From assembly GCF_036199905.1 (NCBI RefSeq), contig NZ_CP108109.1, forward strand, positions 1,054,001-1,118,000: a stretch of 64,000 nucleotides of DNA, given 5' to 3'. The DNA comes from Streptomyces sp. NBC_00223. Lineage in GTDB: Bacteria; Actinomycetota; Actinomycetes; Streptomycetales; Streptomycetaceae. The position numbers and the translations under genes were made by a program. Under the pieces are notes generated by a model. That model did not search any database. It was not told the DNA's origin and saw only the letters and a program-made list of their open reading frames with translations. This document shows positions 1-64,000 of this stretch, in pieces. Every line of letters starts with the position of its first letter. Position 1 is the stretch's first letter.

Positions 1-72
1 GGAGGGGATGTCCAGTTCCCGGAGTACGGGCTCGACCCCCAGGTGCGAGTGCTCATCGAGGAGCGCGGTCAT
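1..72 (-). CDS. IS3-family transposase OrfB, N-terminal fragment (runs off the window)
   Basis: The first 24 codons of the DDE transposase subunit of an IS3-family element. The ATG at 72 overlaps the TGA of OrfA in an ATGA arrangement, and the peptide begins MTALLDEHSHLGVEP, a usual type of OrfB start. The catalytic part lies outside the window. OrfA has a T6 run on the coding strand near its end, so an OrfAB fusion by frameshifting is possible, as known for IS3 elements; this is inference. Confidence 0.6.
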   Translation of the reverse strand, partial: MTALLDEHSHLGVEPVLRELDIPS

Positions 73-377
73 CTGGGCCGGGTCGGGTCGAGCTGGGCCG
101 CGAAAAAAGCCGAGGCCGTCCGCAGGACCTCATTGGCACGCTTGAGCTGGGCATTCTCCTTGCGCAGGGCGGCCAGCTCCTCCCGCTCGGCAGTGGTCAG
201 CACATCGTCCCGTTCGCCGGCGTCCGCCTCGGCCTGGCGGATCCAGTTGCGCAGGGCCTCGTGGTGCACGCCGAGTTCCTCGGCCATGCGACGGATCACG
301 GGCTTCGGCTCGGCCGCCCGGTACAACCGCACCGCACGCTCACGCAACTCCAGCGGGTACTTCCTCGGGGCAGGCAT
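69..377 (-). CDS. IS3-family transposase OrfA (helix-turn-helix subunit)
   Basis: A 102-residue protein starting MPAPRKYPLELRERAVRLY. It carries the HTH_Tnp_1 fold: the first helices, then VIRRMAEELGVHHEALRNWIRQAE as the DNA-recognition helix-turn-helix, then a leucine-rich coiled coil (ELAALRKENAQLKRANEVL) typical of IS3 OrfA dimerisation. A longer upstream ATG at 431 exists, but the start at 377 matches the family. Its stop overlaps the OrfB start. It binds the IS ends. The inverted repeat that should bound the element beyond 377 could not be fixed from one end. Confidence 0.85.
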   Translation of the reverse strand: MPAPRKYPLELRERAVRLYRAAEPKPVIRRMAEELGVHHEALRNWIRQAEADAGERDDVLTTAEREELAALRKENAQLKRANEVLRTASAFFAAQLDPTRPR

Positions 378-554
378 CGTCAGGGCTCCTCTCATGAAAC
401 CCATCTGACCTGCTGTCACCATTCCCCGCATCTCGGGGGAACCTCACAGTGAGCTGGGGCAGGACGTGTGCTGGGCTGCCGGGCTCCCGTATACGGGTCC
501 GGCGCAAGCCGCAAACCGGTAGCGCTCTGCCTTCCGCTTACATAACTTGACACA

Positions 555-1838
555 ATGAAAAGCGGGACGACAGATGCGGCTGACGACCCGAGCGTGGGCG
601 GTTCCACCGGCTATGCCTCGGCACGGGACCTGCCGTCGGTTCGCCAGTTGCGTCAGCAGCTGGGACAGGCGCGGGCGCTTCGGTTCCTGATCCCCCGTGA
701 CCAGCGCACTGACTTTGCGGCCATCGAACACCAGTTGCAACGGCTGTGCGACACGGTGGACGACTTCTACCGGGTTCTGGGACCCAGGAATTGGATCTTC
801 CACGAGAGTCTCCCCGTCGATGCCGTCGAGGAACTCCTTGCCTCTGGTGATGGGCCCGATGCCGCCGAGGAGGCGTTCATCGCCCTGTACACCGACTACG
901 ACGCCCTCGCGCTTCGGCTCCACGTCATCAACAGGCTGCCGGCCCTGCGCAAGCGTCGACAGCTGATCCTCAAGGCCCACGAGGACTATGCCGCCGGCCG
1001 CTACTACAGCTGCATCCACCTGTTGTTGAGCGTCATGGACGGCTTCGTCAACGAGTTCGAGACCGTACGCCGGGGCCTGCATGCCCGGCAGGCCGAGGAT
1101 CTCCACGCCTGGGACAGCGTCGTCGGGCACCACATGGGCCTGGCCAACGCACACAAGACGTTCACCAAGGGAAAAAGCGCCACCAACGAGGAGCCCGTCT
1201 ACGAGCTCTACCGCAACGGCATCGTCCACGGCAGCCTGCTCAACTACGACAACGTCGTGGTGGCCACCAAAGCCTGGAACCGCCTGTTCGCAGTCGTCGA
1301 CTGGGCCAACGCCACGATCAAGGAAAAGACCCCACCACCACCGCGGCCAACCTGGAAACAGCTGTGGCGATCACTGTCCGAACTGAGCAGAAACCAGCAG
1401 GCCAACGACGCTTGGAAGCCGTGTCGCGTCAGCGCAGACGACTCAAACTTCGCCCAGGAGGCCCCAGCATCGGCGACCGAGCAGTTCCTGACTGCCTGGA
1501 CCCGGCGCAACTACGGGCAGATGGCGCAGTGGATCTCACAGCCCTCCCAGGACACGTACGGCGCTGCCATGCCCCGCGAGGTGCGAATGCAGTACGCAGA
1601 CCACGCGCTGACGGCCTTCGCCATCCTGGCCGTCGACCACATCGCGCCGGCCTCCTGCCTGGTAGATGTCGAACTGCGTTTGGCCGGCCAACACGAGGAC
1701 GAACCCCTGCGGACCGCGATTCGATGGCTGTACGAGGACGCCGACGGGCAACCCGTATCGTCGCTTCTGCCCGGCCAATGGCGCCTGTACTGCTGGGAAC
1801 CGTACCGATTCGACCCGCCGCTCGGTTTCGCTTACTGA
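555..1838 (+). CDS. Hypothetical protein, about 427 aa, with an IS insertion in its stop codon
   Basis: I do not recognise the family. The protein is a soluble, mostly helical protein without signal peptide or membrane segment. Residues about 20-260 form one unit (RALRFLIPRDQRTDFAAIEHQLQRL, YYSCIHLLLSVMDGFVNEFE, YRNGIVHGSLLNYDN), the last reminiscent of Abi/RiboL-PSP-HEPN-like helical proteins (a weak resemblance only). The C-terminal 150 residues look like a separate alpha/beta domain. No Shine-Dalgarno sequence precedes the ATG, so the start is uncertain. The reading frame ends GFAY-stop, where Tyr and TGA are contributed by the TA duplication and left end of the IS at 1835; without the IS it ends GFA-TAA. 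The protein is therefore essentially intact. Confidence 0.75.
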   Translation: MKSGTTDAADDPSVGGSTGYASARDLPSVRQLRQQLGQARALRFLIPRDQRTDFAAIEHQLQRLCDTVDDFYRVLGPRNWIFHESLPVDAVEELLASGDGPDAAEEAFIALYTDYDALALRLHVINRLPALRKRRQLILKAHEDYAAGRYYSCIHLLLSVMDGFVNEFETVRRGLHARQAEDLHAWDSVVGHHMGLANAHKTFTKGKSATNEEPVYELYRNGIVHGSLLNYDNVVVATKAWNRLFAVVDWANATIKEKTPPPPRPTWKQLWRSLSELSRNQQANDAWKPCRVSADDSNFAQEAPASATEQFLTAWTRRNYGQMAQWISQPSQDTYGAAMPREVRMQYADHALTAFAILAVDHIAPASCLVDVELRLAGQHEDEPLRTAIRWLYEDADGQPVSSLLPGQWRLYCWEPYRFDPPLGFAY

Positions 1839-2721
1839 TCATTTCAGAATGAGTTTGGTTCAGAGTCTTGGCAGTTGGGCCGGTGGGCGGCAGAGTTCTG
1901 CAGGTGTCGGATGATCTTGTGCCTGATGATCTGTGGGATCGTGTCGCCCCGCTGCTTCCTTCTCGCCCGCCGCGACGTCGGCGGCATCCAGGGCGACTGC
2001 CGGCGGATGACCGTGCGGCTCTGCGGGGCATCGTCTACGTCTTGCGCACGGGTGTGACTTGGGCGGACGTGCCGACCGAGACGATCGGCTGCAGTGGGGT
2101 GACGTGCTGGCGGCGTCTGCGGGACTGGACCGCGGCTGGCGTCTGGCCCCGCCTGCACGAGATGCTCCTCGCGGAACTCCGCGGAGCCGGGCTGCTGGAC
2201 ATGGACGGCTCCGCGGTCGACGGCTCGCACGTCCGGGCCCTGAATGGGGGGCTCACACTGGACCTTCGCCGGTCGACCGCGGCCGCCGGGGCAGCAAGCA
2301 TCATCTGATCACCGACCGGCACGGAACACCCCTTGCGGTGTCGTTGACCGGCGGAAACCGTCACGACGTCACCCAGCTCATGCCCCTGCTCGACGCGATC
2401 CCCCGCATCCGCGGCCTGGTGGGCCGGCCCTGTCACCGACCACGGCGGCTGTTCGCCGACCGCGGCTACGACTACGGCAAATACCGTCGCCTGCTCCGCG
2501 CTCACGGCATCACACCGAAGATCGCACGCAAAGGCACCGCCCACGGATCCGGCCTGGGCAAGACCCGCTGGGGCGTCGAGCGAACCTTCGCCTGGCTCCA
2601 CCAGTTCAAGCGCCTGCGGCCCTGCTACGAGATACGCGCCGACCTCCACCTCGGACTACCCCAACTCGCCTGCAGCATCGACTGCTTGCGATGCCTCCGA
2701 ACCCCATTCTGAAATGATCAG
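1835..2721 (+). mobile_element. IS5-family insertion sequence, about 887 bp, complete
   Basis: Ends are near-perfect inverted repeats: CTGATCATTTCAGAATG at 1835-1851 and its reverse complement at 2705-2721. A TA duplication flanks the element (1833-1834 and 2722-2723), as for the IS427-type branch of IS5. One transposase in two frames fills the interior. Removing the element with one TA copy rebuilds the sequence GGTTTCGCTTAA, so the insertion lies exactly in the TAA stop of the upstream gene. The intact ends and small degree of decay suggest a recent insertion. Confidence 0.9.
1904..2712 (+). CDS. IS5-family DDE transposase in two overlapping frames (-1 shift at G6)
   Basis: The first frame (GTG at 1904 to a stop at 2308) encodes the DUF4096-type N-terminus (LVPDDLWDRVAPLLP, LRGIVYVLRTGVTWADVP, CWRRLRDW) and the first acidic residue in MDGSAVDGSH. 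The -1 frame ends at 2712 and supplies the remainder: SKHHLITDRHGTPLAV, LFADRGYD with the second Asp, and WGVERTFAWLHQFKRLR with the Glu. The change of frame falls at GGGGGG (2246-2251). Programmed -1 frameshifting at such runs is known for IS5/IS427 relatives; a missing G through sequencing error would look the same. Confidence 0.85.
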
Positions 2722-2723
2722 TA

Positions 2724-3446
2724 AGGCGACAAGGCTCACTTCGCTTGAACGAATGCGCCCCTCTCACGACTCCGGGGCGCCCCTCACTCCCCGCGCGCAC
2801 GTGCACCCTTTCCCTTCCTCGCCCTATCGGATTACTGTTTGCAATGAGCCCAGCACGAAGAGCCAGAATGGCATGCACTATTGGCATATTCACGGTCCGC
2901 ATGGCAGCTCATATTTCCGCCGACAGGGGGACGTCATGGTCCGCTTCATTCAAGCGACAGACCGACCGAACCTGAGCGTATGCGACCGGGCACGTGAGCT
3001 TCGTAGCGCGATTCACCCGTGACCGGCCGGACAAATCACTCATTCGAGTAGTCCGCAGGAGGCAGCGCGGTCCTCATTCGGCCGCTCGAGGCCTGGTCGG
3101 CCAGCTGCTGGTCCAGGGGCACATGCTCCTGCGACGATGCCTGCCCCTGCGCCCTTTGTCCAGGCCACGCCACCTGTGCTTCTGCCTATAGGCGACACGG
3201 GGTTGGGTATGCTCCTTGCCGCGAGTGAAGCCGATGTTTTACGGTACAACTGCGGGCCCGTTGTGTCTGTTTCCAGAATTCTGGGTATGCCCTGGATTCG
3301 AAGGTGCACCATTGCCCACCGGTTCCGTGGCATCTGGATTCGCAGCGGTATTTGCGCTTCCCGGTCAAAGGTGCGCGGAACGGCCAGGCAGTGCTGCTAG
3401 TGGCTCAGGCCGGTGAAACGTCCGGCCGGTCGGGGAGGGTGACTGC
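2724..3446. other. Long intergenic stretch with no convincing gene
   Basis: About 720 bases between the IS right end and the DUF397 gene. Open frames on both strands are short, lack good ribosome-binding sites and show no recognisable protein. Base composition is more AT-rich than the surroundings (around 2830-2960), as expected for degraded or regulatory DNA. I see no inverted repeats or RNA gene. Confidence 0.5.
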
Positions 3447-3653
3447 GTGACAAGCATGTCTGGCCGATGGCGCAAGAGCAGCTACAGCGGAAACGAGTAC
3501 GAGTGCGTAGAAGTGGCCCTGGACCCCGGCCAAGTGCGGGTGCGCGACTCGACAGACCGATTAGGGCCGGAGCTTCAGGTCTCAGCCTCCGCGTGGCGTG
3601 CGTTCGTGGCCGACGTGGCCTGCGGACGCCTGGCTGGCCCGTGGCCGGTGTGA
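3447..3653 (+). CDS. DUF397 domain protein, 68 aa
   Basis: A complete small DUF397 protein: WRKSSYSGNEYECVEVA, then QVRVRDSTDRLGPELQVSASAWRAFVADV, which are the two conserved blocks of the family. DUF397 proteins (BldB is one) usually work beside XRE/DUF5753 regulators in Streptomyces development and secondary-metabolism control; such a regulator lies 1 kb away at 4694-5551. GTG at 3447 was chosen because GGGAGG sits at proper spacing; an in-frame ATG at 3456 is the alternative. Only 19 bases separate it from the next gene, so the two are probably co-transcribed. Confidence 0.9.
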   Translation: MTSMSGRWRKSSYSGNEYECVEVALDPGQVRVRDSTDRLGPELQVSASAWRAFVADVACGRLAGPWPV

Positions 3654-3672
3654 GGCCGGGGGTAGGAGCCTC

Positions 3673-4053
3673 GTGAGGCCCGCACGCGACCTGCTACTGG
3701 ACGAGGCACTGCAACAGCGGGCCTGGAGTTGGCTGCGCCGCGCAGGTGTATACGTCCTGGGAGGCGGGCTCGGGTTGCTTGCTGCCGGCGCCGCGTCGGT
3801 CTCGGTCGACCATCCGCGGGCCAAGCTGATTGTCTGGGCCGCAACGCTCGTGGCTCTGCTGCTGCTGTGGGGAGCGGGAGTCTGGGCGTGGGAAACCCTC
3901 AAGGCACGGCGTTCAGCCGTCGGCAGACCCACCGTGACACCGGACTGTCCGGATGCTTCGGCCGTTGGCGGGAATTCCGCAGGCCAGAACGCCGTCGATG
4001 CGGATGGGCGTCCACGAGGGGACGGCGGGCCGCATGACGTTCCGTTCAGGTGA
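3673..4053 (+). CDS. Small membrane protein, about 126 aa
   Basis: The GTG at 3673, preceded by GGTAGGAGCC, gives MRPARDLLLDEALQQRAWSW. Two hydrophobic helices follow: VYVLGGGLGLLAAGAASV and LIVWAATLVALLLLWGAGVW. A short hydrophilic, Gly/Asp-rich tail of about 50 residues remains, probably cytoplasmic. No enzymatic motif is visible. It lies directly after the DUF397 gene on the same strand. The function is unknown. Confidence 0.7.
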   Translation: MRPARDLLLDEALQQRAWSWLRRAGVYVLGGGLGLLAAGAASVSVDHPRAKLIVWAATLVALLLLWGAGVWAWETLKARRSAVGRPTVTPDCPDASAVGGNSAGQNAVDADGRPRGDGGPHDVPFR

Positions 4054-4069
4054 AGGCCGACGGTGCGCG

Positions 4070-4645
4070 TTACTCGGCGCTGCCGCTCGGCGGAGTTCCA
4101 CCTGGAGGTAGCGGGGAGCCGCCGGTACGGGGAGGGCCTGATCCGGAGCGGCCGGCCCTCCGACGTATCCACCGCCGGATCCCGGCCGCCCCCAAGGTGA
4201 GTATCAGGCCTCCGACGGCCGAGAGCGGGATCGCGTGCGAGACATCGAGAAGGCGTCCGCTCACTGCGAGCGCTCCGGCCGTGACGCCGATGAACACGAC
4301 CGGCGCCACGACCAGAATCAGCACCCATGAGCCGTATGCGTGCAGCGTGCGGCGCTGTTCCCGGGCGTGAGCGGCCTCCTCCTGGATACGGGCCTGCGAC
4401 TCCGCCTCCAGCCGACGGATCGCGTTGTCCGTTGCGGCCTGGTCGCGGCGGATCGCGGAGTTGGTCTCCTCCTGCCGGACCTTCAGCCACCGGTCGGTGG
4501 TCGCGTCGTCCTGCACCGCACGAGTCGGCGGACACGGACCGTCGTCAGTGCCGTCGCTCGACGGTCGCGCCTCCTGATCGGCGGGCTCCCGCTGCCCACC
4601 GCCAGCAGCACGAGCGTCATTTCGCGCTTCCTGCTCCCGGCTCAT
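4070..4645 (-). CDS. Coiled-coil membrane protein, 191 aa
   Basis: An N-terminal hydrophilic stretch of about 45 residues leads to a charged helix (DRWLKVRQEETNSAIRRDQ, then DNAIRRLEAESQARIQEEAAHAREQRR), predicted as a coiled coil. Two transmembrane helices follow (WVLILVVAPVVFIGVTAGAL and IPLSAVGGLILTLGAAGI), then an Arg-rich, Pro/Gly-rich tail. It is convergent with the membrane gene ending at 4053, leaving 16 bases between them. No known family was recognised. Confidence 0.65.
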   Translation of the reverse strand: MSREQEARNDARAAGGGQREPADQEARPSSDGTDDGPCPPTRAVQDDATTDRWLKVRQEETNSAIRRDQAATDNAIRRLEAESQARIQEEAAHAREQRRTLHAYGSWVLILVVAPVVFIGVTAGALAVSGRLLDVSHAIPLSAVGGLILTLGAAGIRRWIRRRAGRSGSGPPRTGGSPLPPGGTPPSGSAE

Positions 4646-4693
4646 ATACCTGGGACTCTCCGGCTCTCTTCAGAACGCTGAGCTTGGGGACTC

Positions 4694-5551
4694 TCAGTTG
4701 CCGCCGACCTCCGCCATGGCCTGTTCGATGCGAGCGGCGGAATCGTCCCCGCGCAGCGCGCCCGCGAAGATTTCGTCGAAGCACCTCTGGTAAGCGGCGA
4801 GCAAGGGGTCCGTGCCGCTGGTCATGCTGCCGGTGGCGTGCTCCAGGTACAGCAGGTCGGTGTCGTCGAAGTATCCGAGCAGCACGAAGCTGCCGAGAGT
4901 GCTGTAGTGGAAGGGAAACGTCCTGGGCAGGATCGCGATGTCGACACGGGGTCGGCTGCCCAGCTCCAGCAACCGGGCAAGCTGGCCGCGCAGCACCTGG
5001 GGGCTGCCAGGGTTCTTGCCCAGCGCCTCTTCGGCGACGACGAACCGGGTAACGACTTCACCTTGTTCATCGAACAGCCAGTCGCTCCTTTCCACACGCA
5101 TGTCGATCAGCCGCTGGAGCCTGTCGGAGTCCGCCACACGCGGTCGTAGCAGCGCCGCTGAGTACTCGGCCGTCTGCAACTGCCCCGGTATGACGATCGG
5201 ATGGAAAGCGCGCACGGAGACCGCCGCCTGCTCCAGGCCCAGATACTGGCTGAACTGCGGGCTGAGCAGGTCGTGGTACTTCGCCCACCAGCTTGACCCC
5301 TTGCTTCCGCGCGCGGCCTTCTCCACAAGGGCGACCAGGTCTGGATCGGTGACCTTGTAGAGGGCGAGCAGAGCCCGGACGTCCTTGAGCGACAGCCCGA
5401 CCTGCCCGGCCTCGACCCGGACCAACTTCGACGGTGACCACCCGAGCGTCTCGGCCACCTGACGCTGAGTCATTCCCTGGGCCTCACGGCCCCGACGCAG
5501 TTCTCGGCGCAGCGTTCGGCGATGCCGGCTCGGATCCAGATGCCTGGCCAT
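4694..5551 (-). CDS. XRE-family regulator with DUF5753 domain
   Basis: The start at 5551 gives MARHLDPSRHRRTLRRELRR. Residues 13-68 are an XRE helix-turn-helix (GMTQRQVAETLGWSPSKLVRVEAG), and residues 95-275 match the DUF5753 pattern (SQYLGLEQAAVSVRAFHPIVIPGQLQTAEYSAALL, then VDIAILPRTFPFHYSTLGSFVLL). About 285 residues is the usual length. Such proteins bind DNA near linked DUF397 genes and tune development or antibiotic genes in Streptomyces. The AT-rich palindrome at 5625-5635 is a plausible operator. A longer reading from 5611 is possible but unlike the family. Confidence 0.9.
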   Translation of the reverse strand: MARHLDPSRHRRTLRRELRRGREAQGMTQRQVAETLGWSPSKLVRVEAGQVGLSLKDVRALLALYKVTDPDLVALVEKAARGSKGSSWWAKYHDLLSPQFSQYLGLEQAAVSVRAFHPIVIPGQLQTAEYSAALLRPRVADSDRLQRLIDMRVERSDWLFDEQGEVVTRFVVAEEALGKNPGSPQVLRGQLARLLELGSRPRVDIAILPRTFPFHYSTLGSFVLLGYFDDTDLLYLEHATGSMTSGTDPLLAAYQRCFDEIFAGALRGDDSAARIEQAMAEVGGN

Positions 5552-6103
5552 GCCACTCCCCTCACCCGGACGGACAGGTACGTCACACGGCACTTCGCCG
5601 CCTATCGTCACGCGCCCAACTTTCAGCTACTAGCTAATTTTTAGGCCCCAGCCATTTTATGAGCTGAAGTCATATCCTTACTGTCAGCACTCTATCTGAC
5701 CCGAATGGGTTACAGACTACGACCCGCGACTCCCGGAAGTTCCAACGCGCCCCATGCGCAACTGGGCGCCGCTGTCAGCAGATACGCGGCGCCCGCAAGG
5801 CAGCAGGGCTCACCCCCTGACATCGGCGCGCGCACCGCTGGCGACGGTGCGGCCCCCGCCCGACACGCCGGTCCGAGCCACCCACGCCCCCTGCCTCCAG
5901 TGTCTGGAAGAGGTCACCAAAGCTCTCGGCGTGCCGGACACCTCCGCCGTAGACCAGGCGTGCGCTCACGCACTTATCACCGATCCGCAGCGAGGCCAAA
6001 TCGCGCGCTCTGCGGATCCTCGACGCACGCGATACCCCGACCGAACCCCACCCAGCCCAGCGCTTTCCCTCAGCCGCCGAGAGACCTACCGCGGAGAAGC
6101 CCC
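5552..6103. promoter_or_regulatory. Divergent promoter and leader region
   Basis: About 550 bases between the XRE gene (minus) and the 6104 operon (plus). 5615-5705 is strikingly AT-rich for this window and contains the perfect inverted repeat AGCTA-C-TAGCT at 5625-5635, a candidate operator. The distal half is GC-rich leader sequence and holds the conserved hairpin element at 5982-6018, 85 bases before the first ATG. The open frame running through the leader was not called: it lacks a ribosome-binding site and has shadow-like composition. Confidence 0.5.
5982..6018 (+). promoter_or_regulatory. Conserved leader hairpin element, copy 1
   Basis: A perfect 9-bp inverted repeat, GATCCGCAG and CTGCGGATC, flanks a 19-nt loop containing GGCCAAATCGC. 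It is preceded by TATCACC and followed by CTCG. The same flanks, loop core, spacing and right arm recur at 10337-10373 upstream of another operon. The left arm differs at two positions, and both changes keep pairing as G-U wobbles, which suggests an RNA structure. The role is unknown: attenuator, protein-binding leader or operator. Confidence 0.6.
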
Positions 6104-7234
6104 ATGCGCCCTGACCCGACCGTCGTCACCATCCAGCGAGAAGGCAGGCGCGTCATCGCCCGCACCAGAGACCCGGCGCACCAAGACGCCGCCGAAGACG
6201 GACGGAACGACTACCCGTACGCCCACCTCACCGCCCCGCTGCGGCAGCGCGGCCTGGTGTGCACCGTCGAGTACGGCCTGAGCGACTACATCGTCCACGC
6301 CGAACTCCCCGACGGCAGCGCCCTGATCATCTCCCCGCCCCAGGAGCCGGCCACCGACCATCCGCCCGGGTACCCGGAAAGCTGGCTGGTCACCCGAGAA
6401 CATCCCTACGACCTCACAGTTCCCGAAGTCCTCTACAACTCCGAGCCCGCAGGCCCCCACGCCCGCAACAGGGGCAGCACCGCTGCGCTCCTGGCCGCCA
6501 TCGACGCCCGCCTGGACCAGCTCGGCCTGCCCCCACCAGAACGGCACCGTACGCTCGAACCCCTCAACGCCGCAGACGCCGTACTTCACCGCGCCGGCTT
6601 CGTCTCCGAAGTAACCCACCGCGGACGCTTCCACCACCTGCCCGCCGCCATGACCGACCCGGCCGAACAGCGCCACGCGGTGACCCGGGCCGTCGGCATG
6701 CTGCGCGCCGAAGGCTTCACCTACGCCTGCCAGGGCGACCTGCTCGACACCAGCCTGCCGGTCGACACCGGCCACGCGACGAACCTCGGCGACCAGCTCG
6801 GCGACCTCGCCCAGTCCATCTCCCGGGCCGGCCACACCAGCCAAGCCGTTGCGGCCCTGAGCGAACTGACCGCCCCCGGCGAAGGCGTCCTGGACCGACT
6901 CACCGAAATCCTCGACGCCACAGCCGACTGGTGGGAACACCTCGGCGAAGCGGCCGATCCCCTCCACGCCACACGCCTTCGCCGCATCAACCAGCACATG
7001 AGCGTATCCGTCCAGGAGATCCAGGCCCTGCGCAACGAACTGGCCGACCGGCACACCCGGCATCCCCTGTACGCCCCACCCGGCCCGACCACCACGCAGG
7101 AACCCCGTGTCGCCGCAGCGCTGGCGCTCTCACCGGCCGCCCGGCGAACACAACCAGCACCCACACCCGCAGACCCGGCCACTGCTGCTGCCCCGCCACC
7201 GGCCCGCCCCTCCTCCGCCGCCCCCGGCCGCTGA
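6104..7234 (+). CDS. Plasmid-type conserved protein with a repeated LLxxxGF module
   Basis: The start MRPDPTVVTIQREGRRVIAR at 6104 follows GGAGAAGCCCC. Residues 30-115 are a small alpha/beta region (YAHLTAPLRQRGLVCTVEYG). Residues about 155-216 (NAADAVLHRAGFVSEV, FHHLPAAMTDPAEQRHAVTR, AVGMLRAEGFTYACQGDLL) form a module shared with the proteins at 10435, 8436 and 14408. The following helical region (LGDQLGDLAQSISRAGH, GVLDRLTEILDATADW) also aligns with the 10435 protein. The tail is Pro/Ala-rich disorder. First gene of a run to 10313. The function is unknown; the context is conjugative. Confidence 0.75.
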   Translation: MRPDPTVVTIQREGRRVIARTRDPAHQDAAEDGRNDYPYAHLTAPLRQRGLVCTVEYGLSDYIVHAELPDGSALIISPPQEPATDHPPGYPESWLVTREHPYDLTVPEVLYNSEPAGPHARNRGSTAALLAAIDARLDQLGLPPPERHRTLEPLNAADAVLHRAGFVSEVTHRGRFHHLPAAMTDPAEQRHAVTRAVGMLRAEGFTYACQGDLLDTSLPVDTGHATNLGDQLGDLAQSISRAGHTSQAVAALSELTAPGEGVLDRLTEILDATADWWEHLGEAADPLHATRLRRINQHMSVSVQEIQALRNELADRHTRHPLYAPPGPTTTQEPRVAAALALSPAARRTQPAPTPADPATAAAPPPARPSSAAPGR

Positions 7235-7330
7235 CCGGAAACCCTCCCGACGCCCGCCTTGACCAGCACCAGCAGAACCACCCCCTCCCCGCCCGCCCTG
7301 CCCCCGCACCCTGTCCCGAACGGATCTGTC

Positions 7331-8293
7331 ATGCCCCGACCCGCCACCCACTACGACACCCAGCTCATCAAGCGTTTCGGCAGCATCGACGCCTTCCACG
7401 CCCTGCGCAACTCACCCGACCCCGCCGAATGGAGCCCCGCGCTCGACCACATCCGGCTCACCGAGAACGAGAAGACACTGGAAGAGCTGCGCTCCCGCCT
7501 CTGGACGCTCACCGCCACCGGCAACTACCCCCGCACCGGACTGATCGCGCAGCTCGACCCGGTACTCAACGACATGTCCGAACTGGTCGACCTCCGCGAC
7601 GACATCGCCCTCAGCCTGGAACAGCGGCTCGGCCTCCCCGCACCCGAACACGAACCCGCCCACATGTTCGACCCCCACTGGCACCTCACCCCCGCCATAG
7701 GCACCGCCCGCACCACAAAGGCCGGCCCCCTGTCCCACATGGGCCCCGGCCCTGAGACGCACACGCCGCCCCCCAAGGCCGCGCTTTCCGGCTTCGATGC
7801 CCGGATCGAAGCACTCGTCGGCGACCTCGACCAGCTACGGGCGCTCACCGACCAGCCACAAGCCGATCCCGCTCTGCGCGAGCTGAACAACAGTCATCTG
7901 ACGTTGAGCAATGCGGAACTCGTCTGCCTCTTCTACCGCATGCGCATCAACGCCCTTACGAACGGCCGCTGGTACGTGGACGGCCCTCTGGTGACCACCA
8001 TCTGCCAGGCCATCACCGCCCTGGAAACCCACATCACCGACCGGGACGACCACGCCCGCGCCCTGGAACAGCGCCTGGCCCAACTGGAGGCAGACGCCGC
8101 CCGCGACCCGGCCCGCGCCGCCGCCCTGATGTCCGCCGCGCCCCCGACAGCCGTACCGGCCGGGTCCGGTGACCGCTGCGCCGCCGCCCAGGCCGTCTCC
8201 CCCGCAGCACAACACTACGGTTCCGCCACAACCGCAGAGACCGTGACGCCGACTCCGCCGAACGCTGCGCCCGCGCCCGAACGCCGCCGCTGA
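7331..8293 (+). CDS. Plasmid-type hypothetical protein, 320 aa, helical
   Basis: The start is MPRPATHYDTQLIKRFGSID. The protein is rich in amphipathic helix: LTENEKTLEELRSRLWTLT, LDPVLNDMSELVDLRDDIALSLEQRLG, and a coiled coil near the C-terminus (LETHITDRDDHARALEQRLAQLEADAARD). The middle includes LSNAELVCLFYRMRINALTNGRWYVDGPLV. The tail is low-complexity Ala/Pro. No domain was recognised. It probably belongs to the same transcription unit as its neighbours. Many members of this run lack a strong Shine-Dalgarno sequence. Confidence 0.65.
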   Translation: MPRPATHYDTQLIKRFGSIDAFHALRNSPDPAEWSPALDHIRLTENEKTLEELRSRLWTLTATGNYPRTGLIAQLDPVLNDMSELVDLRDDIALSLEQRLGLPAPEHEPAHMFDPHWHLTPAIGTARTTKAGPLSHMGPGPETHTPPPKAALSGFDARIEALVGDLDQLRALTDQPQADPALRELNNSHLTLSNAELVCLFYRMRINALTNGRWYVDGPLVTTICQAITALETHITDRDDHARALEQRLAQLEADAARDPARAAALMSAAPPTAVPAGSGDRCAAAQAVSPAAQHYGSATTAETVTPTPPNAAPAPERRR

Positions 8294-8435
8294 AAAGCCC
8301 GTCCACGCCCAATGGTCCGCGCCACCCACCCGGCGCTGGCCGCACCCCGCTCTGGAGAACCGGTGAACCCGCCCCGCAGATCCGCCCGCGCCTCCGCCCC
8401 TTCCCCCGCCACCGTCCTTCACGAACGGATCCGCC

Positions 8436-9206
8436 ATGCCCACCCCCGACCACCCGCTCCCCGACATCACGGTCGGCCACCACCCCGACTTCGGCATCGT
8501 CGCTGCCAACCCCCAGCACCGCGCCACCAGCGCCTGGATGCTCAAAGGTTTCGGCTTCCACCCCGTCCCCAGCCACCCCGACCTGTACGCGCTCACCGAC
8601 CAGGAACACGACGGACGCGAACGCGCCACCCGGGCCGTGGCCCTGCTCCGCAAGGCCGGCTACAAAGTCGACGCGGACCTCGTCTTCGACCCGTCACTGG
8701 CTGACTCCTCCGGCCCCGACCGTCCGGCTCATGCGGCGCCGGTCCGTATCGCACCGGACATCGCCTTCGCCGAACACCCACAGCTCGGCATGGTCGCCGC
8801 CACCACCGACAGTGTCCCCCCGGCCCATCAACTGCTCGGCGAACACGGCTGGCAGCCCCACCCGCGCCTGGACATCTACACGCTGCCACCCGACACGGGC
8901 CGGGCCGACGGACTCGACACGGTCGCCCGGACCACGGTGGCGATGAACCACGCGGGCCTGCAAGTCGCCGTACAGCCCGCTCTCGCCCAGGACATCACCG
9001 CGCACAGGACCCCGGGCACGGGCACAGAGCACCCCGAGCAAGGTCATTCCTCCGCGACCCGCACCTTCCCCGCCACGAACGCCACCGCCCTCGCACCCAG
9101 CCCCGCCCGAGCCGGCCTTCCGGGCAAGCCGCCGGTTCCCACGCCGACCGCCACACCGCCGGCCGCTCCGGCGGATCCACCCATCGCGTACTCCCGCCAC
9201 CGCTGA
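8436..9206 (+). CDS. Hypothetical protein made of two tandem modules
   Basis: The sequence from MPTPDHPLPDITVGHHPDFG has two similar halves. Residues about 15-90 (HHPDFGIVAANPQHR, AWMLKGFGFHPVPSHPDLYAL, ATRAVALLRKAGYKVDADL) resemble residues about 105-180 (EHPQLGMVAATTDS, QLLGEHGWQPHPRLDIYTL, ARTTVAMNHAGLQVAVQPAL). Both halves match the module in the 6104, 10435 and 14408 proteins. The remainder is disordered. Internal duplication suggests a small binding domain used repeatedly; nothing enzymatic is visible. Confidence 0.7.
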   Translation: MPTPDHPLPDITVGHHPDFGIVAANPQHRATSAWMLKGFGFHPVPSHPDLYALTDQEHDGRERATRAVALLRKAGYKVDADLVFDPSLADSSGPDRPAHAAPVRIAPDIAFAEHPQLGMVAATTDSVPPAHQLLGEHGWQPHPRLDIYTLPPDTGRADGLDTVARTTVAMNHAGLQVAVQPALAQDITAHRTPGTGTEHPEQGHSSATRTFPATNATALAPSPARAGLPGKPPVPTPTATPPAAPADPPIAYSRHR

Positions 9207-9233
9207 GACCACTTCGTGCAAGGAGCGCTTCCC

Positions 9234-9731
9234 ATGGCTGTGAAAACGATCTGGCAGATCACGCACTCGTGTGGCCACGCGGCGTCCAGGGACCTGTCCG
9301 CCCGGCCTGCCGACCGCCGCGCGGGCTTTGCCGAATGGCTCGCCACCCAGGAGTGCACCGACTGCTGGAAGGCCGCACGCGACGGTGACGCTCAGGACAA
9401 GGCCGCCTGGCTGGAGGCCAAGCGTGCCCAGGAGCAGGCCGAGTCCGAAGCCTGGTCGGCGCAGTACGCGATGCCGCCCCTGGAGGGGACCGAGCGCGCC
9501 GTGGCCTGGGCCGTGCGGTGCCGGCACCAGATCCTGGCCGCCGCCTACACCGCCCTGGTCATCGAGGGCGAGACCACCGAGGCCGAGTGGGAGGCCGTCG
9601 AGGACGCGGCGCGCACCATCACCCGCGCCGGGTGGTGGATCGACCAGCGCTCCTCCGAGCCCGAAGACCTGACCGAGCTGCTAGACGCGGCGACCGAAGC
9701 CGACCGGCCGACCGAGAACCCGCACTTCTGA
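9234..9731 (+). CDS. Small protein with a possible zinc-binding CxxH/CxxC site, 165 aa
   Basis: The ATG at 9234 follows AAGGAGC at good spacing and gives MAVKTIWQITHSCGHAASRD. The HSCGH motif near residue 11 pairs with CTDCW near residue 40, consistent with a zinc ribbon or rubredoxin-like knuckle. A charged helix (AWLEAKRAQEQAESEAWSAQ) and a C-terminal helical part follow (HQILAAAYTALVIEGETTEAEWEAVEDAARTI). Similar small zinc proteins occur on actinobacterial plasmids. The specific function is unknown. Confidence 0.7.
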   Translation: MAVKTIWQITHSCGHAASRDLSARPADRRAGFAEWLATQECTDCWKAARDGDAQDKAAWLEAKRAQEQAESEAWSAQYAMPPLEGTERAVAWAVRCRHQILAAAYTALVIEGETTEAEWEAVEDAARTITRAGWWIDQRSSEPEDLTELLDAATEADRPTENPHF

Positions 9732-9803
9732 CCCGCCACGGTCGCCCGCCTGCCAGGCAGGGCATCGAGCCCCCCGCCCCCACCCTCCCGGAAGGGACAC
9801 CTC

Positions 9804-10313
9804 ATGCCCGAGTACCCGCTGCGCTGCGACGTACGGCGCACCGAAAGCACCACCGAGCTGCTCACCGAACTCCACGGCAGCGAACCCGGCTTCGACAACT
9901 ACCTGCTCACCGCCTGGTCGCCGGAGCTGACCGACCAGGACGTCATCACCCTTCCGCTGCTGGCCGCGCTGCTCGACGAGCCGGTGGCCCTGCGCAGGTC
10001 ACGCACCGGTCACACCCCGGCCCGGCGGCTCACCTGGCACTGCGCCCTGCGCAAGACCACCTCCACCGCCCTCAGCGACGACGACTGGTTCGAGCTGACC
10101 CGCGAGGTCCTCGACGCCACCGGCATCGAGCCGGACGACGATCCGCACGCCTGCCGCTGGGCGGCGCTGCGCAACCAGGCCGACGGGCTCGACATCGTCG
10201 CCACCGTCATCCGTCAGGACGGCCGCTGGGCCCGCCTCCACAACGACGGGTACTTCGCGCGGATCGCCGCCGAGAACTTCGACCACAACCACGGCCTCAG
10301 CCGGTCGGGATGA
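9804..10313 (+). CDS. Relaxase-like domain protein without the histidine triad
   Basis: 169 residues that align with the N-terminal domain of the relaxase at 39315-41063: LTWHCALRK (relaxase FWHCSVRAD), ALSDDDWFELTREVLDATGIEP (YLDDNDWAAIARRIVKAVGIAP), HACRWAALRN (AACRWVAVRH) and DIVATVIRQDGR (HIAATLVRQDGR). The relaxase motif HAPDHIHI is NQADGLDI here, so all three metal-binding His are lost. It cannot be a normal HUH nuclease. A role in DNA binding or in modulating the true relaxase is inferred. GGAAGGGAC precedes the ATG. Last gene before the second hairpin element. Confidence 0.75.
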   Translation: MPEYPLRCDVRRTESTTELLTELHGSEPGFDNYLLTAWSPELTDQDVITLPLLAALLDEPVALRRSRTGHTPARRLTWHCALRKTTSTALSDDDWFELTREVLDATGIEPDDDPHACRWAALRNQADGLDIVATVIRQDGRWARLHNDGYFARIAAENFDHNHGLSRSG

Positions 10314-10336
10314 CGACAGCGCGGCTGTCTATCACC

Positions 10337-10373
10337 GATCTGCGGCAGGGCCAAATCGCAGAATCTGCGGATC
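10337..10373 (+). promoter_or_regulatory. Conserved leader hairpin element, copy 2
   Basis: GATCTGCGG and CTGCGGATC flank a 19-nt loop with the core GGCCAAATCGC, preceded by TATCACC and followed by CTCG as in copy 1. Two left-arm substitutions relative to copy 1 give G-U pairs, leaving all nine pairs possible in RNA. It lies 61 bases before the GTG of the 10435 gene. In this copy ATCTGCGG also occurs as a direct repeat, so a DNA operator with repeated half-sites is an alternative reading. Confidence 0.6.
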
Positions 10374-10434
10374 CTCGTCTCCCGGAAGCCCGACCACGGG
10401 CCCCGTTCCTTCGCTCTCCTTCGAGGTCAGTGCC

Positions 10435-11697
10435 GTGATCGTCCGCCTTCAGCGCGCCAGCAACACCGCCGGTCTGCTCGCCTACCTGTACGGGCCGGGC
10501 GAGCGCGGCGACCAGGGCAACCTCCGCCTGGTGGAAGGGGATTGCCACGGAGCCCCGATCGATCTGCTCACCCACGCCGACGCCCTGCCCTACCTGGCTC
10601 ACGCCTTGGACGCGCCCGTCGAGCACCTGGGCACCCGGGCGCCCGAGCGGCCGGTGTGGGTCTGCTCGGTCCGCTCCGACCCCCAGCGCCCCGACCTGAG
10701 CGATGCCCAGTGGGCCGAGGTCGCCCGACGCCTGGCGGCGGTCACCGTCGCACCCGGAGGCAATCCAGACGCCTGCCGGTGGATCGCGCTGCGCAACCAG
10801 CCCCGGCAGGTGCACGTGGTGGCGACCCTCGCCCGCGAGGACGGCGGCATTCACAACCCGTATCGCGACGCCTTCCGCCTGCAGAAGGAGTGCCACCGCA
10901 TCGCCACCGAGTTCGGCCACCTGCCGGCACCCCCCATGCCCATGCCCACGACCGCAGCCCCAGCCTTGGAGAACTCCGTGCCCATCACCGTCACCATCGC
11001 CGCCGAGCGGAGCGGCAGTGTCGTCGCCCGGGGTGGCGACAGCCTGGCCAACTCCCTTCTCGACCATGCCGGATTCGCCTTCGCCAACGACTGGCACGGC
11101 CCCCGCCACCGCCTGCCGACCTCCATGGACCGCGAGGAGCAGGCGGCCATCGCCTCTCACGCCGCGCGGATGCTCCGTGCCGCCCGGTACACCGTCGAAC
11201 TCGACCCCGTACTCGACGCCGCTTCCGCCGACCCGCAGCGTGCGCTGTCCCTCAGTGACCAGGTCCTGGCGCTGACCAACCGGATCCGGGGCGCCCAGAG
11301 CGGAGCCGAACTGGCGGACGCGCTCGCCCCGCTCCTCCACACCGAGCACGGCGTCCTGGAACGGGTACGGGAGGCGCTGGAGGCCGCCGGCGAGCAGATC
11401 ACCGACCTGGACGACGAGGCGTACCAGTTGGGCGACGGGTTCGGCTTCGCCAGCGAGTTCATCACCGCAGCGCAGGGGGAACTGGTCGGCGCGGATGAGG
11501 AGTTGCGCCGTGTCGCCGTCCCGGCGCACGAGCGTGCGGCGGCGCGGTCGGCTGCGGTGCGCGATTCCCGCAGTGCGGCGCTGGCCACGTCACCCGCCGC
11601 CGATCAGGTATCGGCTGCCCGGAACGCCTCCCCGGCTGCCCCGGCCGCGGCACCGACCGTCGGTCCGGCGCGAGACTCCGCCTCCCGAGCCCGGTGA
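10435..11697 (+). CDS. Relaxase-like N-terminus fused to the LLxxxGF module, 420 aa
   Basis: Residues 1-160 resemble the relaxase domain at 39315-41063: AGLLAYLYGPGERGD (relaxase GLIRYLFGPGKRDE), WVCSVRSDPQRPDLSDAQW, DACRWIALRN and VHVVATLAREDGG. The HAPDHIHI motif is NQPRQVHV here, so only the last His remains. Residues about 203-263 carry the shared module (LLDHAGFAFANDWHGPRHRLP, MDREEQAAI, RMLRAARYTVELDPVL), followed by helices like those of the 6104 protein. The tail is Ala-rich. GTG at 10435 is preceded by GAGG. The fold is probably retained without strand-transfer chemistry. Confidence 0.75.
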   Translation: MIVRLQRASNTAGLLAYLYGPGERGDQGNLRLVEGDCHGAPIDLLTHADALPYLAHALDAPVEHLGTRAPERPVWVCSVRSDPQRPDLSDAQWAEVARRLAAVTVAPGGNPDACRWIALRNQPRQVHVVATLAREDGGIHNPYRDAFRLQKECHRIATEFGHLPAPPMPMPTTAAPALENSVPITVTIAAERSGSVVARGGDSLANSLLDHAGFAFANDWHGPRHRLPTSMDREEQAAIASHAARMLRAARYTVELDPVLDAASADPQRALSLSDQVLALTNRIRGAQSGAELADALAPLLHTEHGVLERVREALEAAGEQITDLDDEAYQLGDGFGFASEFITAAQGELVGADEELRRVAVPAHERAAARSAAVRDSRSAALATSPAADQVSAARNASPAAPAAAPTVGPARDSASRAR

Positions 11698-11703
11698 CCG
11701 GCG

Positions 11704-12978
11704 ATGCGTTTGCTGCCGTCCTCCGCCGTCGTCGTTCCGACGGCCTGGCGCCCCCTCTACCTGATGCGGGCCGCCGATGCCCTGGCCAGCGTGACGGCCA
11801 CCTACGCCATCCCGCTGCTGGTGCTGATCACCACCGGCTCCACCGCCTTGACCGGCATCGCGTTCCTGCTGGAGTGGACGCCGCGTCTGGGCGCCTTCAC
11901 CTTCGCCGGATCACTGACCGACCGCTTCGGTGCCGGCCACGTCTTCCGCTGCACCAACTTCGTCCGCGCCACCGTGGTCGCCCTGGCCGCCGGGGTACTG
12001 ACGGCCCTGCCCAGCGGGGGAACGGCGACAACAGGTGTTGTTCTGGCGTTCGGCGCGGTCTCCGGGCTGTTGGCGGAGGTCTCCTTCGTCGCGGTGGAGA
12101 CCCTCGCCGCGCAGGCCGGCCGCCACCTGGGCGGCCAGGCGCACCGTCTGCAGGCCGCGCAGACCGGGATCGACCAAGGCGCCGCGCTCGTAGGCCCGCT
12201 GCTGGGCGGACTGCTGCTGCTCGCCGGACCCAGCGTCCTGCTGGCCGTCGTCGCGCTGCTGGCGATGACCGCAGCCGCCGCCACGCAGGAGGACGATGCC
12301 CCGGCGGAACGCCACCGTGCGCCGAGCAGTCTGCTGACCGGGTGGCGGACCCTGCGCCGTACCCCGGCGCTGGTCTGGCTGGTCGGCGGACTTGCCGCGT
12401 CGAATCTGGCCAGCGGCGTCCTTCAGGCCGCGGCCCCCATCACCGTCATCCACCGCTTCCACTACTCCACCGCCGATGTCGGAGCGGTGTGGAGTGCCGC
12501 GGCCGTCGCCTCCCTGCTCACCGTGATCGCCACCCGGCGGGCCATCGACCGCTGGACGGTGTGGCCGGTCGGTGCCGTGGCCGCCGCCGTGTCCACCGCG
12601 GCCTGCCTCGGCGTTGCCCTGGCCCCCGGCTTCGCCGCCTACACCGCCGCCGTCGCGGTCCTGATGGCGGCCGAAGGCGCGCTCACCGTAGTGCTCCGTA
12701 CCCTGCGGGCCCGGCTCATCCCCGCCACCGCGTTCGGCTCGACGCTCGCGGTCACGATCATCCTGGTGCTGCTGCCTCTGCCGGTGGCCGGAGCCCTGGT
12801 CGCGGCCGTACCCGCCGCCGGTCTTCCGCACCTGCTGCTGGCCTGCGCCGTTCTGCAGGGCGTGGTGCTCGCCGCGGGCTTCAGCGGCCTACGACGTCAC
12901 CGAGCCGACTGCGACCCACCCCCGCGGATCGTCGCGCTGCACCGCGCCGGAGCCGACACGACGGTGGACGCGCCGTGA
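11704..12978 (+). CDS. Major facilitator superfamily transporter
   Basis: 424 residues with about 12 hydrophobic helices, the length and pattern of an MFS exporter. The first helices (ADALASVTATYAIPLLVLITTGSTALTGIAFLLEWTPRLGAFTFAGSLTDRFG) carry the loop 2-3 signature, including GSLTDRFG. It starts 6 bases after the preceding stop and is likely translationally coupled. The next gene encodes an ATP-grasp ligase, so the pair may make and export, or detoxify, an amino-acid or dipeptide-like compound. That pairing is inference; the substrate cannot be read from sequence. Confidence 0.85.
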   Translation: MRLLPSSAVVVPTAWRPLYLMRAADALASVTATYAIPLLVLITTGSTALTGIAFLLEWTPRLGAFTFAGSLTDRFGAGHVFRCTNFVRATVVALAAGVLTALPSGGTATTGVVLAFGAVSGLLAEVSFVAVETLAAQAGRHLGGQAHRLQAAQTGIDQGAALVGPLLGGLLLLAGPSVLLAVVALLAMTAAAATQEDDAPAERHRAPSSLLTGWRTLRRTPALVWLVGGLAASNLASGVLQAAAPITVIHRFHYSTADVGAVWSAAAVASLLTVIATRRAIDRWTVWPVGAVAAAVSTAACLGVALAPGFAAYTAAVAVLMAAEGALTVVLRTLRARLIPATAFGSTLAVTIILVLLPLPVAGALVAAVPAAGLPHLLLACAVLQGVVLAAGFSGLRRHRADCDPPPRIVALHRAGADTTVDAP

Positions 12979-13055
12979 CCACCGTCGTCCCGCCCCCGCT
13001 CGCAGCACCGTGCCCCTTCTTCTCCGTCCGACTTCCGCCGCCTGGAGGCTTTCCC

Positions 13056-14288
13056 ATGCCCCGAACCGCCCGCCCGCTGCTCATCGTCGTCGGCGGAACC
13101 GACCCGGTGTACCGCGGCTACTGCGCCGAGCAGGTCGCCGCCGCGTACGACATCGCGCTGATCGACACCAAGCCGCCGACCTGGCAGCAGCACCTGGTCG
13201 TCGACCACGAGGTCGCCGACACCCACGACCCGGGCGCCATCGTGGCCGCCGGCCTGGCGCTGGGCGAGCGGCACGCGATTGCCGGAGTCGTCACCTGGGA
13301 CGAATACGCCCTCGTCCCGGCCGCGAACCTCGCCGTCCGCCTCGGCCTGCCCGGCAACAGCGTCGAGTCGATGAACGCAGCCCGCAACAAGGCCGCCGGC
13401 CGCCACCTGTTCGCCGAGCACCACGTGCCCTCCGCGACGTCCACCCGCGTCGACACCCTCGACCAGGCCACGGCCGCCGCGTCCCGCACCGGCTTCCCCG
13501 TCGTCCTCAAGCCCGCCTCGCACGCGGCCAGCATCGGCGTCATCCGCGTCGACAAGCCCGAAGAGCTGCCCGCAGCCTGGGAGTTCGCCGCCGCCGGAGC
13601 CGGTGAGCAGGGGCCGGAGGGCCACGGAGTCCTGGTCGAGGAGTACCTGGACGGCCCCGAGATATCGGTCGAGTGCGTCACCTTCCGCGGCATGACCACG
13701 GCAGTCGCCGTCACCCGCAAGGAGGTCGGCTTCGCCCCGTACTTCGAGGAGACCGGCCACACCGTCACCGCGGGCGACCCGCTCCTGCCCCGCGTCGCGC
13801 CCATCGCCGCCCAGGCCGTACGGGCGCTGGGCATCACCGACGGCGTGCAGCACGTCGAGATGCGGCTTACCGCCTCCGGCCCCCGGATCATCGAGGTCAA
13901 CTCCCGTATCGGCGGCGACCTCATCGGCACACTCGTCCGCCTCGCCACCGGCCTGGAGCTGCCCCGCATCGCCGCCGACATCGCCTGCGGCAACGTTCCC
14001 TCCCTGACCGAGACAGCACACCAAACTGCCGCGATCAAGATCCTGTATCCCCCGGCCACCGGCACCCTCACCGCCCGCGCGCTCCCGCTCCAGCCCGGCC
14101 CTCGGCACCCTTGGCTGCACCAGGTCACCTGGCTGCGCGAAGCCGGCGACCGGGTCGCCCTGCCCCCGCACGGCAACCTCGACACCGCCCGCGTCGGCTT
14201 CGCCATCATCACCGCCGACAGCCCCGGAGCCGCCCACGAGCGGCTGGGAGCTGTGGCGGAGGGCTTGACCCTGACGGTGTCCGCATGA
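13056..14288 (+). CDS. ATP-grasp ligase (amino-acid/dipeptide ligase type)
   Basis: The ATG at 13056 follows CTGGAGG and yields 410 residues. Residues 1-105 are a Rossmann-like N-terminal domain (PLLIVVGGTDPVYRGYC). The central ATP-grasp domain has FPVVLKPASHAASIGV with Lys152 for ATP, the adenine-binding strand GVLVEEYLDGPEISVE (193-206), and the metal site HVEMRL...IIEVNSRIGGD (E280, N282, R284). A small C-terminal domain follows. This architecture is that of carboxylate-amine ligases such as L-amino-acid and carnosine-type ligases. Acceptor and donor are unknown. Probably co-expressed with the MFS gene. Confidence 0.85.
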   Translation: MPRTARPLLIVVGGTDPVYRGYCAEQVAAAYDIALIDTKPPTWQQHLVVDHEVADTHDPGAIVAAGLALGERHAIAGVVTWDEYALVPAANLAVRLGLPGNSVESMNAARNKAAGRHLFAEHHVPSATSTRVDTLDQATAAASRTGFPVVLKPASHAASIGVIRVDKPEELPAAWEFAAAGAGEQGPEGHGVLVEEYLDGPEISVECVTFRGMTTAVAVTRKEVGFAPYFEETGHTVTAGDPLLPRVAPIAAQAVRALGITDGVQHVEMRLTASGPRIIEVNSRIGGDLIGTLVRLATGLELPRIAADIACGNVPSLTETAHQTAAIKILYPPATGTLTARALPLQPGPRHPWLHQVTWLREAGDRVALPPHGNLDTARVGFAIITADSPGAAHERLGAVAEGLTLTVSA

Positions 14289-14407
14289 CCCCCGTGACGG
14301 CAGTACCCGCCGTCAGACCAGCCCGGATTCCCACGTCCCATCCCGCCCGGCAGTGGGGCGCGCACCACCATGTGCTCCCCGCCCGGCCCCCACCCGAAGG
14401 AGCCCTC

Positions 14408-14938
14408 GTGCCCAAGTCCTATCCGAGCATCGGCGACGCCACCGGTGCGGCCATAGCCCACAACACCGGTCAGGAGAACACGATCACTCGCGCAGCACAC
14501 CTCAACCGTGCCGATGACTTCGATGTGGACGTCGAGATCTTCCTCTGGCGCGACCGCAGTATCTGGGCCGACACCCGCACCGGCATACCCGAAAGCGCAC
14601 GGCAGCTCCTGCAGTCGTACGGCTTCGCCCGGATCTGGCACCCGGGCATCATCGACGCCCACGAACTGGTCGCGGACCTGTCCTGGCCCGAACAGAAGAT
14701 CCGCGCCAGCAAGGTCGCCGAATCCCTGGCCCTGTCGGGCTTCAGCGTGAACATCGATCCCGACCTCTACGACGACGTCGTCCTTCCCCCCAGCCTCGCC
14801 GAAGCCCGCCGCCTGCAGCACGCGGCGGCCACCCGCCCATCCCCCGCCACCGGCACCCACCGGCCCACAGCCCCCGCGCCCGCGGCGTCGCCCTCATCAC
14901 CAACGGCCGCCCCCACGCTGATCCGCCGCACCCGATAG
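14408..14938 (+). CDS. Plasmid-type protein with one LLxxxGF module, 176 aa
   Basis: GTG at 14408 follows GAAGGAGCCCTC. After MPKSYPSIGDATGAAIAHNT, the segment ESARQLLQSYGFARIWHPG, AHELVADLSWPEQKIRASKV, AESLALSGFSVNIDPDLYDD matches the module of the 6104, 8436 and 10435 proteins (xxLLxxxGF, HxL, LxxxGFxVxxDPxL). The C-terminal 50 residues are Pro/Ala/Thr-rich. No catalytic motif is seen. It lies just before the coupling-protein genes. Confidence 0.7.
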   Translation: MPKSYPSIGDATGAAIAHNTGQENTITRAAHLNRADDFDVDVEIFLWRDRSIWADTRTGIPESARQLLQSYGFARIWHPGIIDAHELVADLSWPEQKIRASKVAESLALSGFSVNIDPDLYDDVVLPPSLAEARRLQHAAATRPSPATGTHRPTAPAPAASPSSPTAAPTLIRRTR

Positions 14939-15013
14939 GAACCCCGCCGTGACCTGCAGAAGAACCCGCCGCCCCGCCACCCGCCCGGCCACCTCACACT
15001 CCTGGACTCCGCC

Positions 15014-16802
15014 ATGCCCACCCCGCGTACCCGCGCGCCCTCGACCACCACCGGCACCGACGCACTCCTGGTCCTCCTGTTCGGCGTCCTCGGCGCCGCC
15101 CTCGCCTTCGGCTCCCTGGCCTGGATCACCGGCAACCTCACCAACGCCCTTGTCGGCTCGGGCCGTTGGGCGCCGTTCCGGGCCACCGTCGCCCTGCTCC
15201 ACCCCGACGTGCTGTGGCCTTCCCTGAGCCCGGTCGCCCTGCTGACCGGGGCCCGGATCATCCCCGGCCTGCTCACCGCGAGCCTGGCCGTGACCGGCAT
15301 CGCGTGGTGGCTGCGCATACGCGGCGGCGCGAAGACCGGCCTGGCACGCAAGAAGGATCTCGCCCCGCTGCTGGGCAAGGAGATCACCGCCAAGGCCCGC
15401 AGCCTGCGGCCGAGCCTGAATGGCCGGGAGTACAAAAGACGTCGCGCCCGCTGACCGCGGCATCCTCCTCGGCACCCTGTCCCAGGGCCGGACCGAGATC
15501 CGGGCCTCCTGGGAAGACGTGATCGTCGCCATCATGGCCCCCCGCTCCGGGAAAACGTCCGGTCTGGCGATCCCCGCGATCCTCGCCGCCCCCGGACCGG
15601 TCCTGCTCACCAGCAACAAGGCCGCGAACGACGCCTTCACCACCACGGTCGGCGCCCGCGCCGATGTGGGTACGGTCTGGACGCTGGACCCGCAGCAGAT
15701 CGCCCACCACCCCAGGCAGATGTGGTGGGACATTCTGGCCGACGCCCGCGACCTGGCCGGAGCCAAACGCCTGGCCGGGCACTTCGTCGCCGCCTCGGTG
15801 GACGAATCGAACGGCTCCGACTTCTGGTCCACCGCCGCGTCCAACACCCTCGGCGCGCTGTTCCTGGCCGCCGCCTCCCACCGGCGCCCGATCACCGACG
15901 TCCTGGCCTGGCTCGCCGCCCCCGCCGACCGCACCCCGGTCGACCTGCTCACCGATGCCGGCCACGACGCGGTCGCCGCCCAGCTCCAGGGCACCGTCTC
16001 CGGAGCGACCGAAACACGGGACGGCATCTACGAGACCGCACGCCAGTACGCCAGTTGCCTCCTCGACCCCGACGTCGCCGCCTGGGTCACCCCGGCCAAA
16101 CACCTGCCGCAGTTCCGACCGACGGCTTTCGCCACCTCCCGCGACACCCTGTACCTGCTCAGCAAGGACGGCGGCGGCTCCGCCTCGGCGATCATCGCCG
16201 CTGCCGCCGACGCGGTCATGCGCGCGGCCGTCGTCGTCGCCGAACGCTCCGGCGGACGCCTCGACCCGCCCGCGCTGTGCGTCCTGGACGAAGCCGCCAA
16301 CGTCTGCAAAATCTCCGACCTCCCCGACCTCTACTCCCACCTGGGCAGCCGGGGCGTCATCCCGATGACGATCCTGCAGTCCTACCGGCAGGGGCAGAAG
16401 TGCTGGGGCGAGGCCGGGATGGACGCCCTGTGGTCCGCCGCCACTGTCAAGGTCATCGGATCGGGTATCGACGACGCCGACTTCGCCGACCGGCTCTCCC
16501 GGATGATCGGCGACCACGACGTACAGACCACCTCGGTCTCCACCTCCGAGTCCGGCAAGTCGACCTCCGTCAGCATGCGCACCGAGCGGATCCTGCCCCC
16601 TGACGCGATCCGCGCGCTGCCCAAGGGCAAAGCGCTGCTGTTCGCCACCGGAATCCGGGCCGCGATGCTCGACCTCAAGCCCTGGTACAAGGAACCCTCC
16701 GCCAAGGCCATCAGCCCCGCCTCGGCCGCCGCCACGTCCGCCATCACGAAGCGGGCCATCGCCAAAACCCTGGTCCGTGACGACTTCGAGGCGGCGTCGT
16801 GA
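15014..16802 (+). pseudogene. VirD4/TraD-like coupling protein, split by one extra A at 15434-15437
   Basis: Two frames overlap at 15420-15454. The first (15014-15454, 146 aa) has two transmembrane helices (LLVLLFGVLGAALAFGSLAW; IIPGLLTASLAVTGIAWWL). The second (from 15420, 460 aa) is the P-loop ATPase: Walker A APRSGKTSG (40-48), Walker B LCVLDEA (286-292), plus motifs SWEDVIVAIMAPRSGKT and LLFATGIRAAMLDLKPWY. Deleting one A from AAAA at 15434-15437 joins them as GREYKDVAPADRG, the normal single-chain layout of actinobacterial coupling proteins. It would bring the relaxosome to the conjugation pore. A real split or a sequencing error are equally compatible; if real, the ATPase half could still be translated from ATG 15420. 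Confidence 0.75.
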
Positions 16803-17023
16803 GCGCCCGGCCGCCGCGAACCGGAAGGCTCGCAACGTCGCCGATCGTCCGACATGGCGGCCGGTGGTGGCTGGTCAGCGACGCCGGCTCCATACCCGCC
16901 ACCGACCCGGCGTTCGCCGCCGAACTGGACCGTCTCGCCACAGCGATGGCAGCCGCCGACCGCGCCGTTGCCGACCTGCGGGCCGCGCCGAACACACCGC
17001 CCACCCCCGGGTCCGGGCGGTAG
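16799..17023 (+). CDS. Small hypothetical protein, 74 aa
   Basis: The GTG overlaps the coupling-protein stop (GTGA), which implies translational coupling. The protein MSARPPRTGRLATSPIVRHG continues with a WW-containing strand (GGRWWLVSDAGS) and an amphipathic helix (AFAAELDRLATAMAAADRAVADLRA). No family was recognised. Its position between the coupling protein and the DnaB-N-like gene suggests a minor accessory role in the transfer block. Confidence 0.65.
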   Translation: MSARPPRTGRLATSPIVRHGGRWWLVSDAGSIPATDPAFAAELDRLATAMAAADRAVADLRAAPNTPPTPGSGR

Positions 17024-17025
17024 CC

Positions 17026-18183
17026 GTGAAGCCGCTGCTGGCCGCCGAGCAGGCGGTACTCGGGGCCGTACTCCTCGACCCCGGCCGACTCGACCAGCTC
17101 GACTGGCTGGACCCGGAACACTTCTACCGGCCCTCCCACCAGGCGCTGTTCACCGCGCTGCGCAAACTCCGCACCGCCGGCCACCCCGCCCGGACCGCCA
17201 CGGGAACCGTCCCGCTGTCGTGGGTGAACGACGCGGTCGCCGAAGCCGCCCGGCACTCGCCCGGTATGACGGTCGTGTACGCGCACACGCTGGTCTCGGC
17301 CTGCCCCCGCCCCGAACACGCCCCGGTCTACGGGCGGATGGTGCTGGAAGGCGCGATCCACCGCACGGTGACCGAGCACGCCGTACGCCTCCACCAGACC
17401 GCCCGAGCCGACGCGGTGCGCGGCGAAGTCGGCACCACCCTCCACCACGCGGACGTACTGGCCGCTGTGCTGGAGGACCTCGCCCGGCGCTGGGGCACCG
17501 AACCCCGCCCCGCCGGCCCGGCGCCGCTCCTCGCTCCCGCGAGTCCGGCCCCGGCCGAGGCCGAGATGGTCGCGGACGAGGAGCGGCTGCTCTTGGCGGC
17601 TCTGACCGAGCGGCCGTCCGGCATGGACGAAGTCGTCGGCTGGCTACGGCCCCAGGACTTCACCGGCCCCGCCCATCGCCAGCTCTACCGCTGTCTGAGC
17701 GCGCTGCACCACCGCGGCGAACCCATCGACCGGCTGACCCTGCTGTGGGAGGCCCAGCGGCGCGGCCTGTTGGCCGACGGCACGGTGACCGGCGAGCAGA
17801 TCACCGCGATCTGCGACGGCGTCGGACCCGGCAGCGCGCAGTGGCTCGGCGAGCAGGTGACCCGTTCCGCGCTGCTGCGGACTGCCGCCGCCACCGCCCG
17901 CACCATCCGCGACCTGGCCGCAACCGACGCACTGGCGCCCGGCCAGCTCATCAACCAGGCCCTGGCCGCCCTCGGTGTTCTCGACGGTGTCCGGCAGCGC
18001 CGGACCACCGGAACCCACCCGCCCGGACCGCCCCCGGTCTACGGCGAACCCGCCGCCGGGCCGCCTCCCGCGCAAGTCCGTGCCGCTCGCGCCCGCAGTA
18101 CCCCGCCCGCCTCAGCGCCCGGGGCGCCCGCCACTCCCTCTGCCGTGCCGCCGGTACGGCCGTCCTACCGGAGCCACACATGA
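17026..18183 (+). CDS. Protein with two DnaB N-terminal-like domains, 385 aa
   Basis: GTG at 17026 starts MKPLLAAEQAVLGAVLLDPG, the classic opening of DnaB N-terminal helical domains: LLAAEQAVLGAVLLDPGRLDQL, HFYRPSHQALFTALRKL. A second copy begins near residue 185 (VADEERLLLAALTERPSGMDEV, DFTGPAHRQLYRCLSALHHRGEPIDRLTL). No RecA-type helicase domain follows; the end is Pro/Ala-rich. It may bind primase or helicase loader proteins and so link transfer to replication. Whether it interacts with the DnaC-like and Rep proteins at 43.7-45.5 kb is inference. Confidence 0.75.
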   Translation: MKPLLAAEQAVLGAVLLDPGRLDQLDWLDPEHFYRPSHQALFTALRKLRTAGHPARTATGTVPLSWVNDAVAEAARHSPGMTVVYAHTLVSACPRPEHAPVYGRMVLEGAIHRTVTEHAVRLHQTARADAVRGEVGTTLHHADVLAAVLEDLARRWGTEPRPAGPAPLLAPASPAPAEAEMVADEERLLLAALTERPSGMDEVVGWLRPQDFTGPAHRQLYRCLSALHHRGEPIDRLTLLWEAQRRGLLADGTVTGEQITAICDGVGPGSAQWLGEQVTRSALLRTAAATARTIRDLAATDALAPGQLINQALAALGVLDGVRQRRTTGTHPPGPPPVYGEPAAGPPPAQVRAARARSTPPASAPGAPATPSAVPPVRPSYRSHT

Positions 18184-18696
18184 ACCAGCCGCACCATCCG
18201 GACGCCGAACTTGACGCGCTCGCCGTTGAGTTCGGCACCGTGCTGCACTCCTTCAGCGCCCAGGACCCCGTCCAGCACCACCTGTCCGAGCGCATGACCA
18301 CCGTCGTTGACCTCGCCGCGCGCCTCGGTTCCAAGATCCACGACGCCCACTACGCGCTGGCCACCTGCTCACCCGCCGACCGGTCCTCCCACGCGGCCAC
18401 CGCAACAGAGCTGTGCCACGCCGTCGGCGCCGCCGACCGGTACGGCAACCCCGACGCGGACACCGCCTTCGCCCGCACCCGGATCGCCGCCGCGCTCACC
18501 ACCGCCCGCGCCAACCTCACCGAGGCCAGCGGCTACCTGCGGCACCTGACGCACACCGAACCCCGCCGGCGGACAACTCCTGCGCGCCGCCCACGCCCGC
18601 AGCCGCCAGGCGGGCACCACCGCCATAGGCCGCGCCGCCATATCCCCCGCCAGCTCCAACACGCCGCTACCGCCGAACCCGGGGCACAAGCGCTGA
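18180..18696 (+). pseudogene. Hypothetical helical protein, frameshifted at CCCC near 18561
   Basis: The ATG overlaps the previous stop (ATGA). The frame MNQPHHPDAELDALAVEFGTV to ASGYLRHLTHTEP is protein-like, then becomes Arg/Pro junk. Removing one C from CCCC near 18561-18564 restores PAGGQLLRAAHARSRQAG, running to a TGA at 18694-18696. The reconstructed product is about 170 residues, mostly helical, with no recognised family. Without correction the frame reads through into the next gene. One extra base suggests either recent decay or an assembly error. Confidence 0.55.
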
Positions 18697-18788
18697 TGCA
18701 CCGGCCATCCGCGAGCCAGCCCCGTCCGGACACCCGTCACCCGTCCCAGGGGCGCCCCACTCACCACCAACTCCCCGAGGAACGCACC

Positions 18789-19382
18789 ATGACCAGCATC
18801 ACCGAGGCCCTGGCCCTGTACGACACGGCCAATCAGATCGACCGGCTCAACTTCCAACTGCGCGCCCTGGACCGTGATCCCGCTATCCCGTCTGTGAGCG
18901 AGGTGTCCTTTTACGTCCATACCCTGGCCGCGATCACCCTTTCGGTCAGCGACCAGGTCAAACACCGTCTGACCGAAGGGGGGTTCGACGGCGACGGGAA
19001 GAAGACCGTCGAGGCATACAGCGCCGTCCTCCCCCCGCTGAGCGAGGCCATGACCGAACTCGGACGCGCGCAAGCCGAGATCGCGTACTTCAACTTCACC
19101 ACCCACCCCGCCCACCGCGACAACCCGTCGGGCCTTGACCACTCCCGCCGACAGGCCAACGAGATCATCACCGGCTGCTGCGAGGCAGCCGACGAGATCC
19201 TCGAAGCCGCAGCCGACGATCTCCGCACGGCAGCAGGCCGCCTGGCACCGTCCCCCACCCACGCACAGGCCACCGCCCGCTCGCCCCACGCCTCCCTCTT
19301 CGGACAAAGCGCCCCGATGCCCGCAACCCCGCCCGCCCCGGCCCCCTCCACCGTGGCACCCACCGCCGCGAAGGGCCGATAA
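18789..19382 (+). CDS. Hypothetical protein, 197 aa, helical
   Basis: ATG at 18789 is preceded by GAGGAACGCACC. The protein MTSITEALALYDTANQIDRL is largely alpha-helical (LNFQLRALDRDPAIPSVSEVSF, HTLAAITLSVSDQVKHRLTEGG, LPPLSEAMTELGRAQAEIAY, ANEIITGCCEAADEILEAAADDLRTAAG) with a Pro/Ala tail. No domain was recognised. It ends one base before the methyltransferase ATG, so the two are probably in one operon. Confidence 0.7.
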   Translation: MTSITEALALYDTANQIDRLNFQLRALDRDPAIPSVSEVSFYVHTLAAITLSVSDQVKHRLTEGGFDGDGKKTVEAYSAVLPPLSEAMTELGRAQAEIAYFNFTTHPAHRDNPSGLDHSRRQANEIITGCCEAADEILEAAADDLRTAAGRLAPSPTHAQATARSPHASLFGQSAPMPATPPAPAPSTVAPTAAKGR

Positions 19383-19383
19383 C

Positions 19384-20578
19384 ATGCCGCCCCCATCAGC
19401 CACCGGGCCCGCGATCGGCAGCCTCTGCTCGGGCTACGGCGGACTCGACCTCGGCGTACAGGCCGTACTCGGCGGCACCGTGGCCTGGCACGCCGAGACC
19501 AGCCCCGACGCCTCACGGATCCTGGCCCGCCACTGGCCCGGCGTACCCAACCTCGGCGACATCACCACCATCGACTGGTCCGACGTACCGCGCATCTGCG
19601 TGCTGACCGCGGGCTTCCCGTGTCAAAGACGTCTCCGTCGCCGGCCGCCGCGCCGGACTCAACGCGAACACCCGCTCGGGGCTGTGGCTGCACGTCGCCC
19701 GCGCGGTCGAAGCCCTCCGCCCCTGCCTGGTGGTGATCGAAAATGTCCGAGGACTCCTCACCGCGAGCGCCGGTACCCCTGGCGACGTGGAACCCTGCCC
19801 GTGGTGTCTGGGAGACGACCCAGCCCAGCCTCCTCTGCGGGCACTTGGCGCCGTACTCGGCTCCCTGGCCGACCTCCGGTACGACGCACGCTGGCTCGTG
19901 CTACGCGCCTCCGACATCGGAGCACCCCACCGCCGCGAACGGACCTTCCTCACCGCCTGGCCCGCCGACGACCCTCCTCAAAACGCCGACGAGCAACATC
20001 GGCTCCAACGGCGGCTCCCAGCACCCGGTCAAGCGGAAGAGCGGCGGCCACGGACCGAACCTAGCCGACGAGATCGAGTGGCTGCTGCCCACCCCGAAGG
20101 CATCGGACGGAATCAAGGGCTCACCGAACCAGCGCCACGGCAACGGCGACCTGACCCTGCCGAGCGCGGCGGCCTCGCTGCGGCCCACCCCCAGGGCGAG
20201 CAACACCGGCGCCCCGGGAAAGCGTCCGGGCAAGAGCCGGCGGCCGCGGCTGTCGGCGGCGGTCCTGCCGCTGTGGGCGGAGGACCCATCGGAGGGGGAA
20301 GCGAAAGGCGATGGGGACCGTACGCCGCCGCCATCACCCGATGGGAGACCCTCACCCGCCCCGCACCACCACCCACCGACGCGGCCGGACGCCTGCGCGC
20401 TGACTTCGTCGAATGGATGCAAGGGCTCCCCGCGGGCTGGGTCGCCGACACCCCAGGCCTCGGCCGACCGGCCCAGCTCACCGCACTCGGCAACGGCGTC
20501 ATCCCCCAACAAGCCGCCCGAGCGCTTCAGTTGCTCGCACCGCCGTTTCACCGGCGCTGTGGCTGCCGCGATCGCTGA
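19384..20578 (+). pseudogene. DNA (cytosine-5) methyltransferase, frameshifted
   Basis: Motif order is that of C5 methyltransferases: SLCSGYGGLDLGVQ (SAM-binding motif I), TAGFPCQ with the catalytic Cys (motif IV), VIENVRGLL (motif VI), APHRRERTFL (motif VIII), and a C-terminal end containing LTALGNGVIPQQA (motif X). They lie in three frames. An extra A in CAAAGAC near 19625 splits PCQ from DVSVAGRRAGL; a lost base near 19985 and another near 20300 separate the target-recognition region. About 400 residues if corrected. As written it is inactive. It would have methylated the element's DNA against host restriction. Confidence 0.8.
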
Positions 20579-20931
20579 CTCCACCGGTCCAGGAATCCGA
20601 AGCAGCCCGAGAGAGCGGAACAGGGTATACCGCGCTACCCAGTGCCTGCCGTGCCGCCTCTGCCTGGGCGCAGGGCGGTACCGTGGCAATGCCGTCGATC
20701 ACGTTGAAAGGGTTGAAGCGCGACGTGACATCCGCTAACACCACAATGCCGCGAGCCGCGAGCCGCGAGCCGCGAGCCGCGAGCCGCGAGCCGCGAGCCG
20801 CGAGCCGCGAGCCGCGAGCCGCGAGCCGCGAGCCGCGAGCCGCGAGCCGCGAGCCGCGAGCCGCGAGCCGCGAGCCGCGAGTTACCGCGGTATTACCTCC
20901 GTGGGCACACCGGTAGGCATGCAAGGTAGCC
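20579..20931. other. Intergenic region around the 7-bp tandem repeat
   Basis: About 350 bases with no credible gene. The central part is the 19-copy repeat described separately; the flanks contain short AT-richer stretches (20735-20746 and 20881-20897), and the downstream flank probably holds the promoter of the next gene. The open frames through the repeat are artefacts of a 7-bp unit, which leaves no stop in several frames. Confidence 0.6.
20749..20881. repeat. Perfect tandem repeat, 19 copies of CCGCGAG
   Basis: 133 bases made of exactly 19 uninterrupted copies of the heptamer CCGCGAG, with no substitutions. It is bounded by ACAATG on the left and TTACCGCGG on the right. Perfect homogeneity implies recent expansion by slippage, so the copy number probably varies between strains. 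It lies about 50 bases before the gene at 20932, within its likely promoter or leader. Confidence 0.95.
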
Positions 20932-22680
20932 GTGGACACTAGCCCGTGCAGACCGCTCCGTGTTCCCGTCGGCCAGGAGGCCGAGCGGTGGCGTACGTTC
21001 CGCAGCGAGCGGACTCTCGTGGTCGCCGCGCGTACCGTCACCTCGACCGTACGGATGCTGGAGACGCTTCCCGCGCTCGTACGAGGTGACGGGCGGATCA
21101 GCACGGTGTTCGCCTACGACGCGACCTCCGCGTTCAGTACCGGGGTGCTCGACCTGCTCAAAGACGCGGGCTGCCGGACCATCCCCTGGCCCAGGATGAC
21201 CGATGCCGACCCGGCCCTCCTGATATCGGCCAGCGAGAACATCGACGTGCCGCGGGGCGACTGGCCCGTGCTGGTGCTGCCGCACGGTGTGGGCTTCCAG
21301 AAGATGGTGCCCGATTCCCGTACGGCCGGGACCCGCTTGTCCGGTGTGGTGCCCGACTCGCTCCTGGAGTCGGGCCGGGTGTTGCTCGCGGTCTCGCACC
21401 CCGCTCAAGAGGAGCAGTTGATCGCGGCCCGTCCCAAGGCCGCAGGCCGAACCGCGGTGGTCGGCGACCCCGTTCTCGACGAACTGTCGACGAGCACAGA
21501 CCGGGCAGCGGACTACCGCATCGGGCTGGGCGTCACCCCTGGCCGACGGCTCGTCGTCCTCAGCTCCACATGGGGACCGACGTCACTGCTCGGCCGGCAC
21601 CCCGGCCTCCCGGCACAGTTGCTGGCGTCACTGCCCTACGACGAGTACCAGGTTGCCGCCATCATCCACCCCAACGTATGGGCCGGCCACGGCGCCTGGC
21701 AGATCCGTACGCTGCTGGCCGACGCGCTGGACGCCGGGCTGCTGCTGATCCCACCGGTGCACATCTGGCGGCCCGCGCTGGTGGCGGCCGACCTGGTGAT
21801 CGGCGACCACGGTTCGGTGACCCTGTACGGTGCGGCGCTCGGCAAGCCTGTGCTGCTCGGCGCCTTCGGAAGTGACGCCGTGCCCGGCACGGCCATCGCC
21901 CGACTGGGCAGCACGGCACCGCATCTCGAACCGGGCGGTGACGTGCGGCACCAGATCGAATCGGTCCTGGCAACGCATGCCCCCGACCGGTTCTCGGACG
22001 TCGTCGCCGGTGCCTTCGCACACCGCGGGGAAGCCTCCGGCCTGCTACGGACCGTGCTCTACGACCTCCTGCGCCTGTCCGAGCCCGACCGGTCCCCGCC
22101 GCCCGTGCTCTCCCTGCCCGCCCCGGACCAGCCTTCCGTCCGGGTGACGTCATGGCTCGTTGCTGCCACGGTGACGGAAGACGACGACGGCGTGGTGATC
22201 ACCACCGACCGGCGTCCCGCCGTTGTCCACGCCGAAGACGACATCCGGAACACCGGGGACGACTTCCAGGAGGAGCCGCCCGGCCGGTACGTCCACCAGG
22301 CCGCCACCGACGACGAGCGGGACATCCGGGTACGGGAGAACTCCTCCGTACTGCTGCGGTCCCGTCCCGCGCCCACCACCACAAGCGCGGCGGCGTGGAT
22401 CGAGTCCGCGCTCCGGCGCTACCCCGGCAGCCTGCTGGCATCAACCGCGATGACCGGCGGCGGCCACTGCGTGGGAGTACGGGACGGGCGCGTCGTGGAA
22501 GTGGCCTTCACCGATCCGGATCTGGACACCGGACTGGCCGCGGCGCTGGTCTACGCGTGCCTGCGCGCGAACCTCCCGCTGGACACCACGCTGACTCTGC
22601 GCACCGGGCCCGGCCGGCTTGCGGACGCCGTACTCCGCCTGCTTCCGGGACGCGGGCCTCATCGGACGTCATCGGTTTAG
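20932..22680 (+). CDS. GT-B fold protein, CDP-glycerol glycerophosphotransferase-like
   Basis: 582 residues. Residues 25-390 have the layout of TagF/CDP-glycerol transferases: TLVVAARTVTSTVRMLETLP, STVFAYDATSAFS, PVLVLPHGVGFQK (first His motif), VVGDPVLDEL, LVVLSSTWGPTSLLG, VAAIIHPNVWAGHG, and ADLVIGDHGSVTLYGAALGKPVLL, the nucleotide-end site. The last 180 residues are an extra domain rich in Asp and Arg without a known match. Similar Streptomyces proteins of this length exist without assigned function. It may move polyol-phosphate or sugar units onto a surface or small molecule. The TAG stop is shared with the IS insertion site. Confidence 0.65.
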   Translation: MDTSPCRPLRVPVGQEAERWRTFRSERTLVVAARTVTSTVRMLETLPALVRGDGRISTVFAYDATSAFSTGVLDLLKDAGCRTIPWPRMTDADPALLISASENIDVPRGDWPVLVLPHGVGFQKMVPDSRTAGTRLSGVVPDSLLESGRVLLAVSHPAQEEQLIAARPKAAGRTAVVGDPVLDELSTSTDRAADYRIGLGVTPGRRLVVLSSTWGPTSLLGRHPGLPAQLLASLPYDEYQVAAIIHPNVWAGHGAWQIRTLLADALDAGLLLIPPVHIWRPALVAADLVIGDHGSVTLYGAALGKPVLLGAFGSDAVPGTAIARLGSTAPHLEPGGDVRHQIESVLATHAPDRFSDVVAGAFAHRGEASGLLRTVLYDLLRLSEPDRSPPPVLSLPAPDQPSVRVTSWLVAATVTEDDDGVVITTDRRPAVVHAEDDIRNTGDDFQEEPPGRYVHQAATDDERDIRVRENSSVLLRSRPAPTTTSAAAWIESALRRYPGSLLASTAMTGGGHCVGVRDGRVVEVAFTDPDLDTGLAAALVYACLRANLPLDTTLTLRTGPGRLADAVLRLLPGRGPHRTSSV

Positions 22681-22821
22681 AGGTTGTCTCACGTGGCAAG
22701 TTCCGCGAGCTTCTTGAGTAGCTCAGGGCGGTGGCCATGGCCGGGCTTCGGCTCTGCCGGTCGTTGCGGTCCGTGTACGGGATCTTGAGGCCACGAGTAG
22801 CCCATGGCAGGCTCATGCCGC

Positions 22822-23406
22822 ATGATCGATGAATTCGCGAAGACCAGCCTGCACGGCAGACTGCGGCGGGACCGCATGGCGCTGATCTGGAAACTCGACG
22901 GCCTGTCCGAGTACGACGCCCGCCGACCTTTGACCGTGACCGGGACCAACCTCCTCGGCCTGGTCAAACACGTGGCCAGCGTCGAGGCCAGGTACTTCGG
23001 CGAGGTCTTCGACCGGCCCTCCCCGGAACCGCTGCCCCGCTGGCAGGACCACGACGGCAGCGATCTATGGGCGGTTGAGGACGAGGCACGCGAACAGATC
23101 ATCGAGTTCTACCGGCGCACGTGGGAACACTCAGACGCGACGATCGACGAGCTTGCCCTCGATGCCGCCGGCCACGTGCCGTGGTGGCCGGAGCCTTATG
23201 CCAGCACAAACCTGTTCGCCGTCCTGGTTCACGTCCTCGGCGAGACCAACCGGCATGCCGGGCACGCCGACATCCTGCGCGAAGGCATCGACGGCCGAAC
23301 CGGGATGCGCCCCGAACATGAGATGCAGATCGACGAGGACGCCCGCACCGCCTATTGCGCGAAGATCGAGCAGGCCGCCAGATCGGCCGCATCAGTCAAG
23401 GCATAG
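22822..23406 (+). CDS. DinB/DUF664 family protein (passenger gene)
   Basis: The start MIDEFAKTSLHGRLRRDRMA at 22822 matches the family; an ATG 18 bases upstream is possible. Residues carry the DUF664 signature: LIWKLDGLSEYDARRPLTVTGTNLLGLVKHVASVEARYFGEVF near the N-terminus and VLVHVLGETNRHAGHADILREGIDG near the C-terminus, which supply the His residues of the metal site in the four-helix DinB fold. About 194 residues is normal. Related enzymes include mycothiol- or bacillithiol-dependent transferases; the substrate here is unknown. It lies inside the IS-bounded unit and may have been carried in by it. Confidence 0.9.
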   Translation: MIDEFAKTSLHGRLRRDRMALIWKLDGLSEYDARRPLTVTGTNLLGLVKHVASVEARYFGEVFDRPSPEPLPRWQDHDGSDLWAVEDEAREQIIEFYRRTWEHSDATIDELALDAAGHVPWWPEPYASTNLFAVLVHVLGETNRHAGHADILREGIDGRTGMRPEHEMQIDEDARTAYCAKIEQAARSAASVKA

Positions 23407-23440
23407 AAAGCTGTCCCACATGATGTGATGTTCGAGCGGC

Positions 23441-23843
23441 ATGATGCCGGCCGTGAGCGCTGATCTGTCGAAGCGTCTGGTTCCCGATGACCAGGGGAGC
23501 AAGTCGCCCCGTTACTGCCGTCGTTCGCGGCTCGACCGCAAGGTGGCGGGACCGCTCCGCGTGACGAGCGGGCCGTGTTCACCGCGGTGGTGCACGTACT
23601 GACCAGCGGCTGTGCCCGGAGGCATCTGCCGCCGACGTTCGGCACGTCCTCCGCCACCGCGCACCGCCGCTTCACGGTACGGACCGAGGCCGACCCTGTG
23701 GCGTCGGCTGCATCGGGCGGTGCTGGACGAACGCGGGGCCCGGGGCGAGGTGGACCGGACCTCGGCGATCGTCGACGCGGCCTCCGTTCGGCCTGGCCGC
23801 TGCCCTGACCTGCTACAGGAAGCTCGCGAAACTTGCCACGTGA
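23441..23843 (+). pseudogene. Truncated IS5-family transposase
   Basis: The N-terminus is recognisable across frames (SADLSKRLVPDD, then DERAVFTAVVHVLTSGCARRHLPPTFGTSSATAHRRFT, then WRRLHRAVLDERGARGEVD and SAIVDAASVR). The whole catalytic middle is missing; the sequence jumps to the C-terminal GLAAALTCYRKLAKLAT and stops at 23843. At least two frameshifts and a deletion of roughly half the gene make it inactive. Movement of the unit would require a transposase in trans. Confidence 0.8.
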
Positions 23844-23852
23844 GACGCCCTC

Positions 23853-26015
23853 TTAGTCTTCTCCGGTTGTGCGGAGGCGGTTCAGACGGGCTCGCAGTTC
23901 GTCCGCCTTCGGGCTGCCGCCGCTGTCGTAGATGGCGAGAGCGCGGGCGAGGTGTTCCCGTACGTGCTCGGGCGAGCCGCCGGTCCGCTCGATGAGGTCG
24001 GCGAGCACGACGCGCGTCTGGGCCTCGTAGTGGCTGCCGTCCCGCTTCTGGAGCGCCTGGGCGGCCAGGGTCAGGTGGCGGACCGCCGCGGAGGTTTCTC
24101 CCGCATGGTCGTACGCGGCCCCCATAGCGGCGCGCGCCCGGGCCGCCATCCTCCAGTCGGGCCCCTTGGCCAGTCGCAGCAGACGCCTGTGCGCGTCGCG
24201 GAGGGTGACCAGGGCGGACACGTGATCGCCTCGCGCGTCCTGCGCGCATCCGAGGAAATACGCGGCGATGGCCTCGCCACGCGGCAGCTCCGCCACGGCG
24301 TTGAGTTCAAGTGACCGCTCGTAGGCGCTTACGGCCTTGGCAGGGTCGAAACGGTCCCAGTAGCGCCCGTCGAACTCCTGCACGGACGCGGCGACATCAG
24401 TGTGCTCGGGACCTGCGGCCTTCGCACAGGCGAGCGCGCGGTCCAGCTCTTCCCGTGCGCGCTCGTACTCTCCGAGGTCCATCAGCGGCCGGGACAGCAG
24501 ACTGCGCAGCCTCGCTTCGGCTGCCGGTTCCGAGGAGTGTTCTGCCGCCCGGGAACCCAGTTCCAGCGACTCCATCCAGTCGCCCAAGTGCCTGCGGTGC
24601 AGGAACAGCACAGTGAATGCCTCCGCCAGCTGCCACGCCGGTGTATGAAGCCCACCGCGGGCCGCTGCTCTCAGCACGGCGAGGATTCCGGCGCGTTCCG
24701 CCTCCAGCCAATCAAGCGGACGCGGTCCGCCGACCGCGCGGAAGGGGTCCCGTGCCCCCGACAGCAGGGCGGACAGGTCAGCGACCCGCAGCCGGTCCTC
24801 GCGCACCGCGCGGTCGGCGAGCGCGGTCAGCAGGAGGTAGCGGCCGATGACCCGCTCCACCAGGGCGCGTTCCTCGGCCGGTGGTTCCTCTGCCTCGGCG
24901 CGCTCCCTGGCGTACAGCCGGACCAGGTCGTGCATACGGAAGCGGCCGTCCGGCAACTCTTCCAGGACGCTCGCATCGAGGAGACGCTCCAGGAGGCGTT
25001 CCGCAGCCGCGAGGTCGAGATCGCCCGCGACCGCGGCCGTCGCGGCGTCGAAGACCCGGACGGGCAGCCATCCGAGCAACCGGAAGAAGCGGGCCTCATC
25101 CGTTGGCATGTCGCCGTAGACCAGCGAAAGGACTGCGGACACAGAGTGTTCCCCTTCTAACATGCCGGCCAGCCTGCGGGACTCGTCCGCCAGTTCGTCG
25201 GCGAGTACGGAAAGGGTGAGCCGCCGCCGGAGCTGCAACCGGGCGGCCACCAGGTGCAGGGCCACCGGCAACCCACCGCACAGGTCCACCAGCCTTCGTG
25301 CGGAAGCCGGATCGCCATCAATGACTTCCGCACCGCACCGGTCCGCGAGCAGCCGCAGGGCGCCGTCGTCGTCCAACGGCTCCACCGGTACCGGTCGGGC
25401 ACCGTCGACAGCCACAAGATCGCCCAGCCGGCGGTGGCTGGTGGCCAGCACCACACTGCCGCATCCTTTGGGCAGCAGCGGTCTGACCTGTACTGCCTTG
25501 CTGACTCCGTCCAGCACCACCAGGAGCCGACGCCCGGCGGTATGCCGCCGATACAGAGCGGTCCGCTCCTCCAGCGAGGCCGGCAGATTACTCTCGCCCA
25601 CCCCCAGCTCCCGCAGACAGATCCCCAGCGCCTCCGACACGTCGCTTCCGGCCCGGTGGCGAAGCGCCGCGTAGTCGACGTACAACTGCCCGTCCGGGAA
25701 GAAGCCCCGGTCTTTGGCCGTCTGCGCCCACCGTGAGACCACGGCGGTCTTGCCGACGCCCGGCAGCCCGCTCAACGTCCCGAGGCGCACTGTCTCGGCG
25801 GCGGCGTCAGCAGGACCGAACAGCTGGTCCAGTTCGATGAGTTCGTACGTTCGGTTGATAAACCTCACGGTGCGCGGCGGCATTTGATCCGGCCGCCGTC
25901 TCAAATCCGGCTCGGCCGGGGACGTCACGTGGAAGTGGATGTCGCCCAGCACGGACCCCGTCTGCACGACCGGGCCGTTGACGACCCCCGACAAATCGTT
26001 ACTGACCGACGTCAC
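23853..26015 (-). CDS. STAND-type NB-ARC NTPase with TPR repeats
   Basis: GTG at 26015 gives TSVSNDLSGVVNGPVVQTGS, continuing VLGDIHFHV, the N-terminal SGxVxGxVVQxGxxxGxxxxH motif that often precedes NB-ARC in Streptomyces. The NTPase has Walker A GLPGVGKT (83-90), Walker B LLVVLDG (164-170) and the GLPVALHL motif near 250. A winged-helix/ARC2 region (FRMHDLVRLYARERAE) and about 250 residues of TPR helices follow. There is no SARP DNA-binding domain. Such proteins act as ligand-gated switches in regulation or phage defence; which one is unknown here. The TAA stop coincides with the IS target TTA. Confidence 0.85.
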   Translation of the reverse strand: MTSVSNDLSGVVNGPVVQTGSVLGDIHFHVTSPAEPDLRRRPDQMPPRTVRFINRTYELIELDQLFGPADAAAETVRLGTLSGLPGVGKTAVVSRWAQTAKDRGFFPDGQLYVDYAALRHRAGSDVSEALGICLRELGVGESNLPASLEERTALYRRHTAGRRLLVVLDGVSKAVQVRPLLPKGCGSVVLATSHRRLGDLVAVDGARPVPVEPLDDDGALRLLADRCGAEVIDGDPASARRLVDLCGGLPVALHLVAARLQLRRRLTLSVLADELADESRRLAGMLEGEHSVSAVLSLVYGDMPTDEARFFRLLGWLPVRVFDAATAAVAGDLDLAAAERLLERLLDASVLEELPDGRFRMHDLVRLYARERAEAEEPPAEERALVERVIGRYLLLTALADRAVREDRLRVADLSALLSGARDPFRAVGGPRPLDWLEAERAGILAVLRAAARGGLHTPAWQLAEAFTVLFLHRRHLGDWMESLELGSRAAEHSSEPAAEARLRSLLSRPLMDLGEYERAREELDRALACAKAAGPEHTDVAASVQEFDGRYWDRFDPAKAVSAYERSLELNAVAELPRGEAIAAYFLGCAQDARGDHVSALVTLRDAHRRLLRLAKGPDWRMAARARAAMGAAYDHAGETSAAVRHLTLAAQALQKRDGSHYEAQTRVVLADLIERTGGSPEHVREHLARALAIYDSGGSPKADELRARLNRLRTTGED

Positions 26016-26472
26016 CGGCCGATCACCACTCCCGTTTCTGCTCACACCGATCCGCCATCCCCCGAAGCTTCTGTGATGCCGGAGTCCCGTGACGCGATGC
26101 CGACACACCCGCTCGAACGACCGAGCCGCACCGCAAGGCTCCGCCTCACCCAATCCACGAGCTGCCTCGTCACCCGCCCCGCCGAGTCGACTTCCAAGGG
26201 ATCCTTCGTCAGCCGACACACCGTCATGTCGAGGTCCACCGTAGAGCGTGAAGTGGTCATCCGCCCACGACCGGTCCGGAAAGGAAGCGCGGAAGCCCGC
26301 CCGGAACAGACAGTACGCGGCCTACTACCGCCTTTTCCCGGTCGGACCAAATCCCGGATTCGGCAGATCCTTCCCCCAACACCTTCCGGACCCGAAGGAG
26401 CCCCGTGATGACCAGCAGAAGAGCGCCGAGCGCCCTGACCCGCTCTGCTCGCTCTCACCCCCTGGATCCACC
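26016..26472. promoter_or_regulatory. Divergent intergenic region with a partial third leader element
   Basis: About 450 bases between the NB-ARC gene (minus) and the 26473 operon (plus). The segment 26344-26370 (GGACCAAATC to GGCAGATCC) matches 21 of 27 positions of the loop and right arm of the hairpin element at 10337-10373, again ahead of an operon, but its left arm is not recognisable. The rest shows no gene with a ribosome-binding site; a long open frame entering from 26248 was not used because the family-like protein begins at 26473. Confidence 0.45.
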
Positions 26473-27078
26473 ATGTCCGAACCCAGCAAGGCCGCCCCCG
26501 CCCCCGACCACGAGCCGTTCCGCGTCCCCGACGAGGATCTCGATGACCTGGCCAGCACGCTCGCCAGGACCATGGACGAGGTCCGCCAGCACGGTGTCAT
26601 CCTCGACCGCCTCAGCACCGAACCCGAGCCTCCCGCCCGGTCGGCCGCCGAGTCCGGTCCCGCCGACGCCGCCACGGAGACCGAACGAGCAGACGGCCCC
26701 GCCTCGCTGTTCATCCTCGCCCTGGGGGGCGAGGCGTACGCCACCGAGCTGGCCGCGCTCGCCGGCTGGGTGCACTACCTGTTCCTGCCGGTCTACGGGC
26801 GGGAGATCAGTACCACCCGCCCGTGGTGCGAGCAGTGGTACGAGCACCCCGAGGCCGTCGCCCGGCTGCACGCGCTGTGGCTGGCCTGGCAGCAGTTCAC
26901 CGACGCCGAGGCGGGACTGTCCGGTCCCTCTGTCTGGCACCGCGACCACCTCGACCAGACCCTCGCCCATTTGCGGGCTCCTGATGGGCCGTTCGCGGCG
27001 TGCACGACCAGCCCGGCCCGCCCGACCCACCGTGTGCTGGCCACTCCGGCACCCCGGCAGTGGGGGCTGGCCGCGTGA
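26473..27078 (+). CDS. DUF4913 family protein, 201 aa
   Basis: The start MSEPSKAAPAPDHEPFRVPD leads to a helical stretch (EDLDDLASTLARTMDEVRQHGVILDRL) and the DUF4913 core near residues 80-175: GWVHYLFLPVYGREI, RPWCEQWYEHPEAVARLHALWLAWQ, GPSVWHRDHLDQTLAHLRAPDGPFAAC. DUF4913 proteins are common on actinobacterial conjugative plasmids and integrated elements; their role is not known. First gene of the long plus-strand run to 36741. Confidence 0.85.
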   Translation: MSEPSKAAPAPDHEPFRVPDEDLDDLASTLARTMDEVRQHGVILDRLSTEPEPPARSAAESGPADAATETERADGPASLFILALGGEAYATELAALAGWVHYLFLPVYGREISTTRPWCEQWYEHPEAVARLHALWLAWQQFTDAEAGLSGPSVWHRDHLDQTLAHLRAPDGPFAACTTSPARPTHRVLATPAPRQWGLAA

Positions 27079-27842
27079 CTGCCGAACCCGACTTCGCCCT
27101 GGATGATCTCGATCCCGCCGATCTCGACTCCGAGCAGGCCGAAAGCGTCCTGTGGGCCGGTGACCTGTACGTCCTGGCCGAATACCACACCACCCCGCAC
27201 GGTTCGCACAGCTACTTCGTCGCCCACGACCAGTCGGCGACCTGGGGGGCGCCGGGGGCGCCGCAACTCGTCGCGGTCAAGATCGCCCGTAATTTCAGCC
27301 TGGGCACGTTCACCCTGGAGAGCGCCTGTCACGCGGCGCTGCCGTTCGCTCAATCCTGGCTGATCGAGCGCGGCTGCCCGCCGGAGAAGATCACCGTGCG
27401 GGACGGCGACTTCATGGCGGCCGCCGACGACCTCACCGGTCGTATCGAGCAGAAGGTCCGTGACGGCGGTCAGCGCTACGAAGTGCTGGAGACCCAGACC
27501 TGGGACTACGACCCGTGCGAGACCTGGACCCTGGCCCGCGACACCCTCGCGGCCCAGGACCCGATTCGGGTCTTCCTCGAACAGGGCAACCCCGAGGCGT
27601 TCACCTACACCCTGCGCGAGGGGGCGTTCCCCGACGAGGACACCGCCCAGGACTGGCTCGACGACCGCAACAGCCCCCTGCCGGGGCCGCCCGAAGACCG
27701 CAACGACGCCGAGGGACTCCGCACCCGGGCCGCGCTCACCCGCTCCGCCGGACCAGTGCGCGGGGCCGCCTGCGGACTCGACCGCGGCCCCGTACCGTCC
27801 ACCCCCGCTGTGCGGCAGCAGGACCCGGGGAGGTCGCGGTGA
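27075..27842 (+). CDS. Plasmid-type hypothetical protein, 255 aa
   Basis: The GTG overlaps the DUF4913 stop. The protein MTAEPDFALDDLDPADLDSE contains a compact alpha/beta domain (LYVLAEYHTTPHGSHSYFVA, PQLVAVKIARNFSLGTFTLES, AALPFAQSWLIERGCPPEKI) and an acidic C-terminal half (FTYTLREGAFPDEDTAQDWLDDRN). No catalytic motif was recognised. The tight overlap with DUF4913 and with the next gene (GTGA at 27839) shows a translationally coupled trio. Confidence 0.7.
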   Translation: MTAEPDFALDDLDPADLDSEQAESVLWAGDLYVLAEYHTTPHGSHSYFVAHDQSATWGAPGAPQLVAVKIARNFSLGTFTLESACHAALPFAQSWLIERGCPPEKITVRDGDFMAAADDLTGRIEQKVRDGGQRYEVLETQTWDYDPCETWTLARDTLAAQDPIRVFLEQGNPEAFTYTLREGAFPDEDTAQDWLDDRNSPLPGPPEDRNDAEGLRTRAALTRSAGPVRGAACGLDRGPVPSTPAVRQQDPGRSR

Positions 27843-28321
27843 CCTTCGCCCGCCGCGCCTTCGCCGCCCACCCCGACGCCATCACGGACCTGCGCAATCT
27901 TCCCGAGCCGATACGGGACCAGGCGCTGCTGCACCTGCAGGACCTCGTCCACGGTGAGCCGGTGGCCAAGCGGCTGACCGGGCGCCTCGAAGGGTTCCAC
28001 AAGGTGATTCTCGGGGTGGGATCGGACTGGGCCAGTCACCGGCTGGTGGTGCAGTTCCGTCCCGCGCCCGCCACCTCGAAGCACGAGCGCGAGGTGTACC
28101 TGGTCGCGGCCGGCCCCCGCGCGGACTACGAGGTCTACCGCACCGCCCAGCAGCGCACCGGCCGCACCCAGACCCCGCCACTCGATCCGGCTACCGAGGC
28201 CCGCGTCCGCGCCGCCCGCGCCCGCTCCCCCCACGCCGGCGCACTCACGCCCTCCGACCAGTCCGTACCGGTCGCGTACAGCACCAGCACACCCAACACC
28301 GCCCGAAAGGCCCTGCGATGA
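27839..28321 (+). CDS. RelE/ParE-like small protein, 160 aa
   Basis: Residues 1-100 look like a RelE/ParE fold: MTFARRAFAAHPDAITDLRN, LPEPIRDQALLHLQDLVHGE, RLTGRLEGFHKVILGVGSDW, HRLVVQFRPAP, REVYLVAAGPRADYEVYRTA. These are the pattern of helix pair, central strands carrying the substrate, and a final tail. No small antitoxin gene is adjacent; the upstream partner is 255 residues. It may be a plasmid stability toxin or a degenerate relative. The C-terminal 45 residues are disordered. Confidence 0.55.
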   Translation: MTFARRAFAAHPDAITDLRNLPEPIRDQALLHLQDLVHGEPVAKRLTGRLEGFHKVILGVGSDWASHRLVVQFRPAPATSKHEREVYLVAAGPRADYEVYRTAQQRTGRTQTPPLDPATEARVRAARARSPHAGALTPSDQSVPVAYSTSTPNTARKALR

Positions 28322-29001
28322 CTGCCGACCGCACCCCTCTGGACCGGACCGGGATGGCCGAACTGCTCGACCGTGCCGGGCACAGCATCTCCGGCATCCT
28401 GACCGCCGAGTACGCCGCCCCCACCAGCCGTCCCTACCTGCGTCCGGTCCTCGGCGTGCTGCTGACCGGCCCCGGCGTCGTCGCCGAGCTGACGGACCGG
28501 CTCGAAACGCTCGTCGCGGAACCGCTGCCTGCCAGCAGCGGCGGGCTGTTCACCCTGGCCTCCTACGCCTCCGCTCTCGGCTGGCTGACCGAGAGCCTGG
28601 TGGAGCTGACCACCACGGTGGATCTCATTCCCGGACTGATCGACTCGGTGACCCAGGCCGTCCTCGGCAGCGCGCAGGAGGCCGAAGCCGAGGGAACGGA
28701 AGACCTGTTCGAGGACTTCGGCGTCTTCTTCACCGACGAGCAGTGGGACACCGTCGCCGACGCCGCCGCCACGGCCGGGCTGACCGTCGAGGGATACGTG
28801 GCAGCGGCCGGGCTGGCTTACGCCGCCGCTTTGACGTTCCGGACCGACTGTGCGGAGATCGTCTCCGGTCTGCGCCAGGACGCGGCGTACGTCGCCACCG
28901 AGTCTTCCCTCGACCACGCCGCCACCGGCGAGGACCCCGGCAGTCTGCCCACCCTGGTCCGCTCCCTGCTCACCCGCATGGAGATGGAGGACGTCCAGTG
29001 A
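28318..29001 (+). CDS. Plasmid-type hypothetical protein, 227 aa
   Basis: The ATG overlaps the previous stop (ATGA). MTADRTPLDRTGMAELLDRA opens a protein of short helices with a hydrophobic middle (LFTLASYASALGWLTESLVEL, DLIPGLIDSVTQAVLGS) and an acidic spacer (EAEAEGTEDLFEDFGVFFTDEQ). The hydrophobic parts are too polar to be clear membrane helices. The C-terminus is amphipathic. No family was recognised. Confidence 0.65.
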   Translation: MTADRTPLDRTGMAELLDRAGHSISGILTAEYAAPTSRPYLRPVLGVLLTGPGVVAELTDRLETLVAEPLPASSGGLFTLASYASALGWLTESLVELTTTVDLIPGLIDSVTQAVLGSAQEAEAEGTEDLFEDFGVFFTDEQWDTVADAAATAGLTVEGYVAAAGLAYAAALTFRTDCAEIVSGLRQDAAYVATESSLDHAATGEDPGSLPTLVRSLLTRMEMEDVQ

Positions 29002-29848
29002 ACCCCCACGACCCCGCCATCCGGCCCGGCGCCCACCTGGTCGCCGCCGAACTCGGCCTGGGGGTCCCTGGGACCTCACCCGTCATCTGCCGCACGAACC
29101 CCTGGGCATCGTGGGCCGGATGGTCGCCACCGCCGCGCAGGAGGTCGACGACCTGCACAGCGACCTGATCCGTACCGCCCAGGCCACGATCGACCTACTC
29201 GAACCCCTCCGCCAGGGCAAAGCCCCCCAGATACGCGGGTCGTACGGAGTCCTGGGCGCCGCCGGCCCGCGGATCGAACGGCTCGCGACCCGGCGAGGCG
29301 CGGCCTACGAGCACCTGGCCCGCGCGGTGTCCGCCTACCGGCGGCTGCTTCCCGAAACAGCCGTTGAAGCAGCATCCGCCGGGCTAGGCCGGAACCGGAA
29401 ACAGACGACCGGTCAGGCACCGGGCCACGACGACGACTGGGCCGTTGCTGGCGACCGGCAGACCAGGGCCCTGCGGGCAGTCGAGCAGGGTGGGCTTCTC
29501 TTGAAGCAGAGCGCGCTGCCCGAGCAGGACCGGTATCTCTCCGGCGGCAGCGGTGTCACGGTCCCGGTCTGGGTCCAGACCGTCGAGCGGATGCTCGCCG
29601 ACGGCCTGCTCGAGGCGGACACCAGCACCACGCCCATACAGGGACAGCTCCTGTCGCTAACCCCGCTGGGCCTGGAAGCCCTACGTGCCGCCGACGATGT
29701 CGCCGCCCGCGCCGCACGCGCCCAGGACCCGCGCGCCGCCGCAGCCCTCAGCCGCAGCGCGAGGAGCACCCGTCCCTTCTCGCCGGCGGACACCCCCGCC
29801 GCCGAGGCCGGGGCCACCGGTCAGGCGAAGCCGACCCGCACCCGCTGA
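28998..29848 (+). pseudogene. Plasmid-type hypothetical protein, one base missing near 29066
   Basis: The GTG overlaps the previous stop and begins VNPHDPAIRPGAHLVAAELG. The good frame then changes to PWDLTRHLPHEPLGIVGRMV. Adding one C to the CCC at 29066-29068 joins them without loss. The reconstructed product is about 283 residues: a helical N-terminal half (EVDDLHSDLIRTAQATIDLLE) and a winged-helix-like C-terminal part (QTRALRAVEQGGLLLKQ, WVQTVERMLADGLLEADTST, LLSLTPLGLEALRAADDV). If the base is truly missing, translation could restart at the ATG at 29119. Confidence 0.6.
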
Positions 29849-29876
29849 CTGCTGCCTCCGTACGAAAGGAACGTCC

Positions 29877-30413
29877 ATGTCCACCGTGACCCACACCCGC
29901 CGTCTGGTCGAGCACCGGTACGGCCGCCCGCTGGAGGATCTGCGGCGCGACGCCGCACGCAGCCGCTCGGACGACCCCGTCCTACCAGTCGTACTGCGCC
30001 GCCTCGACGCCCTCACCCGGACCGGCGAACAGACCCGCGCCGCACGCCGCTCCCTCCACGCCGCCTGGCAGGACGCCCGCGCCGACGGATACACCCGGGA
30101 CGATCGCCTGCGGCCCTGTATCGCCGAACTCCTCGACCTGGAACGGCAGGAGCAGTCCCACGCCGAGGCGGTGTGGGACCTGCTCGACATCCGCCTGCTG
30201 CTGGAGCAGCCCGGTGCCGGTCCTTCGTCCCGGCGAACCGGTCCCGCCTCCGAGGACGCAGACCTGATGGACGCCGCCCGCGAGGCCGCCGACCTCCTGC
30301 CGCGCCTCACCCGCGACGCACTGCGCCCGGCCCTGCACGACTACGGCATCCACATCAGCAACCGCCGCCTCGGCCTCCTTCTCCAGCAGCTCCGCGCGGA
30401 GCGCACCCGCTGA
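29877..30413 (+). CDS. Plasmid-type hypothetical protein, 178 aa, helical
   Basis: ATG at 29877 follows GAAAGGAACGTCC. MSTVTHTRRLVEHRYGRPLE continues in charged helices (LEDLRRDAARSRSDDPVL, RSLHAAWQDARADGYTRDDRL, LLDLERQEQSHAEAVWDLLDI, ALHDYGIHISNRRLGLLLQQL). No membrane segment or enzymatic motif is visible. It may be structural or DNA-associated. Nothing more can be inferred from sequence. Confidence 0.65.
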   Translation: MSTVTHTRRLVEHRYGRPLEDLRRDAARSRSDDPVLPVVLRRLDALTRTGEQTRAARRSLHAAWQDARADGYTRDDRLRPCIAELLDLERQEQSHAEAVWDLLDIRLLLEQPGAGPSSRRTGPASEDADLMDAAREAADLLPRLTRDALRPALHDYGIHISNRRLGLLLQQLRAERTR

Positions 30414-30456
30414 ACCGCCCGCCCTTCTGTAGCTTCCCGACCTCATGGAGTACTCC

Positions 30457-31290
30457 GTGTCCGCCATCGTTCAGCCCGGCACCCCGCAAATCAGCGCCGT
30501 TGACGCCCAGCGCGTCGAGAACACGCTGTCCCTGATCGCACCGAAATGGACCACCTGGGTGGTGCAGACCCTCGCCCAGCAGAACGAGCCGATGCGGGTG
30601 CGGGACATCAGCGCCCGGATTCCCTTTACCAGCCAGCCGGTCCTCAGCAAGCGGCTGGCCCAGATGCAGACCGACGGGCTCGTCACCCGTGCCGAAGATC
30701 TCCGTGGCGCCCCGTACCAGCTCACCAGGGCCGGCGCCTCACTGTCCCAGGTCCATCAGGCTCTGGCCCACTGGTCCCAGGCCCACCTCCCGCTCGGTCC
30801 GACGGCCGGGGCCGAGCGTGTGGAGGACGCGTTGCGCCGACTCCAACTTCGCCACACGACCGCCGTGATCCAGTCCCTCGACGAGGGGCCCATGCGCTTC
30901 GTCCGTATCACCGAGGCGGTCGGTCTGGACGACCCCTACACCTGGCAGCGCCTGATCCGTCTCCAGGCCGACGGCCTGGTCACCCGCACCGGCCCCCGCC
31001 ACGGCGACCCCTACACCCTCACCGCCGCCGGCCAGGCCCTGGGCCCGGTCTACGTTGCCGTCGAGCACTGGGGCAACCCCACCGCCGCAACCCGGCTCAC
31101 CGCCCATCCTGTTGCGACCGCCACCCGTACCCATGCCCCGCGCCCGCCCGGCTCGGACGGGATACGGACCGCGGCGGCCCTGCGCCGCAGTCCCGCCGCA
31201 CCGAACGGCCTGTTCAGCCACGCCCCAGCACCGCAACCGCGGGTGCCGGTCACCATCACCACCCGATCCACCCCTTCCCGCGGCAGGTGA
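30457..31290 (+). CDS. Double HxlR-type winged-helix regulator, 277 aa
   Basis: Two HxlR domains in tandem: residues about 15-105 (VENTLSLIAPKWTTWVVQTL, RVRDISARIPFTSQPVLSKRL, MQTDGLVTRAEDLRGAPYQLT) and 120-205 (VEDALRRLQLRHTTAVIQSL, RFVRITEAVGLDDPYTWQRL, LQADGLVTRTGPRHGDPYTLT). HxlR proteins normally have one domain and dimerise; here the duplication would give a one-chain DNA reader. The redox Cys found in many HxlR proteins is absent. GTG at 30457 is preceded by GGAG; ATG at 30445 is in frame. It probably controls this plasmid-type operon. Confidence 0.8.
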   Translation: MSAIVQPGTPQISAVDAQRVENTLSLIAPKWTTWVVQTLAQQNEPMRVRDISARIPFTSQPVLSKRLAQMQTDGLVTRAEDLRGAPYQLTRAGASLSQVHQALAHWSQAHLPLGPTAGAERVEDALRRLQLRHTTAVIQSLDEGPMRFVRITEAVGLDDPYTWQRLIRLQADGLVTRTGPRHGDPYTLTAAGQALGPVYVAVEHWGNPTAATRLTAHPVATATRTHAPRPPGSDGIRTAAALRRSPAAPNGLFSHAPAPQPRVPVTITTRSTPSRGR

Positions 31291-31407
31291 CCCCCATGGA
31301 CGCCAGCACCAGAACCAGAACCAGAACCACCGTCCCGCCGGTCCTCGTCCCTCGCGCCGCTCCCGGCTGCGCGCGGGCCCCACCACCCCACCCCGGAGCG
31401 CACTTTC

Positions 31408-32253
31408 ATGAACACCCAGCAGCCCGACGACCAGCACCCCGACCCGCAGCTCCTGGTCAGCCCCCTGTACCTGGCCGGGCGCGGCAACCCCGACGCCGTC
31501 TCCAACGCCCTGTCCGCACAAAGCAACTGGAGCCAGGCCACCACCGCCTCCGGGCACCTGTTCATCAGCCCCCGCCAGGACCTGTACGCCGCCCATCTGC
31601 CCGATACCTCCTGGGGCGGCTGGACGTTCACCCAGTACAACGCACCGCTCGGCATGCCGGAATGGTCGGCCCGCTTCAGCCGGGACACTCCCACCGAGAT
31701 CGTCGCGGCCTTCACCCACGCACTGGCCGAGTGCGTTGCCGACGACCACTACCCGGGTCAGCTCGGCCCGTACGACCAGGCTCCCTCACCGGCCGCCATC
31801 CCCGCCGAACGCGGCTGGCACAACGCCGACACCGACATGGACCTGCGCCGGCGCTCACCCGACGGACACGCCTGCCTCAGCCAGCGCGGCTACGACCTCG
31901 ACGACTACGACGAACTGGACGGCAACGGCCAGGCGATGTGGACGATGTCCGCCTGTGTGGACGAGGTGAACGGCGAGTGCTGGGAGGCCGAATTCACCAG
32001 CCGCACGCCCCTGCACCTGGTCACCGAGACCGTGCGGGCGTTCAGCAGCACCGAGCCCGTCGAGCGGCCCCGCTCCGGCATCCCGGAGCGGAACCTGCCC
32101 TACGTCACCACCACGCCCGCCCCCGAACCGGGCCCCGACCACCGCCGCTCGGCCGCGCTCGCCCGCACCCCGCACACCCACCCGACCACCACCCCGCCCA
32201 CCGGCACGACCATCCCCGATTCCGCCCCGCCCGTGCCCTTCCGGCGCCGCTGA
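31408..32253 (+). CDS. DUF317-like protein A, 281 aa
   Basis: The sequence PQLLVSPLYLAGRGNPDAV, then HLFISPRQDLYAAHLPDTSWGGWTF and PEWSARFSRDTPTEIVAAFTHALAE, follows the DUF317 layout: a VxPxYLAG strand, a solvent-exposed D/E-rich middle and a TPxEIVAAFxxAL helix. A second DUF317-like half lies at residues about 125-225 (AERGWHNADTDMDLRRRSPDGH, ECWEAEFTSRTPLHLVTETVRAF). The tail is Pro/Thr-rich. First of four related genes in 4 kb. DUF317 proteins are abundant on Streptomyces plasmids and have no known function. Confidence 0.8.
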   Translation: MNTQQPDDQHPDPQLLVSPLYLAGRGNPDAVSNALSAQSNWSQATTASGHLFISPRQDLYAAHLPDTSWGGWTFTQYNAPLGMPEWSARFSRDTPTEIVAAFTHALAECVADDHYPGQLGPYDQAPSPAAIPAERGWHNADTDMDLRRRSPDGHACLSQRGYDLDDYDELDGNGQAMWTMSACVDEVNGECWEAEFTSRTPLHLVTETVRAFSSTEPVERPRSGIPERNLPYVTTTPAPEPGPDHRRSAALARTPHTHPTTTPPTGTTIPDSAPPVPFRRR

Positions 32254-32272
32254 CCACCGGAGGAGCAGTCCT

Positions 32273-33211
32273 ATGCCGTACACGGCAAACGCCTATCCGT
32301 GGGCCGAGTACCACGTAACGCCCCGCTACCTGGCCGGGTCCAGCGGAACCGGAGACGCCGGCTTCGCACCCGTCGCCCACTGGCCGCACCACCACCTGGA
32401 CGAAGGCCCCTGCCAGCTCCTGGTCACCTCACCCGACGGACGCATCCGCATCGGCTGGTTCGGCGACGACTTCGAGCTGTGGAAAGTCACCGCGGCCGAG
32501 GACGCCGTCTCCGCGCCCCGCTGGACCGCGACCTTCAACCACGTCACCCCGGCAGAGATCGTCGCCGGACTCACCACCGCCCTGGCCCGCGACTACGCCG
32601 AAACCGACGCCGCCGAGGGCAACGCCCGCTTCCTGAACCGCCCGTCGCTGTACTGGGCCGACCGCATCCAGCCTCTGACCGATGCCGGCTGGACGTACGA
32701 CGGCGCGGCCGAGCGCGGCACAGTCGAGATCATCGCCCCCGATCAGCAAGCGGGCGTTCTGATCGACAACCGCCTCTCGGGCTGGGATGACGAGACCGTG
32801 ACGCTGTGGGCCGGGCCCCCGGGCTGGGGCACCCGCGCGGAGGCCGTCTTCACCGCCCGCACCCCCTCCCACCTGATCGCCGCCACCGCCGCCGCCATGG
32901 CCGACCCGGCGCCGGTAGTCCGGGAACGCCATGCGATCGACCGCGCCATGGAGCACCTGGTCACCCTCACTCCCGTCCACCCCTCCGCACCGGCAGCCCC
33001 GCGGGCACCGACGCCGCTCGATGTGCGCCGCACTGCCGTCACCCAGGCCGTCCAACGCGCCGTACAAACCCGCCAGACTCCGGCTGACCTCCGCGTCCGG
33101 GCCGCCCGCAGCCGCACCGCGATCCCGGCATCCAACCGGTCGGCCAGTCCCGGGCCAACCCCCGGGTCCAGCCCGCCGGCCAGCCGGCCGGCCCCGGCTC
33201 GCCACCGCTGA
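32273..33211 (+). CDS. DUF317-like protein B, 312 aa
   Basis: The protein starts MPYTANAYPWAEYHVTPRYL, the normal DUF317 N-terminal strand. It continues QLLVTSPDGRIRIGWFGDDFELWKVTA, RWTATFNHVTPAEIVAGLTTALA, and a second half (DAGWTYDGAAERGTVEIIAPDQ, AEAVFTARTPSHLIAATAAAM). GAGGAGCAGTCCT precedes the ATG. The similarity to the neighbours on each side indicates tandem duplication. The C-terminal 80 residues are low-complexity. Confidence 0.85.
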   Translation: MPYTANAYPWAEYHVTPRYLAGSSGTGDAGFAPVAHWPHHHLDEGPCQLLVTSPDGRIRIGWFGDDFELWKVTAAEDAVSAPRWTATFNHVTPAEIVAGLTTALARDYAETDAAEGNARFLNRPSLYWADRIQPLTDAGWTYDGAAERGTVEIIAPDQQAGVLIDNRLSGWDDETVTLWAGPPGWGTRAEAVFTARTPSHLIAATAAAMADPAPVVRERHAIDRAMEHLVTLTPVHPSAPAAPRAPTPLDVRRTAVTQAVQRAVQTRQTPADLRVRAARSRTAIPASNRSASPGPTPGSSPPASRPAPARHR

Positions 33212-33227
33212 ACTTCGGGAGGAAGCC

Positions 33228-34094
33228 ATGGTCTACGACCCCAACGGCGAGCGGTGGCGCGAGTTCCACGTCACGCCCCGCTACCTCGCCGGACCCACCG
33301 AAACCGGCGAACCCGCACTTCGCCCCCTGCTCGGCCAGGGCTGGACCCGGACCCACGACAAGCTGGGCAACATCTATGCCGACGCCCCGGACCAGCGGGT
33401 CCGGCTCGGGTATCTGCCCGAAGGCGAGGACGACGCACTGTGGAAGATCACCGCGTACTCCGACTCCTTCGCCACGGCCCGCTGGCTGGTCACCTTCCAG
33501 GACAGCGCCCCGACCGAGATCGTCGCGGGCTTCACCACCGCGCTCGCCGCCGCCTACGCCCAGGGCCCGGACTCCTACCTCCACTACAGCGACGACTACC
33601 AAGCGGTGATGAACGTCATCGCTCCGCTGGCGGCGGCCGGGTGGAGCCAGCGCTTCGGAATCGACGACGTCTTCACCGTCCGCTCCCCGGACGGCCTGGC
33701 CGAGGTCCAACTGCGCCGCAGCCTGCTCGACCACGACGACGAGATGACGGGGTACCAGGAGCGCTGGCTCACCCTTGCCGGCCCGCCCGGCAACCAGTGG
33801 TACGCCACCGCCTCCTCCCTCACTCCCGAGGGCCTGGTCGCGGCGATGAACACTGCCCTGACCGACCCCGCCCCGCTCATCCGCTACGGCGACGACCTGC
33901 GGCACCTGCCGCCACAGGCAACCGCGACCCCGGTCACGCCCATCGTGCCGACACTGCTGGACATCCTCCGCGCCCACGCCGCCAACGCCCGTACCACCTT
34001 CGCGCTGCCCGGCACGGCCACCCGGCCCGTCATCCCGGGACCACACCAGCCCCCCGCTCCGCAACACCCGCAGCACCCCGGGCCGGGCCGCTGA
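33228..34094 (+). CDS. DUF317-like protein C, 288 aa
   Basis: ATG at 33228 follows GGGAGGAAGCC. REFHVTPRYLAGPTETGEP opens the first DUF317 unit (RVRLGYLPEGEDDALWKITA, RWLVTFQDSAPTEIVAGFTTALAAAYA); the second follows at residues about 130-225 (AAAGWSQRFGIDDVFTVRSPDG, NQWYATASSLTPEGLVAAMNTAL). It is closest to the protein at 32273. The paralog set A-B-C plus the short form at 35106 suggests a family that diversifies on this element. Confidence 0.85.
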   Translation: MVYDPNGERWREFHVTPRYLAGPTETGEPALRPLLGQGWTRTHDKLGNIYADAPDQRVRLGYLPEGEDDALWKITAYSDSFATARWLVTFQDSAPTEIVAGFTTALAAAYAQGPDSYLHYSDDYQAVMNVIAPLAAAGWSQRFGIDDVFTVRSPDGLAEVQLRRSLLDHDDEMTGYQERWLTLAGPPGNQWYATASSLTPEGLVAAMNTALTDPAPLIRYGDDLRHLPPQATATPVTPIVPTLLDILRAHAANARTTFALPGTATRPVIPGPHQPPAPQHPQHPGPGR

Positions 34095-34127
34095 CCCAAA
34101 CCCCCTCCGAGCAGAAGGAATTCACCC

Positions 34128-34616
34128 ATGCCCAAAACCACGGTCTTCGACCAGGCCACCGCGATGATCGAGAAAGCCTGGGCCCAGCCCATCGAGGAAC
34201 TGGAGACCATCGCGGTCCAACACCCGATTCAGGACCCGCTGCTGCGCTCGGCGATGCATATCCGCTCCGTGCTCGTCGTGTCGTCCAATGCGGTCGTCGT
34301 GCATCAGGACCGCCTGCACGCCATGACCCGGCCCGGCCAGGCGCCGGCCTTCTACGACCTGGAACGGATCACCAGGTCTGCGGCGGACCTGCGAGTCGCC
34401 CAAGCCGAAAGCCGCACGGCCCTGCAGGCGATCGGCTGCGTCATCGACGCCCGCGAAGCCACCCTGCCCGCCGAACGGGAACCGGCGATCCGCCTGGCCC
34501 AGGCAGCAGTCGCCCGATCCGCCCACACACCACGCGCCCCGGGCCAACTACCCGGTCAGCCCGCCGGTCCGGCCACAGCCAGCCCGCCGGTGGCCGCGAA
34601 CGGGCCCCGCCGGTAA
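34128..34616 (+). CDS. Plasmid-type hypothetical protein, 162 aa, helical
   Basis: Starts MPKTTVFDQATAMIEKAWAQ after AGAAGGAATTCACCC. It is helical throughout (PIEELETIAVQHPIQDPLL, RSAMHIRSVLVVSSNAVVVHQ, ERITRSAADLRVAQAESRTALQAIG) with a Pro/Ala-rich end. A single moderately hydrophobic stretch near residue 48 is too short for a membrane helix. No family was recognised. Confidence 0.65.
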   Translation: MPKTTVFDQATAMIEKAWAQPIEELETIAVQHPIQDPLLRSAMHIRSVLVVSSNAVVVHQDRLHAMTRPGQAPAFYDLERITRSAADLRVAQAESRTALQAIGCVIDAREATLPAEREPAIRLAQAAVARSAHTPRAPGQLPGQPAGPATASPPVAANGPRR

Positions 34617-34620
34617 CCGC

Positions 34621-34887
34621 TCAGCCCGCCGGCTCGTCACGGTGGACGTCCCAGAGGCGGGCGCCCACCGCGCGGGCCAGCTCCTCCACCGTCATCTCCA
34701 CGCTCCGCCCGTCCGCAGCCCGTTGCTCCACCGCCGTGTCCGCTTCTGCCTCCGGGGCGGTGAGGCCCACGGCCCACTGGCCGTCGGCGACCATCGCGAT
34801 GTCGCCGACCGTCCACGGCCGCCCCGAGGCCCGGATCTTGCGCTCCAGCCCGGCGCCGTCCCCGTGTCTGCTGCCCGCCTCCGCCAT
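34621..34887 (-). CDS. Small hypothetical protein on the opposite strand, 88 aa
   Basis: The only minus-strand gene inside the long plus-strand run. The protein starts MAEAGSRHGDGAGLERKIRA and has a strand-rich core (SGRPWTVGDIAMVADGQWAVGL) and a helical end (SVEMTVEELARAVGARLWDVHRDE). GGGGAGCAGGC precedes its ATG on the minus strand. Its opposite orientation could make it a repressor or antitoxin-like component, but nothing specific is visible. Confidence 0.5.
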   Translation of the reverse strand: MAEAGSRHGDGAGLERKIRASGRPWTVGDIAMVADGQWAVGLTAPEAEADTAVEQRAADGRSVEMTVEELARAVGARLWDVHRDEPAG

Positions 34888-35105
34888 GCCTGCTCCCCCT
34901 TCGGCCCCGTACGGCCGTGCGCCGCAACCCGGTTACGACAACCGGCCGCCGCGATCCATTCCCGGCGGCCGGTTCACCTGCATCGGCGTCCAGTTCGCCC
35001 ACGGCAGACACGATCCCCCGCAATACGACTACGACCACCGGCGCACCCCATGTCAACGTACCGGTGTCGGGAAAAACCGCAGGTCAACGAAGGGACCGTC
35101 CCGTT

Positions 35106-35459
35106 TTGAACACCACCGGCAGCAACCTTCCCGCCCTCTTCCGCCCCGTCGCCGCCCAGCGCCCCTCACTGGCCGGCGACGGCAGCGCCGAGCCCGTGCT
35201 CAGCCTGCTCAGCGAGCGCGGCTGGACGATCGTGGACACCCCGGAAGCCAACGCGCACTGCACCAGCCCGGACGGACGGATCTACGTCGGCTGGCTGCCG
35301 GAGGACCAGGCCGCCTGGCGGCGCGGCACCGTCTGGACCATCCAGGCCACCCCCGCCGAAGCCGACGCGAAGCCCTGGGTGCAGGAGTTCGGCCCGAACG
35401 TGCCGAGCCGGGCCGTCGCCGCCTTCCTCGAAGCGCTGACCGGCCACGCCGACCACTGA
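35106..35459 (+). CDS. Short DUF317-like protein D, 117 aa
   Basis: The frame LSLLSERGWTIVDTPEANAHCTSPDGRIYVGWLPEDQAAW and WVQEFGPNVPSRAVAAFLEALTG is a single DUF317 unit, half the length of its three relatives. The best start is TTG at 35106, with AAGGGACCGTCC upstream. It overlaps the stop of a 19-codon open frame (35050-35109, MSTYRCREKPQVNEGTVPF), which may be a leader peptide coupling translation. An in-frame GTG near 35061 is the alternative. Confidence 0.65.
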   Translation: MNTTGSNLPALFRPVAAQRPSLAGDGSAEPVLSLLSERGWTIVDTPEANAHCTSPDGRIYVGWLPEDQAAWRRGTVWTIQATPAEADAKPWVQEFGPNVPSRAVAAFLEALTGHADH

Positions 35460-35532
35460 ACCACCAGCGGTCCGGCCACCGGCCGGACCGCCCCTGCCCA
35501 CTGCCCACTGCCGCCGGACGAAGGAATCGCCC

Positions 35533-35895
35533 TTGAAGCTCTCGCACGCCACACACCGGTTCGCCGGTCCCGCCATCACCGCCCTCGGCCTCACCCTGAC
35601 GGCCACCGCCCCAGTGCACAGCACCGAGTTCGTGCTCAGTCTGGCCGTCACCGTCAACGGCCTGGTCCACACCTGGGACTACGCCTACGAGAAGTCCCTC
35701 GCCCGCGACAGCGACATCGTCGCCCTCCTCGCAACTCTGCCCGACGGAGCCCGCATCCCCGAGATCGCCCACGCCATGGGCGTCCGCAACGAAGACATCT
35801 CCGTCTCCCTGCTCCGCCTCCTCCACAAGCGCCTGATCACGGTGGCCAACGACACCGTGCCGGTCCCCGAGCGACTCTTCCGCCTGGCGGCCTGA
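35533..35895 (+). CDS. Small winged-helix-like protein, 120 aa
   Basis: TTG at 35533 after GACGAAGGAATCGCCC gives LKLSHATHRFAGPAITALGL. The first 50 residues have two hydrophobic stretches (GPAITALGLTLTATAPV; FVLSLAVTVNGLVHTW), so it may be membrane-attached. The C-terminal 60 residues resemble a winged helix (SDIVALLATLPDGARIPEIAHAMGVRNEDISVSLLRLLHKRLI). It may be a membrane-linked regulator; this is tentative. Confidence 0.6.
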   Translation: MKLSHATHRFAGPAITALGLTLTATAPVHSTEFVLSLAVTVNGLVHTWDYAYEKSLARDSDIVALLATLPDGARIPEIAHAMGVRNEDISVSLLRLLHKRLITVANDTVPVPERLFRLAA

Positions 35896-36107
35896 GCATC
35901 GCCCCGTGCCGGTCGGCCCGTACCGGGCCGACCGGCCCGCGGCAAGGGCTACGTCAACGAATCCCGCCGCCACCTGGCCGCACACCCCGCTCCGGAACCG
36001 GGCCCGTCGAAAGGCCCGAAGGTCCTGCGCGACCTGCTCCGCCTCCCGCGCCGACCCCCAGCCGCACCAGCGCCTTCCTCTTCGTATCCCACTTCCCGGA
36101 GGTTTCC

Positions 36108-36320
36108 GTGCCCCACGACCTGACCGTCGGATACCTGCTCCAGCAGCTCCAGGACCTCGACCCCAACCTGCGGATCCGCCTCGCCGTCAACCCGGACTGG
36201 CCCTTCGCCCACTTCCTCGGCGCCAGCATCGTCATCAGCGACGGACTCGTGTACATCGCCGAGGACGGACAGGAGGGCTACCTCCCGCCCGGGGTCCGCG
36301 ACGCCCTCGCCTGGACCTGA
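36108..36320 (+). CDS. Small hypothetical protein, 70 aa
   Basis: GTG at 36108 with CGGAGGTTTCC upstream gives MPHDLTVGYLLQQLQDLDPN, continuing LRIRLAVNPDWPFAHFLGASIV and an acidic end (YIAEDGQEGYLPPGVRDALAW). The pattern of Leu-rich helix plus beta-strand resembles small plasmid proteins often annotated as hypothetical. The 210 bases before it carry no gene that I can support. Confidence 0.7.
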   Translation: MPHDLTVGYLLQQLQDLDPNLRIRLAVNPDWPFAHFLGASIVISDGLVYIAEDGQEGYLPPGVRDALAWT

Positions 36321-36387
36321 ACCCACCCGACAGCTCGCCCAGGAGGCACCCATCCCCGCGCCACTTCACGCTTCCGCCGCGCTCCCG

Positions 36388-36741
36388 TTGCGCGGCCTCG
36401 CCCTCCGGCCGATGCCGAACGACACCGGCGGCGCGCTCGTCCGCCGTATCTCCGGCCTTCCCAACGGCCCGCTCGACGTCGCCTGGCTCCCCACCAGCGC
36501 CACCAGACTCCCCCTCGGCCGCATCCGCCTGCGCTGGGAACCCGCTCCCCGCGCGGGCTGGACCGTCCACGCCCACCTCGGCCTCGCCACCACCGAAGTC
36601 CTCCTCGCCCGCTGGCCCACCGCCCCCGACGACTGGCCCACCCTGATACGCCCCACCCTCTACGAGGTCACCGGCCTGTGCCACGCCCTCGCTCTGGCCA
36701 CCACCGCCCTGGACCTGTCCAACCGCCTCGCCGAGATCTGA
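36388..36741 (+). CDS. Hypothetical protein with an uncertain start, 117 aa or longer
   Basis: The frame from TTG 36388 reads MRGLALRPMPNDTGGALVRR, with RISGLPNGPLDVAWLPTSATRLPLGRIRLRWE and a helical end (LYEVTGLCHALALATTALDLSNRLAEI). The only good ribosome-binding site, AGGAGG at 36341, lies right before ATC at 36352, which is in frame (IPAPLHASAALPLRG). A mutated ATG or a non-standard AUC start is possible. Last gene of the run, just before the terminator at 36770. Confidence 0.55.
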   Translation: MRGLALRPMPNDTGGALVRRISGLPNGPLDVAWLPTSATRLPLGRIRLRWEPAPRAGWTVHAHLGLATTEVLLARWPTAPDDWPTLIRPTLYEVTGLCHALALATTALDLSNRLAEI

Positions 36742-36769
36742 CCCACCCCCGTCCGAGCACGACCGCGAA

Positions 36770-36804
36770 AAGGCCGCCCCGCGCCGACCGGCAGGGGCGG
36801 CCTT
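36770..36804. terminator. Bidirectional terminator hairpin
   Basis: A perfect 11-bp inverted repeat AAGGCCGCCCC / GGGGCGGCCTT with a 13-nt loop. It lies between the convergent ends of the 26-36 kb plus-strand run and the minus-strand nuclease-like gene. The strong stem and A/T at its edges fit a terminator that serves both sides. Confidence 0.85.
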
Positions 36805-36842
36805 GCCGTATGCAGGGCCACTTCGGAGGAGTTCGCCAGCGG

Positions 36843-38441
36843 CTACTGGAGGTTGGGCATCGCCCGCCCCGGCGCAGGGTTTTCCTCCTTGAGGACCTCC
36901 CCGACGCCCACGCTGAAATAGCGGGAAGCAGCCCCTGCCGTCGGCATACGCTCTTCTCGCTCCTCCTCGACCTCCGACCATTCGGCGACGACACGAAGAG
37001 CGTGAGCGTCGGAGGTCCTGGCAACCTCGTACGACCAGAGTTCGTACCGTTCCTTCGGCTTGCTCAGCGGGTGATGGGACCGCAGGCTGCAGATGATCAC
37101 ACCGGACCTGGCCAGATCGTCAGGCCAGTTGTCTGGTGGTTGAAGGCCGGTCTTGTAGTAGGGGTTGGCCGCCAGCACGCCGACGACCCACTCTTGTTTG
37201 TCCCAGTAGTGGTCTGCGGGCTCCACGATGTATCCGAGAACCTTGAGCTGGACACTGCCGGCAAGCCTGTGCCGGGTGACGGACTGTTCGACGAGCGGGC
37301 GGAAATACCCCCGGCTCGGGACATCGAACCGCCGGTAGAGCTGCTGCAGCGAGCCGGGGTCCACTGGCACCCCGACCAACTGGAATGAGGCGTTGCACCG
37401 CGCTAGGCGACGGGTGGGTTCCGCGGAGAAGCTGCCGGACACGGTGTAGAAACCGCCGTCGCAGGCTTCGAAGTAGACGAATTCCTCACTGTGGTGCGGA
37501 TCGTCGAGAGCGGCAGTCCGTGCCTCCCAGTCCTTGAGCGCCTGGACGAATGAACGTGCTCCGACCCCGTGCCAGTTACGGCCGTGCTGCTGGATGGCCC
37601 ACTGACCTCTGTCGGTTATCCATCCGAGTTCGTTCAGATCGTCGAGGCGGCCGAGGAATTCGTCCTGGCTCCGTGCGGCCACGGGCATGTCCAGGCACAT
37701 GCCGCTGCCGGCAGCGGGCACCCAGTCCACGTCGGGCAGTTCGAGGCAGAAGACCGTGGTGCCGAAGTCACCGGCCCCGTGGAACGACGGCACCTCCTCT
37801 CCGTCGATGTTCAGAAGCCTGTGGTGCGTTTCGGGGAGGCGCTGCTCCTTGCCAGCTCGGCTGCGGGGGGACCGCCGGGCCTCGCGGTGCTGCGCGCCGA
37901 CGTCAACCTGCCCGTGCACGGCCAATTGGTCGTGCTTGTGGCGAAGCAGCCTCGCCAGTTCGTGCGGATCCCGCAGTGCAACGAGGATGTCGGCTTCATC
38001 GAAGACCAGGACCAGGCCGTGGTCGCGGCGCCCGATGATGCGTTGTTTCCCGTCGTCGTTGATGCCCAGCATGGTGAACAGGACGCCCACCACGGTGCTG
38101 TCGCCGCCTAGCAACCTGCTTCGGACCTCGTCCACCTCGGGTGTGCCTGCCTCGCGGTTTTTCCACTTCACCTCAACGAGATAGCGGTGGCTGTGGGAAA
38201 TGACGGCGAAGTCCGTCTGGCGCTCGGGGTCCATCTTCGGGTTGTGGTCTGCCTCGAAGTGCGCCTGCCGGAAGGCTCGTTCCAGAAGGGCTTCCAACAT
38301 GTACCCGCGGCGCTGCGGGTCGGGGAGCGTGTGCAGGACGTGCAGCTCACGCAGCAACTCCGAATGCTGCCAGGGCTCATACTCGGAGTCGTCGTCGGCT
38401 GCGTCGGGCCGCTGCTCCTCGTCGGGGTTCATGCCGAGCAA
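36843..38441 (-). CDS. PD-(D/E)XK nuclease-like protein, 532 aa
   Basis: The N-terminus has the layout of restriction-endonuclease-like domains: RRGYMLEALLERAFRQAHFEA with Glu50, PERQTDFAVISHSH with Asp77, and YLVEVKWKN with Glu90 and Lys92 (E-x-K). A second half of about 350 residues has no recognised domain but has a compact beta-rich pattern. It stands alone between terminators, without a partner methyltransferase or helicase. It may cut foreign DNA (defence) or act in repair. The start at 38441 or 38432 is undecided. Confidence 0.75.
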   Translation of the reverse strand: MLGMNPDEEQRPDAADDDSEYEPWQHSELLRELHVLHTLPDPQRRGYMLEALLERAFRQAHFEADHNPKMDPERQTDFAVISHSHRYLVEVKWKNREAGTPEVDEVRSRLLGGDSTVVGVLFTMLGINDDGKQRIIGRRDHGLVLVFDEADILVALRDPHELARLLRHKHDQLAVHGQVDVGAQHREARRSPRSRAGKEQRLPETHHRLLNIDGEEVPSFHGAGDFGTTVFCLELPDVDWVPAAGSGMCLDMPVAARSQDEFLGRLDDLNELGWITDRGQWAIQQHGRNWHGVGARSFVQALKDWEARTAALDDPHHSEEFVYFEACDGGFYTVSGSFSAEPTRRLARCNASFQLVGVPVDPGSLQQLYRRFDVPSRGYFRPLVEQSVTRHRLAGSVQLKVLGYIVEPADHYWDKQEWVVGVLAANPYYKTGLQPPDNWPDDLARSGVIICSLRSHHPLSKPKERYELWSYEVARTSDAHALRVVAEWSEVEEEREERMPTAGAASRYFSVGVGEVLKEENPAPGRAMPNLQ

Positions 38442-38530
38442 TCTTCGCGCATGCCCACGACACCGCGCCCGCCCATCAGCGACATCGCCTTCAACGGATG
38501 GCGCCTGTGGACAACATTAAGCTCGGGGGC

Positions 38531-38761
38531 ATGACCGACTCGCCGATGCCCTCACCGCCGTACCCGTCACCGGACAGCCCTCTGCTCCGGGTGATCGTCG
38601 GCAACGCCATCGCCTCCGTGGAGAGCGGCGAAGCCGACTGGAAGGACGCGGTTCTGCACGCCGCTGTGCACGGCTGGTACGAAGGCCATATCGAAGGCGA
38701 GGACACCTGCCCCGGCTGCGATTTCCGGGGCCAGCTCCCCAAGGGTGGCGACCGCGGCTGA
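38531..38761 (+). CDS. Small protein with CPGC motif, 76 aa
   Basis: MTDSPMPSPPYPSPDSPLLR is followed by a helix (VIVGNAIASVESGEADWKDAVLHAAVHGWYEGH) and the tail EDTCPGCDFRGQLPKGG, in which CxxC may bind metal. GGGGGC precedes the ATG; a longer start at 38498 exists. It is divergent from the nuclease-like gene and is followed by a strong terminator. Small proteins with this Trp-His helix and CxxC tail occur in Streptomyces, without known function. Confidence 0.65.
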   Translation: MTDSPMPSPPYPSPDSPLLRVIVGNAIASVESGEADWKDAVLHAAVHGWYEGHIEGEDTCPGCDFRGQLPKGGDRG

Positions 38762-38778
38762 TCACGGCTGGAAAAATC

Positions 38779-38810
38779 AGGAGCGCCACCGCTGTGCTGG
38801 TGGCGCTCCT
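38779..38810. terminator. Bidirectional terminator hairpin
   Basis: A perfect 12-bp stem AGGAGCGCCACC / GGTGGCGCTCCT with an 8-nt loop, between the convergent ends of the 38531 gene (plus) and the 38835 gene (minus). It closes the relaxase operon on the minus strand. Confidence 0.85.
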
Positions 38811-38834
38811 TGTCGCTGTCCGGTGTCCGCTTGG

Positions 38835-39266
38835 TTATGCCAGGTACGTGCCGGCGAAGGAGCCGTCGAAGCCGAGGGCGGTCATGGCTTGTTCGAGGCT
38901 CGGGTAGTTGGTCCAGTTCGGGTTGGTGAGCAGGGCGTCGAAGTCCGCTCGCCGGATCTCTGGTTCGAGCCACTGGTTGCCGCAGCGGCAGCGGATCCAG
39001 ACGTTGCGGCCGTGGTTGATCAGGATCCAGTCGCGGCGGGCCTGGCAGGCCGAGCACATGACGGGGATTCCGCGCAGCGCCAGTTCCCGCGCGTGGCCGG
39101 TGCACCGGATCGCGCTGGGGCCGGTGGGCGGCTCGGTTTCGTACTGGAGCTGCCGCAGCGGGTCGCCGCCGACAGGCAGGGGCGACGGGGTGACGGCGGG
39201 GTCCGCCTGCTGGTGGGTGGTTCTGGGCACGAGCGTCATCTCCCGTTCGAGGTCCTTCATGTTCAT
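38835..39266 (-). CDS. Small zinc-ribbon protein, 143 aa
   Basis: The frame from 39266 begins MNMKDLEREMTLVPRTTHQQ. The C-terminal half contains IPVMCSACQARRDWILINHGRNVWIRCRCGNQWLEPEIRRADFDAL, a four-Cys arrangement (CxxC, then CxC) likely to bind zinc. It follows the relaxase by 48 bases and is probably translated from the same mRNA. It may be an accessory DNA-binding protein of the mobilisation complex. Start codons at 39260 and 39239 are alternatives. Confidence 0.7.
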   Translation of the reverse strand: MNMKDLEREMTLVPRTTHQQADPAVTPSPLPVGGDPLRQLQYETEPPTGPSAIRCTGHARELALRGIPVMCSACQARRDWILINHGRNVWIRCRCGNQWLEPEIRRADFDALLTNPNWTNYPSLEQAMTALGFDGSFAGTYLA

Positions 39267-39314
39267 CCATAACAGCAGGTGGGAGAGCTGTCCAGAGGTT
39301 TCAGGCACCGGGAC

Positions 39315-41063
39315 TCAGCGTCGGGGCGGGCGGTTGCGGGGGGTGGGGGCAGCAAGGCTGGGCGTTGCTGGGGCTGTGGTCCGGCGGGCTGGAGGCTTGG
39401 TGCGGTCGGTGTCGGCCTGCGGGGTGCGGGCGGGGGTTTCGGGGTGGGCGGGGAGGTTGGCCAGGCGGCGTAGGCGCCAGACGATGACGTCGTTGACGTT
39501 CTCGGCGGTGTCGAGTTCGCGCATGTCGATGGCCCGCTGGAGCAGGGCTTGGGGGTCGTGGCCGGCCTGTTCGATCTCGGCCAGGGTGGCGGCCAGCGCG
39601 TCGGTGTCCGCGGACGATGCGCCGTGGTCGGGGATGGCGGCGCGGATGGTGGTCTCGTACCTGCGGCGTGCGGGTTCGGGAAGGGCGCGGCCTTGGGCAT
39701 GCAGCGCGTGCATGGGTGCGGCGGCGGCCTGTTGGTAGGCGGCGCGCAGGTGCTGGGCGGTTTGCCGGGAGGCTGCTGCTTGTTGGGCGTGTCCGCGGGC
39801 GGAGTGCCAGCGGGCTGCGGCGATGGCGGCCAGGACGAGGGTGGACAGGAGCATGGCGGTGGTGCCGCCGTCCTCGCCCCGGCCCAGTGCCCCGCCGGCC
39901 TGGATGATGCCTCGGGCGGCGGAGCGTAGCGCGCGGGCGTCGGCGTGTTCGGCGCGGATGTGGCTGCGGGTGGCGCGTTCGAAGGAGCGGGCTGCGGCGG
40001 CCAGTTCCGTACGGGTGGCGGCCGGGGAGGTCTGGGCGACGGCGTCCAGGATTTCGCCGAGTCCGACGAGCTGGGCGGCGGCTTCGTCGTCGTTGTCGTT
40101 GTCGTTGTCGTTGTCCAGGATGACGGCGGCGCGCTCGGCGACCCCGGCGGCGGCACGCCGTCCGCGGGCGGGCGCCGACCAGTTGGTCCGGGTGCTGCCG
40201 GTTCGCGGCGGGGCACTCTGGTCGGGGGTGCCGGCGGCGAGGCGAAGTTGGATGCGGGGCAGGGAGAGGTCTGCGGCCAGGGTGGAGCCCGCGAACCAGA
40301 TGGGTTCGCCCTTGGCGTTGCGGTCGCCGGGCAGGGCGACGGCGTAGCCGAGGATGTCACCGGAGGATCCGTGGGTGGGTTTGACCCGCAGTCCCTTCTC
40401 CTTCAGCCGGGTGAAGAACTCGGCTTCGTCAGCGGCTCCGGCCACGGCTTGGCGGACGGCTTCGCGGAGCGTCTCGCGCGGGGTCTGGTCCCGGCCGGTG
40501 CGTTCGGCTTTGAACCGTTCCTGGCTGGTGGGGGCTTTGGCGGCGGTGCCGTCGCCGGGGTTGAGCTGTCGCAGGCCGTAGTCCTTTTCTATCTGCCGGG
40601 CTTCGGCCTGGGCTTTGCGCTTGTCGAACTTCAGGCCGGCACGGCGGCCGTCCTGGCGTACGAGGGTGGCGGCGATGTGGATGTGGTCGGGCGCGTGGCG
40701 GACGGCGACCCACCGGCAGGCGGCGGTGTCGCCTTCGGGGGCGATGCCCACGGCCTTCACGATGCGGCGGGCGATGGCCGCCCAGTCGTTGTCGTCGAGG
40801 TACCGGTCGCCGGGGTCGGCGCGGACCGAGCAGTGCCAGAATGTCGTGTCCGGCGCCCGGTCGCCGATCGCTTTGACGGGCTGGTCGAGCTGCCCGGCGA
40901 GCTGGGCGATGCTGTGATGCGGGTTGCGTCCCGGGTCGGGGGCGTAGTCGTTCCAGGAGGCGACCAGGTGCTGGTCGGTGTGCTCGTCGCGTTTGCCGGG
41001 GCCGAACAGGTAGCGGATCAGGCCGTACGTTCCTCCGGTGCCGTACCGGATCTTGGGGATCAC
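39315..41063 (-). CDS. MOB-type relaxase (HUH nuclease), 582 aa
   Basis: GTG at 41063 gives MIPKIRYGTGGTYGLIRYLF; this start overlaps the MobC-like stop. The relaxase domain has the three-His motif HAPDHIHIAATLVRQDG (H123, H127, H129) and candidate catalytic tyrosines Tyr13 and Tyr18; FWHCSVRADPGDRYLDDNDW and ACRWVAVRH are the conserved flanks. A long helical C-terminal region follows (RTELAAAARSFERATRSHIRAEHADARALRSAARGI), with an Asn-Asp repeat near residue 375. It would nick oriT and pilot the strand through the coupling protein at 15014-16802. The relatives at 9804 and 10435 lack the His triad. Confidence 0.9.
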   Translation of the reverse strand: MIPKIRYGTGGTYGLIRYLFGPGKRDEHTDQHLVASWNDYAPDPGRNPHHSIAQLAGQLDQPVKAIGDRAPDTTFWHCSVRADPGDRYLDDNDWAAIARRIVKAVGIAPEGDTAACRWVAVRHAPDHIHIAATLVRQDGRRAGLKFDKRKAQAEARQIEKDYGLRQLNPGDGTAAKAPTSQERFKAERTGRDQTPRETLREAVRQAVAGAADEAEFFTRLKEKGLRVKPTHGSSGDILGYAVALPGDRNAKGEPIWFAGSTLAADLSLPRIQLRLAAGTPDQSAPPRTGSTRTNWSAPARGRRAAAGVAERAAVILDNDNDNDNDDEAAAQLVGLGEILDAVAQTSPAATRTELAAAARSFERATRSHIRAEHADARALRSAARGIIQAGGALGRGEDGGTTAMLLSTLVLAAIAAARWHSARGHAQQAAASRQTAQHLRAAYQQAAAAPMHALHAQGRALPEPARRRYETTIRAAIPDHGASSADTDALAATLAEIEQAGHDPQALLQRAIDMRELDTAENVNDVIVWRLRRLANLPAHPETPARTPQADTDRTKPPARRTTAPATPSLAAPTPRNRPPRR

Positions 41064-41668
41064 CGGCGGACCAGCCAGGCCACCGCGTCGTCCACCCCGG
41101 ACAGTGCGGCGTCGATACGGTGCAGGAGCTGCCGCAGGTCCGTGGCGGGCTGCCCGCTGGCGTTGAGGAAGTGGGCGACCTGGTTCAAGTTGTTGCCGAC
41201 GGCGGCGAGCTGACGGTTGGACTCCATCAGTTCCTGCACGCCGCACCGGTAGTCGGCGACCGCCGCGCTGGGGTTGCTGCTGGTGGCAGCGGCGAGGGTG
41301 GCGGCGGCTGCGTAGCCGCCGGGGGCGAGGTCAGCGGTGGCGGCGGCCTGCTGCACGGCTGCCCATTCGTCGTCGCTGAATCGGGGGCAGACGCGGTGCG
41401 GACGCAAGCTGCTCTGGCGCAGTCGGCGGCGCGGCGCTGCGCGGACTGCGGCGCTCGGCGGCGGTTGTTCCTCCCCCGACGGCACCCCCGGGCCGTCGTC
41501 CCGTTCGGCGGCAGGCACCCTCGGGCCTGCTGCCGAACGGGCAGCTCCCGCCCCCTTCGGGGCGGGAGCGGGGTAAGGACTCCTTACCCCACAACTTGCT
41601 CCGCCAGGAGCCGAGTTGGTTTTGCGCTGCTGTTGCGGGGTGGTGGCCGCCGGGTCGTTCGCGGTCAC
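41060..41668 (-). CDS. MobC-like relaxosome accessory protein, 202 aa
   Basis: GTG at 41668 begins MTANDPAATTPQQQRKTNSA. After a basic, Pro-rich N-terminus, residues about 95-200 contain a ribbon-helix-helix-like segment (PHRVCPRFSDDEWAAVQQAAATADLAPGGYAAAATLA) and the MobC signature region LAAVGNNLNQVAHFLNASGQ. It overlaps the relaxase start by 4 bases and the upstream small gene by 4 bases. MobC proteins open DNA at oriT and help the relaxase bind. Confidence 0.85.
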   Translation of the reverse strand: MTANDPAATTPQQQRKTNSAPGGASCGVRSPYPAPAPKGAGAARSAAGPRVPAAERDDGPGVPSGEEQPPPSAAVRAAPRRRLRQSSLRPHRVCPRFSDDEWAAVQQAAATADLAPGGYAAAATLAAATSSNPSAAVADYRCGVQELMESNRQLAAVGNNLNQVAHFLNASGQPATDLRQLLHRIDAALSGVDDAVAWLVRR

Positions 41669-41889
41669 CGGCCCGGCTCCGCGTCCTGCTGGTGGACATC
41701 GCGCAGGACATCCTCGATGAAGTCCATCGCCAGGACCGGGTGGTGCAGGGTCCACGGGCGGCTGTGCCGATGCCGTTGCACGGTCCAGGTGGTGTCCGGG
41801 CCTGTTTCGGCGCGGTGGAGGTGGCCTTTGCGGACCAGGACGGTCAGCCAGGTCTCCACCTCGGCCGGGCTGGCGGGATTCGTGCGCAT
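41665..41889 (-). CDS. Small hypothetical protein, 74 aa
   Basis: MRTNPASPAEVETWLTVLVR continues with KGHLHRAETGPDTTWTVQRHRHSRPWTLHHPVLAMDFIEDVLRDVHQQD. Its stop overlaps the MobC-like start, so it is the first coding unit of the mobilisation operon. The winged-helix-like pattern may mean DNA binding. No family was recognised. Confidence 0.65.
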   Translation of the reverse strand: MRTNPASPAEVETWLTVLVRKGHLHRAETGPDTTWTVQRHRHSRPWTLHHPVLAMDFIEDVLRDVHQQDAEPGR

Positions 41890-41938
41890 GAACGGTCCTC
41901 CGCTTCGGTTACGGGGCTCGGGGTGAGGTGCGTCCGGG

Positions 41939-41982
41939 GGGGCAGGTGACCGGCCGAACGGTCCGGCCCGGTCACCCGCCCC
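41939..41982. promoter_or_regulatory. Strong inverted repeat upstream of the mobilisation genes (oriT or terminator candidate)
   Basis: A 9-bp perfect stem (GGTGACCGG at 41945-41953, CCGGTCACC at 41968-41976), extended by GGGGC/GCCCC across one mismatch. It sits in the 104-base gap between the DUF2637 gene and the mobilisation operon, the place where an oriT is commonly found beside mobC. It could equally end transcription of the upstream genes. The strand to be nicked cannot be predicted. Confidence 0.45.
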
Positions 41983-41993
41983 GTGATGTTCGG

Positions 41994-43061
41994 TCAGTCC
42001 TGGGAGGTGGTGACCGGCGGTGCGTGCTGTTCGCGGAGCTGGGCCATCAGAGCGGTCAGCGTGTCGCTGGACAGCGGGATCTGCTGGCCCCGGATGGCCT
42101 GGGCGACGACCTTGCGGGTCAGCTTGTCCTCGGCTCTGACCGCTGACCGGGCGATCTCCAGCAGCTCCTCGGTGTCCAGGTCAGGCCGCCGGTCACCGGC
42201 TCTGCGGGGCTCGCGGTCACTGACCGGCGCGGGAGCCACCGGCCGGTCAGCGACCGCCGGGTGACCGACCGGGCGGGTGGTGACCGCCGGGCCGTTGTCC
42301 GGCTGACCACCCAGGTCAGCGGCCTGCTTCCCCGGACCGTGATGATCCCGGTGACCGGTGACCGGGCCGATGTTGTCCGCCCGGTCACCGTTCCCGGTCA
42401 GTGACCCGGTGACCGATGTCGGCGGGTTCCCGGTCACCCTGTGTGGCCCGGTCGGCGCGGTGACCGGCTGACCGGCACCGGTCTGACCGGCGTGCGGTGA
42501 CCGCTGACCGGTCCGGTCAGCCGCAGTGACCGTGATGCCCGAGGCCCGGTCACCCTGACCGGGTTGACCGCCGTGGCCGGGTTGACCGGAGTGATCGTGG
42601 CGGTCAGGCCGGTCGCCGTGGTTGTCCGGGCCCCGGGCGATGAGGATGTACAGGTGGACGGCGCCGGCCAGGGCGAGCGGGGCGATGGTGGACAGCACCG
42701 CGACCACCGTGTCGGACAGCCGCAGCCCGTCGGTCACCGGGGCCTGCTGGTTGAGGCGAACCGCGTGCAGGGCGTTGGCCCAGATACTCGCGGCGGTCGC
42801 CGTACCGAACAGCATCCACACGTACAGGCGGGAGCGAAGCGGCGCGTCGCGCAGGACCAGCAGGGCCCGTATGCCGTAGGCGATGAACCCGTCGATCACC
42901 AGCGGGAACAGGTAAGTCAGCGGGCCCCGGACGTGGATGGCGACGGCCATCTGCTGGAGGGCGTCGTACGACAGGGCGCACCCGGCTCCGCCCAGGGCGA
43001 TGACGACGGTGCGGTCCCACCCAGTGACGTGCGCCGTGCCCGGCGCGTGGGCCAGGGTCAC
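41994..43061 (-). CDS. DUF2637 (SpdB-like) membrane protein with C-terminal winged-helix-like region
   Basis: Residues 15-145 contain four hydrophobic helices (VVIALGGAGCALSYDALQQMAVA, GPLTYLFPLVIDGFIAYGIRALL, YVWMLFGTATAASIWANALHAV, VVAVLSTIAPLALAGAVHLYIL) in the DUF2637 pattern of Streptomyces spread proteins. A linker of about 120 residues, rich in Gly, Asp, His and Arg, is encoded by DNA packed with CCGGTCAC-type octamers. The last 60 residues (EELLEIARSAVRAEDKLTRKVVAQAIRG) look like a winged helix. The protein may place DNA at the membrane during transfer or intramycelial spread. Confidence 0.8.
   Translation of the reverse strand: MTLAHAPGTAHVTGWDRTVVIALGGAGCALSYDALQQMAVAIHVRGPLTYLFPLVIDGFIAYGIRALLVLRDAPLRSRLYVWMLFGTATAASIWANALHAVRLNQQAPVTDGLRLSDTVVAVLSTIAPLALAGAVHLYILIARGPDNHGDRPDRHDHSGQPGHGGQPGQGDRASGITVTAADRTGQRSPHAGQTGAGQPVTAPTGPHRVTGNPPTSVTGSLTGNGDRADNIGPVTGHRDHHGPGKQAADLGGQPDNGPAVTTRPVGHPAVADRPVAPAPVSDREPRRAGDRRPDLDTEELLEIARSAVRAEDKLTRKVVAQAIRGQQIPLSSDTLTALMAQLREQHAPPVTTSQD
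42180..42620. repeat. Dense CCGGTCAC / GTGACCGG octamer array inside the DUF2637 gene
   Basis: The linker-encoding part of the gene contains many copies of GGTCAC, CCGGTCA and TGACCGG in both orientations, including clusters near 42225-42270 and 42350-42480. The same octamer forms the stem of the hairpin at 41939-41982. The density exceeds what Gly/Asp/Thr codons require. The array could be a protein-binding region for transfer or partitioning. Confidence 0.5.
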
Positions 43062-43627
43062 GCCGCCGTCCCGAAGTCGTCGCGGTCCAGGGGTTCGCCG
43101 TTCGGCTCGCGCGAGGGCGTCGTGGTGTTCGTGGTCTGCTCCAGGTCCTGGTGCCGGATCGCCCGGCGGGCTTCGCGGTAGAGGCGTTTGGCGTGCTGGG
43201 GTGTGACCTTCAGCAGCCAGGCCAGGCGGTCCTCGCTGACGCCGTGGCGGTGGGCGGCAAGGATGACCGCGCGCCGTTCGGCCTTGGTCAGGTGCACGTC
43301 CTGTCCGGCGACGGCGGCGTTGACGCGGCTGTAGTCCAGGCGGGCGGGAAGGTTCTCGTGCAGCGGCTCGCGCTCCTCCTCGGTCAGGCCGCCCCGGATG
43401 CCGTGGGTGTCACCGGTCTCCAGGGCGGCGTCGAGGCAGGTACGGCGGACCGGGCACTGGGCGCACAGGGCCTTTGCGGCGCGGATCTTGTCCATCTCGT
43501 CGGGCCCGGGGAAGAAGATGTCGGGGTCGACCGGGTGGTACTCGGTGCTCTGGCAGACGGCGTCGTTCTGCCAGGTCTGGTCGCCGAGCGAGCGGTGGCG
43601 GGCAGGGGTGATCGTCGTGCTGGGCAT
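43058..43627 (-). CDS. WhiB-like (Wbl) iron-sulfur regulator with C-terminal HTH-like extension
   Basis: Four cysteines in the Wbl arrangement: Cys25 (NDAVCQ), then Cys55, Cys58 and Cys64 (ALCAQCPVRRTC), followed by the turn GIRGGLTEEER (family G[VI]xGG). Extra residues 90-189 include LTKAERRAVILAAHRHGVSEDRLAWLLKVTPQHAKRLYREARRAI, a helix-turn-helix-like segment not usual in short Wbl proteins. It is probably an O2- or NO-sensitive regulator of this element, overlapping the DUF2637 gene by 4 bases. Confidence 0.9.
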   Translation of the reverse strand: MPSTTITPARHRSLGDQTWQNDAVCQSTEYHPVDPDIFFPGPDEMDKIRAAKALCAQCPVRRTCLDAALETGDTHGIRGGLTEEEREPLHENLPARLDYSRVNAAVAGQDVHLTKAERRAVILAAHRHGVSEDRLAWLLKVTPQHAKRLYREARRAIRHQDLEQTTNTTTPSREPNGEPLDRDDFGTAA

Positions 43628-43748
43628 ACGGGGTTGCTCCGATCGCTCTCCGCGCGCGAGTCGGCGTCGGCGGAGATGCCTGGTCGGGAAGTGGGCGGGC
43701 GGCGCGCTGGGGGCGGGCCCGGCGGGGGCGGCCTGACCGCCGGTCAGG

Positions 43749-44450
43749 TCAGGCGGCGCAGGTACGTCTGCGGTCGACCGGGGCGAACTCGACCCGGGTG
43801 GTCATCTGCGCCAGCCGGGAGGCGACACGGTCCCCGACGTGGGCACGCAGGTCCTTGATCGCCAGGTTGCTGGTGATCAGTGTCGGCAGGCAGTGGTTGT
43901 AGCGGCGGTTGACCAGCCGGTACGTGATCTCCTCCACCCACTCGCTGGCTTTGGCCGCGCCGAGGTCGTCGAGGATCAGAACCGGGACCCGGGCCACGGC
44001 CGCCAGCTCCCGCTCGCTGTCCGCCCCGGCCCTCGGGCGCAGTTCGGCGTACAGGTCGGCCGCCGTCGTCGCCCGCCACCGCACCCCGACCCCCGCCCCG
44101 GCCAGGGCCCGGACCGCGCCGTACGCCTGGTAGGTCTTGCCCGCGCCGACCACCCCGGCCATCAGCAGCGACGGCCCCGTCGCCACCTGCCGCCGCGCAC
44201 CCAGGCTCGGAGCTGCGGCCTGTGCGGCGACCTCCCGGCACCAGGCCAGGACCTGCGGGTGGTCGGCCACCGCGCCCCGGTAGCGCGGCGGCATCCCCGC
44301 CACAAGGCCGGTCGGCGGCGAGTACGGCTCGGGCTCGTCCGCCAGGGCAGCGGCCGTGGGGTCGATGCCCCGGGCCACCAGGATCCGGGCCATCCGGTCG
44401 AGACTTCCGGCACCGGCGAGGGTCTGCGGTTCACGGGTTCGGGTACGCAT
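43749..44450 (-). CDS. DnaC/IstB-like AAA+ ATPase (helicase loader)
   Basis: 233 residues with Walker A GVVGAGKT (99-106), Walker B LILDDLG (158-164) and the sensor LITSN (191-195), the order found in DnaC-type loaders. The N-terminal 90 residues are helical. The ATG overlaps the stop of the Rep-like gene, a pairing of initiator and loader seen in phage and plasmid replication modules. It would load a host replicative helicase at the element's origin. Confidence 0.85.
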   Translation of the reverse strand: MRTRTREPQTLAGAGSLDRMARILVARGIDPTAAALADEPEPYSPPTGLVAGMPPRYRGAVADHPQVLAWCREVAAQAAAPSLGARRQVATGPSLLMAGVVGAGKTYQAYGAVRALAGAGVGVRWRATTAADLYAELRPRAGADSERELAAVARVPVLILDDLGAAKASEWVEEITYRLVNRRYNHCLPTLITSNLAIKDLRAHVGDRVASRLAQMTTRVEFAPVDRRRTCAA

Positions 44451-45478
44451 CACAGCTCCTCGGCGTAGGCGGTGGCAGGGTCGGCGGGGTTGGTCCACGC
44501 GGTGTGAACGGGCACGCCAGGGCCGGATCGCGGTCGCGTCAAACCGGCGCCCGATCCGCCGGGGGCGTTCATCGCGTCGTTGACCAGGCTCGGCAGCCGC
44601 GACGGGTGCCCCTGGATCTCCGCGTACCGGCGCAGCCCGGCCCGCACGTGCTCCACCGCGATACCTTCGTCCAGGAGCTTCCTGGTGATGCCCCCGAGGT
44701 GGCCGATCACGTCGCCCGGCGGGCGCTGCTGGCATGCGGCGACGTACTCGCCGATCAGCTCCTTCGCCGAGACGCTGCCCGCGCCGGGCGCTTCGCGCCC
44801 CGTAGGGAAAGAAGATCCAGGATCCAAGATCCTAGATCCAGGCGCCGAGGGTTCCCCGACCCTTCGGGGAGCCTTCGGGGAGGGTTCGGCGAATCCCTTC
44901 TGACCTGCGGTTTCATCGGCGCTTCCGGGAACGGTTATTTCGGGAGCGCCGAGGGTGTCCTGCTCGGGCGCAGAGGTGTCCGGGGTGGGCGCGGAAGGGG
45001 TCGCGGCGGGCTGCGCGGGCCGATCGAAGGCTCCGGGAAGATTCGCCGAAGGCTCGCGGGGCCCTCCGGAAGCCTTCGGCGAAGTGTCGCCGCGCTGGGA
45101 GCAGGGGCCGTTGCACACCCCGCACCGCTCGGGTACGCAGCGCGGGCATGCGGGCAGCCGGGACTGGGACGGCTTGTCGATCTTCTGGTGCTTGAACCAG
45201 GTCGGGTAGTGGAAGTAGCGCTTCCCGTCACAGCCGGTGTACCGGCAGATCGCTCCGGCGCTCTCCAGCTGCTGGAGGTCCTCCTCGACGTGGACCGCGC
45301 TGTGTTCGGCACGCAGCGGCCAGACCAGCCCGAAGATGATCGCCGCGTTGTCGCGGTGACGACCGTGGTCGTCGGCCATGTTCGTCATGGCGAGGAAGGT
45401 GACCATGGCGGGGACGCTCACCTCGGCCAGCGTCTCGGAGGTCCAGGTCTCCGGCTTGACGGAGCGGATGCGCGACAC
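44450..45478 (-). CDS. Replication initiator-like protein, 342 aa
   Basis: Starts MSRIRSVKPETWTSETLAEV and continues SVPAMVTFLAMTNMADDHGRHRDN, the N-terminal winged-helix form typical of phage- and plasmid-type initiators. A zinc-like motif lies near residue 110 (PACPRCVPERCGVCNGPC). The middle is a low-complexity Pro/Ser-rich linker encoded by repeats. The C-terminal 90 residues (IGEYVAACQQRPPGDVIGHLGGITRKLLDEGIAVEHVRAGLRRYAE) resemble helicase-loading domains. Its gene contains candidate origin repeats, so initiation may occur inside the coding sequence. Confidence 0.75.
   Translation of the reverse strand: MSRIRSVKPETWTSETLAEVSVPAMVTFLAMTNMADDHGRHRDNAAIIFGLVWPLRAEHSAVHVEEDLQQLESAGAICRYTGCDGKRYFHYPTWFKHQKIDKPSQSRLPACPRCVPERCGVCNGPCSQRGDTSPKASGGPREPSANLPGAFDRPAQPAATPSAPTPDTSAPEQDTLGAPEITVPGSADETAGQKGFAEPSPKAPRRVGEPSAPGSRILDPGSSFPTGREAPGAGSVSAKELIGEYVAACQQRPPGDVIGHLGGITRKLLDEGIAVEHVRAGLRRYAEIQGHPSRLPSLVNDAMNAPGGSGAGLTRPRSGPGVPVHTAWTNPADPATAYAEEL
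44814..44841. repeat. Four tandem GATCCNN heptamers inside the rep-like gene (iteron candidate)
   Basis: GATCCAG, GATCCAA, GATCCTA and GATCCAG follow each other at exact 7-bp steps. Immediately beyond are two CTTCGGGGAG copies (about 44862 and 44874), and 44900-44914 holds the 15-bp sequence CTGACCTGCGGTTTC, which recurs at 46102-46116. Together these make a candidate origin within the initiator gene, as in some phages and plasmids. Function is inferred from arrangement only. Confidence 0.45.
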
Positions 45479-45479
45479 G

Positions 45480-45806
45480 TCAGCGGCCCCGGCCTGCAGC
45501 GACCTTGTCGCTGCAGGTGAGGGTGGCGGTGGCGAGGTCGAAGGCGTGGGGCCGGGTCCAGTCCGCCTCCGGCCACACCCGCATGATCCAACGGGCCGCG
45601 ATCCGCGCGGTCGTCCGGGACAGCTCCACCGGCCTGCCCGCCCCGTCCTTGGCGACAGCGTGGGGGTGGGGCCAGGTCCGTGCCGGGTCGGTGAGACCGA
45701 CCCGGATCGTGGCTGCGCCGGGGATCATGTCGGCGAGCTGGGCCGCGAGGCGGTGCGCGCGGTCGGCGTCCGGGCAGGCCGGACTTCCGCCCTGGGCGGT
45801 GGGCAT
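45480..45806 (-). CDS. Small hypothetical protein before rep, 108 aa
   Basis: MPTAQGGSPACPDADRAHRL continues AAQLADMIPGAATIRVGLTDP, then ELSRTTARIAARWIMRVWPEADW and HAFDLATATLTCSDKV. The Trp-rich alpha/beta pattern is not a known family to me. It ends one base before the rep-like start, so it heads the replication operon. Its ATG at 45806 is preceded by an inverted repeat in the leader (45905-45939). Confidence 0.65.
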   Translation of the reverse strand: MPTAQGGSPACPDADRAHRLAAQLADMIPGAATIRVGLTDPARTWPHPHAVAKDGAGRPVELSRTTARIAARWIMRVWPEADWTRPHAFDLATATLTCSDKVAAGRGR

Positions 45807-46360
45807 GCGATACTCCGTTGCTCGTAGGAGCGCGGTGCGGCGGTCTCGTGCAGAGAAGCCCCGCCGCCCGCGAGAGGTGAATCGGTGTCCTTCGGGATGC
45901 CGGCCCGGCGCTTGGGAGTTGGTAGCTCCCGGGCGCCGGTTCTTCTTTCGGCCCCTGTGCGTCATGACCCCCGCACGCGCATCCCCCTCCTCCCCCTGTT
46001 TCCGGCCCGCTGCCGGTCCTTGATCGGCTTGCCGGGACCAGAACCATAGGGCGACGCCCGCGCACAAGTCCAGCGTCATCAACCGAAGACCAAAGGCACA
46101 CCTGACCTGCGGTTTCGTGGAATTGTCCGGTACACCGACCCGGCTCCTCAAGGACAACGGACAGCGGCATCAGCACCCGCAGGCCCCCTGACCTGCGGAA
46201 AGAGCGCGCAGCCTTCCGATCCCGCTCCGGCATCGGCGCTGTGACCTGGGCATTGTCCGGAATATGCCACGTCAGGATTACCCCAGTCGCGACCGTCATT
46301 CCGAGACGGCCGGGGAGACAGGTTCGGGGCGTGCGAGGGCGGTCGAACCACCGCCTGCCG
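45807..46360. promoter_or_regulatory. Leader and promoter region of the replication operon
   Basis: About 550 bases. It contains a strong imperfect stem (14 bp, 12 paired) at 45905-45918 and 45926-45939, a possible attenuator. Further upstream are direct repeats CTGACCTGCGG at 46102 and 46188, and ATTGTCCGG at 46122 and 46252. CTGACCTGCGGTTTC at 46102-46116 is the same 15-bp string as at 44900-44914 in the rep gene. These look like binding sites for a regulator or the initiator. No protein-coding gene was supported here. Confidence 0.5.
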
Positions 46361-47425
46361 TCAGTCGGCGGAAGGGTCCGGGGTGGTGTCCGTCCCAGGG
46401 TTGAGCAGTCCGCGGGTCGCGGCGAGCGTGCCCAACTGGAAGCGGCTGGCCGCGCCCATCTGCTCCATCAACTCTGCGACCGCGCGCCCGACCGTCCGCG
46501 CCGAGATGCCCAGGCGACGGCCGATCTGATCATCGGTCAGACCCTGAGAGAGCAGGCGCAGTACGGGGGCGCCTTTGCCGACCGTGGATTCGGCGGGCGG
46601 CTCGGACGGGCCGGTGGGAGCGAAGCGTACAGCTCGCAGCCATACGTCCTCGTAGAGCGCGATGTACGTCGGCATGAGGCGCGAGCCCCTCAGGATGAGG
46701 CCCGGCCCTGCGGGCTGGGCCGGGTCCTGGGGCAGCAGTGCCGTGTGGGAGTCGTAGATCACCAGGTCGAAGGGGAGCTGCGGGACCAGGCGCACGTCTG
46801 CGCCGGCGGCGGCCAGGGCCGTGAGATACCGGCGCCCCCGCTGACTGGACGCGGCGCTCTGTGCGTAGACAGCCCGCAACCGCAGGCCCCTGCCGATCAG
46901 CGCGGCGTCATGGGCCAGGGAACTGGTCAGGATCTCCGCCGGAGGCAGCGGACCCGGGTGCATCGACCAGGCGCTGGTCCTCGCGCCTGCGACGAGCGCA
47001 CGGATCTTGGCCTGCCGGCTGCCGGCCTGAAGGACGTCCACCTCGACTTCGAGGTTCTGGCGCATGATGGCCGGGCGGAATGTGTGGACCAGCGTCTCGG
47101 CGCTCTGCTGGAGCCGCACCAGTTCATCGATCTGCGTCTGTACCCGGTGCTCGTACGCTTCGAAGAGCCGGACCAGTGCAGTGTCGGGATCCAGGGTCAC
47201 CAACTGGCCGGACGGCCCCGGCGGCTCAAGCAGACGCAACTGCGCCAGAGCACTCATACGCCGGGCGAAGTCCTCCGGAGGTATCCCCGCTCTGTCCGCG
47301 ATTTCGGCCGGAGAGCCTCCCTGGCTGCGCAGGGCCAGATAGAGACGCAGGACCGCCTCTTCCGCCGCAGCGGGCGGGAGGGGCGGGACAGGTCCCGTTT
47401 CCTGGCGCGACACGTCCGCAGACAT
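46361..47425 (-). CDS. TrmB-like/LuxR-type regulator, 354 aa
   Basis: ATG at 47425 begins MSADVSRQETGPVPPLPPAA. The N-terminus is a TrmB-like winged helix (LRSQGGSPAEIADRAGIPPEDFARRMSALAQLRLLE). The middle domain has the PLD-like pattern (LRLRAVYAQSAASSQRGRRYLTALAAAGADVRLVPQLPFDLVIYD). The last 65 residues are a LuxR-type helix-turn-helix (LRLLSQGLTDDQIGRRLGISARTVGRAVAELMEQMGAAS). Regulators of this three-part type are common near Streptomyces metabolite genes. It shares its middle domain with the next gene. Confidence 0.85.
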   Translation of the reverse strand: MSADVSRQETGPVPPLPPAAAEEAVLRLYLALRSQGGSPAEIADRAGIPPEDFARRMSALAQLRLLEPPGPSGQLVTLDPDTALVRLFEAYEHRVQTQIDELVRLQQSAETLVHTFRPAIMRQNLEVEVDVLQAGSRQAKIRALVAGARTSAWSMHPGPLPPAEILTSSLAHDAALIGRGLRLRAVYAQSAASSQRGRRYLTALAAAGADVRLVPQLPFDLVIYDSHTALLPQDPAQPAGPGLILRGSRLMPTYIALYEDVWLRAVRFAPTGPSEPPAESTVGKGAPVLRLLSQGLTDDQIGRRLGISARTVGRAVAELMEQMGAASRFQLGTLAATRGLLNPGTDTTPDPSAD

Positions 47426-47504
47426 ACGTTCGGTTCCTTTTTCGTGCTGGCAACAGCCCACCGGCCGGGCCGACACATCGTCAGGCAGGCCCGGACTGCG
47501 CTGA

Positions 47505-48191
47505 TTACGGAAGGCGATCCGTCACCCGGGCTCCCGCGGCGCTCTGCCAGGTGTCCTGGAAGATCAGGTCCGCGAGACAGGCCCAGGCGCTGCCGCGCAC
47601 GACGACGAGGGCGTCGGCGGGTCGATCAGGGTCGGCCGGCAGGATCACGCTCTCCTGATCGACAATGACCAGGTTGGTCGGAACGAGGGACGCCAGCCGT
47701 ACCTCGACACCCGCATCAGCCATAAGACGCATGTGGCGGACCTGCTCCGGCGACGGTGCGGTGTCCTGCCCGCAGTAGACGGAGCGCACGCTCACCCCCC
47801 GGGCTGCCAGCGCCAGGTCGTGCAGCACGCTCACCGTGCGGCCCGCCGGAAGCGGCTCCCGCAGCAGACTGAACAAGGTCGTGGTCGCGGTGACATCAGC
47901 GAGTACCCGCTGCACGTTTCTCACACCGCTGACCAATTCCACGTCGCCGCTGTCCACCAGCGGCACGGAATCAGCGGAATCCATCAGCCGTTCCAGCCCC
48001 CACACAGCGGCAGTGACTTCCAACTTCCTAGCGGCCAGGGCGGATCGGCACTGATTCAGCAGCCTGCCGATAATGACGCTCGCGTCCAGAACAGTGAGAT
48101 CGTCAAGGCGGTCATAGCCGGCGGTCAAACCAGCGCGGCGAATGCTGTCCCAGCTCGACATCAGATCCTCTGCCAAGGCCCTCACCCTCAT
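47505..48191 (-). CDS. Sensor-like paralog lacking both DNA-binding domains, 228 aa
   Basis: The start MRVRALAEDLMSSWDSIRRA was chosen over longer frames because upstream sequence is not protein-like. VSVRSVYCGQDTAPSPEQVRHMRLMADAGVEVRLASLVPTNLVIVDQESVILPADP aligns with the middle domain of the regulator at 46361-47425. No winged helix precedes it and no LuxR domain follows; it ends shortly after ACLADLIFQDTW. It may modulate its neighbour by pairing, or be a truncated duplicate. Confidence 0.7.
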   Translation of the reverse strand: MRVRALAEDLMSSWDSIRRAGLTAGYDRLDDLTVLDASVIIGRLLNQCRSALAARKLEVTAAVWGLERLMDSADSVPLVDSGDVELVSGVRNVQRVLADVTATTTLFSLLREPLPAGRTVSVLHDLALAARGVSVRSVYCGQDTAPSPEQVRHMRLMADAGVEVRLASLVPTNLVIVDQESVILPADPDRPADALVVVRGSAWACLADLIFQDTWQSAAGARVTDRLP

Positions 48192-48777
48192 CGTCACGCA
48201 GGTGCGGCCTGCCAGATCGATGGGATTCAAACCGGAGGACCGGGCCCACGTCAATTTCCCTAAGCCGTCCCGATGACGTGCGCAGACACCCGGACTTCGC
48301 AGTATGCAAGCCCGACCGGAAAACTCAACTGGCCAGCCTGGCAAGTCATCGGATGAAGTGTCGAACAAGACCGGAAAAGAACTGCGCACGACAAGGGCCA
48401 CAACGGAATCACGGAAAGTGACAAAGAACACGTCCGGGGCATTCCAGTCCGACATGGACGGCCAGCGGCTTCCCCGCAATGAGTCCGCTATAGCTCCGCC
48501 GACTGATGCCGCAACCGCAGGGTGTGTCCATCAGGCGCAGGAGGGAACGACGATGCCTCTTGAGACGGCCAGGGCCCGAAGGGAGCCCGGACTACTGCGA
48601 GCCGGAGAGAACAACGGCATCTGACGTGGCGCAGGACTGCGATATCGAAGTCGTGTTGGGGCCAGTTGTCTACGCCACGGACAATGTCTCTGTACGATCA
48701 CCAACCGCCGGTCAGCGACGCTGCTCCCTTCCCAGCGCCTTGGAGTCGACCAGCCAGGGCCGGGCACGCGGGCGCCC
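48192..48777. other. Intergenic region with one short open frame, no other gene
   Basis: About 590 bases, AT-richer than the surroundings around 48240-48480, probably the promoter zone of the sensor-like gene (minus). The one feature of note is a short open frame with a strong ribosome-binding site at 48553-48624. I see no RNA gene. Confidence 0.4.
48553..48624 (+). CDS. Short open frame with a strong ribosome-binding site, 23 aa
   Basis: GGAGGGAACGACG precedes an ATG that reads MPLETARARREPGLLRAGEN, then NGI and a TGA. The site is as strong as those of confirmed genes here. The peptide has no hydrophobic leader and no Cys, Ser or Thr richness in a core, so it is not an obvious modified-peptide precursor. 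It could be a leader peptide or chance. Confidence 0.25.
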   Translation: MPLETARARREPGLLRAGENNGI

Positions 48778-49269
48778 TCAGGCGTCGTCGCGTGCGGGCG
48801 TCCAGTAGTCGGCGAGCATCTCGGTGACCCAGTAGGGGACGTGTACCGGCCCCTGGGGACCCATCGTCGGGAAGTACGGCGCGATGTCGTAGACCGGTGT
48901 CCCGTCGACAGCGTCCAGGTCCGTGACGTGCAGATCGAGACCCTCGACCCACAGCAGGCGGGGGTGGGAGACCGCGAGCTGGTTCGGGCGGCGGTGATTG
49001 CGGTGCACGAAGGTGCCGGTCGCCGGCCACCCCGGGTTGTTGCGGGGGCTACGTGCGTGCAGCGCGACGTCTTCCGGGGACGCCTGGCTGAAGTGCCACA
49101 CGATCTCCAGGTGCGAGAAAGTCTCCAGGCGCAGGACCGTCTCGGTCGGGAAGTCCGGGCGAAGCCGGATGATCGCGGTGACACCGCCCTGGTAGTCGTC
49201 CTTCGGAGTGGTGTGGCCGCCGACGACCGTGGCGATCGGCTCGATCACAAGCTTCTGCCCGTCAGACAC
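48778..49269 (-). CDS. trmO: TrmO-like (UPF0066) tRNA methyltransferase
   Basis: 163 residues with the family order: LVIEPIATVVGGHTTPKDDYQGG, AIIRLRPDFPTETVLRLETFSHLEIVWHF, the R-rich loop (PATGTFVHRNHRRPNQLAVSHPRLL), and GLDLHVTDLDAVDGTPVYDIAPYFP. TrmO methylates the t6A37 base of certain tRNAs using S-adenosylmethionine. Position 37 of the tRNA-like gene at 62012 is G, so that RNA is not an evident t6A substrate. Its presence close to a tRNA-centred cluster is notable but could be coincidence. Confidence 0.75.
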   Translation of the reverse strand: MSDGQKLVIEPIATVVGGHTTPKDDYQGGVTAIIRLRPDFPTETVLRLETFSHLEIVWHFSQASPEDVALHARSPRNNPGWPATGTFVHRNHRRPNQLAVSHPRLLWVEGLDLHVTDLDAVDGTPVYDIAPYFPTMGPQGPVHVPYWVTEMLADYWTPARDDA

Positions 49270-49341
49270 GGCTCTCCCCCGTTTCGAACAGGCCGGACCG
49301 GACTCGTCGTCCCGCCGCAGCCTTTCGGAATTTCGGCTTGC

Positions 49342-50733
49342 TCAGCCTACTCGGTGGAGAAGTGTGCGGGCCCGGTCGTCCAGCTCGGCTGCGGCAGTGC
49401 CTCCTCGGTGGCGCACGGGTGAGAGGGATCGACGCATCTGGACGGCGATGTCGCGGGTTCTTCCTGAGTGGACGCCGCCCATAGCATCAAGCGCCCTGGT
49501 CCAGGTGGCAATCGCTTCGTCGAGGTGTCCCCGGCGCACCTGTACTTCGCCGAGGTAGCCCAGCGTCACAGCGTGGGTTCGCGCGAAGGGGCCTGCCTGA
49601 CGGGTCCGGACGCTGCGATGGAACTCCCGCTCGGCGCCGGCCATGTCGCCGAGGTCCCGGAGAGCGCAGGCTGTCTCGTGGGCAAGGCTGGCTTCGGAGA
49701 AGAAGAAAACACGTCCGGGCTCGTCCACCGTGCCATCTTCTGCGGCGCGAAGGTCGTCCTCGGCACGGACCAGAGCCCGTGCGGCTCCGGATCGTTCGCC
49801 AGTGGCGGCTTCGGCTCGCGCGTGCACCACACCGAGGAGGGACTTCTCCCGAGGAGATGCGAGGTCGTACCGGTTGCGCTGGAGAGAGGCCGTGGAGAGA
49901 TTCAGGGCCTCGGCCGGATGTCCGAGGTCGACGGCCTGGTGGGCCATGGCCCGCAGGATGTGGCCGGCCAGGGGACCGTCGTCGGCCTCGGCGGTCAATT
50001 GCAGGGCGAGCTTGAAGTAGCTCTGCGCCAGGCTGTGTTCGCTCGCATCAAAGGCCGTCCAGCCTGCGAGGTAGGCGAGTTCTCCGGCGGCGGCCATCAG
50101 ATGGACCCGAGTTCGTTCGGACGTGAAGCGCCCCTGGACATAACCCGCGACCTCAGTGCGCAGGTAGGCGACCAGGGCAGTCCGGCCGACGCGCCCACCG
50201 CGCCGCTGGTCTCGTTGGGAGAAGAAGGTCGTCATCTCCCGGACACTCTCGACGTCGTCATCGGTGACGGCGATGTCCGTGGTCGAGCGGCGAGCGCGCG
50301 CACGTGCAGGGCGTTCGTCCCACCACGTATCCGGGGGAAGCGTGAGCCCGGCCACGGAGTAGGCCGAGTTCACCAGGATCTGCCGCCGGTTCATGTCCAA
50401 GTCCGAAGCCCCCAGATCCACCAAGGTCGTCACCGTGTCGATGTCCCACGTCGGCACGGTGGGCGTGGGCGCCGCTTCGTCGTGGAGTCCGATGTCGGCG
50501 AGTGTGACGACACGACCGAGCCCACGAGAAAGCGTCTCGCACAAGATAGTTGGTGCCTGTCCCCGGGGGCGCGACCCGCGCAGCCACTGGGAGATGTGCG
50601 AGCGGGTGACGGTCAGCAGGTCCGGGGCGCCGTTCTCGGCGGCGACGCGGCGGAAGTGTGCGGCAAGGCGGTCTTGCGGCCAGCCCAGCTCACGGATGAC
50701 GGCCTCCAGCCGGAGGTTGCGTGTCGGCGCCAT
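49342..50733 (-). CDS. XRE-type regulator with TPR-like domain, 463 aa
   Basis: Starts MAPTRNLRLEAVIRELGWPQ. The N-terminus has a helix-turn-helix (LAAHFRRVAAENGAPDLLTVTRSHISQWLRGSRPRG), then a linker, then about 280 residues of TPR-like helices (HLMAAAGELAYLAGWTAFDASEHSLAQSYFKLALQL, LGHPAEALNLSTASLQRNRYDLASPREKSLLG, HLDEAIATWTRALDAMGG). Such long XRE-TPR proteins sit beside metabolite clusters in Streptomyces and answer small signals. It is divergent from the 50925 gene and may control both directions. Confidence 0.85.
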   Translation of the reverse strand: MAPTRNLRLEAVIRELGWPQDRLAAHFRRVAAENGAPDLLTVTRSHISQWLRGSRPRGQAPTILCETLSRGLGRVVTLADIGLHDEAAPTPTVPTWDIDTVTTLVDLGASDLDMNRRQILVNSAYSVAGLTLPPDTWWDERPARARARRSTTDIAVTDDDVESVREMTTFFSQRDQRRGGRVGRTALVAYLRTEVAGYVQGRFTSERTRVHLMAAAGELAYLAGWTAFDASEHSLAQSYFKLALQLTAEADDGPLAGHILRAMAHQAVDLGHPAEALNLSTASLQRNRYDLASPREKSLLGVVHARAEAATGERSGAARALVRAEDDLRAAEDGTVDEPGRVFFFSEASLAHETACALRDLGDMAGAEREFHRSVRTRQAGPFARTHAVTLGYLGEVQVRRGHLDEAIATWTRALDAMGGVHSGRTRDIAVQMRRSLSPVRHRGGTAAAELDDRARTLLHRVG

Positions 50734-50924
50734 GGTGACTCCCCCTCTCGAAACGATCTTTAGCGGCGTTAGCGGCATCCGACAGCTTCCGGGGATACCC
50801 ACTGACTGTGAATCGCGGTTCGCTCAGTGTGAACGGTATTCCCTCCGACCCCACGGGGAGAGGGGGATCCGTCCAGTTCGCGCCGAGCCACGGGCCCGGT
50901 GCCGCACCGCTACTGGAGGACCTG

Positions 50925-51431
50925 GTGACGAATCCCGTCTGGCCGCCGCGGACGAGCGATCGATCCGCCGTGCTGCACGCCTACGAGAGCGTGCTGGGCT
51001 GGAGTCTCCTCGCGGATGGCGTGCCTGTCCGGGCGGAGGAGGCGGATCGGCTGTTCGGCGACGATCCGACCGTCGTTCTCCGTACACCGTGCACCGGTTT
51101 CGACCTGGTGAGTGTGCCGTACGAGCTGGGACTTGACGCCCTGGTGCTCATCGAGCGGGCCGATGTGCGCATTCCGTGCATCCGGCGTCCGGAGGAGGTG
51201 ACGTTCCTCGTTCGGATGGCAACTGGCCAGTTCCTCGCGAACGTCGACTTCACTCGTGTGGAGGCCGTTCCCGATGGGCTGCTGACGCTGCCTCCCACGG
51301 CGGGCACACGCTGGGACACTCCGCCGTGGCTCAGCTCCAGCCCGGAACCGCTTCCCCTTCCGGAGGCCACGACCTTGGCTCACGGCCTGGAGAAGGTGAC
51401 CCGCACTCGTAGGGCCGGCCTCCCGCGCTGA
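50925..51431 (+). CDS. Hypothetical protein next to the XRE regulator, 168 aa
   Basis: GTG at 50925 has GGAGG upstream and gives MTNPVWPPRTSDRSAVLHAY. The protein has alternating strands and helices (DDPTVVLRTPCTGFDLVSVP, LGLDALVLIERADVRIPCIRRPEEVTFLVRMATGQFL) ending in PEATTLAHGLEKVTR. I do not recognise the family. A longer frame from 50808 is possible. It starts a short plus-strand run through 53711 toward the biosynthetic-type operon. Confidence 0.65.
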   Translation: MTNPVWPPRTSDRSAVLHAYESVLGWSLLADGVPVRAEEADRLFGDDPTVVLRTPCTGFDLVSVPYELGLDALVLIERADVRIPCIRRPEEVTFLVRMATGQFLANVDFTRVEAVPDGLLTLPPTAGTRWDTPPWLSSSPEPLPLPEATTLAHGLEKVTRTRRAGLPR

Positions 51432-51483
51432 TCACCCGCGCGATCGACCGCCTGCCCCTATTCCTTCATTTCCGGAGTTACCC

Positions 51484-51960
51484 ATGTCCCTTGTCAGCGC
51501 TGTTCCACAGCATGATGTCGATATTCCTCGGTGGAGCCCTCCCATGGAGGCTGCGGGACTCAAGCGGCTTCTCGACAGCTTGAGCAAGTGGTCTCCGCTG
51601 GTGTTGGACGAAGTCTTCGACGACTTGAACATGGCACAGACCGCTCACGCCGACTCGGGGCCCGTCGAGCTGGCGCAGACCGCTGAGCGGCTCCGGAAGA
51701 CCCTGGCGTACCTCGTCAGCATCGGTCGTAGCACGCCGCCTGGTCAGCTCACCCCGGAGATCTCCCGCTCGGTCAAGACCGCCGCGTCCCTCTCGGAGCC
51801 GGACCCGGTTGCTCGAGAACGCAACCTCGTGCGGTGCCTGGTCAAACGTGCCGAGCGGGACACGCACGCGGAACTGGGCCACCTGCGTCGCCTTGCCCGA
51901 GTGACCGAGGAACTGGTGCAGCAGATGTCGGCCGCCCGGCTCATCAAGGCTGAGAAATGA
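51484..51960 (+). CDS. DUF6415-like helical protein, 158 aa
   Basis: MSLVSAVPQHDVDIPRWSPP is followed by all-helical sequence (AAGLKRLLDSLSKWSPLVLDEVFDDL, ELAQTAERLRKTLAYLVSIGR, RERNLVRCLVKRAERDTHAELGHLRRLARVTEELVQQM). The length and layout match proteins annotated DUF6415, which are frequent next to Streptomyces natural-product genes. The biochemical role of that family is unknown to me. Confidence 0.65.
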   Translation: MSLVSAVPQHDVDIPRWSPPMEAAGLKRLLDSLSKWSPLVLDEVFDDLNMAQTAHADSGPVELAQTAERLRKTLAYLVSIGRSTPPGQLTPEISRSVKTAASLSEPDPVARERNLVRCLVKRAERDTHAELGHLRRLARVTEELVQQMSAARLIKAEK

Positions 51961-52082
51961 GCCTCGGCCACTCCCGTCGAGGTCCGCCGCCGTGACCGTG
52001 TCCGTGACCGGCGCCTGCCACGTACTGACTTCTCCGGTTGCGTCCGCTACCGGAGCACCCCATCCCAAACGGAGGAACGACC

Positions 52083-52907
52083 ATGCACCCGCTTCATCAC
52101 ACCCCTTCAGCCCCTCCCGCCTCCGGCAGTACCGCCACCGCCGTTGCGCCCCACGCCGGCGGGCCGTACTCGGCCGGTGTGCGGGCGCGGGTGCGGCTGT
52201 TGACCGTGGCCCGTACCGCCGGCCTGCACCTGTCGCCCCAGGAGTCCGACCACGCCCCGGACGGCGGGCGCATCCTGCTGGGCGAGGCGGACGAGACGAC
52301 CGTACGGGCGCTGGCCGACCTCATCGTCGCCGCCCGGCACGCCACCCCCGTGCCCGTCACCCCGCCCGTCACCGGCAGTGCCGACCAGCGGCTGCGGGAG
52401 ACCGCACGCGCGGTCGGTCTGGAACTGAACCCCGGCACACCCCGCACCGGACCCGACGGACCCCGCTACCCCCTGGGCGAGGCCGACCACGCCACCGTGT
52501 CCCGCCTGGCCGACCTCATCACCACCGGCCACACCCGCCTGCACCTGGCCGCCGACGACCTCCGCTTCGCCCTCGTCGCCCACGGCCTCAACGCCGAACA
52601 GGTCAACGTCGACACCGGCACCGTGGTCCTGGGCTCCATCGACGTACCCGACGCCGGCACCCTCCTGCGCCTGCTGACCGGCAGCACCGAGGACGGCCCC
52701 GCGTACCCCAACACCCCCTGGGGATACGGGGAACTGGCTGCACGCATCACCGACGCGGTGAAAGCCGTCACCGGCGGCGGGGACATCGACGCCACCTACA
52801 CCCCGTACTGCCCCCGGTGCCACGAGGAAGCCGCCATCCTCCTGCACGGCCTCCCCCTCCCCCACACCGCGCGCCTGACCGACCACCTCACCCGCACCGC
52901 CGCATAG
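52083..52907 (+). CDS. Hypothetical protein with duplicated 50-residue module and CxxC, 274 aa
   Basis: ATG at 52083 follows GGAGGAACGACC. Residues about 35-105 (VRARVRLLTVARTAGLHLSP, RILLGEADETTVRALADLIVAAR) repeat at 110-165 (LRETARAVGLELNPGTPRTG, RYPLGEADHATVSRLADLITTG), an internal duplication. A C-terminal part holds YCPRCHEEAAILLHG. Nothing enzymatic is visible. It may be a DNA- or protein-binding accessory protein of the same run as its neighbours. Confidence 0.65.
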   Translation: MHPLHHTPSAPPASGSTATAVAPHAGGPYSAGVRARVRLLTVARTAGLHLSPQESDHAPDGGRILLGEADETTVRALADLIVAARHATPVPVTPPVTGSADQRLRETARAVGLELNPGTPRTGPDGPRYPLGEADHATVSRLADLITTGHTRLHLAADDLRFALVAHGLNAEQVNVDTGTVVLGSIDVPDAGTLLRLLTGSTEDGPAYPNTPWGYGELAARITDAVKAVTGGGDIDATYTPYCPRCHEEAAILLHGLPLPHTARLTDHLTRTAA

Positions 52908-53006
52908 CGCACAAACACAGTGGGCGGAGGACCGGATCTGCGCTCCTCCGCCCGCCAACACCCCGCCTCACCCGCTCCACCACCCACAGGAAGACCCCCG
53001 ACCCCC

Positions 53007-53711
53007 GTGACCCCCAGCCCCCAACCGCCCGGCGCGGCCCCCGTCGTTCCCTTCATCACCCTGCGCGAGAACGAGCACGACGTCTCCGACCGCTCACTGG
53101 CCCTGCGGCCGTTCCGCAACGGCCTGGGCCTGTGCTACGCCGACGAGCGGGACGAGGACCGCGACCCCAGCGGAATCCTCTACGCCCGCGTCACCCAGAA
53201 CCGCAACCAGACCGGCTGGCCCGCCGGCAAACCCCACTGGAAACAGGTCCACCCCACCCGCCAGCGCGAATGCGCCACCCACATGCTCTGCCACGTCTGC
53301 AAGGAACAGCCCAGCCGCACCGAACAGGGCACCCTCTTCATCGACGTCCTCGGCCCCAAAGCCCGTCCCAAGGCGGCCCGGTTGGAGGGCCTGCGCACCT
53401 TCCAGCCGCCCGTCTGCCTGCGCCACGCCAAAACGGCCATCGACCTGTGCCCCCACCTCAAACGCAACACCTACGTCGCCATGCGCGTCGCCGCACCCCG
53501 CCTCGCCGGAATGCTCGGCACCCCCTACACCATCACCGGCCTCACCATCACCCCCGCCCACACCCCAGGCGGCACCGCCATGAAACCGACGATCATCCCC
53601 TTCAACCACCCCCAACGCCACTACTTCCTCGGCGCCCAATACGCCATCGAACTCAACCAGATCACCGTCATCGACCTCGAAGACGAACTCGCCGACCTCG
53701 GTCACGACTGA
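53007..53711 (+). CDS. Cys-containing hypothetical protein, 234 aa
   Basis: GTG at 53007 after AGGAAGACCCCC starts MTPSPQPPGAAPVVPFITLR. The core has RNGLGLCYADERDEDRDPSGILYARVTQN, a CxxC region (ATHMLCHVCKEQPSRTEQG) and FQPPVCLRHAKTAIDLCPHL, consistent with a zinc-binding fold. The last 50 residues are strand-rich (HYFLGAQYAIELNQITVIDLEDELADLG). Proteins of this sort recur in Streptomyces accessory regions; the function is unknown. Confidence 0.65.
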   Translation: MTPSPQPPGAAPVVPFITLRENEHDVSDRSLALRPFRNGLGLCYADERDEDRDPSGILYARVTQNRNQTGWPAGKPHWKQVHPTRQRECATHMLCHVCKEQPSRTEQGTLFIDVLGPKARPKAARLEGLRTFQPPVCLRHAKTAIDLCPHLKRNTYVAMRVAAPRLAGMLGTPYTITGLTITPAHTPGGTAMKPTIIPFNHPQRHYFLGAQYAIELNQITVIDLEDELADLGHD

Positions 53712-53919
53712 CGTCGGTCCGAGCCGCGAAGCCCAGGCCCGGTTCCCTCATATGCCCCGATGTGCGTGCCGGACCGCTGTCAGATCTGTCCGGGTCTGCT
53801 GCTTTCTCACGCCACGTGGGTGCCCTCACCTCTGCTCGGTCGGAACGTCTCCCCCGCCCAGTGGGAGCGATCTCTCCGTAAGTACCTGGCCACTCAACCT
53901 CGAAGGGACGTCCGCGCCC

Positions 53920-54546
53920 ATGACGCGACAACCCCATGAATGGGCGGAAACACCGCCCCCGTCGGTCGTTCCGGTCTCCGCCGACCTTTTGGCGCGGGCG
54001 GGGTTCGACGTTCGTTCCGACCTCGGCCAACACTTCCTGCGGTCGAAGGAGGCGGCACGCCGACTCCTGGACTGTGCCGAACTGCCGGAGCGGGGACAGG
54101 TCCTGGAAATTGGGGCCGGGCTGGGCACGCTGTCGGAAGCGGTGGCAGAGACCGGCCACTGGATCTGGGCGGTGGAGAAGGACCGGCGGCTGGAAGGGAT
54201 TCTCCAAGCCGTGCTGCGCCCGTTCGGCCGACAGGCCCGTGTCAGCATCTCCGATGTTCGCGAGGTGGACCTGCACGAAGGTCTCGGCGCCGACACCGTA
54301 CTTCTGGCAATCATGCCGTTCGACTGGGAGTTGTCGGCGGCGCTCACCCGCCACGTGTTCGCCACCACGCCGAAGGTAGCCCGGGGCCTGGTGGTCGTTC
54401 CGAGCCGGACTCTGGAGAAGTACCAGGTGGCAGGAGAGGAGGCAGGTGGTCTGCGGCTGCGGGAAGTCGACGGGATCTCCCGCTTCGAGTTCTGGCCGAA
54501 GGCTCCCGAGGCGCTGCGCGTCGTGTCCATCGAGAGGCGCCAGTGA
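53920..54546 (+). CDS. KsgA/Erm-like SAM methyltransferase, short form, 208 aa
   Basis: The family opening is present (ADLLARAGFDVRSDLGQHFL with LGQHFL at 35-40) and motif I is normal (QVLEIGAGLGTLSEAVAETG, 60-79). The motif IV site that should be N-I/L-P-Y/F reads AIMPFDWE (130-137), so the catalytic Asn is missing, and the C-terminal helical domain of KsgA is reduced. It therefore may not dimethylate rRNA; an RNA- or nucleotide-modifying or a binding-only role is possible. First gene of the nine-gene overlapping operon. Confidence 0.75.
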   Translation: MTRQPHEWAETPPPSVVPVSADLLARAGFDVRSDLGQHFLRSKEAARRLLDCAELPERGQVLEIGAGLGTLSEAVAETGHWIWAVEKDRRLEGILQAVLRPFGRQARVSISDVREVDLHEGLGADTVLLAIMPFDWELSAALTRHVFATTPKVARGLVVVPSRTLEKYQVAGEEAGGLRLREVDGISRFEFWPKAPEALRVVSIERRQ

Positions 54547-55730
54547 ACCCACCGCTGATCATCACCACCGACTTCCACTCCAGCGTGCCCGAGGGGCGAG
54601 CCCTGCTGACCGCTGTGCGCGAGCACCGGGCCCGTGGTGCGCGGGTGGTGGACGCCGGGGACTTCTTCGGTGGCGCCGCCTTCCACGAGTTTTCGCAAGG
54701 AGAAGTGGAGGAATCACTGCTGGCGGAGCTGTACGACGCGCTGGTGCCGGGCAACCACGACTTCGCAGATTTGATGCGGCTTCGGAATCCGGACCTGTTC
54801 CCGCCAGTGGTATGCGCGAATGTCCGGCCGCCGCAAGGATTTGCCGGCCGCTGGGAGAGCGGTCTGCTGCTCCCGGGGGCCGGACCGCGGGTGGGGATCG
54901 TGGGGTATCTCGGACGGCAGGCGTACGAGGCCGTCCCTGCCGCCGAGCGTGCCGGGTTCGACTTCGTGGACCCGACCGCGGAGCTGATCATGGCAGAGCG
55001 GGACCGGTTGACGGCCGCCGGCGCCGATCTCGTTCTCGGGGTGAGCCACACAGGTTTCGCTCTCGATGTCGCCGATCAGGAAGACAGCTGGCCGCTGCGA
55101 GTGGTCCTTTCCGGGCACTGCCACAGCGCCTGGTACCACTGGGCATCCGCCGGCAGGCATGTCGTCAAGGCCCCGCACACCGGCCAGGGGCTACTGCGCG
55201 TCGACGTCGGCTCCGGCGGAGGTGACCGCTTCACCATCGAGACCCTCCCGGCAACCGCGGATGCCTCGGACCCGGACGGACTGGAGGAGGCGCTGTCCCG
55301 GTACGCGACCTGGGGAGCCAGGTTGATCGGCACTCTGCGTGCGCCGATCCCAGGCCGCGGGGATGTCGCGCGCCTGCTGGCCGAGCGAGCCCAGGCCGTG
55401 ACCGGTGCCGATGCCTTCGTCTTCAGCCTGTGGAGCCTTCGCGGAGGGCTACCGGAGGCCGTCACCCGCCAGGCCCTCTCAAGCTGTGCTCCCTTCGACG
55501 CCGACCTCGTACTTCTGGACGGTGTCCACCACACGGAAACGGTCCGGAAACGGCTGCGTCTGCTCGGCGAAGAGCCTGTCATGTACTCCTCGGCCAGCGG
55601 TGCGGGCACAGCGCGGGCCGTGGCGACCACGAGCTATCTCGCCGAACGGCTGGGCGTTGCGGCCCGGCCCGTCGTCCCGCCGCGCACGCTGCGCGGCATA
55701 CTCACCGATCTCGTTATGGAGTCCTTATGA
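54543..55730 (+). CDS. Metallophosphoesterase, 5'-nucleotidase-like, 395 aa
   Basis: GTG overlaps the methyltransferase stop by 4 bases. Calcineurin-type metal ligands: TTDFHSS (Asp10, His12), VVDAGDFFGG (Asp40), VPGNHDFADL (Asn71, His72) and LSGHCHSAWYH near residue 190. A C-terminal domain of about 190 residues resembles the substrate-binding part of bacterial 5'-nucleotidases. There is no signal peptide, so it is cytoplasmic, unlike UshA. It could dephosphorylate a nucleotide intermediate made by the dCTP-deaminase-like proteins. Confidence 0.8.
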   Translation: MNPPLIITTDFHSSVPEGRALLTAVREHRARGARVVDAGDFFGGAAFHEFSQGEVEESLLAELYDALVPGNHDFADLMRLRNPDLFPPVVCANVRPPQGFAGRWESGLLLPGAGPRVGIVGYLGRQAYEAVPAAERAGFDFVDPTAELIMAERDRLTAAGADLVLGVSHTGFALDVADQEDSWPLRVVLSGHCHSAWYHWASAGRHVVKAPHTGQGLLRVDVGSGGGDRFTIETLPATADASDPDGLEEALSRYATWGARLIGTLRAPIPGRGDVARLLAERAQAVTGADAFVFSLWSLRGGLPEAVTRQALSSCAPFDADLVLLDGVHHTETVRKRLRLLGEEPVMYSSASGAGTARAVATTSYLAERLGVAARPVVPPRTLRGILTDLVMESL

Positions 55731-56548
55731 GCGACGTGCTGGCCCTTGACGGCCACGAGCTCTCGCACGGCCCCACCGCACCACGCGAGTTCGCTGCCCG
55801 GCTCACCGGCGAGGGAGCCGGAGTCGCGTTGATCTCCTTCCCCGAAGACACTGACCACCGCCGCAACCTCGAACTCGGCCTGGGGCTGCTGTCGGCTCTC
55901 GGTCCGGTGCTGAGCGTCTACCCGGAGGACGGCTGCTGGAGCGACTTGGAGGTGCGCCTCGACGCCGACCCCGCACGGACCCACGGCGTCGGCGAGAACC
56001 GGCTGCACGTCGACCTCGTGGATCGCGAGTTGAGCCCGCGGTACATCGCTCTGTACTGCGTCCGCGACGACCCACGGAAAGGGGGAGCCTCGGCCCTGTC
56101 CGACCTGTGGGCCGCCGCCGGCGACGTGACTTCCGCCGACCGGAGCCTGCTCAGCCTTCCTCTGTTCTCCTACTGGGCCGACAAGGGTGTCCACGGCGTC
56201 GGTGAGAGCCTGAACCGGTTCGCGGTGCTGCCCGCGAGGATCGATGGCACCGCGCCGATCCGCTTCACCAGCAAAATGCTCTTCCACCTGCGGCACGGAG
56301 AACTCGTCGAGGCGGACAACAGCACCATTCCCTACTTCACCGAGGCGTTCGACCGGCTCGTCAGCGCCGTATACGAGCGCCACTTCGCCGTCCGGCTGCT
56401 CCCGGGGCAGTTGCTCGTCTTCGACCAGTGGCGTTACGCGCACGGCCGACTGCCGCTGGGGACGGGCCAGGAAGCGATTCCGCCCGGGCAACGGCGCCTG
56501 CTCAAGCAGGGCTACGTGGGCCAGGCGGGCCTCGGAGGTGCTCTGTGA
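55727..56548 (+). CDS. TauD-like Fe(II)/2-oxoglutarate oxygenase, 273 aa
   Basis: ATG overlaps the previous stop (ATGA). The metal triad is visible: His94-x-Asp96 in NRLHVDLVDRE and His239 in QWRYAHGRLPLG, with Arg241 as the likely 2-oxoglutarate anchor. The length fits the TauD/clavaminate synthase group. Such enzymes hydroxylate amino acids or nucleotides (LipL-type oxygenases oxidise UMP in nucleoside antibiotics). The substrate here is not known; free or tRNA-bound proline and a nucleotide are both plausible. Confidence 0.8.
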   Translation: MSDVLALDGHELSHGPTAPREFAARLTGEGAGVALISFPEDTDHRRNLELGLGLLSALGPVLSVYPEDGCWSDLEVRLDADPARTHGVGENRLHVDLVDRELSPRYIALYCVRDDPRKGGASALSDLWAAAGDVTSADRSLLSLPLFSYWADKGVHGVGESLNRFAVLPARIDGTAPIRFTSKMLFHLRHGELVEADNSTIPYFTEAFDRLVSAVYERHFAVRLLPGQLLVFDQWRYAHGRLPLGTGQEAIPPGQRRLLKQGYVGQAGLGGAL

Positions 56549-57090
56549 TCCTCACCGGACCCGCCATCCGGCACGCCGTGGACCGCGGGGAGATCACCAT
56601 CGACCCGTTCGACCCGGACCAGCTCAATCCCAACAGCTACAACTACCGTCTCGGTGACGTGCTGAAGGTGGCTGTCGGCGGGCCTGCCGACCCTCGCCAG
56701 GACACGGAACTGGAGACCATCCGTATTCCGTCGAGTGGGTTCGAGCTCCAACCGGGCACTGTCTACCTCGGTGCGACGGTCGAGCGGATCGGCAGCCCCC
56801 GCTACGTGGCGAGCCTCATCGGGCGGTCCTCGCTCGGACGTCTCGGCTGCTTCCTTCAGATCTCCGCCGATCTCGCGCAACTCGGCGCGCTGCACCGGTG
56901 GACGCTGGAGATCGTCGTCGTCCAGCACCTCACCGTCTACGCCGGGATGCGCATGGGCCAGGTGTCGTTCTGGGAAAGGGTGGGTGCCGGGGCGCCTTAC
57001 GTCGGCTACTACGGCAGGCTCGACGATCCGTCCCCCTGCTCCCCCAGCGCCCTGGCCGGCATCGCGGTGCAAGAGGGGAGCGCGGCGTGA
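56545..57090 (+). CDS. dcd: dCTP deaminase paralog 1 (catalytic Glu kept, C-terminal lid absent)
   Basis: GTG overlaps the previous stop. MILTGPAIRHAVDRGEITID, PDQLNPNSYNYRLGD and IGRSSLGRLGC (RSSLGRLG at 94-101) are Dcd motifs. Glu122 in TLEIVVV occupies the position of the catalytic Glu (E138 in the E. coli enzyme). The end (YYGRLDDPSPCSPSALAG) lacks the usual KYxxQxxPxxS lid that closes over the nucleotide. It would convert dCTP or a related cytosine nucleotide to the uracil form, possibly only as a mixed oligomer with paralog 2. Confidence 0.8.
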   Translation: MILTGPAIRHAVDRGEITIDPFDPDQLNPNSYNYRLGDVLKVAVGGPADPRQDTELETIRIPSSGFELQPGTVYLGATVERIGSPRYVASLIGRSSLGRLGCFLQISADLAQLGALHRWTLEIVVVQHLTVYAGMRMGQVSFWERVGAGAPYVGYYGRLDDPSPCSPSALAGIAVQEGSAA

Positions 57091-57611
57091 TCCTCACCGG
57101 ACCGGAGATCCACGCCCGGGTCAGGAGCGGAGAGATCGAGATCGATCCGTTCGATCCCGTCCTCCTGAGCCCCAACAGCTACGACTTCCACCTCGGCACC
57201 ACCATTGGCTGGTACACCGAGACTCACCTCGACTGCGCGCGGGAGAACGCGTTCGGGATCCACACGATCCCGCCCGAGGGCCTGCTCCTCTCTCCTGACC
57301 GGATCTACCTCGCCGCCACCGCGGAGCGCATCGGCAGCGACCACTTCGTGCCCATCATCCGTGCCCGTAGCAGTGTTGCGAGGCTGGGCCTGTTCGTCCA
57401 CGTCACCGCCGATCTGATCGACATCGGCTCCCACAGCCATCTCACGCTGCAACTGCACGCGGTCCGGCCGGTGAGGATCTACCCGGGGCTGCGAATCGGA
57501 CAGGTCACATTCTGGGCAGTCCAGGGCGAGATCGTCCTGTACGACGGCAAGTACCAAGGTGCCGAGCAGCCGATGGCCTCGCAGATCCATCGCGACTTCG
57601 AGGGGCGGTGA
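57087..57611 (+). CDS. dCTP deaminase paralog 2 (Glu replaced by Gln, lid present)
   Basis: GTG overlaps the stop of paralog 1. The start MILTGPEIHARVRSGEIEID and SPNSYDFHLG match paralog 1 closely. RSSVARLG lies at 94-101, but residue 122 is Gln (LTLQLHAVR) where paralog 1 and true Dcd have Glu. The C-terminus DGKYQGAEQPMASQIHRDF is the normal lid. The two proteins therefore complement each other's missing parts, which suggests a hetero-oligomer with one functional type of site. Alone, this copy is probably not a deaminase. Confidence 0.8.
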   Translation: MILTGPEIHARVRSGEIEIDPFDPVLLSPNSYDFHLGTTIGWYTETHLDCARENAFGIHTIPPEGLLLSPDRIYLAATAERIGSDHFVPIIRARSSVARLGLFVHVTADLIDIGSHSHLTLQLHAVRPVRIYPGLRIGQVTFWAVQGEIVLYDGKYQGAEQPMASQIHRDFEGR

Positions 57612-58336
57612 CCCCTGTGCCCGCTGAGGACCTGAGCGTGGACGAACACGTCGTGGCGGTGGTGGCGCACCCCGATGACGCCGAACTGCTCGCCTATGGA
57701 ACCCTTCGCCGCTATCACCACCTCGGTGCCGAGGTCACCGTGCTGATCGCGACCCGCGGCGCCAACGGTGTCTCCCTCACGGACGCCGCGCGCGGCGTCC
57801 GTCTCACCGAAGGCACACGTACACGCGAGGTCGAGGCGGCCTGGGACGGCACGGGTGTCGAGCTGGCCTGGCTCGGCCTTGCCGACAGCTCGCTGCACTC
57901 CGACCGCGGTCTGGTCTCCGCCGTCGAAGGAGAACTCGTGCGCCTGGGCTGTACGACCGTCATCACTCACAGCCCGCACGCGGGCAACGACCACCAGGAC
58001 CATCTCGCGCTCGCGACGGCCACCGCCAACGCCGTCACCCGCGTGCCGTCCTGTCGAACCGTGCTCTACGGCGAGCCCCACTCCCCCCGCAGCAACTTCG
58101 CTCCCACTGTCCTGGTCGACATCACTGTCTTCCTCGACGACAAGGTCAAAGCGCTGGCCCGTCACAAGACTCAAGAAGGCCGCTGGTACCTGGAGGAGAA
58201 CTACACCCGCCATCGGGCAGCGGCGGCCGGCTGGCGGCTGCGCCCCACTGCCTCCGCGGCGGGGCGCGCGTTCGAGGCGTTCGAGACGCCCCTGCTCACC
58301 CTGCTGAACCCGCCACCAGAACAGGAGCGCACGTGA
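57608..58336 (+). CDS. PIG-L (LmbE-like) N-acetylglucosamine deacetylase family, 242 aa
   Basis: GTG overlaps the previous stop. The metal motif AHPDDAELLAYG (20-31) and the second-half THSPHAGNDHQDHLAL give the zinc ligands and catalytic Asp of the PIG-L fold. Family members remove acetyl groups from GlcNAc on lipid, inositol (MshB) or nucleoside (tunicamycin-type) carriers. With the two glycosyltransferases in this cluster, it probably deacetylates a transferred GlcNAc-like sugar to a free amine. Confidence 0.85.
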   Translation: MTPVPAEDLSVDEHVVAVVAHPDDAELLAYGTLRRYHHLGAEVTVLIATRGANGVSLTDAARGVRLTEGTRTREVEAAWDGTGVELAWLGLADSSLHSDRGLVSAVEGELVRLGCTTVITHSPHAGNDHQDHLALATATANAVTRVPSCRTVLYGEPHSPRSNFAPTVLVDITVFLDDKVKALARHKTQEGRWYLEENYTRHRAAAAGWRLRPTASAAGRAFEAFETPLLTLLNPPPEQERT

Positions 58337-59064
58337 TCCACATCGAACAGCCGCCCTTCCTGCCGTGGCTCGGCTTCTGCGAAGCGCTGCTCGCCTGCTC
58401 CACCCTCGCGCTCTACGACGACGTGCAGTTCACCGAACGCGGCTGGCAGAACCGCAACCGGATCAAGACGGCCAACGGCATCGCCTGGATCACCGTCCCC
58501 GTCTCCCACAAGAACGGGCAGCTCATCCGCGACACCCGAATCGCCGAGAGCTTTGACCCCACAGCCACGATCAAGGGCATCCGCCTTGCGTACGGACGAA
58601 CCACGTACATCGACGAGGCCCTCCAGGTCCTCGCCCCGCCGCTGTCCGCAGGACACCGGTGGCTGGCCGACCTCACCCTCGACCTCGTCACGCAGATCGC
58701 GCTCGCGCTCGGTTCCCGGGCCTCCCTGCTCCTCACGTCCCAGATGACCCTCACGGAATCCGACGACAAGACCGAGCGCCTGGCCCTCATTTGTGAGGCC
58801 GCCGACGAGACGACTCTGTGGGCGGGCTCGGGCACACGGCAATACCTCGACACCGCGGCGCTCGCCGAGCGCGTCACCGTCATCTGGAACGAGTTCACCG
58901 ATCGCCATCCGCGCTACGCCCAGCCCTGGCAGAAACAGGGCTTCGCACCGGGCCTGTCCGTCGTTGACGCGGCCTGCTCGATCGGCTGGGCCGGGGTGTC
59001 CGCGATGCTGCGCGCCGGCCTGTGCTCCTACCGCCCCACCGCAGACACGGGAGAAGCACGATGA
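58333..59064 (+). CDS. WbqC-like protein, 243 aa
   Basis: GTG overlaps the PIG-L stop. MIHIEQPPFLPWLGFCEALL is the conserved family opening (xxQPxFLPxxGxxxxL), followed by LYDDVQFTERGWQNRNRIKT and GIAWITVPVSHKNG. The C-terminal part includes IWNEFTDRHPRYAQPW and LSVVDAACSIGWAG. WbqC proteins occur in O-antigen and polyketide/sugar clusters and are thought to acylate or aminoacylate amino sugars; this is unproven for the family. In this operon it is a candidate for attaching an aminoacyl group. Confidence 0.75.
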   Translation: MIHIEQPPFLPWLGFCEALLACSTLALYDDVQFTERGWQNRNRIKTANGIAWITVPVSHKNGQLIRDTRIAESFDPTATIKGIRLAYGRTTYIDEALQVLAPPLSAGHRWLADLTLDLVTQIALALGSRASLLLTSQMTLTESDDKTERLALICEAADETTLWAGSGTRQYLDTAALAERVTVIWNEFTDRHPRYAQPWQKQGFAPGLSVVDAACSIGWAGVSAMLRAGLCSYRPTADTGEAR

Positions 59065-60173
59065 TCCGCCCCCGCCTCCTGACCGGCATCGACCTGCCCC
59101 TGGAGCCGTCCTGCGGCTCCACCATCTGGGCCAACGACGTGTACCGGCAGCTCGCCCCCGACTTCCGCACCGCGTTCATGGCCATGCCCGGCTCCGACAC
59201 GTGGCCCCACGGCTTCGAGGAGACCATCGACCTCCGCGCGGCCAAGCACCCCTACGGGCCGCGCTTCGCCCGGTACGCCGAGAAGTTGACGGACGAGGTC
59301 GAACGGTTCGTACGCATCTGGCGCCCCCACCTGATCCACGCGCAGCACTTGGGCTTCGGGCTCGCTCTCGCCTTCGCCCGCGCCGCAGGCAATACCCCGC
59401 TCATCTCCATCGCGCACGGCACCGACATCATCGCCGCCACCGAAAACGACCAGGCCCGCGACGCCCTGACCGAGGTCGTCACGGCCAGTACCGCGGTCGC
59501 CGTAACGAACACCGCGATGGCCGACCAGGTGGACGCCCTCACCCAGGGGAGGTTCACCGAGCGCCTGATCGCCATTCCCTGGGGAATTCCCCTGCCGGAG
59601 CACCCCACAGCCGCTCGGCTCACCGACACGCGCCGCCTGCGGCTGCTGCATGCGGGGCGCCTGGACGCGAACAAGTCCACGGCCACCGCGATCGAGGCCA
59701 TGGCGCTCACCGCCGACAAGCACCATCTCACCATCATCGGCAGCGGCAGCGAACTGCCCGGCCTCACCGCCCAGGCCACCAACCTCGACCTTGCCGGCCA
59801 GGTCCGCTTCGAGCCCTTCATGACCCGCGAGGCACTGTGGCAGCGCTTCGCCGACTTCGACGCATTCTTGTTCACCACCAAGCAGCTGGAAGCGTTCGGC
59901 CTGGTCGCCGTCGAGGCTCAGGCCCACGGGCTCCCGGTCGTCTACGGTGACCTGCCGGGCCTGCGTCAGACGCTCGGCGCCGGCGCCCTCGCCTACCGGC
60001 CCGGCGACGCCGCCGCCCTGGCCGCGTGCGTCGACCAGCTCGCCGAGGACACCGATCTGCGCCACGACCTGGGCATCGCCGCAGCCGTCAGCGCCCGACG
60101 CCATGACATCAGGGCGACCGCCACGCACTTGCGCGACCTGTCCAACACCGTGCTGGAGGTGCGCCGTGTCTGA
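59061..60173 (+). CDS. GT4 glycosyltransferase, 370 aa
   Basis: ATG overlaps the previous stop. The GT-B pattern is clear: acceptor domain with LLTGIDLPLEPSCGSTIWAND and ISIAHGTDIIAATE, donor domain with LRLLHAGRLDANKSTATAIEAMAL, GSGSELPGL and the E-x7-E motif QLEAFGLVAVEAQAHGLPVV, which binds the nucleotide-sugar phosphate and ribose. MshA-type enzymes, which add GlcNAc to an inositol phosphate, have this layout. The acceptor here is unknown. Confidence 0.85.
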   Translation: MIRPRLLTGIDLPLEPSCGSTIWANDVYRQLAPDFRTAFMAMPGSDTWPHGFEETIDLRAAKHPYGPRFARYAEKLTDEVERFVRIWRPHLIHAQHLGFGLALAFARAAGNTPLISIAHGTDIIAATENDQARDALTEVVTASTAVAVTNTAMADQVDALTQGRFTERLIAIPWGIPLPEHPTAARLTDTRRLRLLHAGRLDANKSTATAIEAMALTADKHHLTIIGSGSELPGLTAQATNLDLAGQVRFEPFMTREALWQRFADFDAFLFTTKQLEAFGLVAVEAQAHGLPVVYGDLPGLRQTLGAGALAYRPGDAAALAACVDQLAEDTDLRHDLGIAAAVSARRHDIRATATHLRDLSNTVLEVRRV

Positions 60174-61818
60174 GACCCCGCTGTACGCAAGCCGCTTGTG
60201 GCCTCCCGTACGCCGCCGAGCGGCCAACGCGTCCCTTTCCACGCTGGACCTGCTGGAATCCCTGGGCTACGTCGCCAAAACCGACGCCACCGGCGTGTTC
60301 ACCCTGCTGCCACTCGGACTGCGGGTCCACGACCGGCTGACCCGGCTCGCCCGGACGGCGTTCGAGGAACGCGGTGCGAATACTGTCGCGTTTCCCACGC
60401 TGCAAAGCCGCTCGCTGTGGGAGCAGTCCGGCCGGTGGGACGTCTACCAGTCCGAAGGCGCACTCCTCACCTCCACGAGCAGAGGCGGTGAGGAAATGTG
60501 CCTGGCCCCGACCTCAGAGGAGATCGCCGCCGCCACGGTGCGCGACCGCCTGCGCTCCCACCACGACCTCCCCGTACGGCTGTTCCTGAGTACCACCAAG
60601 TTCCGCGACGAGATCGCTCCACGCGGCGGGCTGATGCGCGGCCGCGAGTTCACCATGGCCGACGCGTACACCTTCGACACCGACCCTCAAGCGATGTACG
60701 CGTCGATCCGCATCCTCAACGATGCCTGCCGAACAGCCTTGGCGCGCATGGGCCTGACTGGCGTCTTTCAAGCCGCGGCCGACGGCGGCAGCATCTCGGC
60801 AGGGCCGTCCACCGAGCACCTCGTCCTCGGTGACACCGGGCAGAGCACCATCCTGGTCTGCGATCACTGCGGTCACCGCGGCGACCACGCCGTCCTGCGG
60901 GGGAAGGCCGTCCCGCAGGCCAACCCGGTCGTCAACATCATCGCCTTCGCCCTCACCGCCCACGACGGCTCTGTCGCCCCGGCAGCTGTGGCCATCCGCT
61001 CCGACTTGCAGGTCAGCTCCCGCAAACTCGCCGCCGCCACCGGCGCCGCCCGCGTGGCTCTCCTGAATCCCGCCCAACTGCCTGAACTCTTCGGCAAGGA
61101 AGCCGGCACCCTCACCCCCTGGGACTGCACCGGCACGACCGTCTTCTTCGACGACTCCGTCGCCCACCTGGAGATCTTCGCCATCTCCGACGGCGTCAGC
61201 GGCCTTCGCCACAATGTCACCTGGACGGACACGAAGGACCTCGGCGCTCTGTCGCCCACAGCCGTCGACCTCCACCGCTCAGCCGCGGGCATGGGGTGCA
61301 GCCGCTGCGAAGACGGCAACTACCGCGAGGCCGGCGCCATCGAACTCGCCCACGTCTTCGAACTCGGCACCCAGTACGCCACCTCGATGAATCTGTCCTT
61401 CACCGACGATCACGGCACCTCGCATACCCCCTACTCGGCCTGCTCCGGCATCGGTATCACCCGCTGCCTGCAGACCCTCGCCGACCTCCACCGCGACAGC
61501 AACGGCCTGCGGTGGAAGCCCGAAACCTCGCCGGCCGACCTCCACATCACCGTCCTGCGCCCCGACCTGCCCGCCATGCGTGAACGCACCGACCTCGTCG
61601 TACAGCACCTGCGCGGACGCGGTGCCGCCCTGTTCGTCGACGACCGGCCCGAACCGGCCGGCGAGAAATTCCGGTACGCCCGTCTCCTCGGCCTCCCGCA
61701 CACCCTGGTCCTCTCCCCGCGGCAGCACGGCGACGAGGTCGAACTCATCAACCGGTGGACCACCCGGACCCGCCGAACACCAATCAGCCAGATCCCCGAC
61801 ACCTGGAGCCCACGCTAA
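60166..61818 (+). CDS. proS: Prolyl-tRNA synthetase paralog, full-length bacterial type, 550 aa
   Basis: GTG overlaps the GT4 gene by 8 bases. All class II motifs are intact: LAPTSEE (113-119), FRDEIAPRGGLMRGREF (146-162, motif 2) and GIGITR (428-433, motif 3). The INS editing-type domain lies between about 250 and 385 (NPVVNIIAFALTAHDGSVAP to TWTDTKDLG). Cys pairs C232/C235 and C378/C381 and the C-terminal anticodon-binding domain (FVDDRPEPAGEKFRY) are present. It is unlikely to be the housekeeping enzyme, given its operon and sequence drift. It should charge a tRNA with proline or an analogue; the tRNA-like gene at 62012, 193 bases downstream, is the obvious partner. Confidence 0.9.
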   Translation: MSETPLYASRLWPPVRRRAANASLSTLDLLESLGYVAKTDATGVFTLLPLGLRVHDRLTRLARTAFEERGANTVAFPTLQSRSLWEQSGRWDVYQSEGALLTSTSRGGEEMCLAPTSEEIAAATVRDRLRSHHDLPVRLFLSTTKFRDEIAPRGGLMRGREFTMADAYTFDTDPQAMYASIRILNDACRTALARMGLTGVFQAAADGGSISAGPSTEHLVLGDTGQSTILVCDHCGHRGDHAVLRGKAVPQANPVVNIIAFALTAHDGSVAPAAVAIRSDLQVSSRKLAAATGAARVALLNPAQLPELFGKEAGTLTPWDCTGTTVFFDDSVAHLEIFAISDGVSGLRHNVTWTDTKDLGALSPTAVDLHRSAAGMGCSRCEDGNYREAGAIELAHVFELGTQYATSMNLSFTDDHGTSHTPYSACSGIGITRCLQTLADLHRDSNGLRWKPETSPADLHITVLRPDLPAMRERTDLVVQHLRGRGAALFVDDRPEPAGEKFRYARLLGLPHTLVLSPRQHGDEVELINRWTTRTRRTPISQIPDTWSPR

Positions 61819-62011
61819 TCCGCTCCGCGCCAAAGGCGCAGAACACCTTTCATGTCGCCGTTCGACAGTCTGAACGGCGACAGAATTCGGCTGCCGAAAT
61901 TCCAAGGAAAACCCGGCGCAGAACCGAGAAATCGAATGACTGAAACCCGCCGACGATACTGATCTCCGAATTGACCACCCGTCTCTTTACCTCTAGCCTC
62001 GAATCAGTCAC
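61819..62011. promoter_or_regulatory. Promoter region of the tRNA-like gene
   Basis: The sequence becomes AT-richer (61850-62000). A good vegetative promoter is visible: TTGACC at 61971-61976, 17-bp spacing, TAGCCT at 61994-61999, which would start RNA near 62006, just before the mature 5' end at 62012. Thus the RNA probably has its own promoter, apart from the operon upstream. No other gene was found here. Confidence 0.6.
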
Positions 62012-62085
62012 CGGGTTGTAGCTCAACGGCGGAGCACGGCATAAGTGTTGCCGAGGAGCTGGTTCAACTCCAGCCGACCCGACCA
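62012..62085 (+). tRNA. tRNA-like gene, proline-type acceptor, abnormal anticodon loop, encoded CCA
   Basis: A complete cloverleaf: acceptor CGGGTTG/CGACCCG (one G-U), T8 A9, D arm GCTC-AACGGCG-GAGC with G18 G19, anticodon stem CGGCA/TGCCG, variable AGGA, T arm GCTGG-TTCAACT-CCAGC, A73 and CCA. The C1:G72 pair and A73 are identity elements of bacterial tRNA-Pro. The seven-base anticodon loop is UAAGUGU: position 33 is A instead of the near-universal U, and 34-36 are AGU rather than NGG. The body is well kept while the decoding loop is not, so this is not a random pseudogene. It probably receives an amino acid from the adjacent ProRS paralog for use outside normal decoding. Confidence 0.75.
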
Positions 62086-62203
62086 AACCCTCTGGCACTG
62101 GCGGCCGGGGGCGCCCAGCCCCAGCAGCTCATGCAGGCCGCCGAGAGACCAGACACCCAGAGACCAAACGCAACGACAATTACGCAGACCAGGTGCGGTG
62201 CAG

Positions 62204-63310
62204 ATGAAAATCGGAATTACTGGCGGCGGAAGCGCCGGGCACGTCGTGCCCGCTCTCGCAGTAGCGAACCGACTCCCCGCCCAGGGAGCCACGGAACTGG
62301 TGTTCTTCGGGCGCGCCGACAGTATCGAACACGAATACGCCAAAAAGACCGGAATCCCGTTCCGGCCCGTACCTTCCGCGGGTTTGAAACGCTACGGCTC
62401 GTGGAGCAACGTCCTGATGCCCTTCACGGTGCTGCGAGGCATCGGGGCCGCCGTCCTGGCCATGCGCCGCGAGCGGCCCGATGCCCTGTTCTCCAAAGGC
62501 AGTTACGTCTCCGTGCCGGTCGGAATCGCCGCCTGGCTCTGCCGCGTTCCGATCGTGGTCCACGAGTCCGACCACTCCCTCGGGCTCGCCAACAAGATCG
62601 TCGCCCGGATGGCCGACCGGGTATGCCTGTCCGTCACGCCCCCTGCCGACACGCCACGATGGCTGTCCCGCAAGTCCGTCGTCACCGGCCTTCCGCTGCG
62701 CCACGATCTCGCCTCCGGCAACCCCGAGCGGCTGCGCCGGCGCCTCGGCATCCCGGCGCGGCCCGTCCTGCTCATCTTCTGCGGCAGCAGTGGGTCCCAG
62801 CGCATCAACGACGCCGTCACCAGCCAGCTCACCACCTTGTGCGCGCGCTTCGCGGTCATCCACGTCCGAGGCAAGGGCAACCTCGACCCTTCCCTCGACG
62901 ACGTGCCGGGGTACCGGCAACTGGAGTACCTGCACGAAGAGATGGCCGACGCGCTGTGGCTCGCCGACCTCGTCATCGGACGCGCCGGGGCAACAACGCT
63001 CGCGGAAATCGAAGCGCTCGGCAAACGGGCCGTCCTCATCCCGCTCCCCGCGGCAGTCAGTCGCGGCGACCAGCTCGACAACGCCGACGCCTACGCCCGC
63101 CGCCACCCCGGACAGTGCATCGTGATCCCCGACGACGAGGAACTGCGGGGCGGAGCGTCGCTTGCCAAGGCGTGCACGGAACTGGCCGCCGGCCTCGGGA
63201 CCTCTTCGCCAGAGCAGCCCGACCCACAGGCCGTCCACCGTGCTTCCGACCTCATCGCGCGGGAAACCGTGGCGGCGGCCCGGCCCCGGCGGGCACTGCA
63301 CGCCCGGTAG
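62204..63310 (+). CDS. murG: MurG-like glycosyltransferase, 368 aa
   Basis: ATG at 62204 gives MKIGITGGGSAGHVVPALAV, the glycine-rich start of MurG (GGTGGH type). Later motifs are also present: LFSKGSYVSVPVGIAAWLCRVP, VVHESDHSLGLANKI, CGSSGSQRIN and GRAGATTLAEIEALGKRAVLIPLP. True MurG adds GlcNAc to lipid I on the membrane; a second copy inside a specialised cluster probably glycosylates another acceptor, perhaps the pathway's own intermediate. In-frame GTG at 62198 is an alternative start. Confidence 0.85.
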   Translation: MKIGITGGGSAGHVVPALAVANRLPAQGATELVFFGRADSIEHEYAKKTGIPFRPVPSAGLKRYGSWSNVLMPFTVLRGIGAAVLAMRRERPDALFSKGSYVSVPVGIAAWLCRVPIVVHESDHSLGLANKIVARMADRVCLSVTPPADTPRWLSRKSVVTGLPLRHDLASGNPERLRRRLGIPARPVLLIFCGSSGSQRINDAVTSQLTTLCARFAVIHVRGKGNLDPSLDDVPGYRQLEYLHEEMADALWLADLVIGRAGATTLAEIEALGKRAVLIPLPAAVSRGDQLDNADAYARRHPGQCIVIPDDEELRGGASLAKACTELAAGLGTSSPEQPDPQAVHRASDLIARETVAAARPRRALHAR

Positions 63311-63325
63311 CCCCCCGGTAGGACG

Positions 63326-63712
63326 TCAGCCGTCGTGGTGCCCGTACATCGCGAGGATCTGCTCCTCGGACTCCCCACGGTGATACACGTGGAAGTGCAG
63401 GTGCCGGGATTCCTGATAGAGCCCGACGTTCGTGGTGACGGAAGCCGCACCGTGCTCCGCCTCCACCCGCGCGGCCACCTGCCGGACGACCGCCATCACC
63501 TCGCCGAGCAACTCCTCACCCCCGTCCCCGAGATCGACCAGGGACGGCGTGTGCTCCTTCGGCACCACCACGACATGTACCGGGTAGGCCGGGTTCGTGT
63601 GCTCGAACGCGAGCACCCGCTCCGTCTCCACCACCACCTTGACCGGCGTAAGCCCGGAAACGGCCTGGTGACAGTAGAAGTCCGAAGTCGACGAGCCCAC
63701 GGCAGCGGTCAC
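63326..63712 (-). CDS. HIT-family hydrolase/transferase, 128 aa
   Basis: The protein MTAAVGSSTSDFYCHQAVSG carries the family pattern VLAFEHTNPAYPVHVVVVPKEH and the active-site SRHLHFHVYH (HxHxH). HIT proteins hydrolyse nucleoside phosphoramidates or dinucleotides, including aminoacyl-adenylates. It is convergent to the MurG-like gene by 16 bases. With an aminoacyl-tRNA synthetase and nucleotide enzymes nearby, breakdown of aminoacyl-AMP or a nucleotide by-product is a reasonable role (inference). Confidence 0.85.
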   Translation of the reverse strand: MTAAVGSSTSDFYCHQAVSGLTPVKVVVETERVLAFEHTNPAYPVHVVVVPKEHTPSLVDLGDGGEELLGEVMAVVRQVAARVEAEHGAASVTTNVGLYQESRHLHFHVYHRGESEEQILAMYGHHDG

Positions 63713-64000
63713 GGTACGTAGCTCTCCCTATCTGGCGGCGAGATCGCCGCCACCCTACCCGTCCCGCTCCCACGGACCTCGCCAGCCGACACGGAACGTA
63801 TCGCCAGGCGCGGTTGACGTGCCGCCTGCCTGCACATCGACGCCTCAGCCTCCTACCCCTCGACACGCCGAGACCGGAGTTCACGGAGTACGAACCGCCT
63901 GGCCCGCTGCCCTCCGCACCTACCCGCCCCAGGGACTTTTCAGGGACTTTCAGCTCTGCCCGAGGGAGCACCGAGGGACTTTTCGCTGCCTAAGACAGCA
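63713..64000. other. Window end with AGGGACTTT repeats
   Basis: About 290 bases upstream of the HIT gene (minus). Three copies of AGGGACTTT lie in the last 75 bases (about 63930, 63942 and 63973), at irregular spacing. They may be regulator-binding sites or the edge of another gene; the window ends too soon to say. No gene with a ribosome-binding site is seen. Confidence 0.35.

What the first reader, a model, noticed from the sequence alone, without database searches (positions are those of the whole stretch)
53920..63712. Candidate undescribed tRNA-dependent biosynthetic system
Seen: nine genes whose starts overlap the preceding stops (methyltransferase, phosphatase, TauD oxygenase, two Dcd paralogs, PIG-L, WbqC-like, GT4, ProRS paralog), then the tRNA-like gene, a MurG-like GT and a convergent HIT protein. 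Known: mycothiol assembly pairs a GT4, a PIG-L deacetylase and a synthetase-derived ligase; nucleoside antibiotics use TauD oxygenases and deacetylases. Inference: a uracil-type nucleotide is made, glycosylated, deacetylated and aminoacylated with an amino acid delivered by the special tRNA. I see no NRPS or PKS gene.
Basis: partly seen in the sequence, partly recalled or inferred. Interest (0 to 1): 0.95.

Follow-up and report, generated by a model that had tools for sequence, protein, structure and literature searches.

The report
Proline-tRNA cassette resembling bacillithiol synthesis
In 13 of 14 gene clusters examined in Streptomyces-family bacteria, an already published odd proline tRNA and its partner synthetase sit in one block with the same ten other genes, mostly for sugar and nucleotide enzymes, so the tRNA likely hands proline to a predicted sugar-aminoacylating enzyme instead of serving only for deliberate translation errors.

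The parts
53920..54546 (+). KsgA/Erm-like methyltransferase (MT); catalytic N-[LIM]-P-[YF] motif replaced by I-x-P-F
   Evidence: PF00398; IxPF in 13 of 13 complete loci, N[LIM]P[YF] in 0 of 13
54543..55730 (+). calcineurin-like phosphoesterase, 5'-nucleotidase type (MPE)
   Evidence: PF00149; closest solved structures are 5'-nucleotidases; GNHD and HCH in 13 of 13
55727..56548 (+). TauD/clavaminate-synthase-like Fe(II)/2-oxoglutarate oxygenase
   Evidence: PF02668; HxD and AHGR in 13 of 13; only PDB match at E 0.01 or better is clavaminate synthase 3, E 0.0015
56545..57090 (+). Dcd1: dCTP-deaminase paralog that keeps the catalytic Glu but lacks the KYQ C-terminal motif
   Evidence: PF22769; TIGR02274 66.2 bits, under the 92.8 cut-off; WTLEI 13 of 13, KYQ 0 of 13; aligned to 2qlp
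57087..57611 (+). Dcd2: dCTP-deaminase paralog with Gln at the catalytic Glu but with the KYQ motif
   Evidence: PF22769; TIGR02274 94.1 bits, cut-off 92.8; LTLQxH and KYQ 13 of 13; aligned to 2qxx
57608..58336 (+). PIG-L deacetylase; best NCBIfam model BshB2, far under its cut-off
   Evidence: PF02585; BshB2 63.4 of 195.25 bits; AHPDD 13 of 13
58333..59064 (+). WbqC-family protein with a predicted BshC-like fold; proposed prolyl transferase
59061..60173 (+). GT4 glycosyltransferase of the superfamily of MshA and BshA
   Evidence: PF00534; NCBIfam best model Glyco4_Geo_Pelo 54 bits, MshA 48.5, BshA 42.3, all under their cut-offs
60166..61818 (+). ProRSx: prolyl-tRNA synthetase paralog with editing and anticodon domains
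   Evidence: Pfam; relatives at up to 85% identity; 37% over residues 14-253 to the genome's other ProRS
61971..61999 (+). promoter-like TTGACC-17-TAGCCT in front of the tRNA
   Evidence: consensus TTGnCn-17/18-TAnnnT in 13 of 13 complete loci, not found in the decayed one
62012..62085 (+). tRNAProX with AGU anticodon (tRNAProT type), A33, C1-G72, A73, encoded CCA
62204..63310 (+). MurG-like GT28 glycosyltransferase
   Evidence: PF03033, PF04101; TIGR01133 212.9 bits, under its 250.25 cut-off; RAGATTLAE 13 of 13
63326..63712 (-). HIT-family protein
   Evidence: PF01230; HxHxH 13 of 13

Best explanation
The cassette joins a tRNAProX/ProRSx pair of the published kind to enzymes that likely build a glucosaminyl conjugate, and it is predicted to attach proline, delivered as Pro-tRNAProX, to the sugar amine. 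Proposed steps, all inferred from family and fold: GT4 transfers an N-acetylated amino sugar to an acceptor (possibly a nucleotide); MPE removes phosphate, as a phosphatase does between the MshA and MshB steps of mycothiol synthesis (recalled); PIG-L frees the amine; WbqC, a BshC-like HUP-fold enzyme without a HIGH-type motif, takes prolyl from Pro-tRNAProX, which ProRSx charges. Dcd1 and Dcd2 would act as one heteromeric nucleotide deaminase, TauD would hydroxylate, and the MurG-like enzyme would add a second HexNAc. MT may act on the tRNA or on the prolyl product; HIT may process a nucleotide by-product. Shown directly: gene order and its conservation, motif states, tRNA features, the promoter-like site, and the fold match between the WbqC models and BshC.
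Against: The core occurs without ProRSx, tRNA and MT in L190, and 8 of 75 WbqC-clade clusters share a contig length with an FGE-like protein but with no listed ProRSx, so WbqC seems not to need this tRNA everywhere. Profile comparison of WbqC with four BshC sequences found no relation (hhalign probability 0.1 per cent), and Foldseek alone did not list BshC among the 50 shown for the second model. E. coli reporter and mass-spectrometry work, as told in a commentary, shows that tRNAProX does mistranslate there (PMC10365949). No product, acceptor or transfer was tested.
Confidence: 0.45

Rival explanations
1. Dedicated mistranslation, as published: ProRSx charges tRNAProX with proline and the ribosome reads ACU (or GCU, AAU) as proline; the neighbouring enzymes are a separate pathway that happens to be linked or is regulated together.
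For: Mistranslation in E. coli by reporters and mass spectrometry (PMC10365949; PMC11415595 passages). The tRNA has its own promoter-like site in 13 of 13 complete loci. The enzyme core exists without the pair.
Against: The pair comes with the full enzyme set in 13 of 14 loci. No sign of a programmed recoding site: in no aligned codon column with three or more cognate codons does an AGU locus have ACT. No avoidance: GCT is 190 of 3166 Ala codons in the AGC loci against 99 of 1988 in the AGU loci; ACT is 45 of 1071 Thr codons in the AGU loci against 65 of 1686 in the AGC loci (summed by hand, 13 loci). A33 is invariant. A review calls the host function unknown.
Confidence: 0.25
2. Pro-tRNAProX is used for biosynthesis, but not by WbqC: WbqC adds another amino acid in all clusters, and the ProRSx/tRNA/MT module adds proline by another enzyme of the set.
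For: WbqC is kept in L190 without ProRSx, and MT is missing there too (one locus); four contig lengths occur in both the FGE and the ProRSx lists.
Against: None of the ten cassette proteins scanned, other than ProRSx, matches an aminoacyl-transferring family in Pfam or NCBIfam (HIT was scanned with Pfam only).
Confidence: 0.18
3. Self-resistance: ProRSx is a resistant ProRS that protects the producer against a ProRS-directed product.
For: Duplicated synthetases give resistance in other producers (SerRS2 and albomycin; PMC9437257 passages).
Against: A dedicated non-canonical tRNA lies beside it, and E. coli work is said to suggest that ProRSx acylates only tRNAProX (PMC11415595 passages), which could not sustain translation of proline codons.
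Confidence: 0.05

Closest known systems
tRNAProX/ProRSx dual-identity pair (tRNAProT type)
   Same: Pro-type acceptor end (C1-G72, A73), A33, A34, AGU anticodon, neighbouring ProRS paralog
   Different: Described for mistranslation with unknown host function; the enzyme cassette around it is not mentioned in what I read of the held papers. The two original papers were not held, so they may describe it.
Bacillithiol pathway BshA-BshB-BshC
   Same: GT4, PIG-L and a BshC-like predicted fold in one operon
   Different: GT4 and PIG-L are under the equivalog cut-offs and WbqC is outside the BshC Pfam family; a proline synthetase and tRNA in the operon; extra nucleotide enzymes
Mycothiol pathway MshA-MshA2-MshB-MshC
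   Same: GT4, phosphatase, PIG-L and aminoacyl-ligase logic (MshA2 is named as phosphatase in PMC4360819, passage; its place in the order is recalled)
   Different: MshC ligates cysteine with ATP (PMC9437257 passage); here ProRSx looks like a full tRNA synthetase with its own tRNA
aminoacyl-tRNA-dependent natural product enzymes (SbzA, cyclodipeptide synthases)
   Same: Class I-synthetase-like proteins that take an amino acid from a charged tRNA (PMC9437257 passages)
   Different: In those passages the donors are Ile-, Phe- and Leu-tRNA; here a special tRNA gene is part of the cassette

Membership tests
tRNAProX/ProRSx | tRNA with proline-type acceptor end, A33 and A34, and Ala, Thr or Asn anticodon | tested here: met
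   read against the description
tRNAProX/ProRSx | adjacent distinct ProRS isoform beside a canonical ProRS | tested here: met
   ProRSx 60166-61818; another ProRS-like gene in the genome at 37% identity over residues 14-253
tRNAProX/ProRSx | proline charging of this tRNA and mistranslation | not testable with these tools
   needs biochemistry
BshC | BshC Rossmann/HUP fold | tested here: met
BshC | sequence family PF10079 | tested here: not met
   only PF08889 matched at E 0.001; hhalign probability 0.1 per cent against four BshC sequences
Bacillithiol/mycothiol pathway | equivalog-level BshA/MshA and BshB/MshB | tested here: not met
   BshA 42.3 and MshA 48.5 bits for GT4; BshB2 63.4 and MshB 24.5 bits for PIG-L; all under the cut-offs
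KsgA/Erm RNA methyltransferases | N-[LIM]-P-[YF] catalytic motif (recalled) | tested here: not met
   0 of 13
dCTP deaminase | catalytic Glu in the chain (role recalled) | tested here: inconclusive
   Dcd1 Glu 13 of 13, Dcd2 Gln 13 of 13; a mixed oligomer was not tested
known anti-phage defence system | PADLOC system genes | tested here: not met
   ten proteins scanned (HIT not); one match only, MT to part of mad2 (46.8 bits, E 4.7e-13)

The most novel reading that the evidence does not exclude
tRNAProX is a non-ribosomal tRNA: the dedicated proline carrier of a BshC-like ligase that makes an N-prolyl-glucosaminyl nucleoside, and BshC itself completes bacillithiol from Cys-tRNA.
Probability: 0.22. 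Interest if true: 0.93.

Novelty: new variant of a known kind. Interest (0 to 1): 0.77.

Why it matters
It gives the tRNAProX/ProRSx pair, whose host function a 2024 review calls unknown, a conserved enzymatic setting and hence a direct test, and it makes the unsolved ligation step of BshC testable through WbqC: both may be HUP-fold enzymes that need a charged tRNA.

Tried and rejected
Recoding inside the operon: among aligned codon columns with three or more cognate codons (GCT in AGC loci, ACT in AGU loci), none has an ACT in an AGU locus; columns with fewer were not listed. Defence system: ten proteins, one partial MT match. Viral or plasmid spread: no viral contig; one linear plasmid; the phage collection was not searched. 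An integration repeat at the nearby tRNA-Pro(ggg): none found. 'The tRNA is invisible to Rfam': searches did not list it, but scores it 49 bits, so I dropped the idea. Profile homology of WbqC to BshC: not found. PDB sequence search with the WbqC profile: only two glutaredoxin/thioredoxin-type hits at E 0.05-0.08. The neighbourhoods of the 73 other loci (26-39% identity) were not examined. WbqC in the class sample: 1 of 226, the window's own. WbqC positions that separate ProRSx from FGE clusters: only position 8 (P in 28 of 31, A in 7 of 8) and position 97; this may be ancestry.

Full report
Observation. Overlaps are seven of 4 bases and one of 8 bases.

The tRNA and its synthetase are of a published kind. 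The window's tRNA has C1-G72, A73, A33, A34 and an AGU anticodon. A review describes tRNAProX with A33, an A15-A48 pair, G21 and A34, encoded with ProRSx, and tRNAProT with AGU (PMC11415595, passages); a commentary tells of Ala, Asn and Thr codons read as proline in E. coli (PMC10365949, part 1 of 2 of the text). The review says the function in the host is unknown. The original papers (PNAS 2021, JBC 2023) were not held, so I cannot say whether they describe the neighbourhood. Searches of the held open-licence papers that showed me no description of this cassette: (listings; of the ProRSx papers I read the commentary and passages of two reviews).

Conservation. The genome-contig scan kept 80 of 92 loci; seven (L031-L037) are ProRSx-like (60-81% identity), the other 73 are at 26-39%. 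All seven carry all eleven protein genes in order plus the tRNA. With the window that makes 13 complete loci. L123 is decayed: ProRSx interrupted, GT4 broken, MT to WbqC not found, tRNA, MurG and HIT present. The pair is rare: in the window's genus only its own genome of 35 shows a close match; 4 of 394 in the family sample, own included; 2 of 70 and 7 of 392 in two genera; 1 of 394 in the class sample, its own. Flanking genes are mostly not shared between loci. A gene annotated as an XRE-family regulator in L114 has similar ORFs in that place in L032, L034, L037 and L125 (whose grouping also swept in ORFs antisense to MT). The cassette thus looks like a self-contained unit that moves horizontally (inference).

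Co-occurrence. In the same 392 genomes, WbqC of the close clade (63-76%) was found in six, the six with intact ProRSx; eight other genomes have only distant WbqC (30-36%).

A counter-example. In L190 (contig length as that of Kitasatospora aureofaciens proteins P0187 and P0241) MPE, TauD, Dcd1, Dcd2, PIG-L, WbqC, GT4, MurG and HIT are present, but ProRSx, tRNA and MT are not found; an FGE-sulfatase-family gene lies between GT4 and MurG. MPE there is split over two tblastn pieces. That genome has no ProRSx match at E 1e-80. On the WbqC tree the ProRSx label needs five changes (0 of 500 shuffles as low) and the FGE label four (0 of 500); one clade of nine rows has five FGE-labelled, four unlabelled and no ProRSx-labelled members. 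So ProRSx, tRNA and perhaps MT look like an accessory module on a wider core.

Other enzymes. Dcd1 has the catalytic Glu and lacks the KYQ tail motif; Dcd2 has Gln and keeps the tail, each in 13 of 13; L190 shows the same split. This suggests one mixed enzyme (inference). MT has the N-x-P-Y-type motif in 0 of 13.

Mistranslation or biosynthesis. Cognate codons are neither avoided nor conserved (background in other called genes of the window GCT 97 of 1585 Ala codons, ACT 33 of 780 Thr codons; the window's cassette has ACT in 16 of 211 Thr codons). The tRNA has a promoter-like site in 13 of 13 complete loci. These do not exclude mistranslation. I hold Pro-tRNA-dependent aminoacylation by WbqC as the most likely use, at 0.45.

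Noticed in passing
L114:16169-20650: On the Streptomyces sp. NBC_00239 plasmid the cassette is followed, after an SDR gene, by two radical SAM genes, an LD-carboxypeptidase (S66) and a class II synthetase-like gene: possibly a second amino-acid-handling cluster.
   Followed up: partly
L175, L176, L177, L179: Streptomyces loci with PIG-L next to a distant WbqC; L175 shows a GTP cyclohydrolase I next to it (L179 a similar ORF by eye), and L179 a phosphoribosyltransferase and an FGE-like gene.
   Followed up: partly
P0070-P0078: A second group of nine ProRS paralogs at 41-45% identity; none of the nine shares a contig length with the WbqC clade, so they may belong to another system.
   Followed up: no
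P0079 (Streptomyces goshikiensis): The 416-residue ProRSx turns into low-complexity sequence after about residue 250, which by eye looks like a frameshift rather than a shorter enzyme.
   Followed up: no
window 61853-61882: Inverted repeat TGTCGCCGTTC/GAACGGCGACA between ProRSx and the tRNA; not evidently conserved.
   Followed up: no
window 15420-18183: Conjugation coupling protein (TraG/TraD-type) and DnaB-like gene, suggesting an integrated mobile element in the window.
   Followed up: no
window 49342-50802: Regulator-like gene (TPR match under the cut-off; XRE-like start by eye) upstream of the cassette; it was not grouped with the regulator-like ORFs upstream in other loci.
   Followed up: partly
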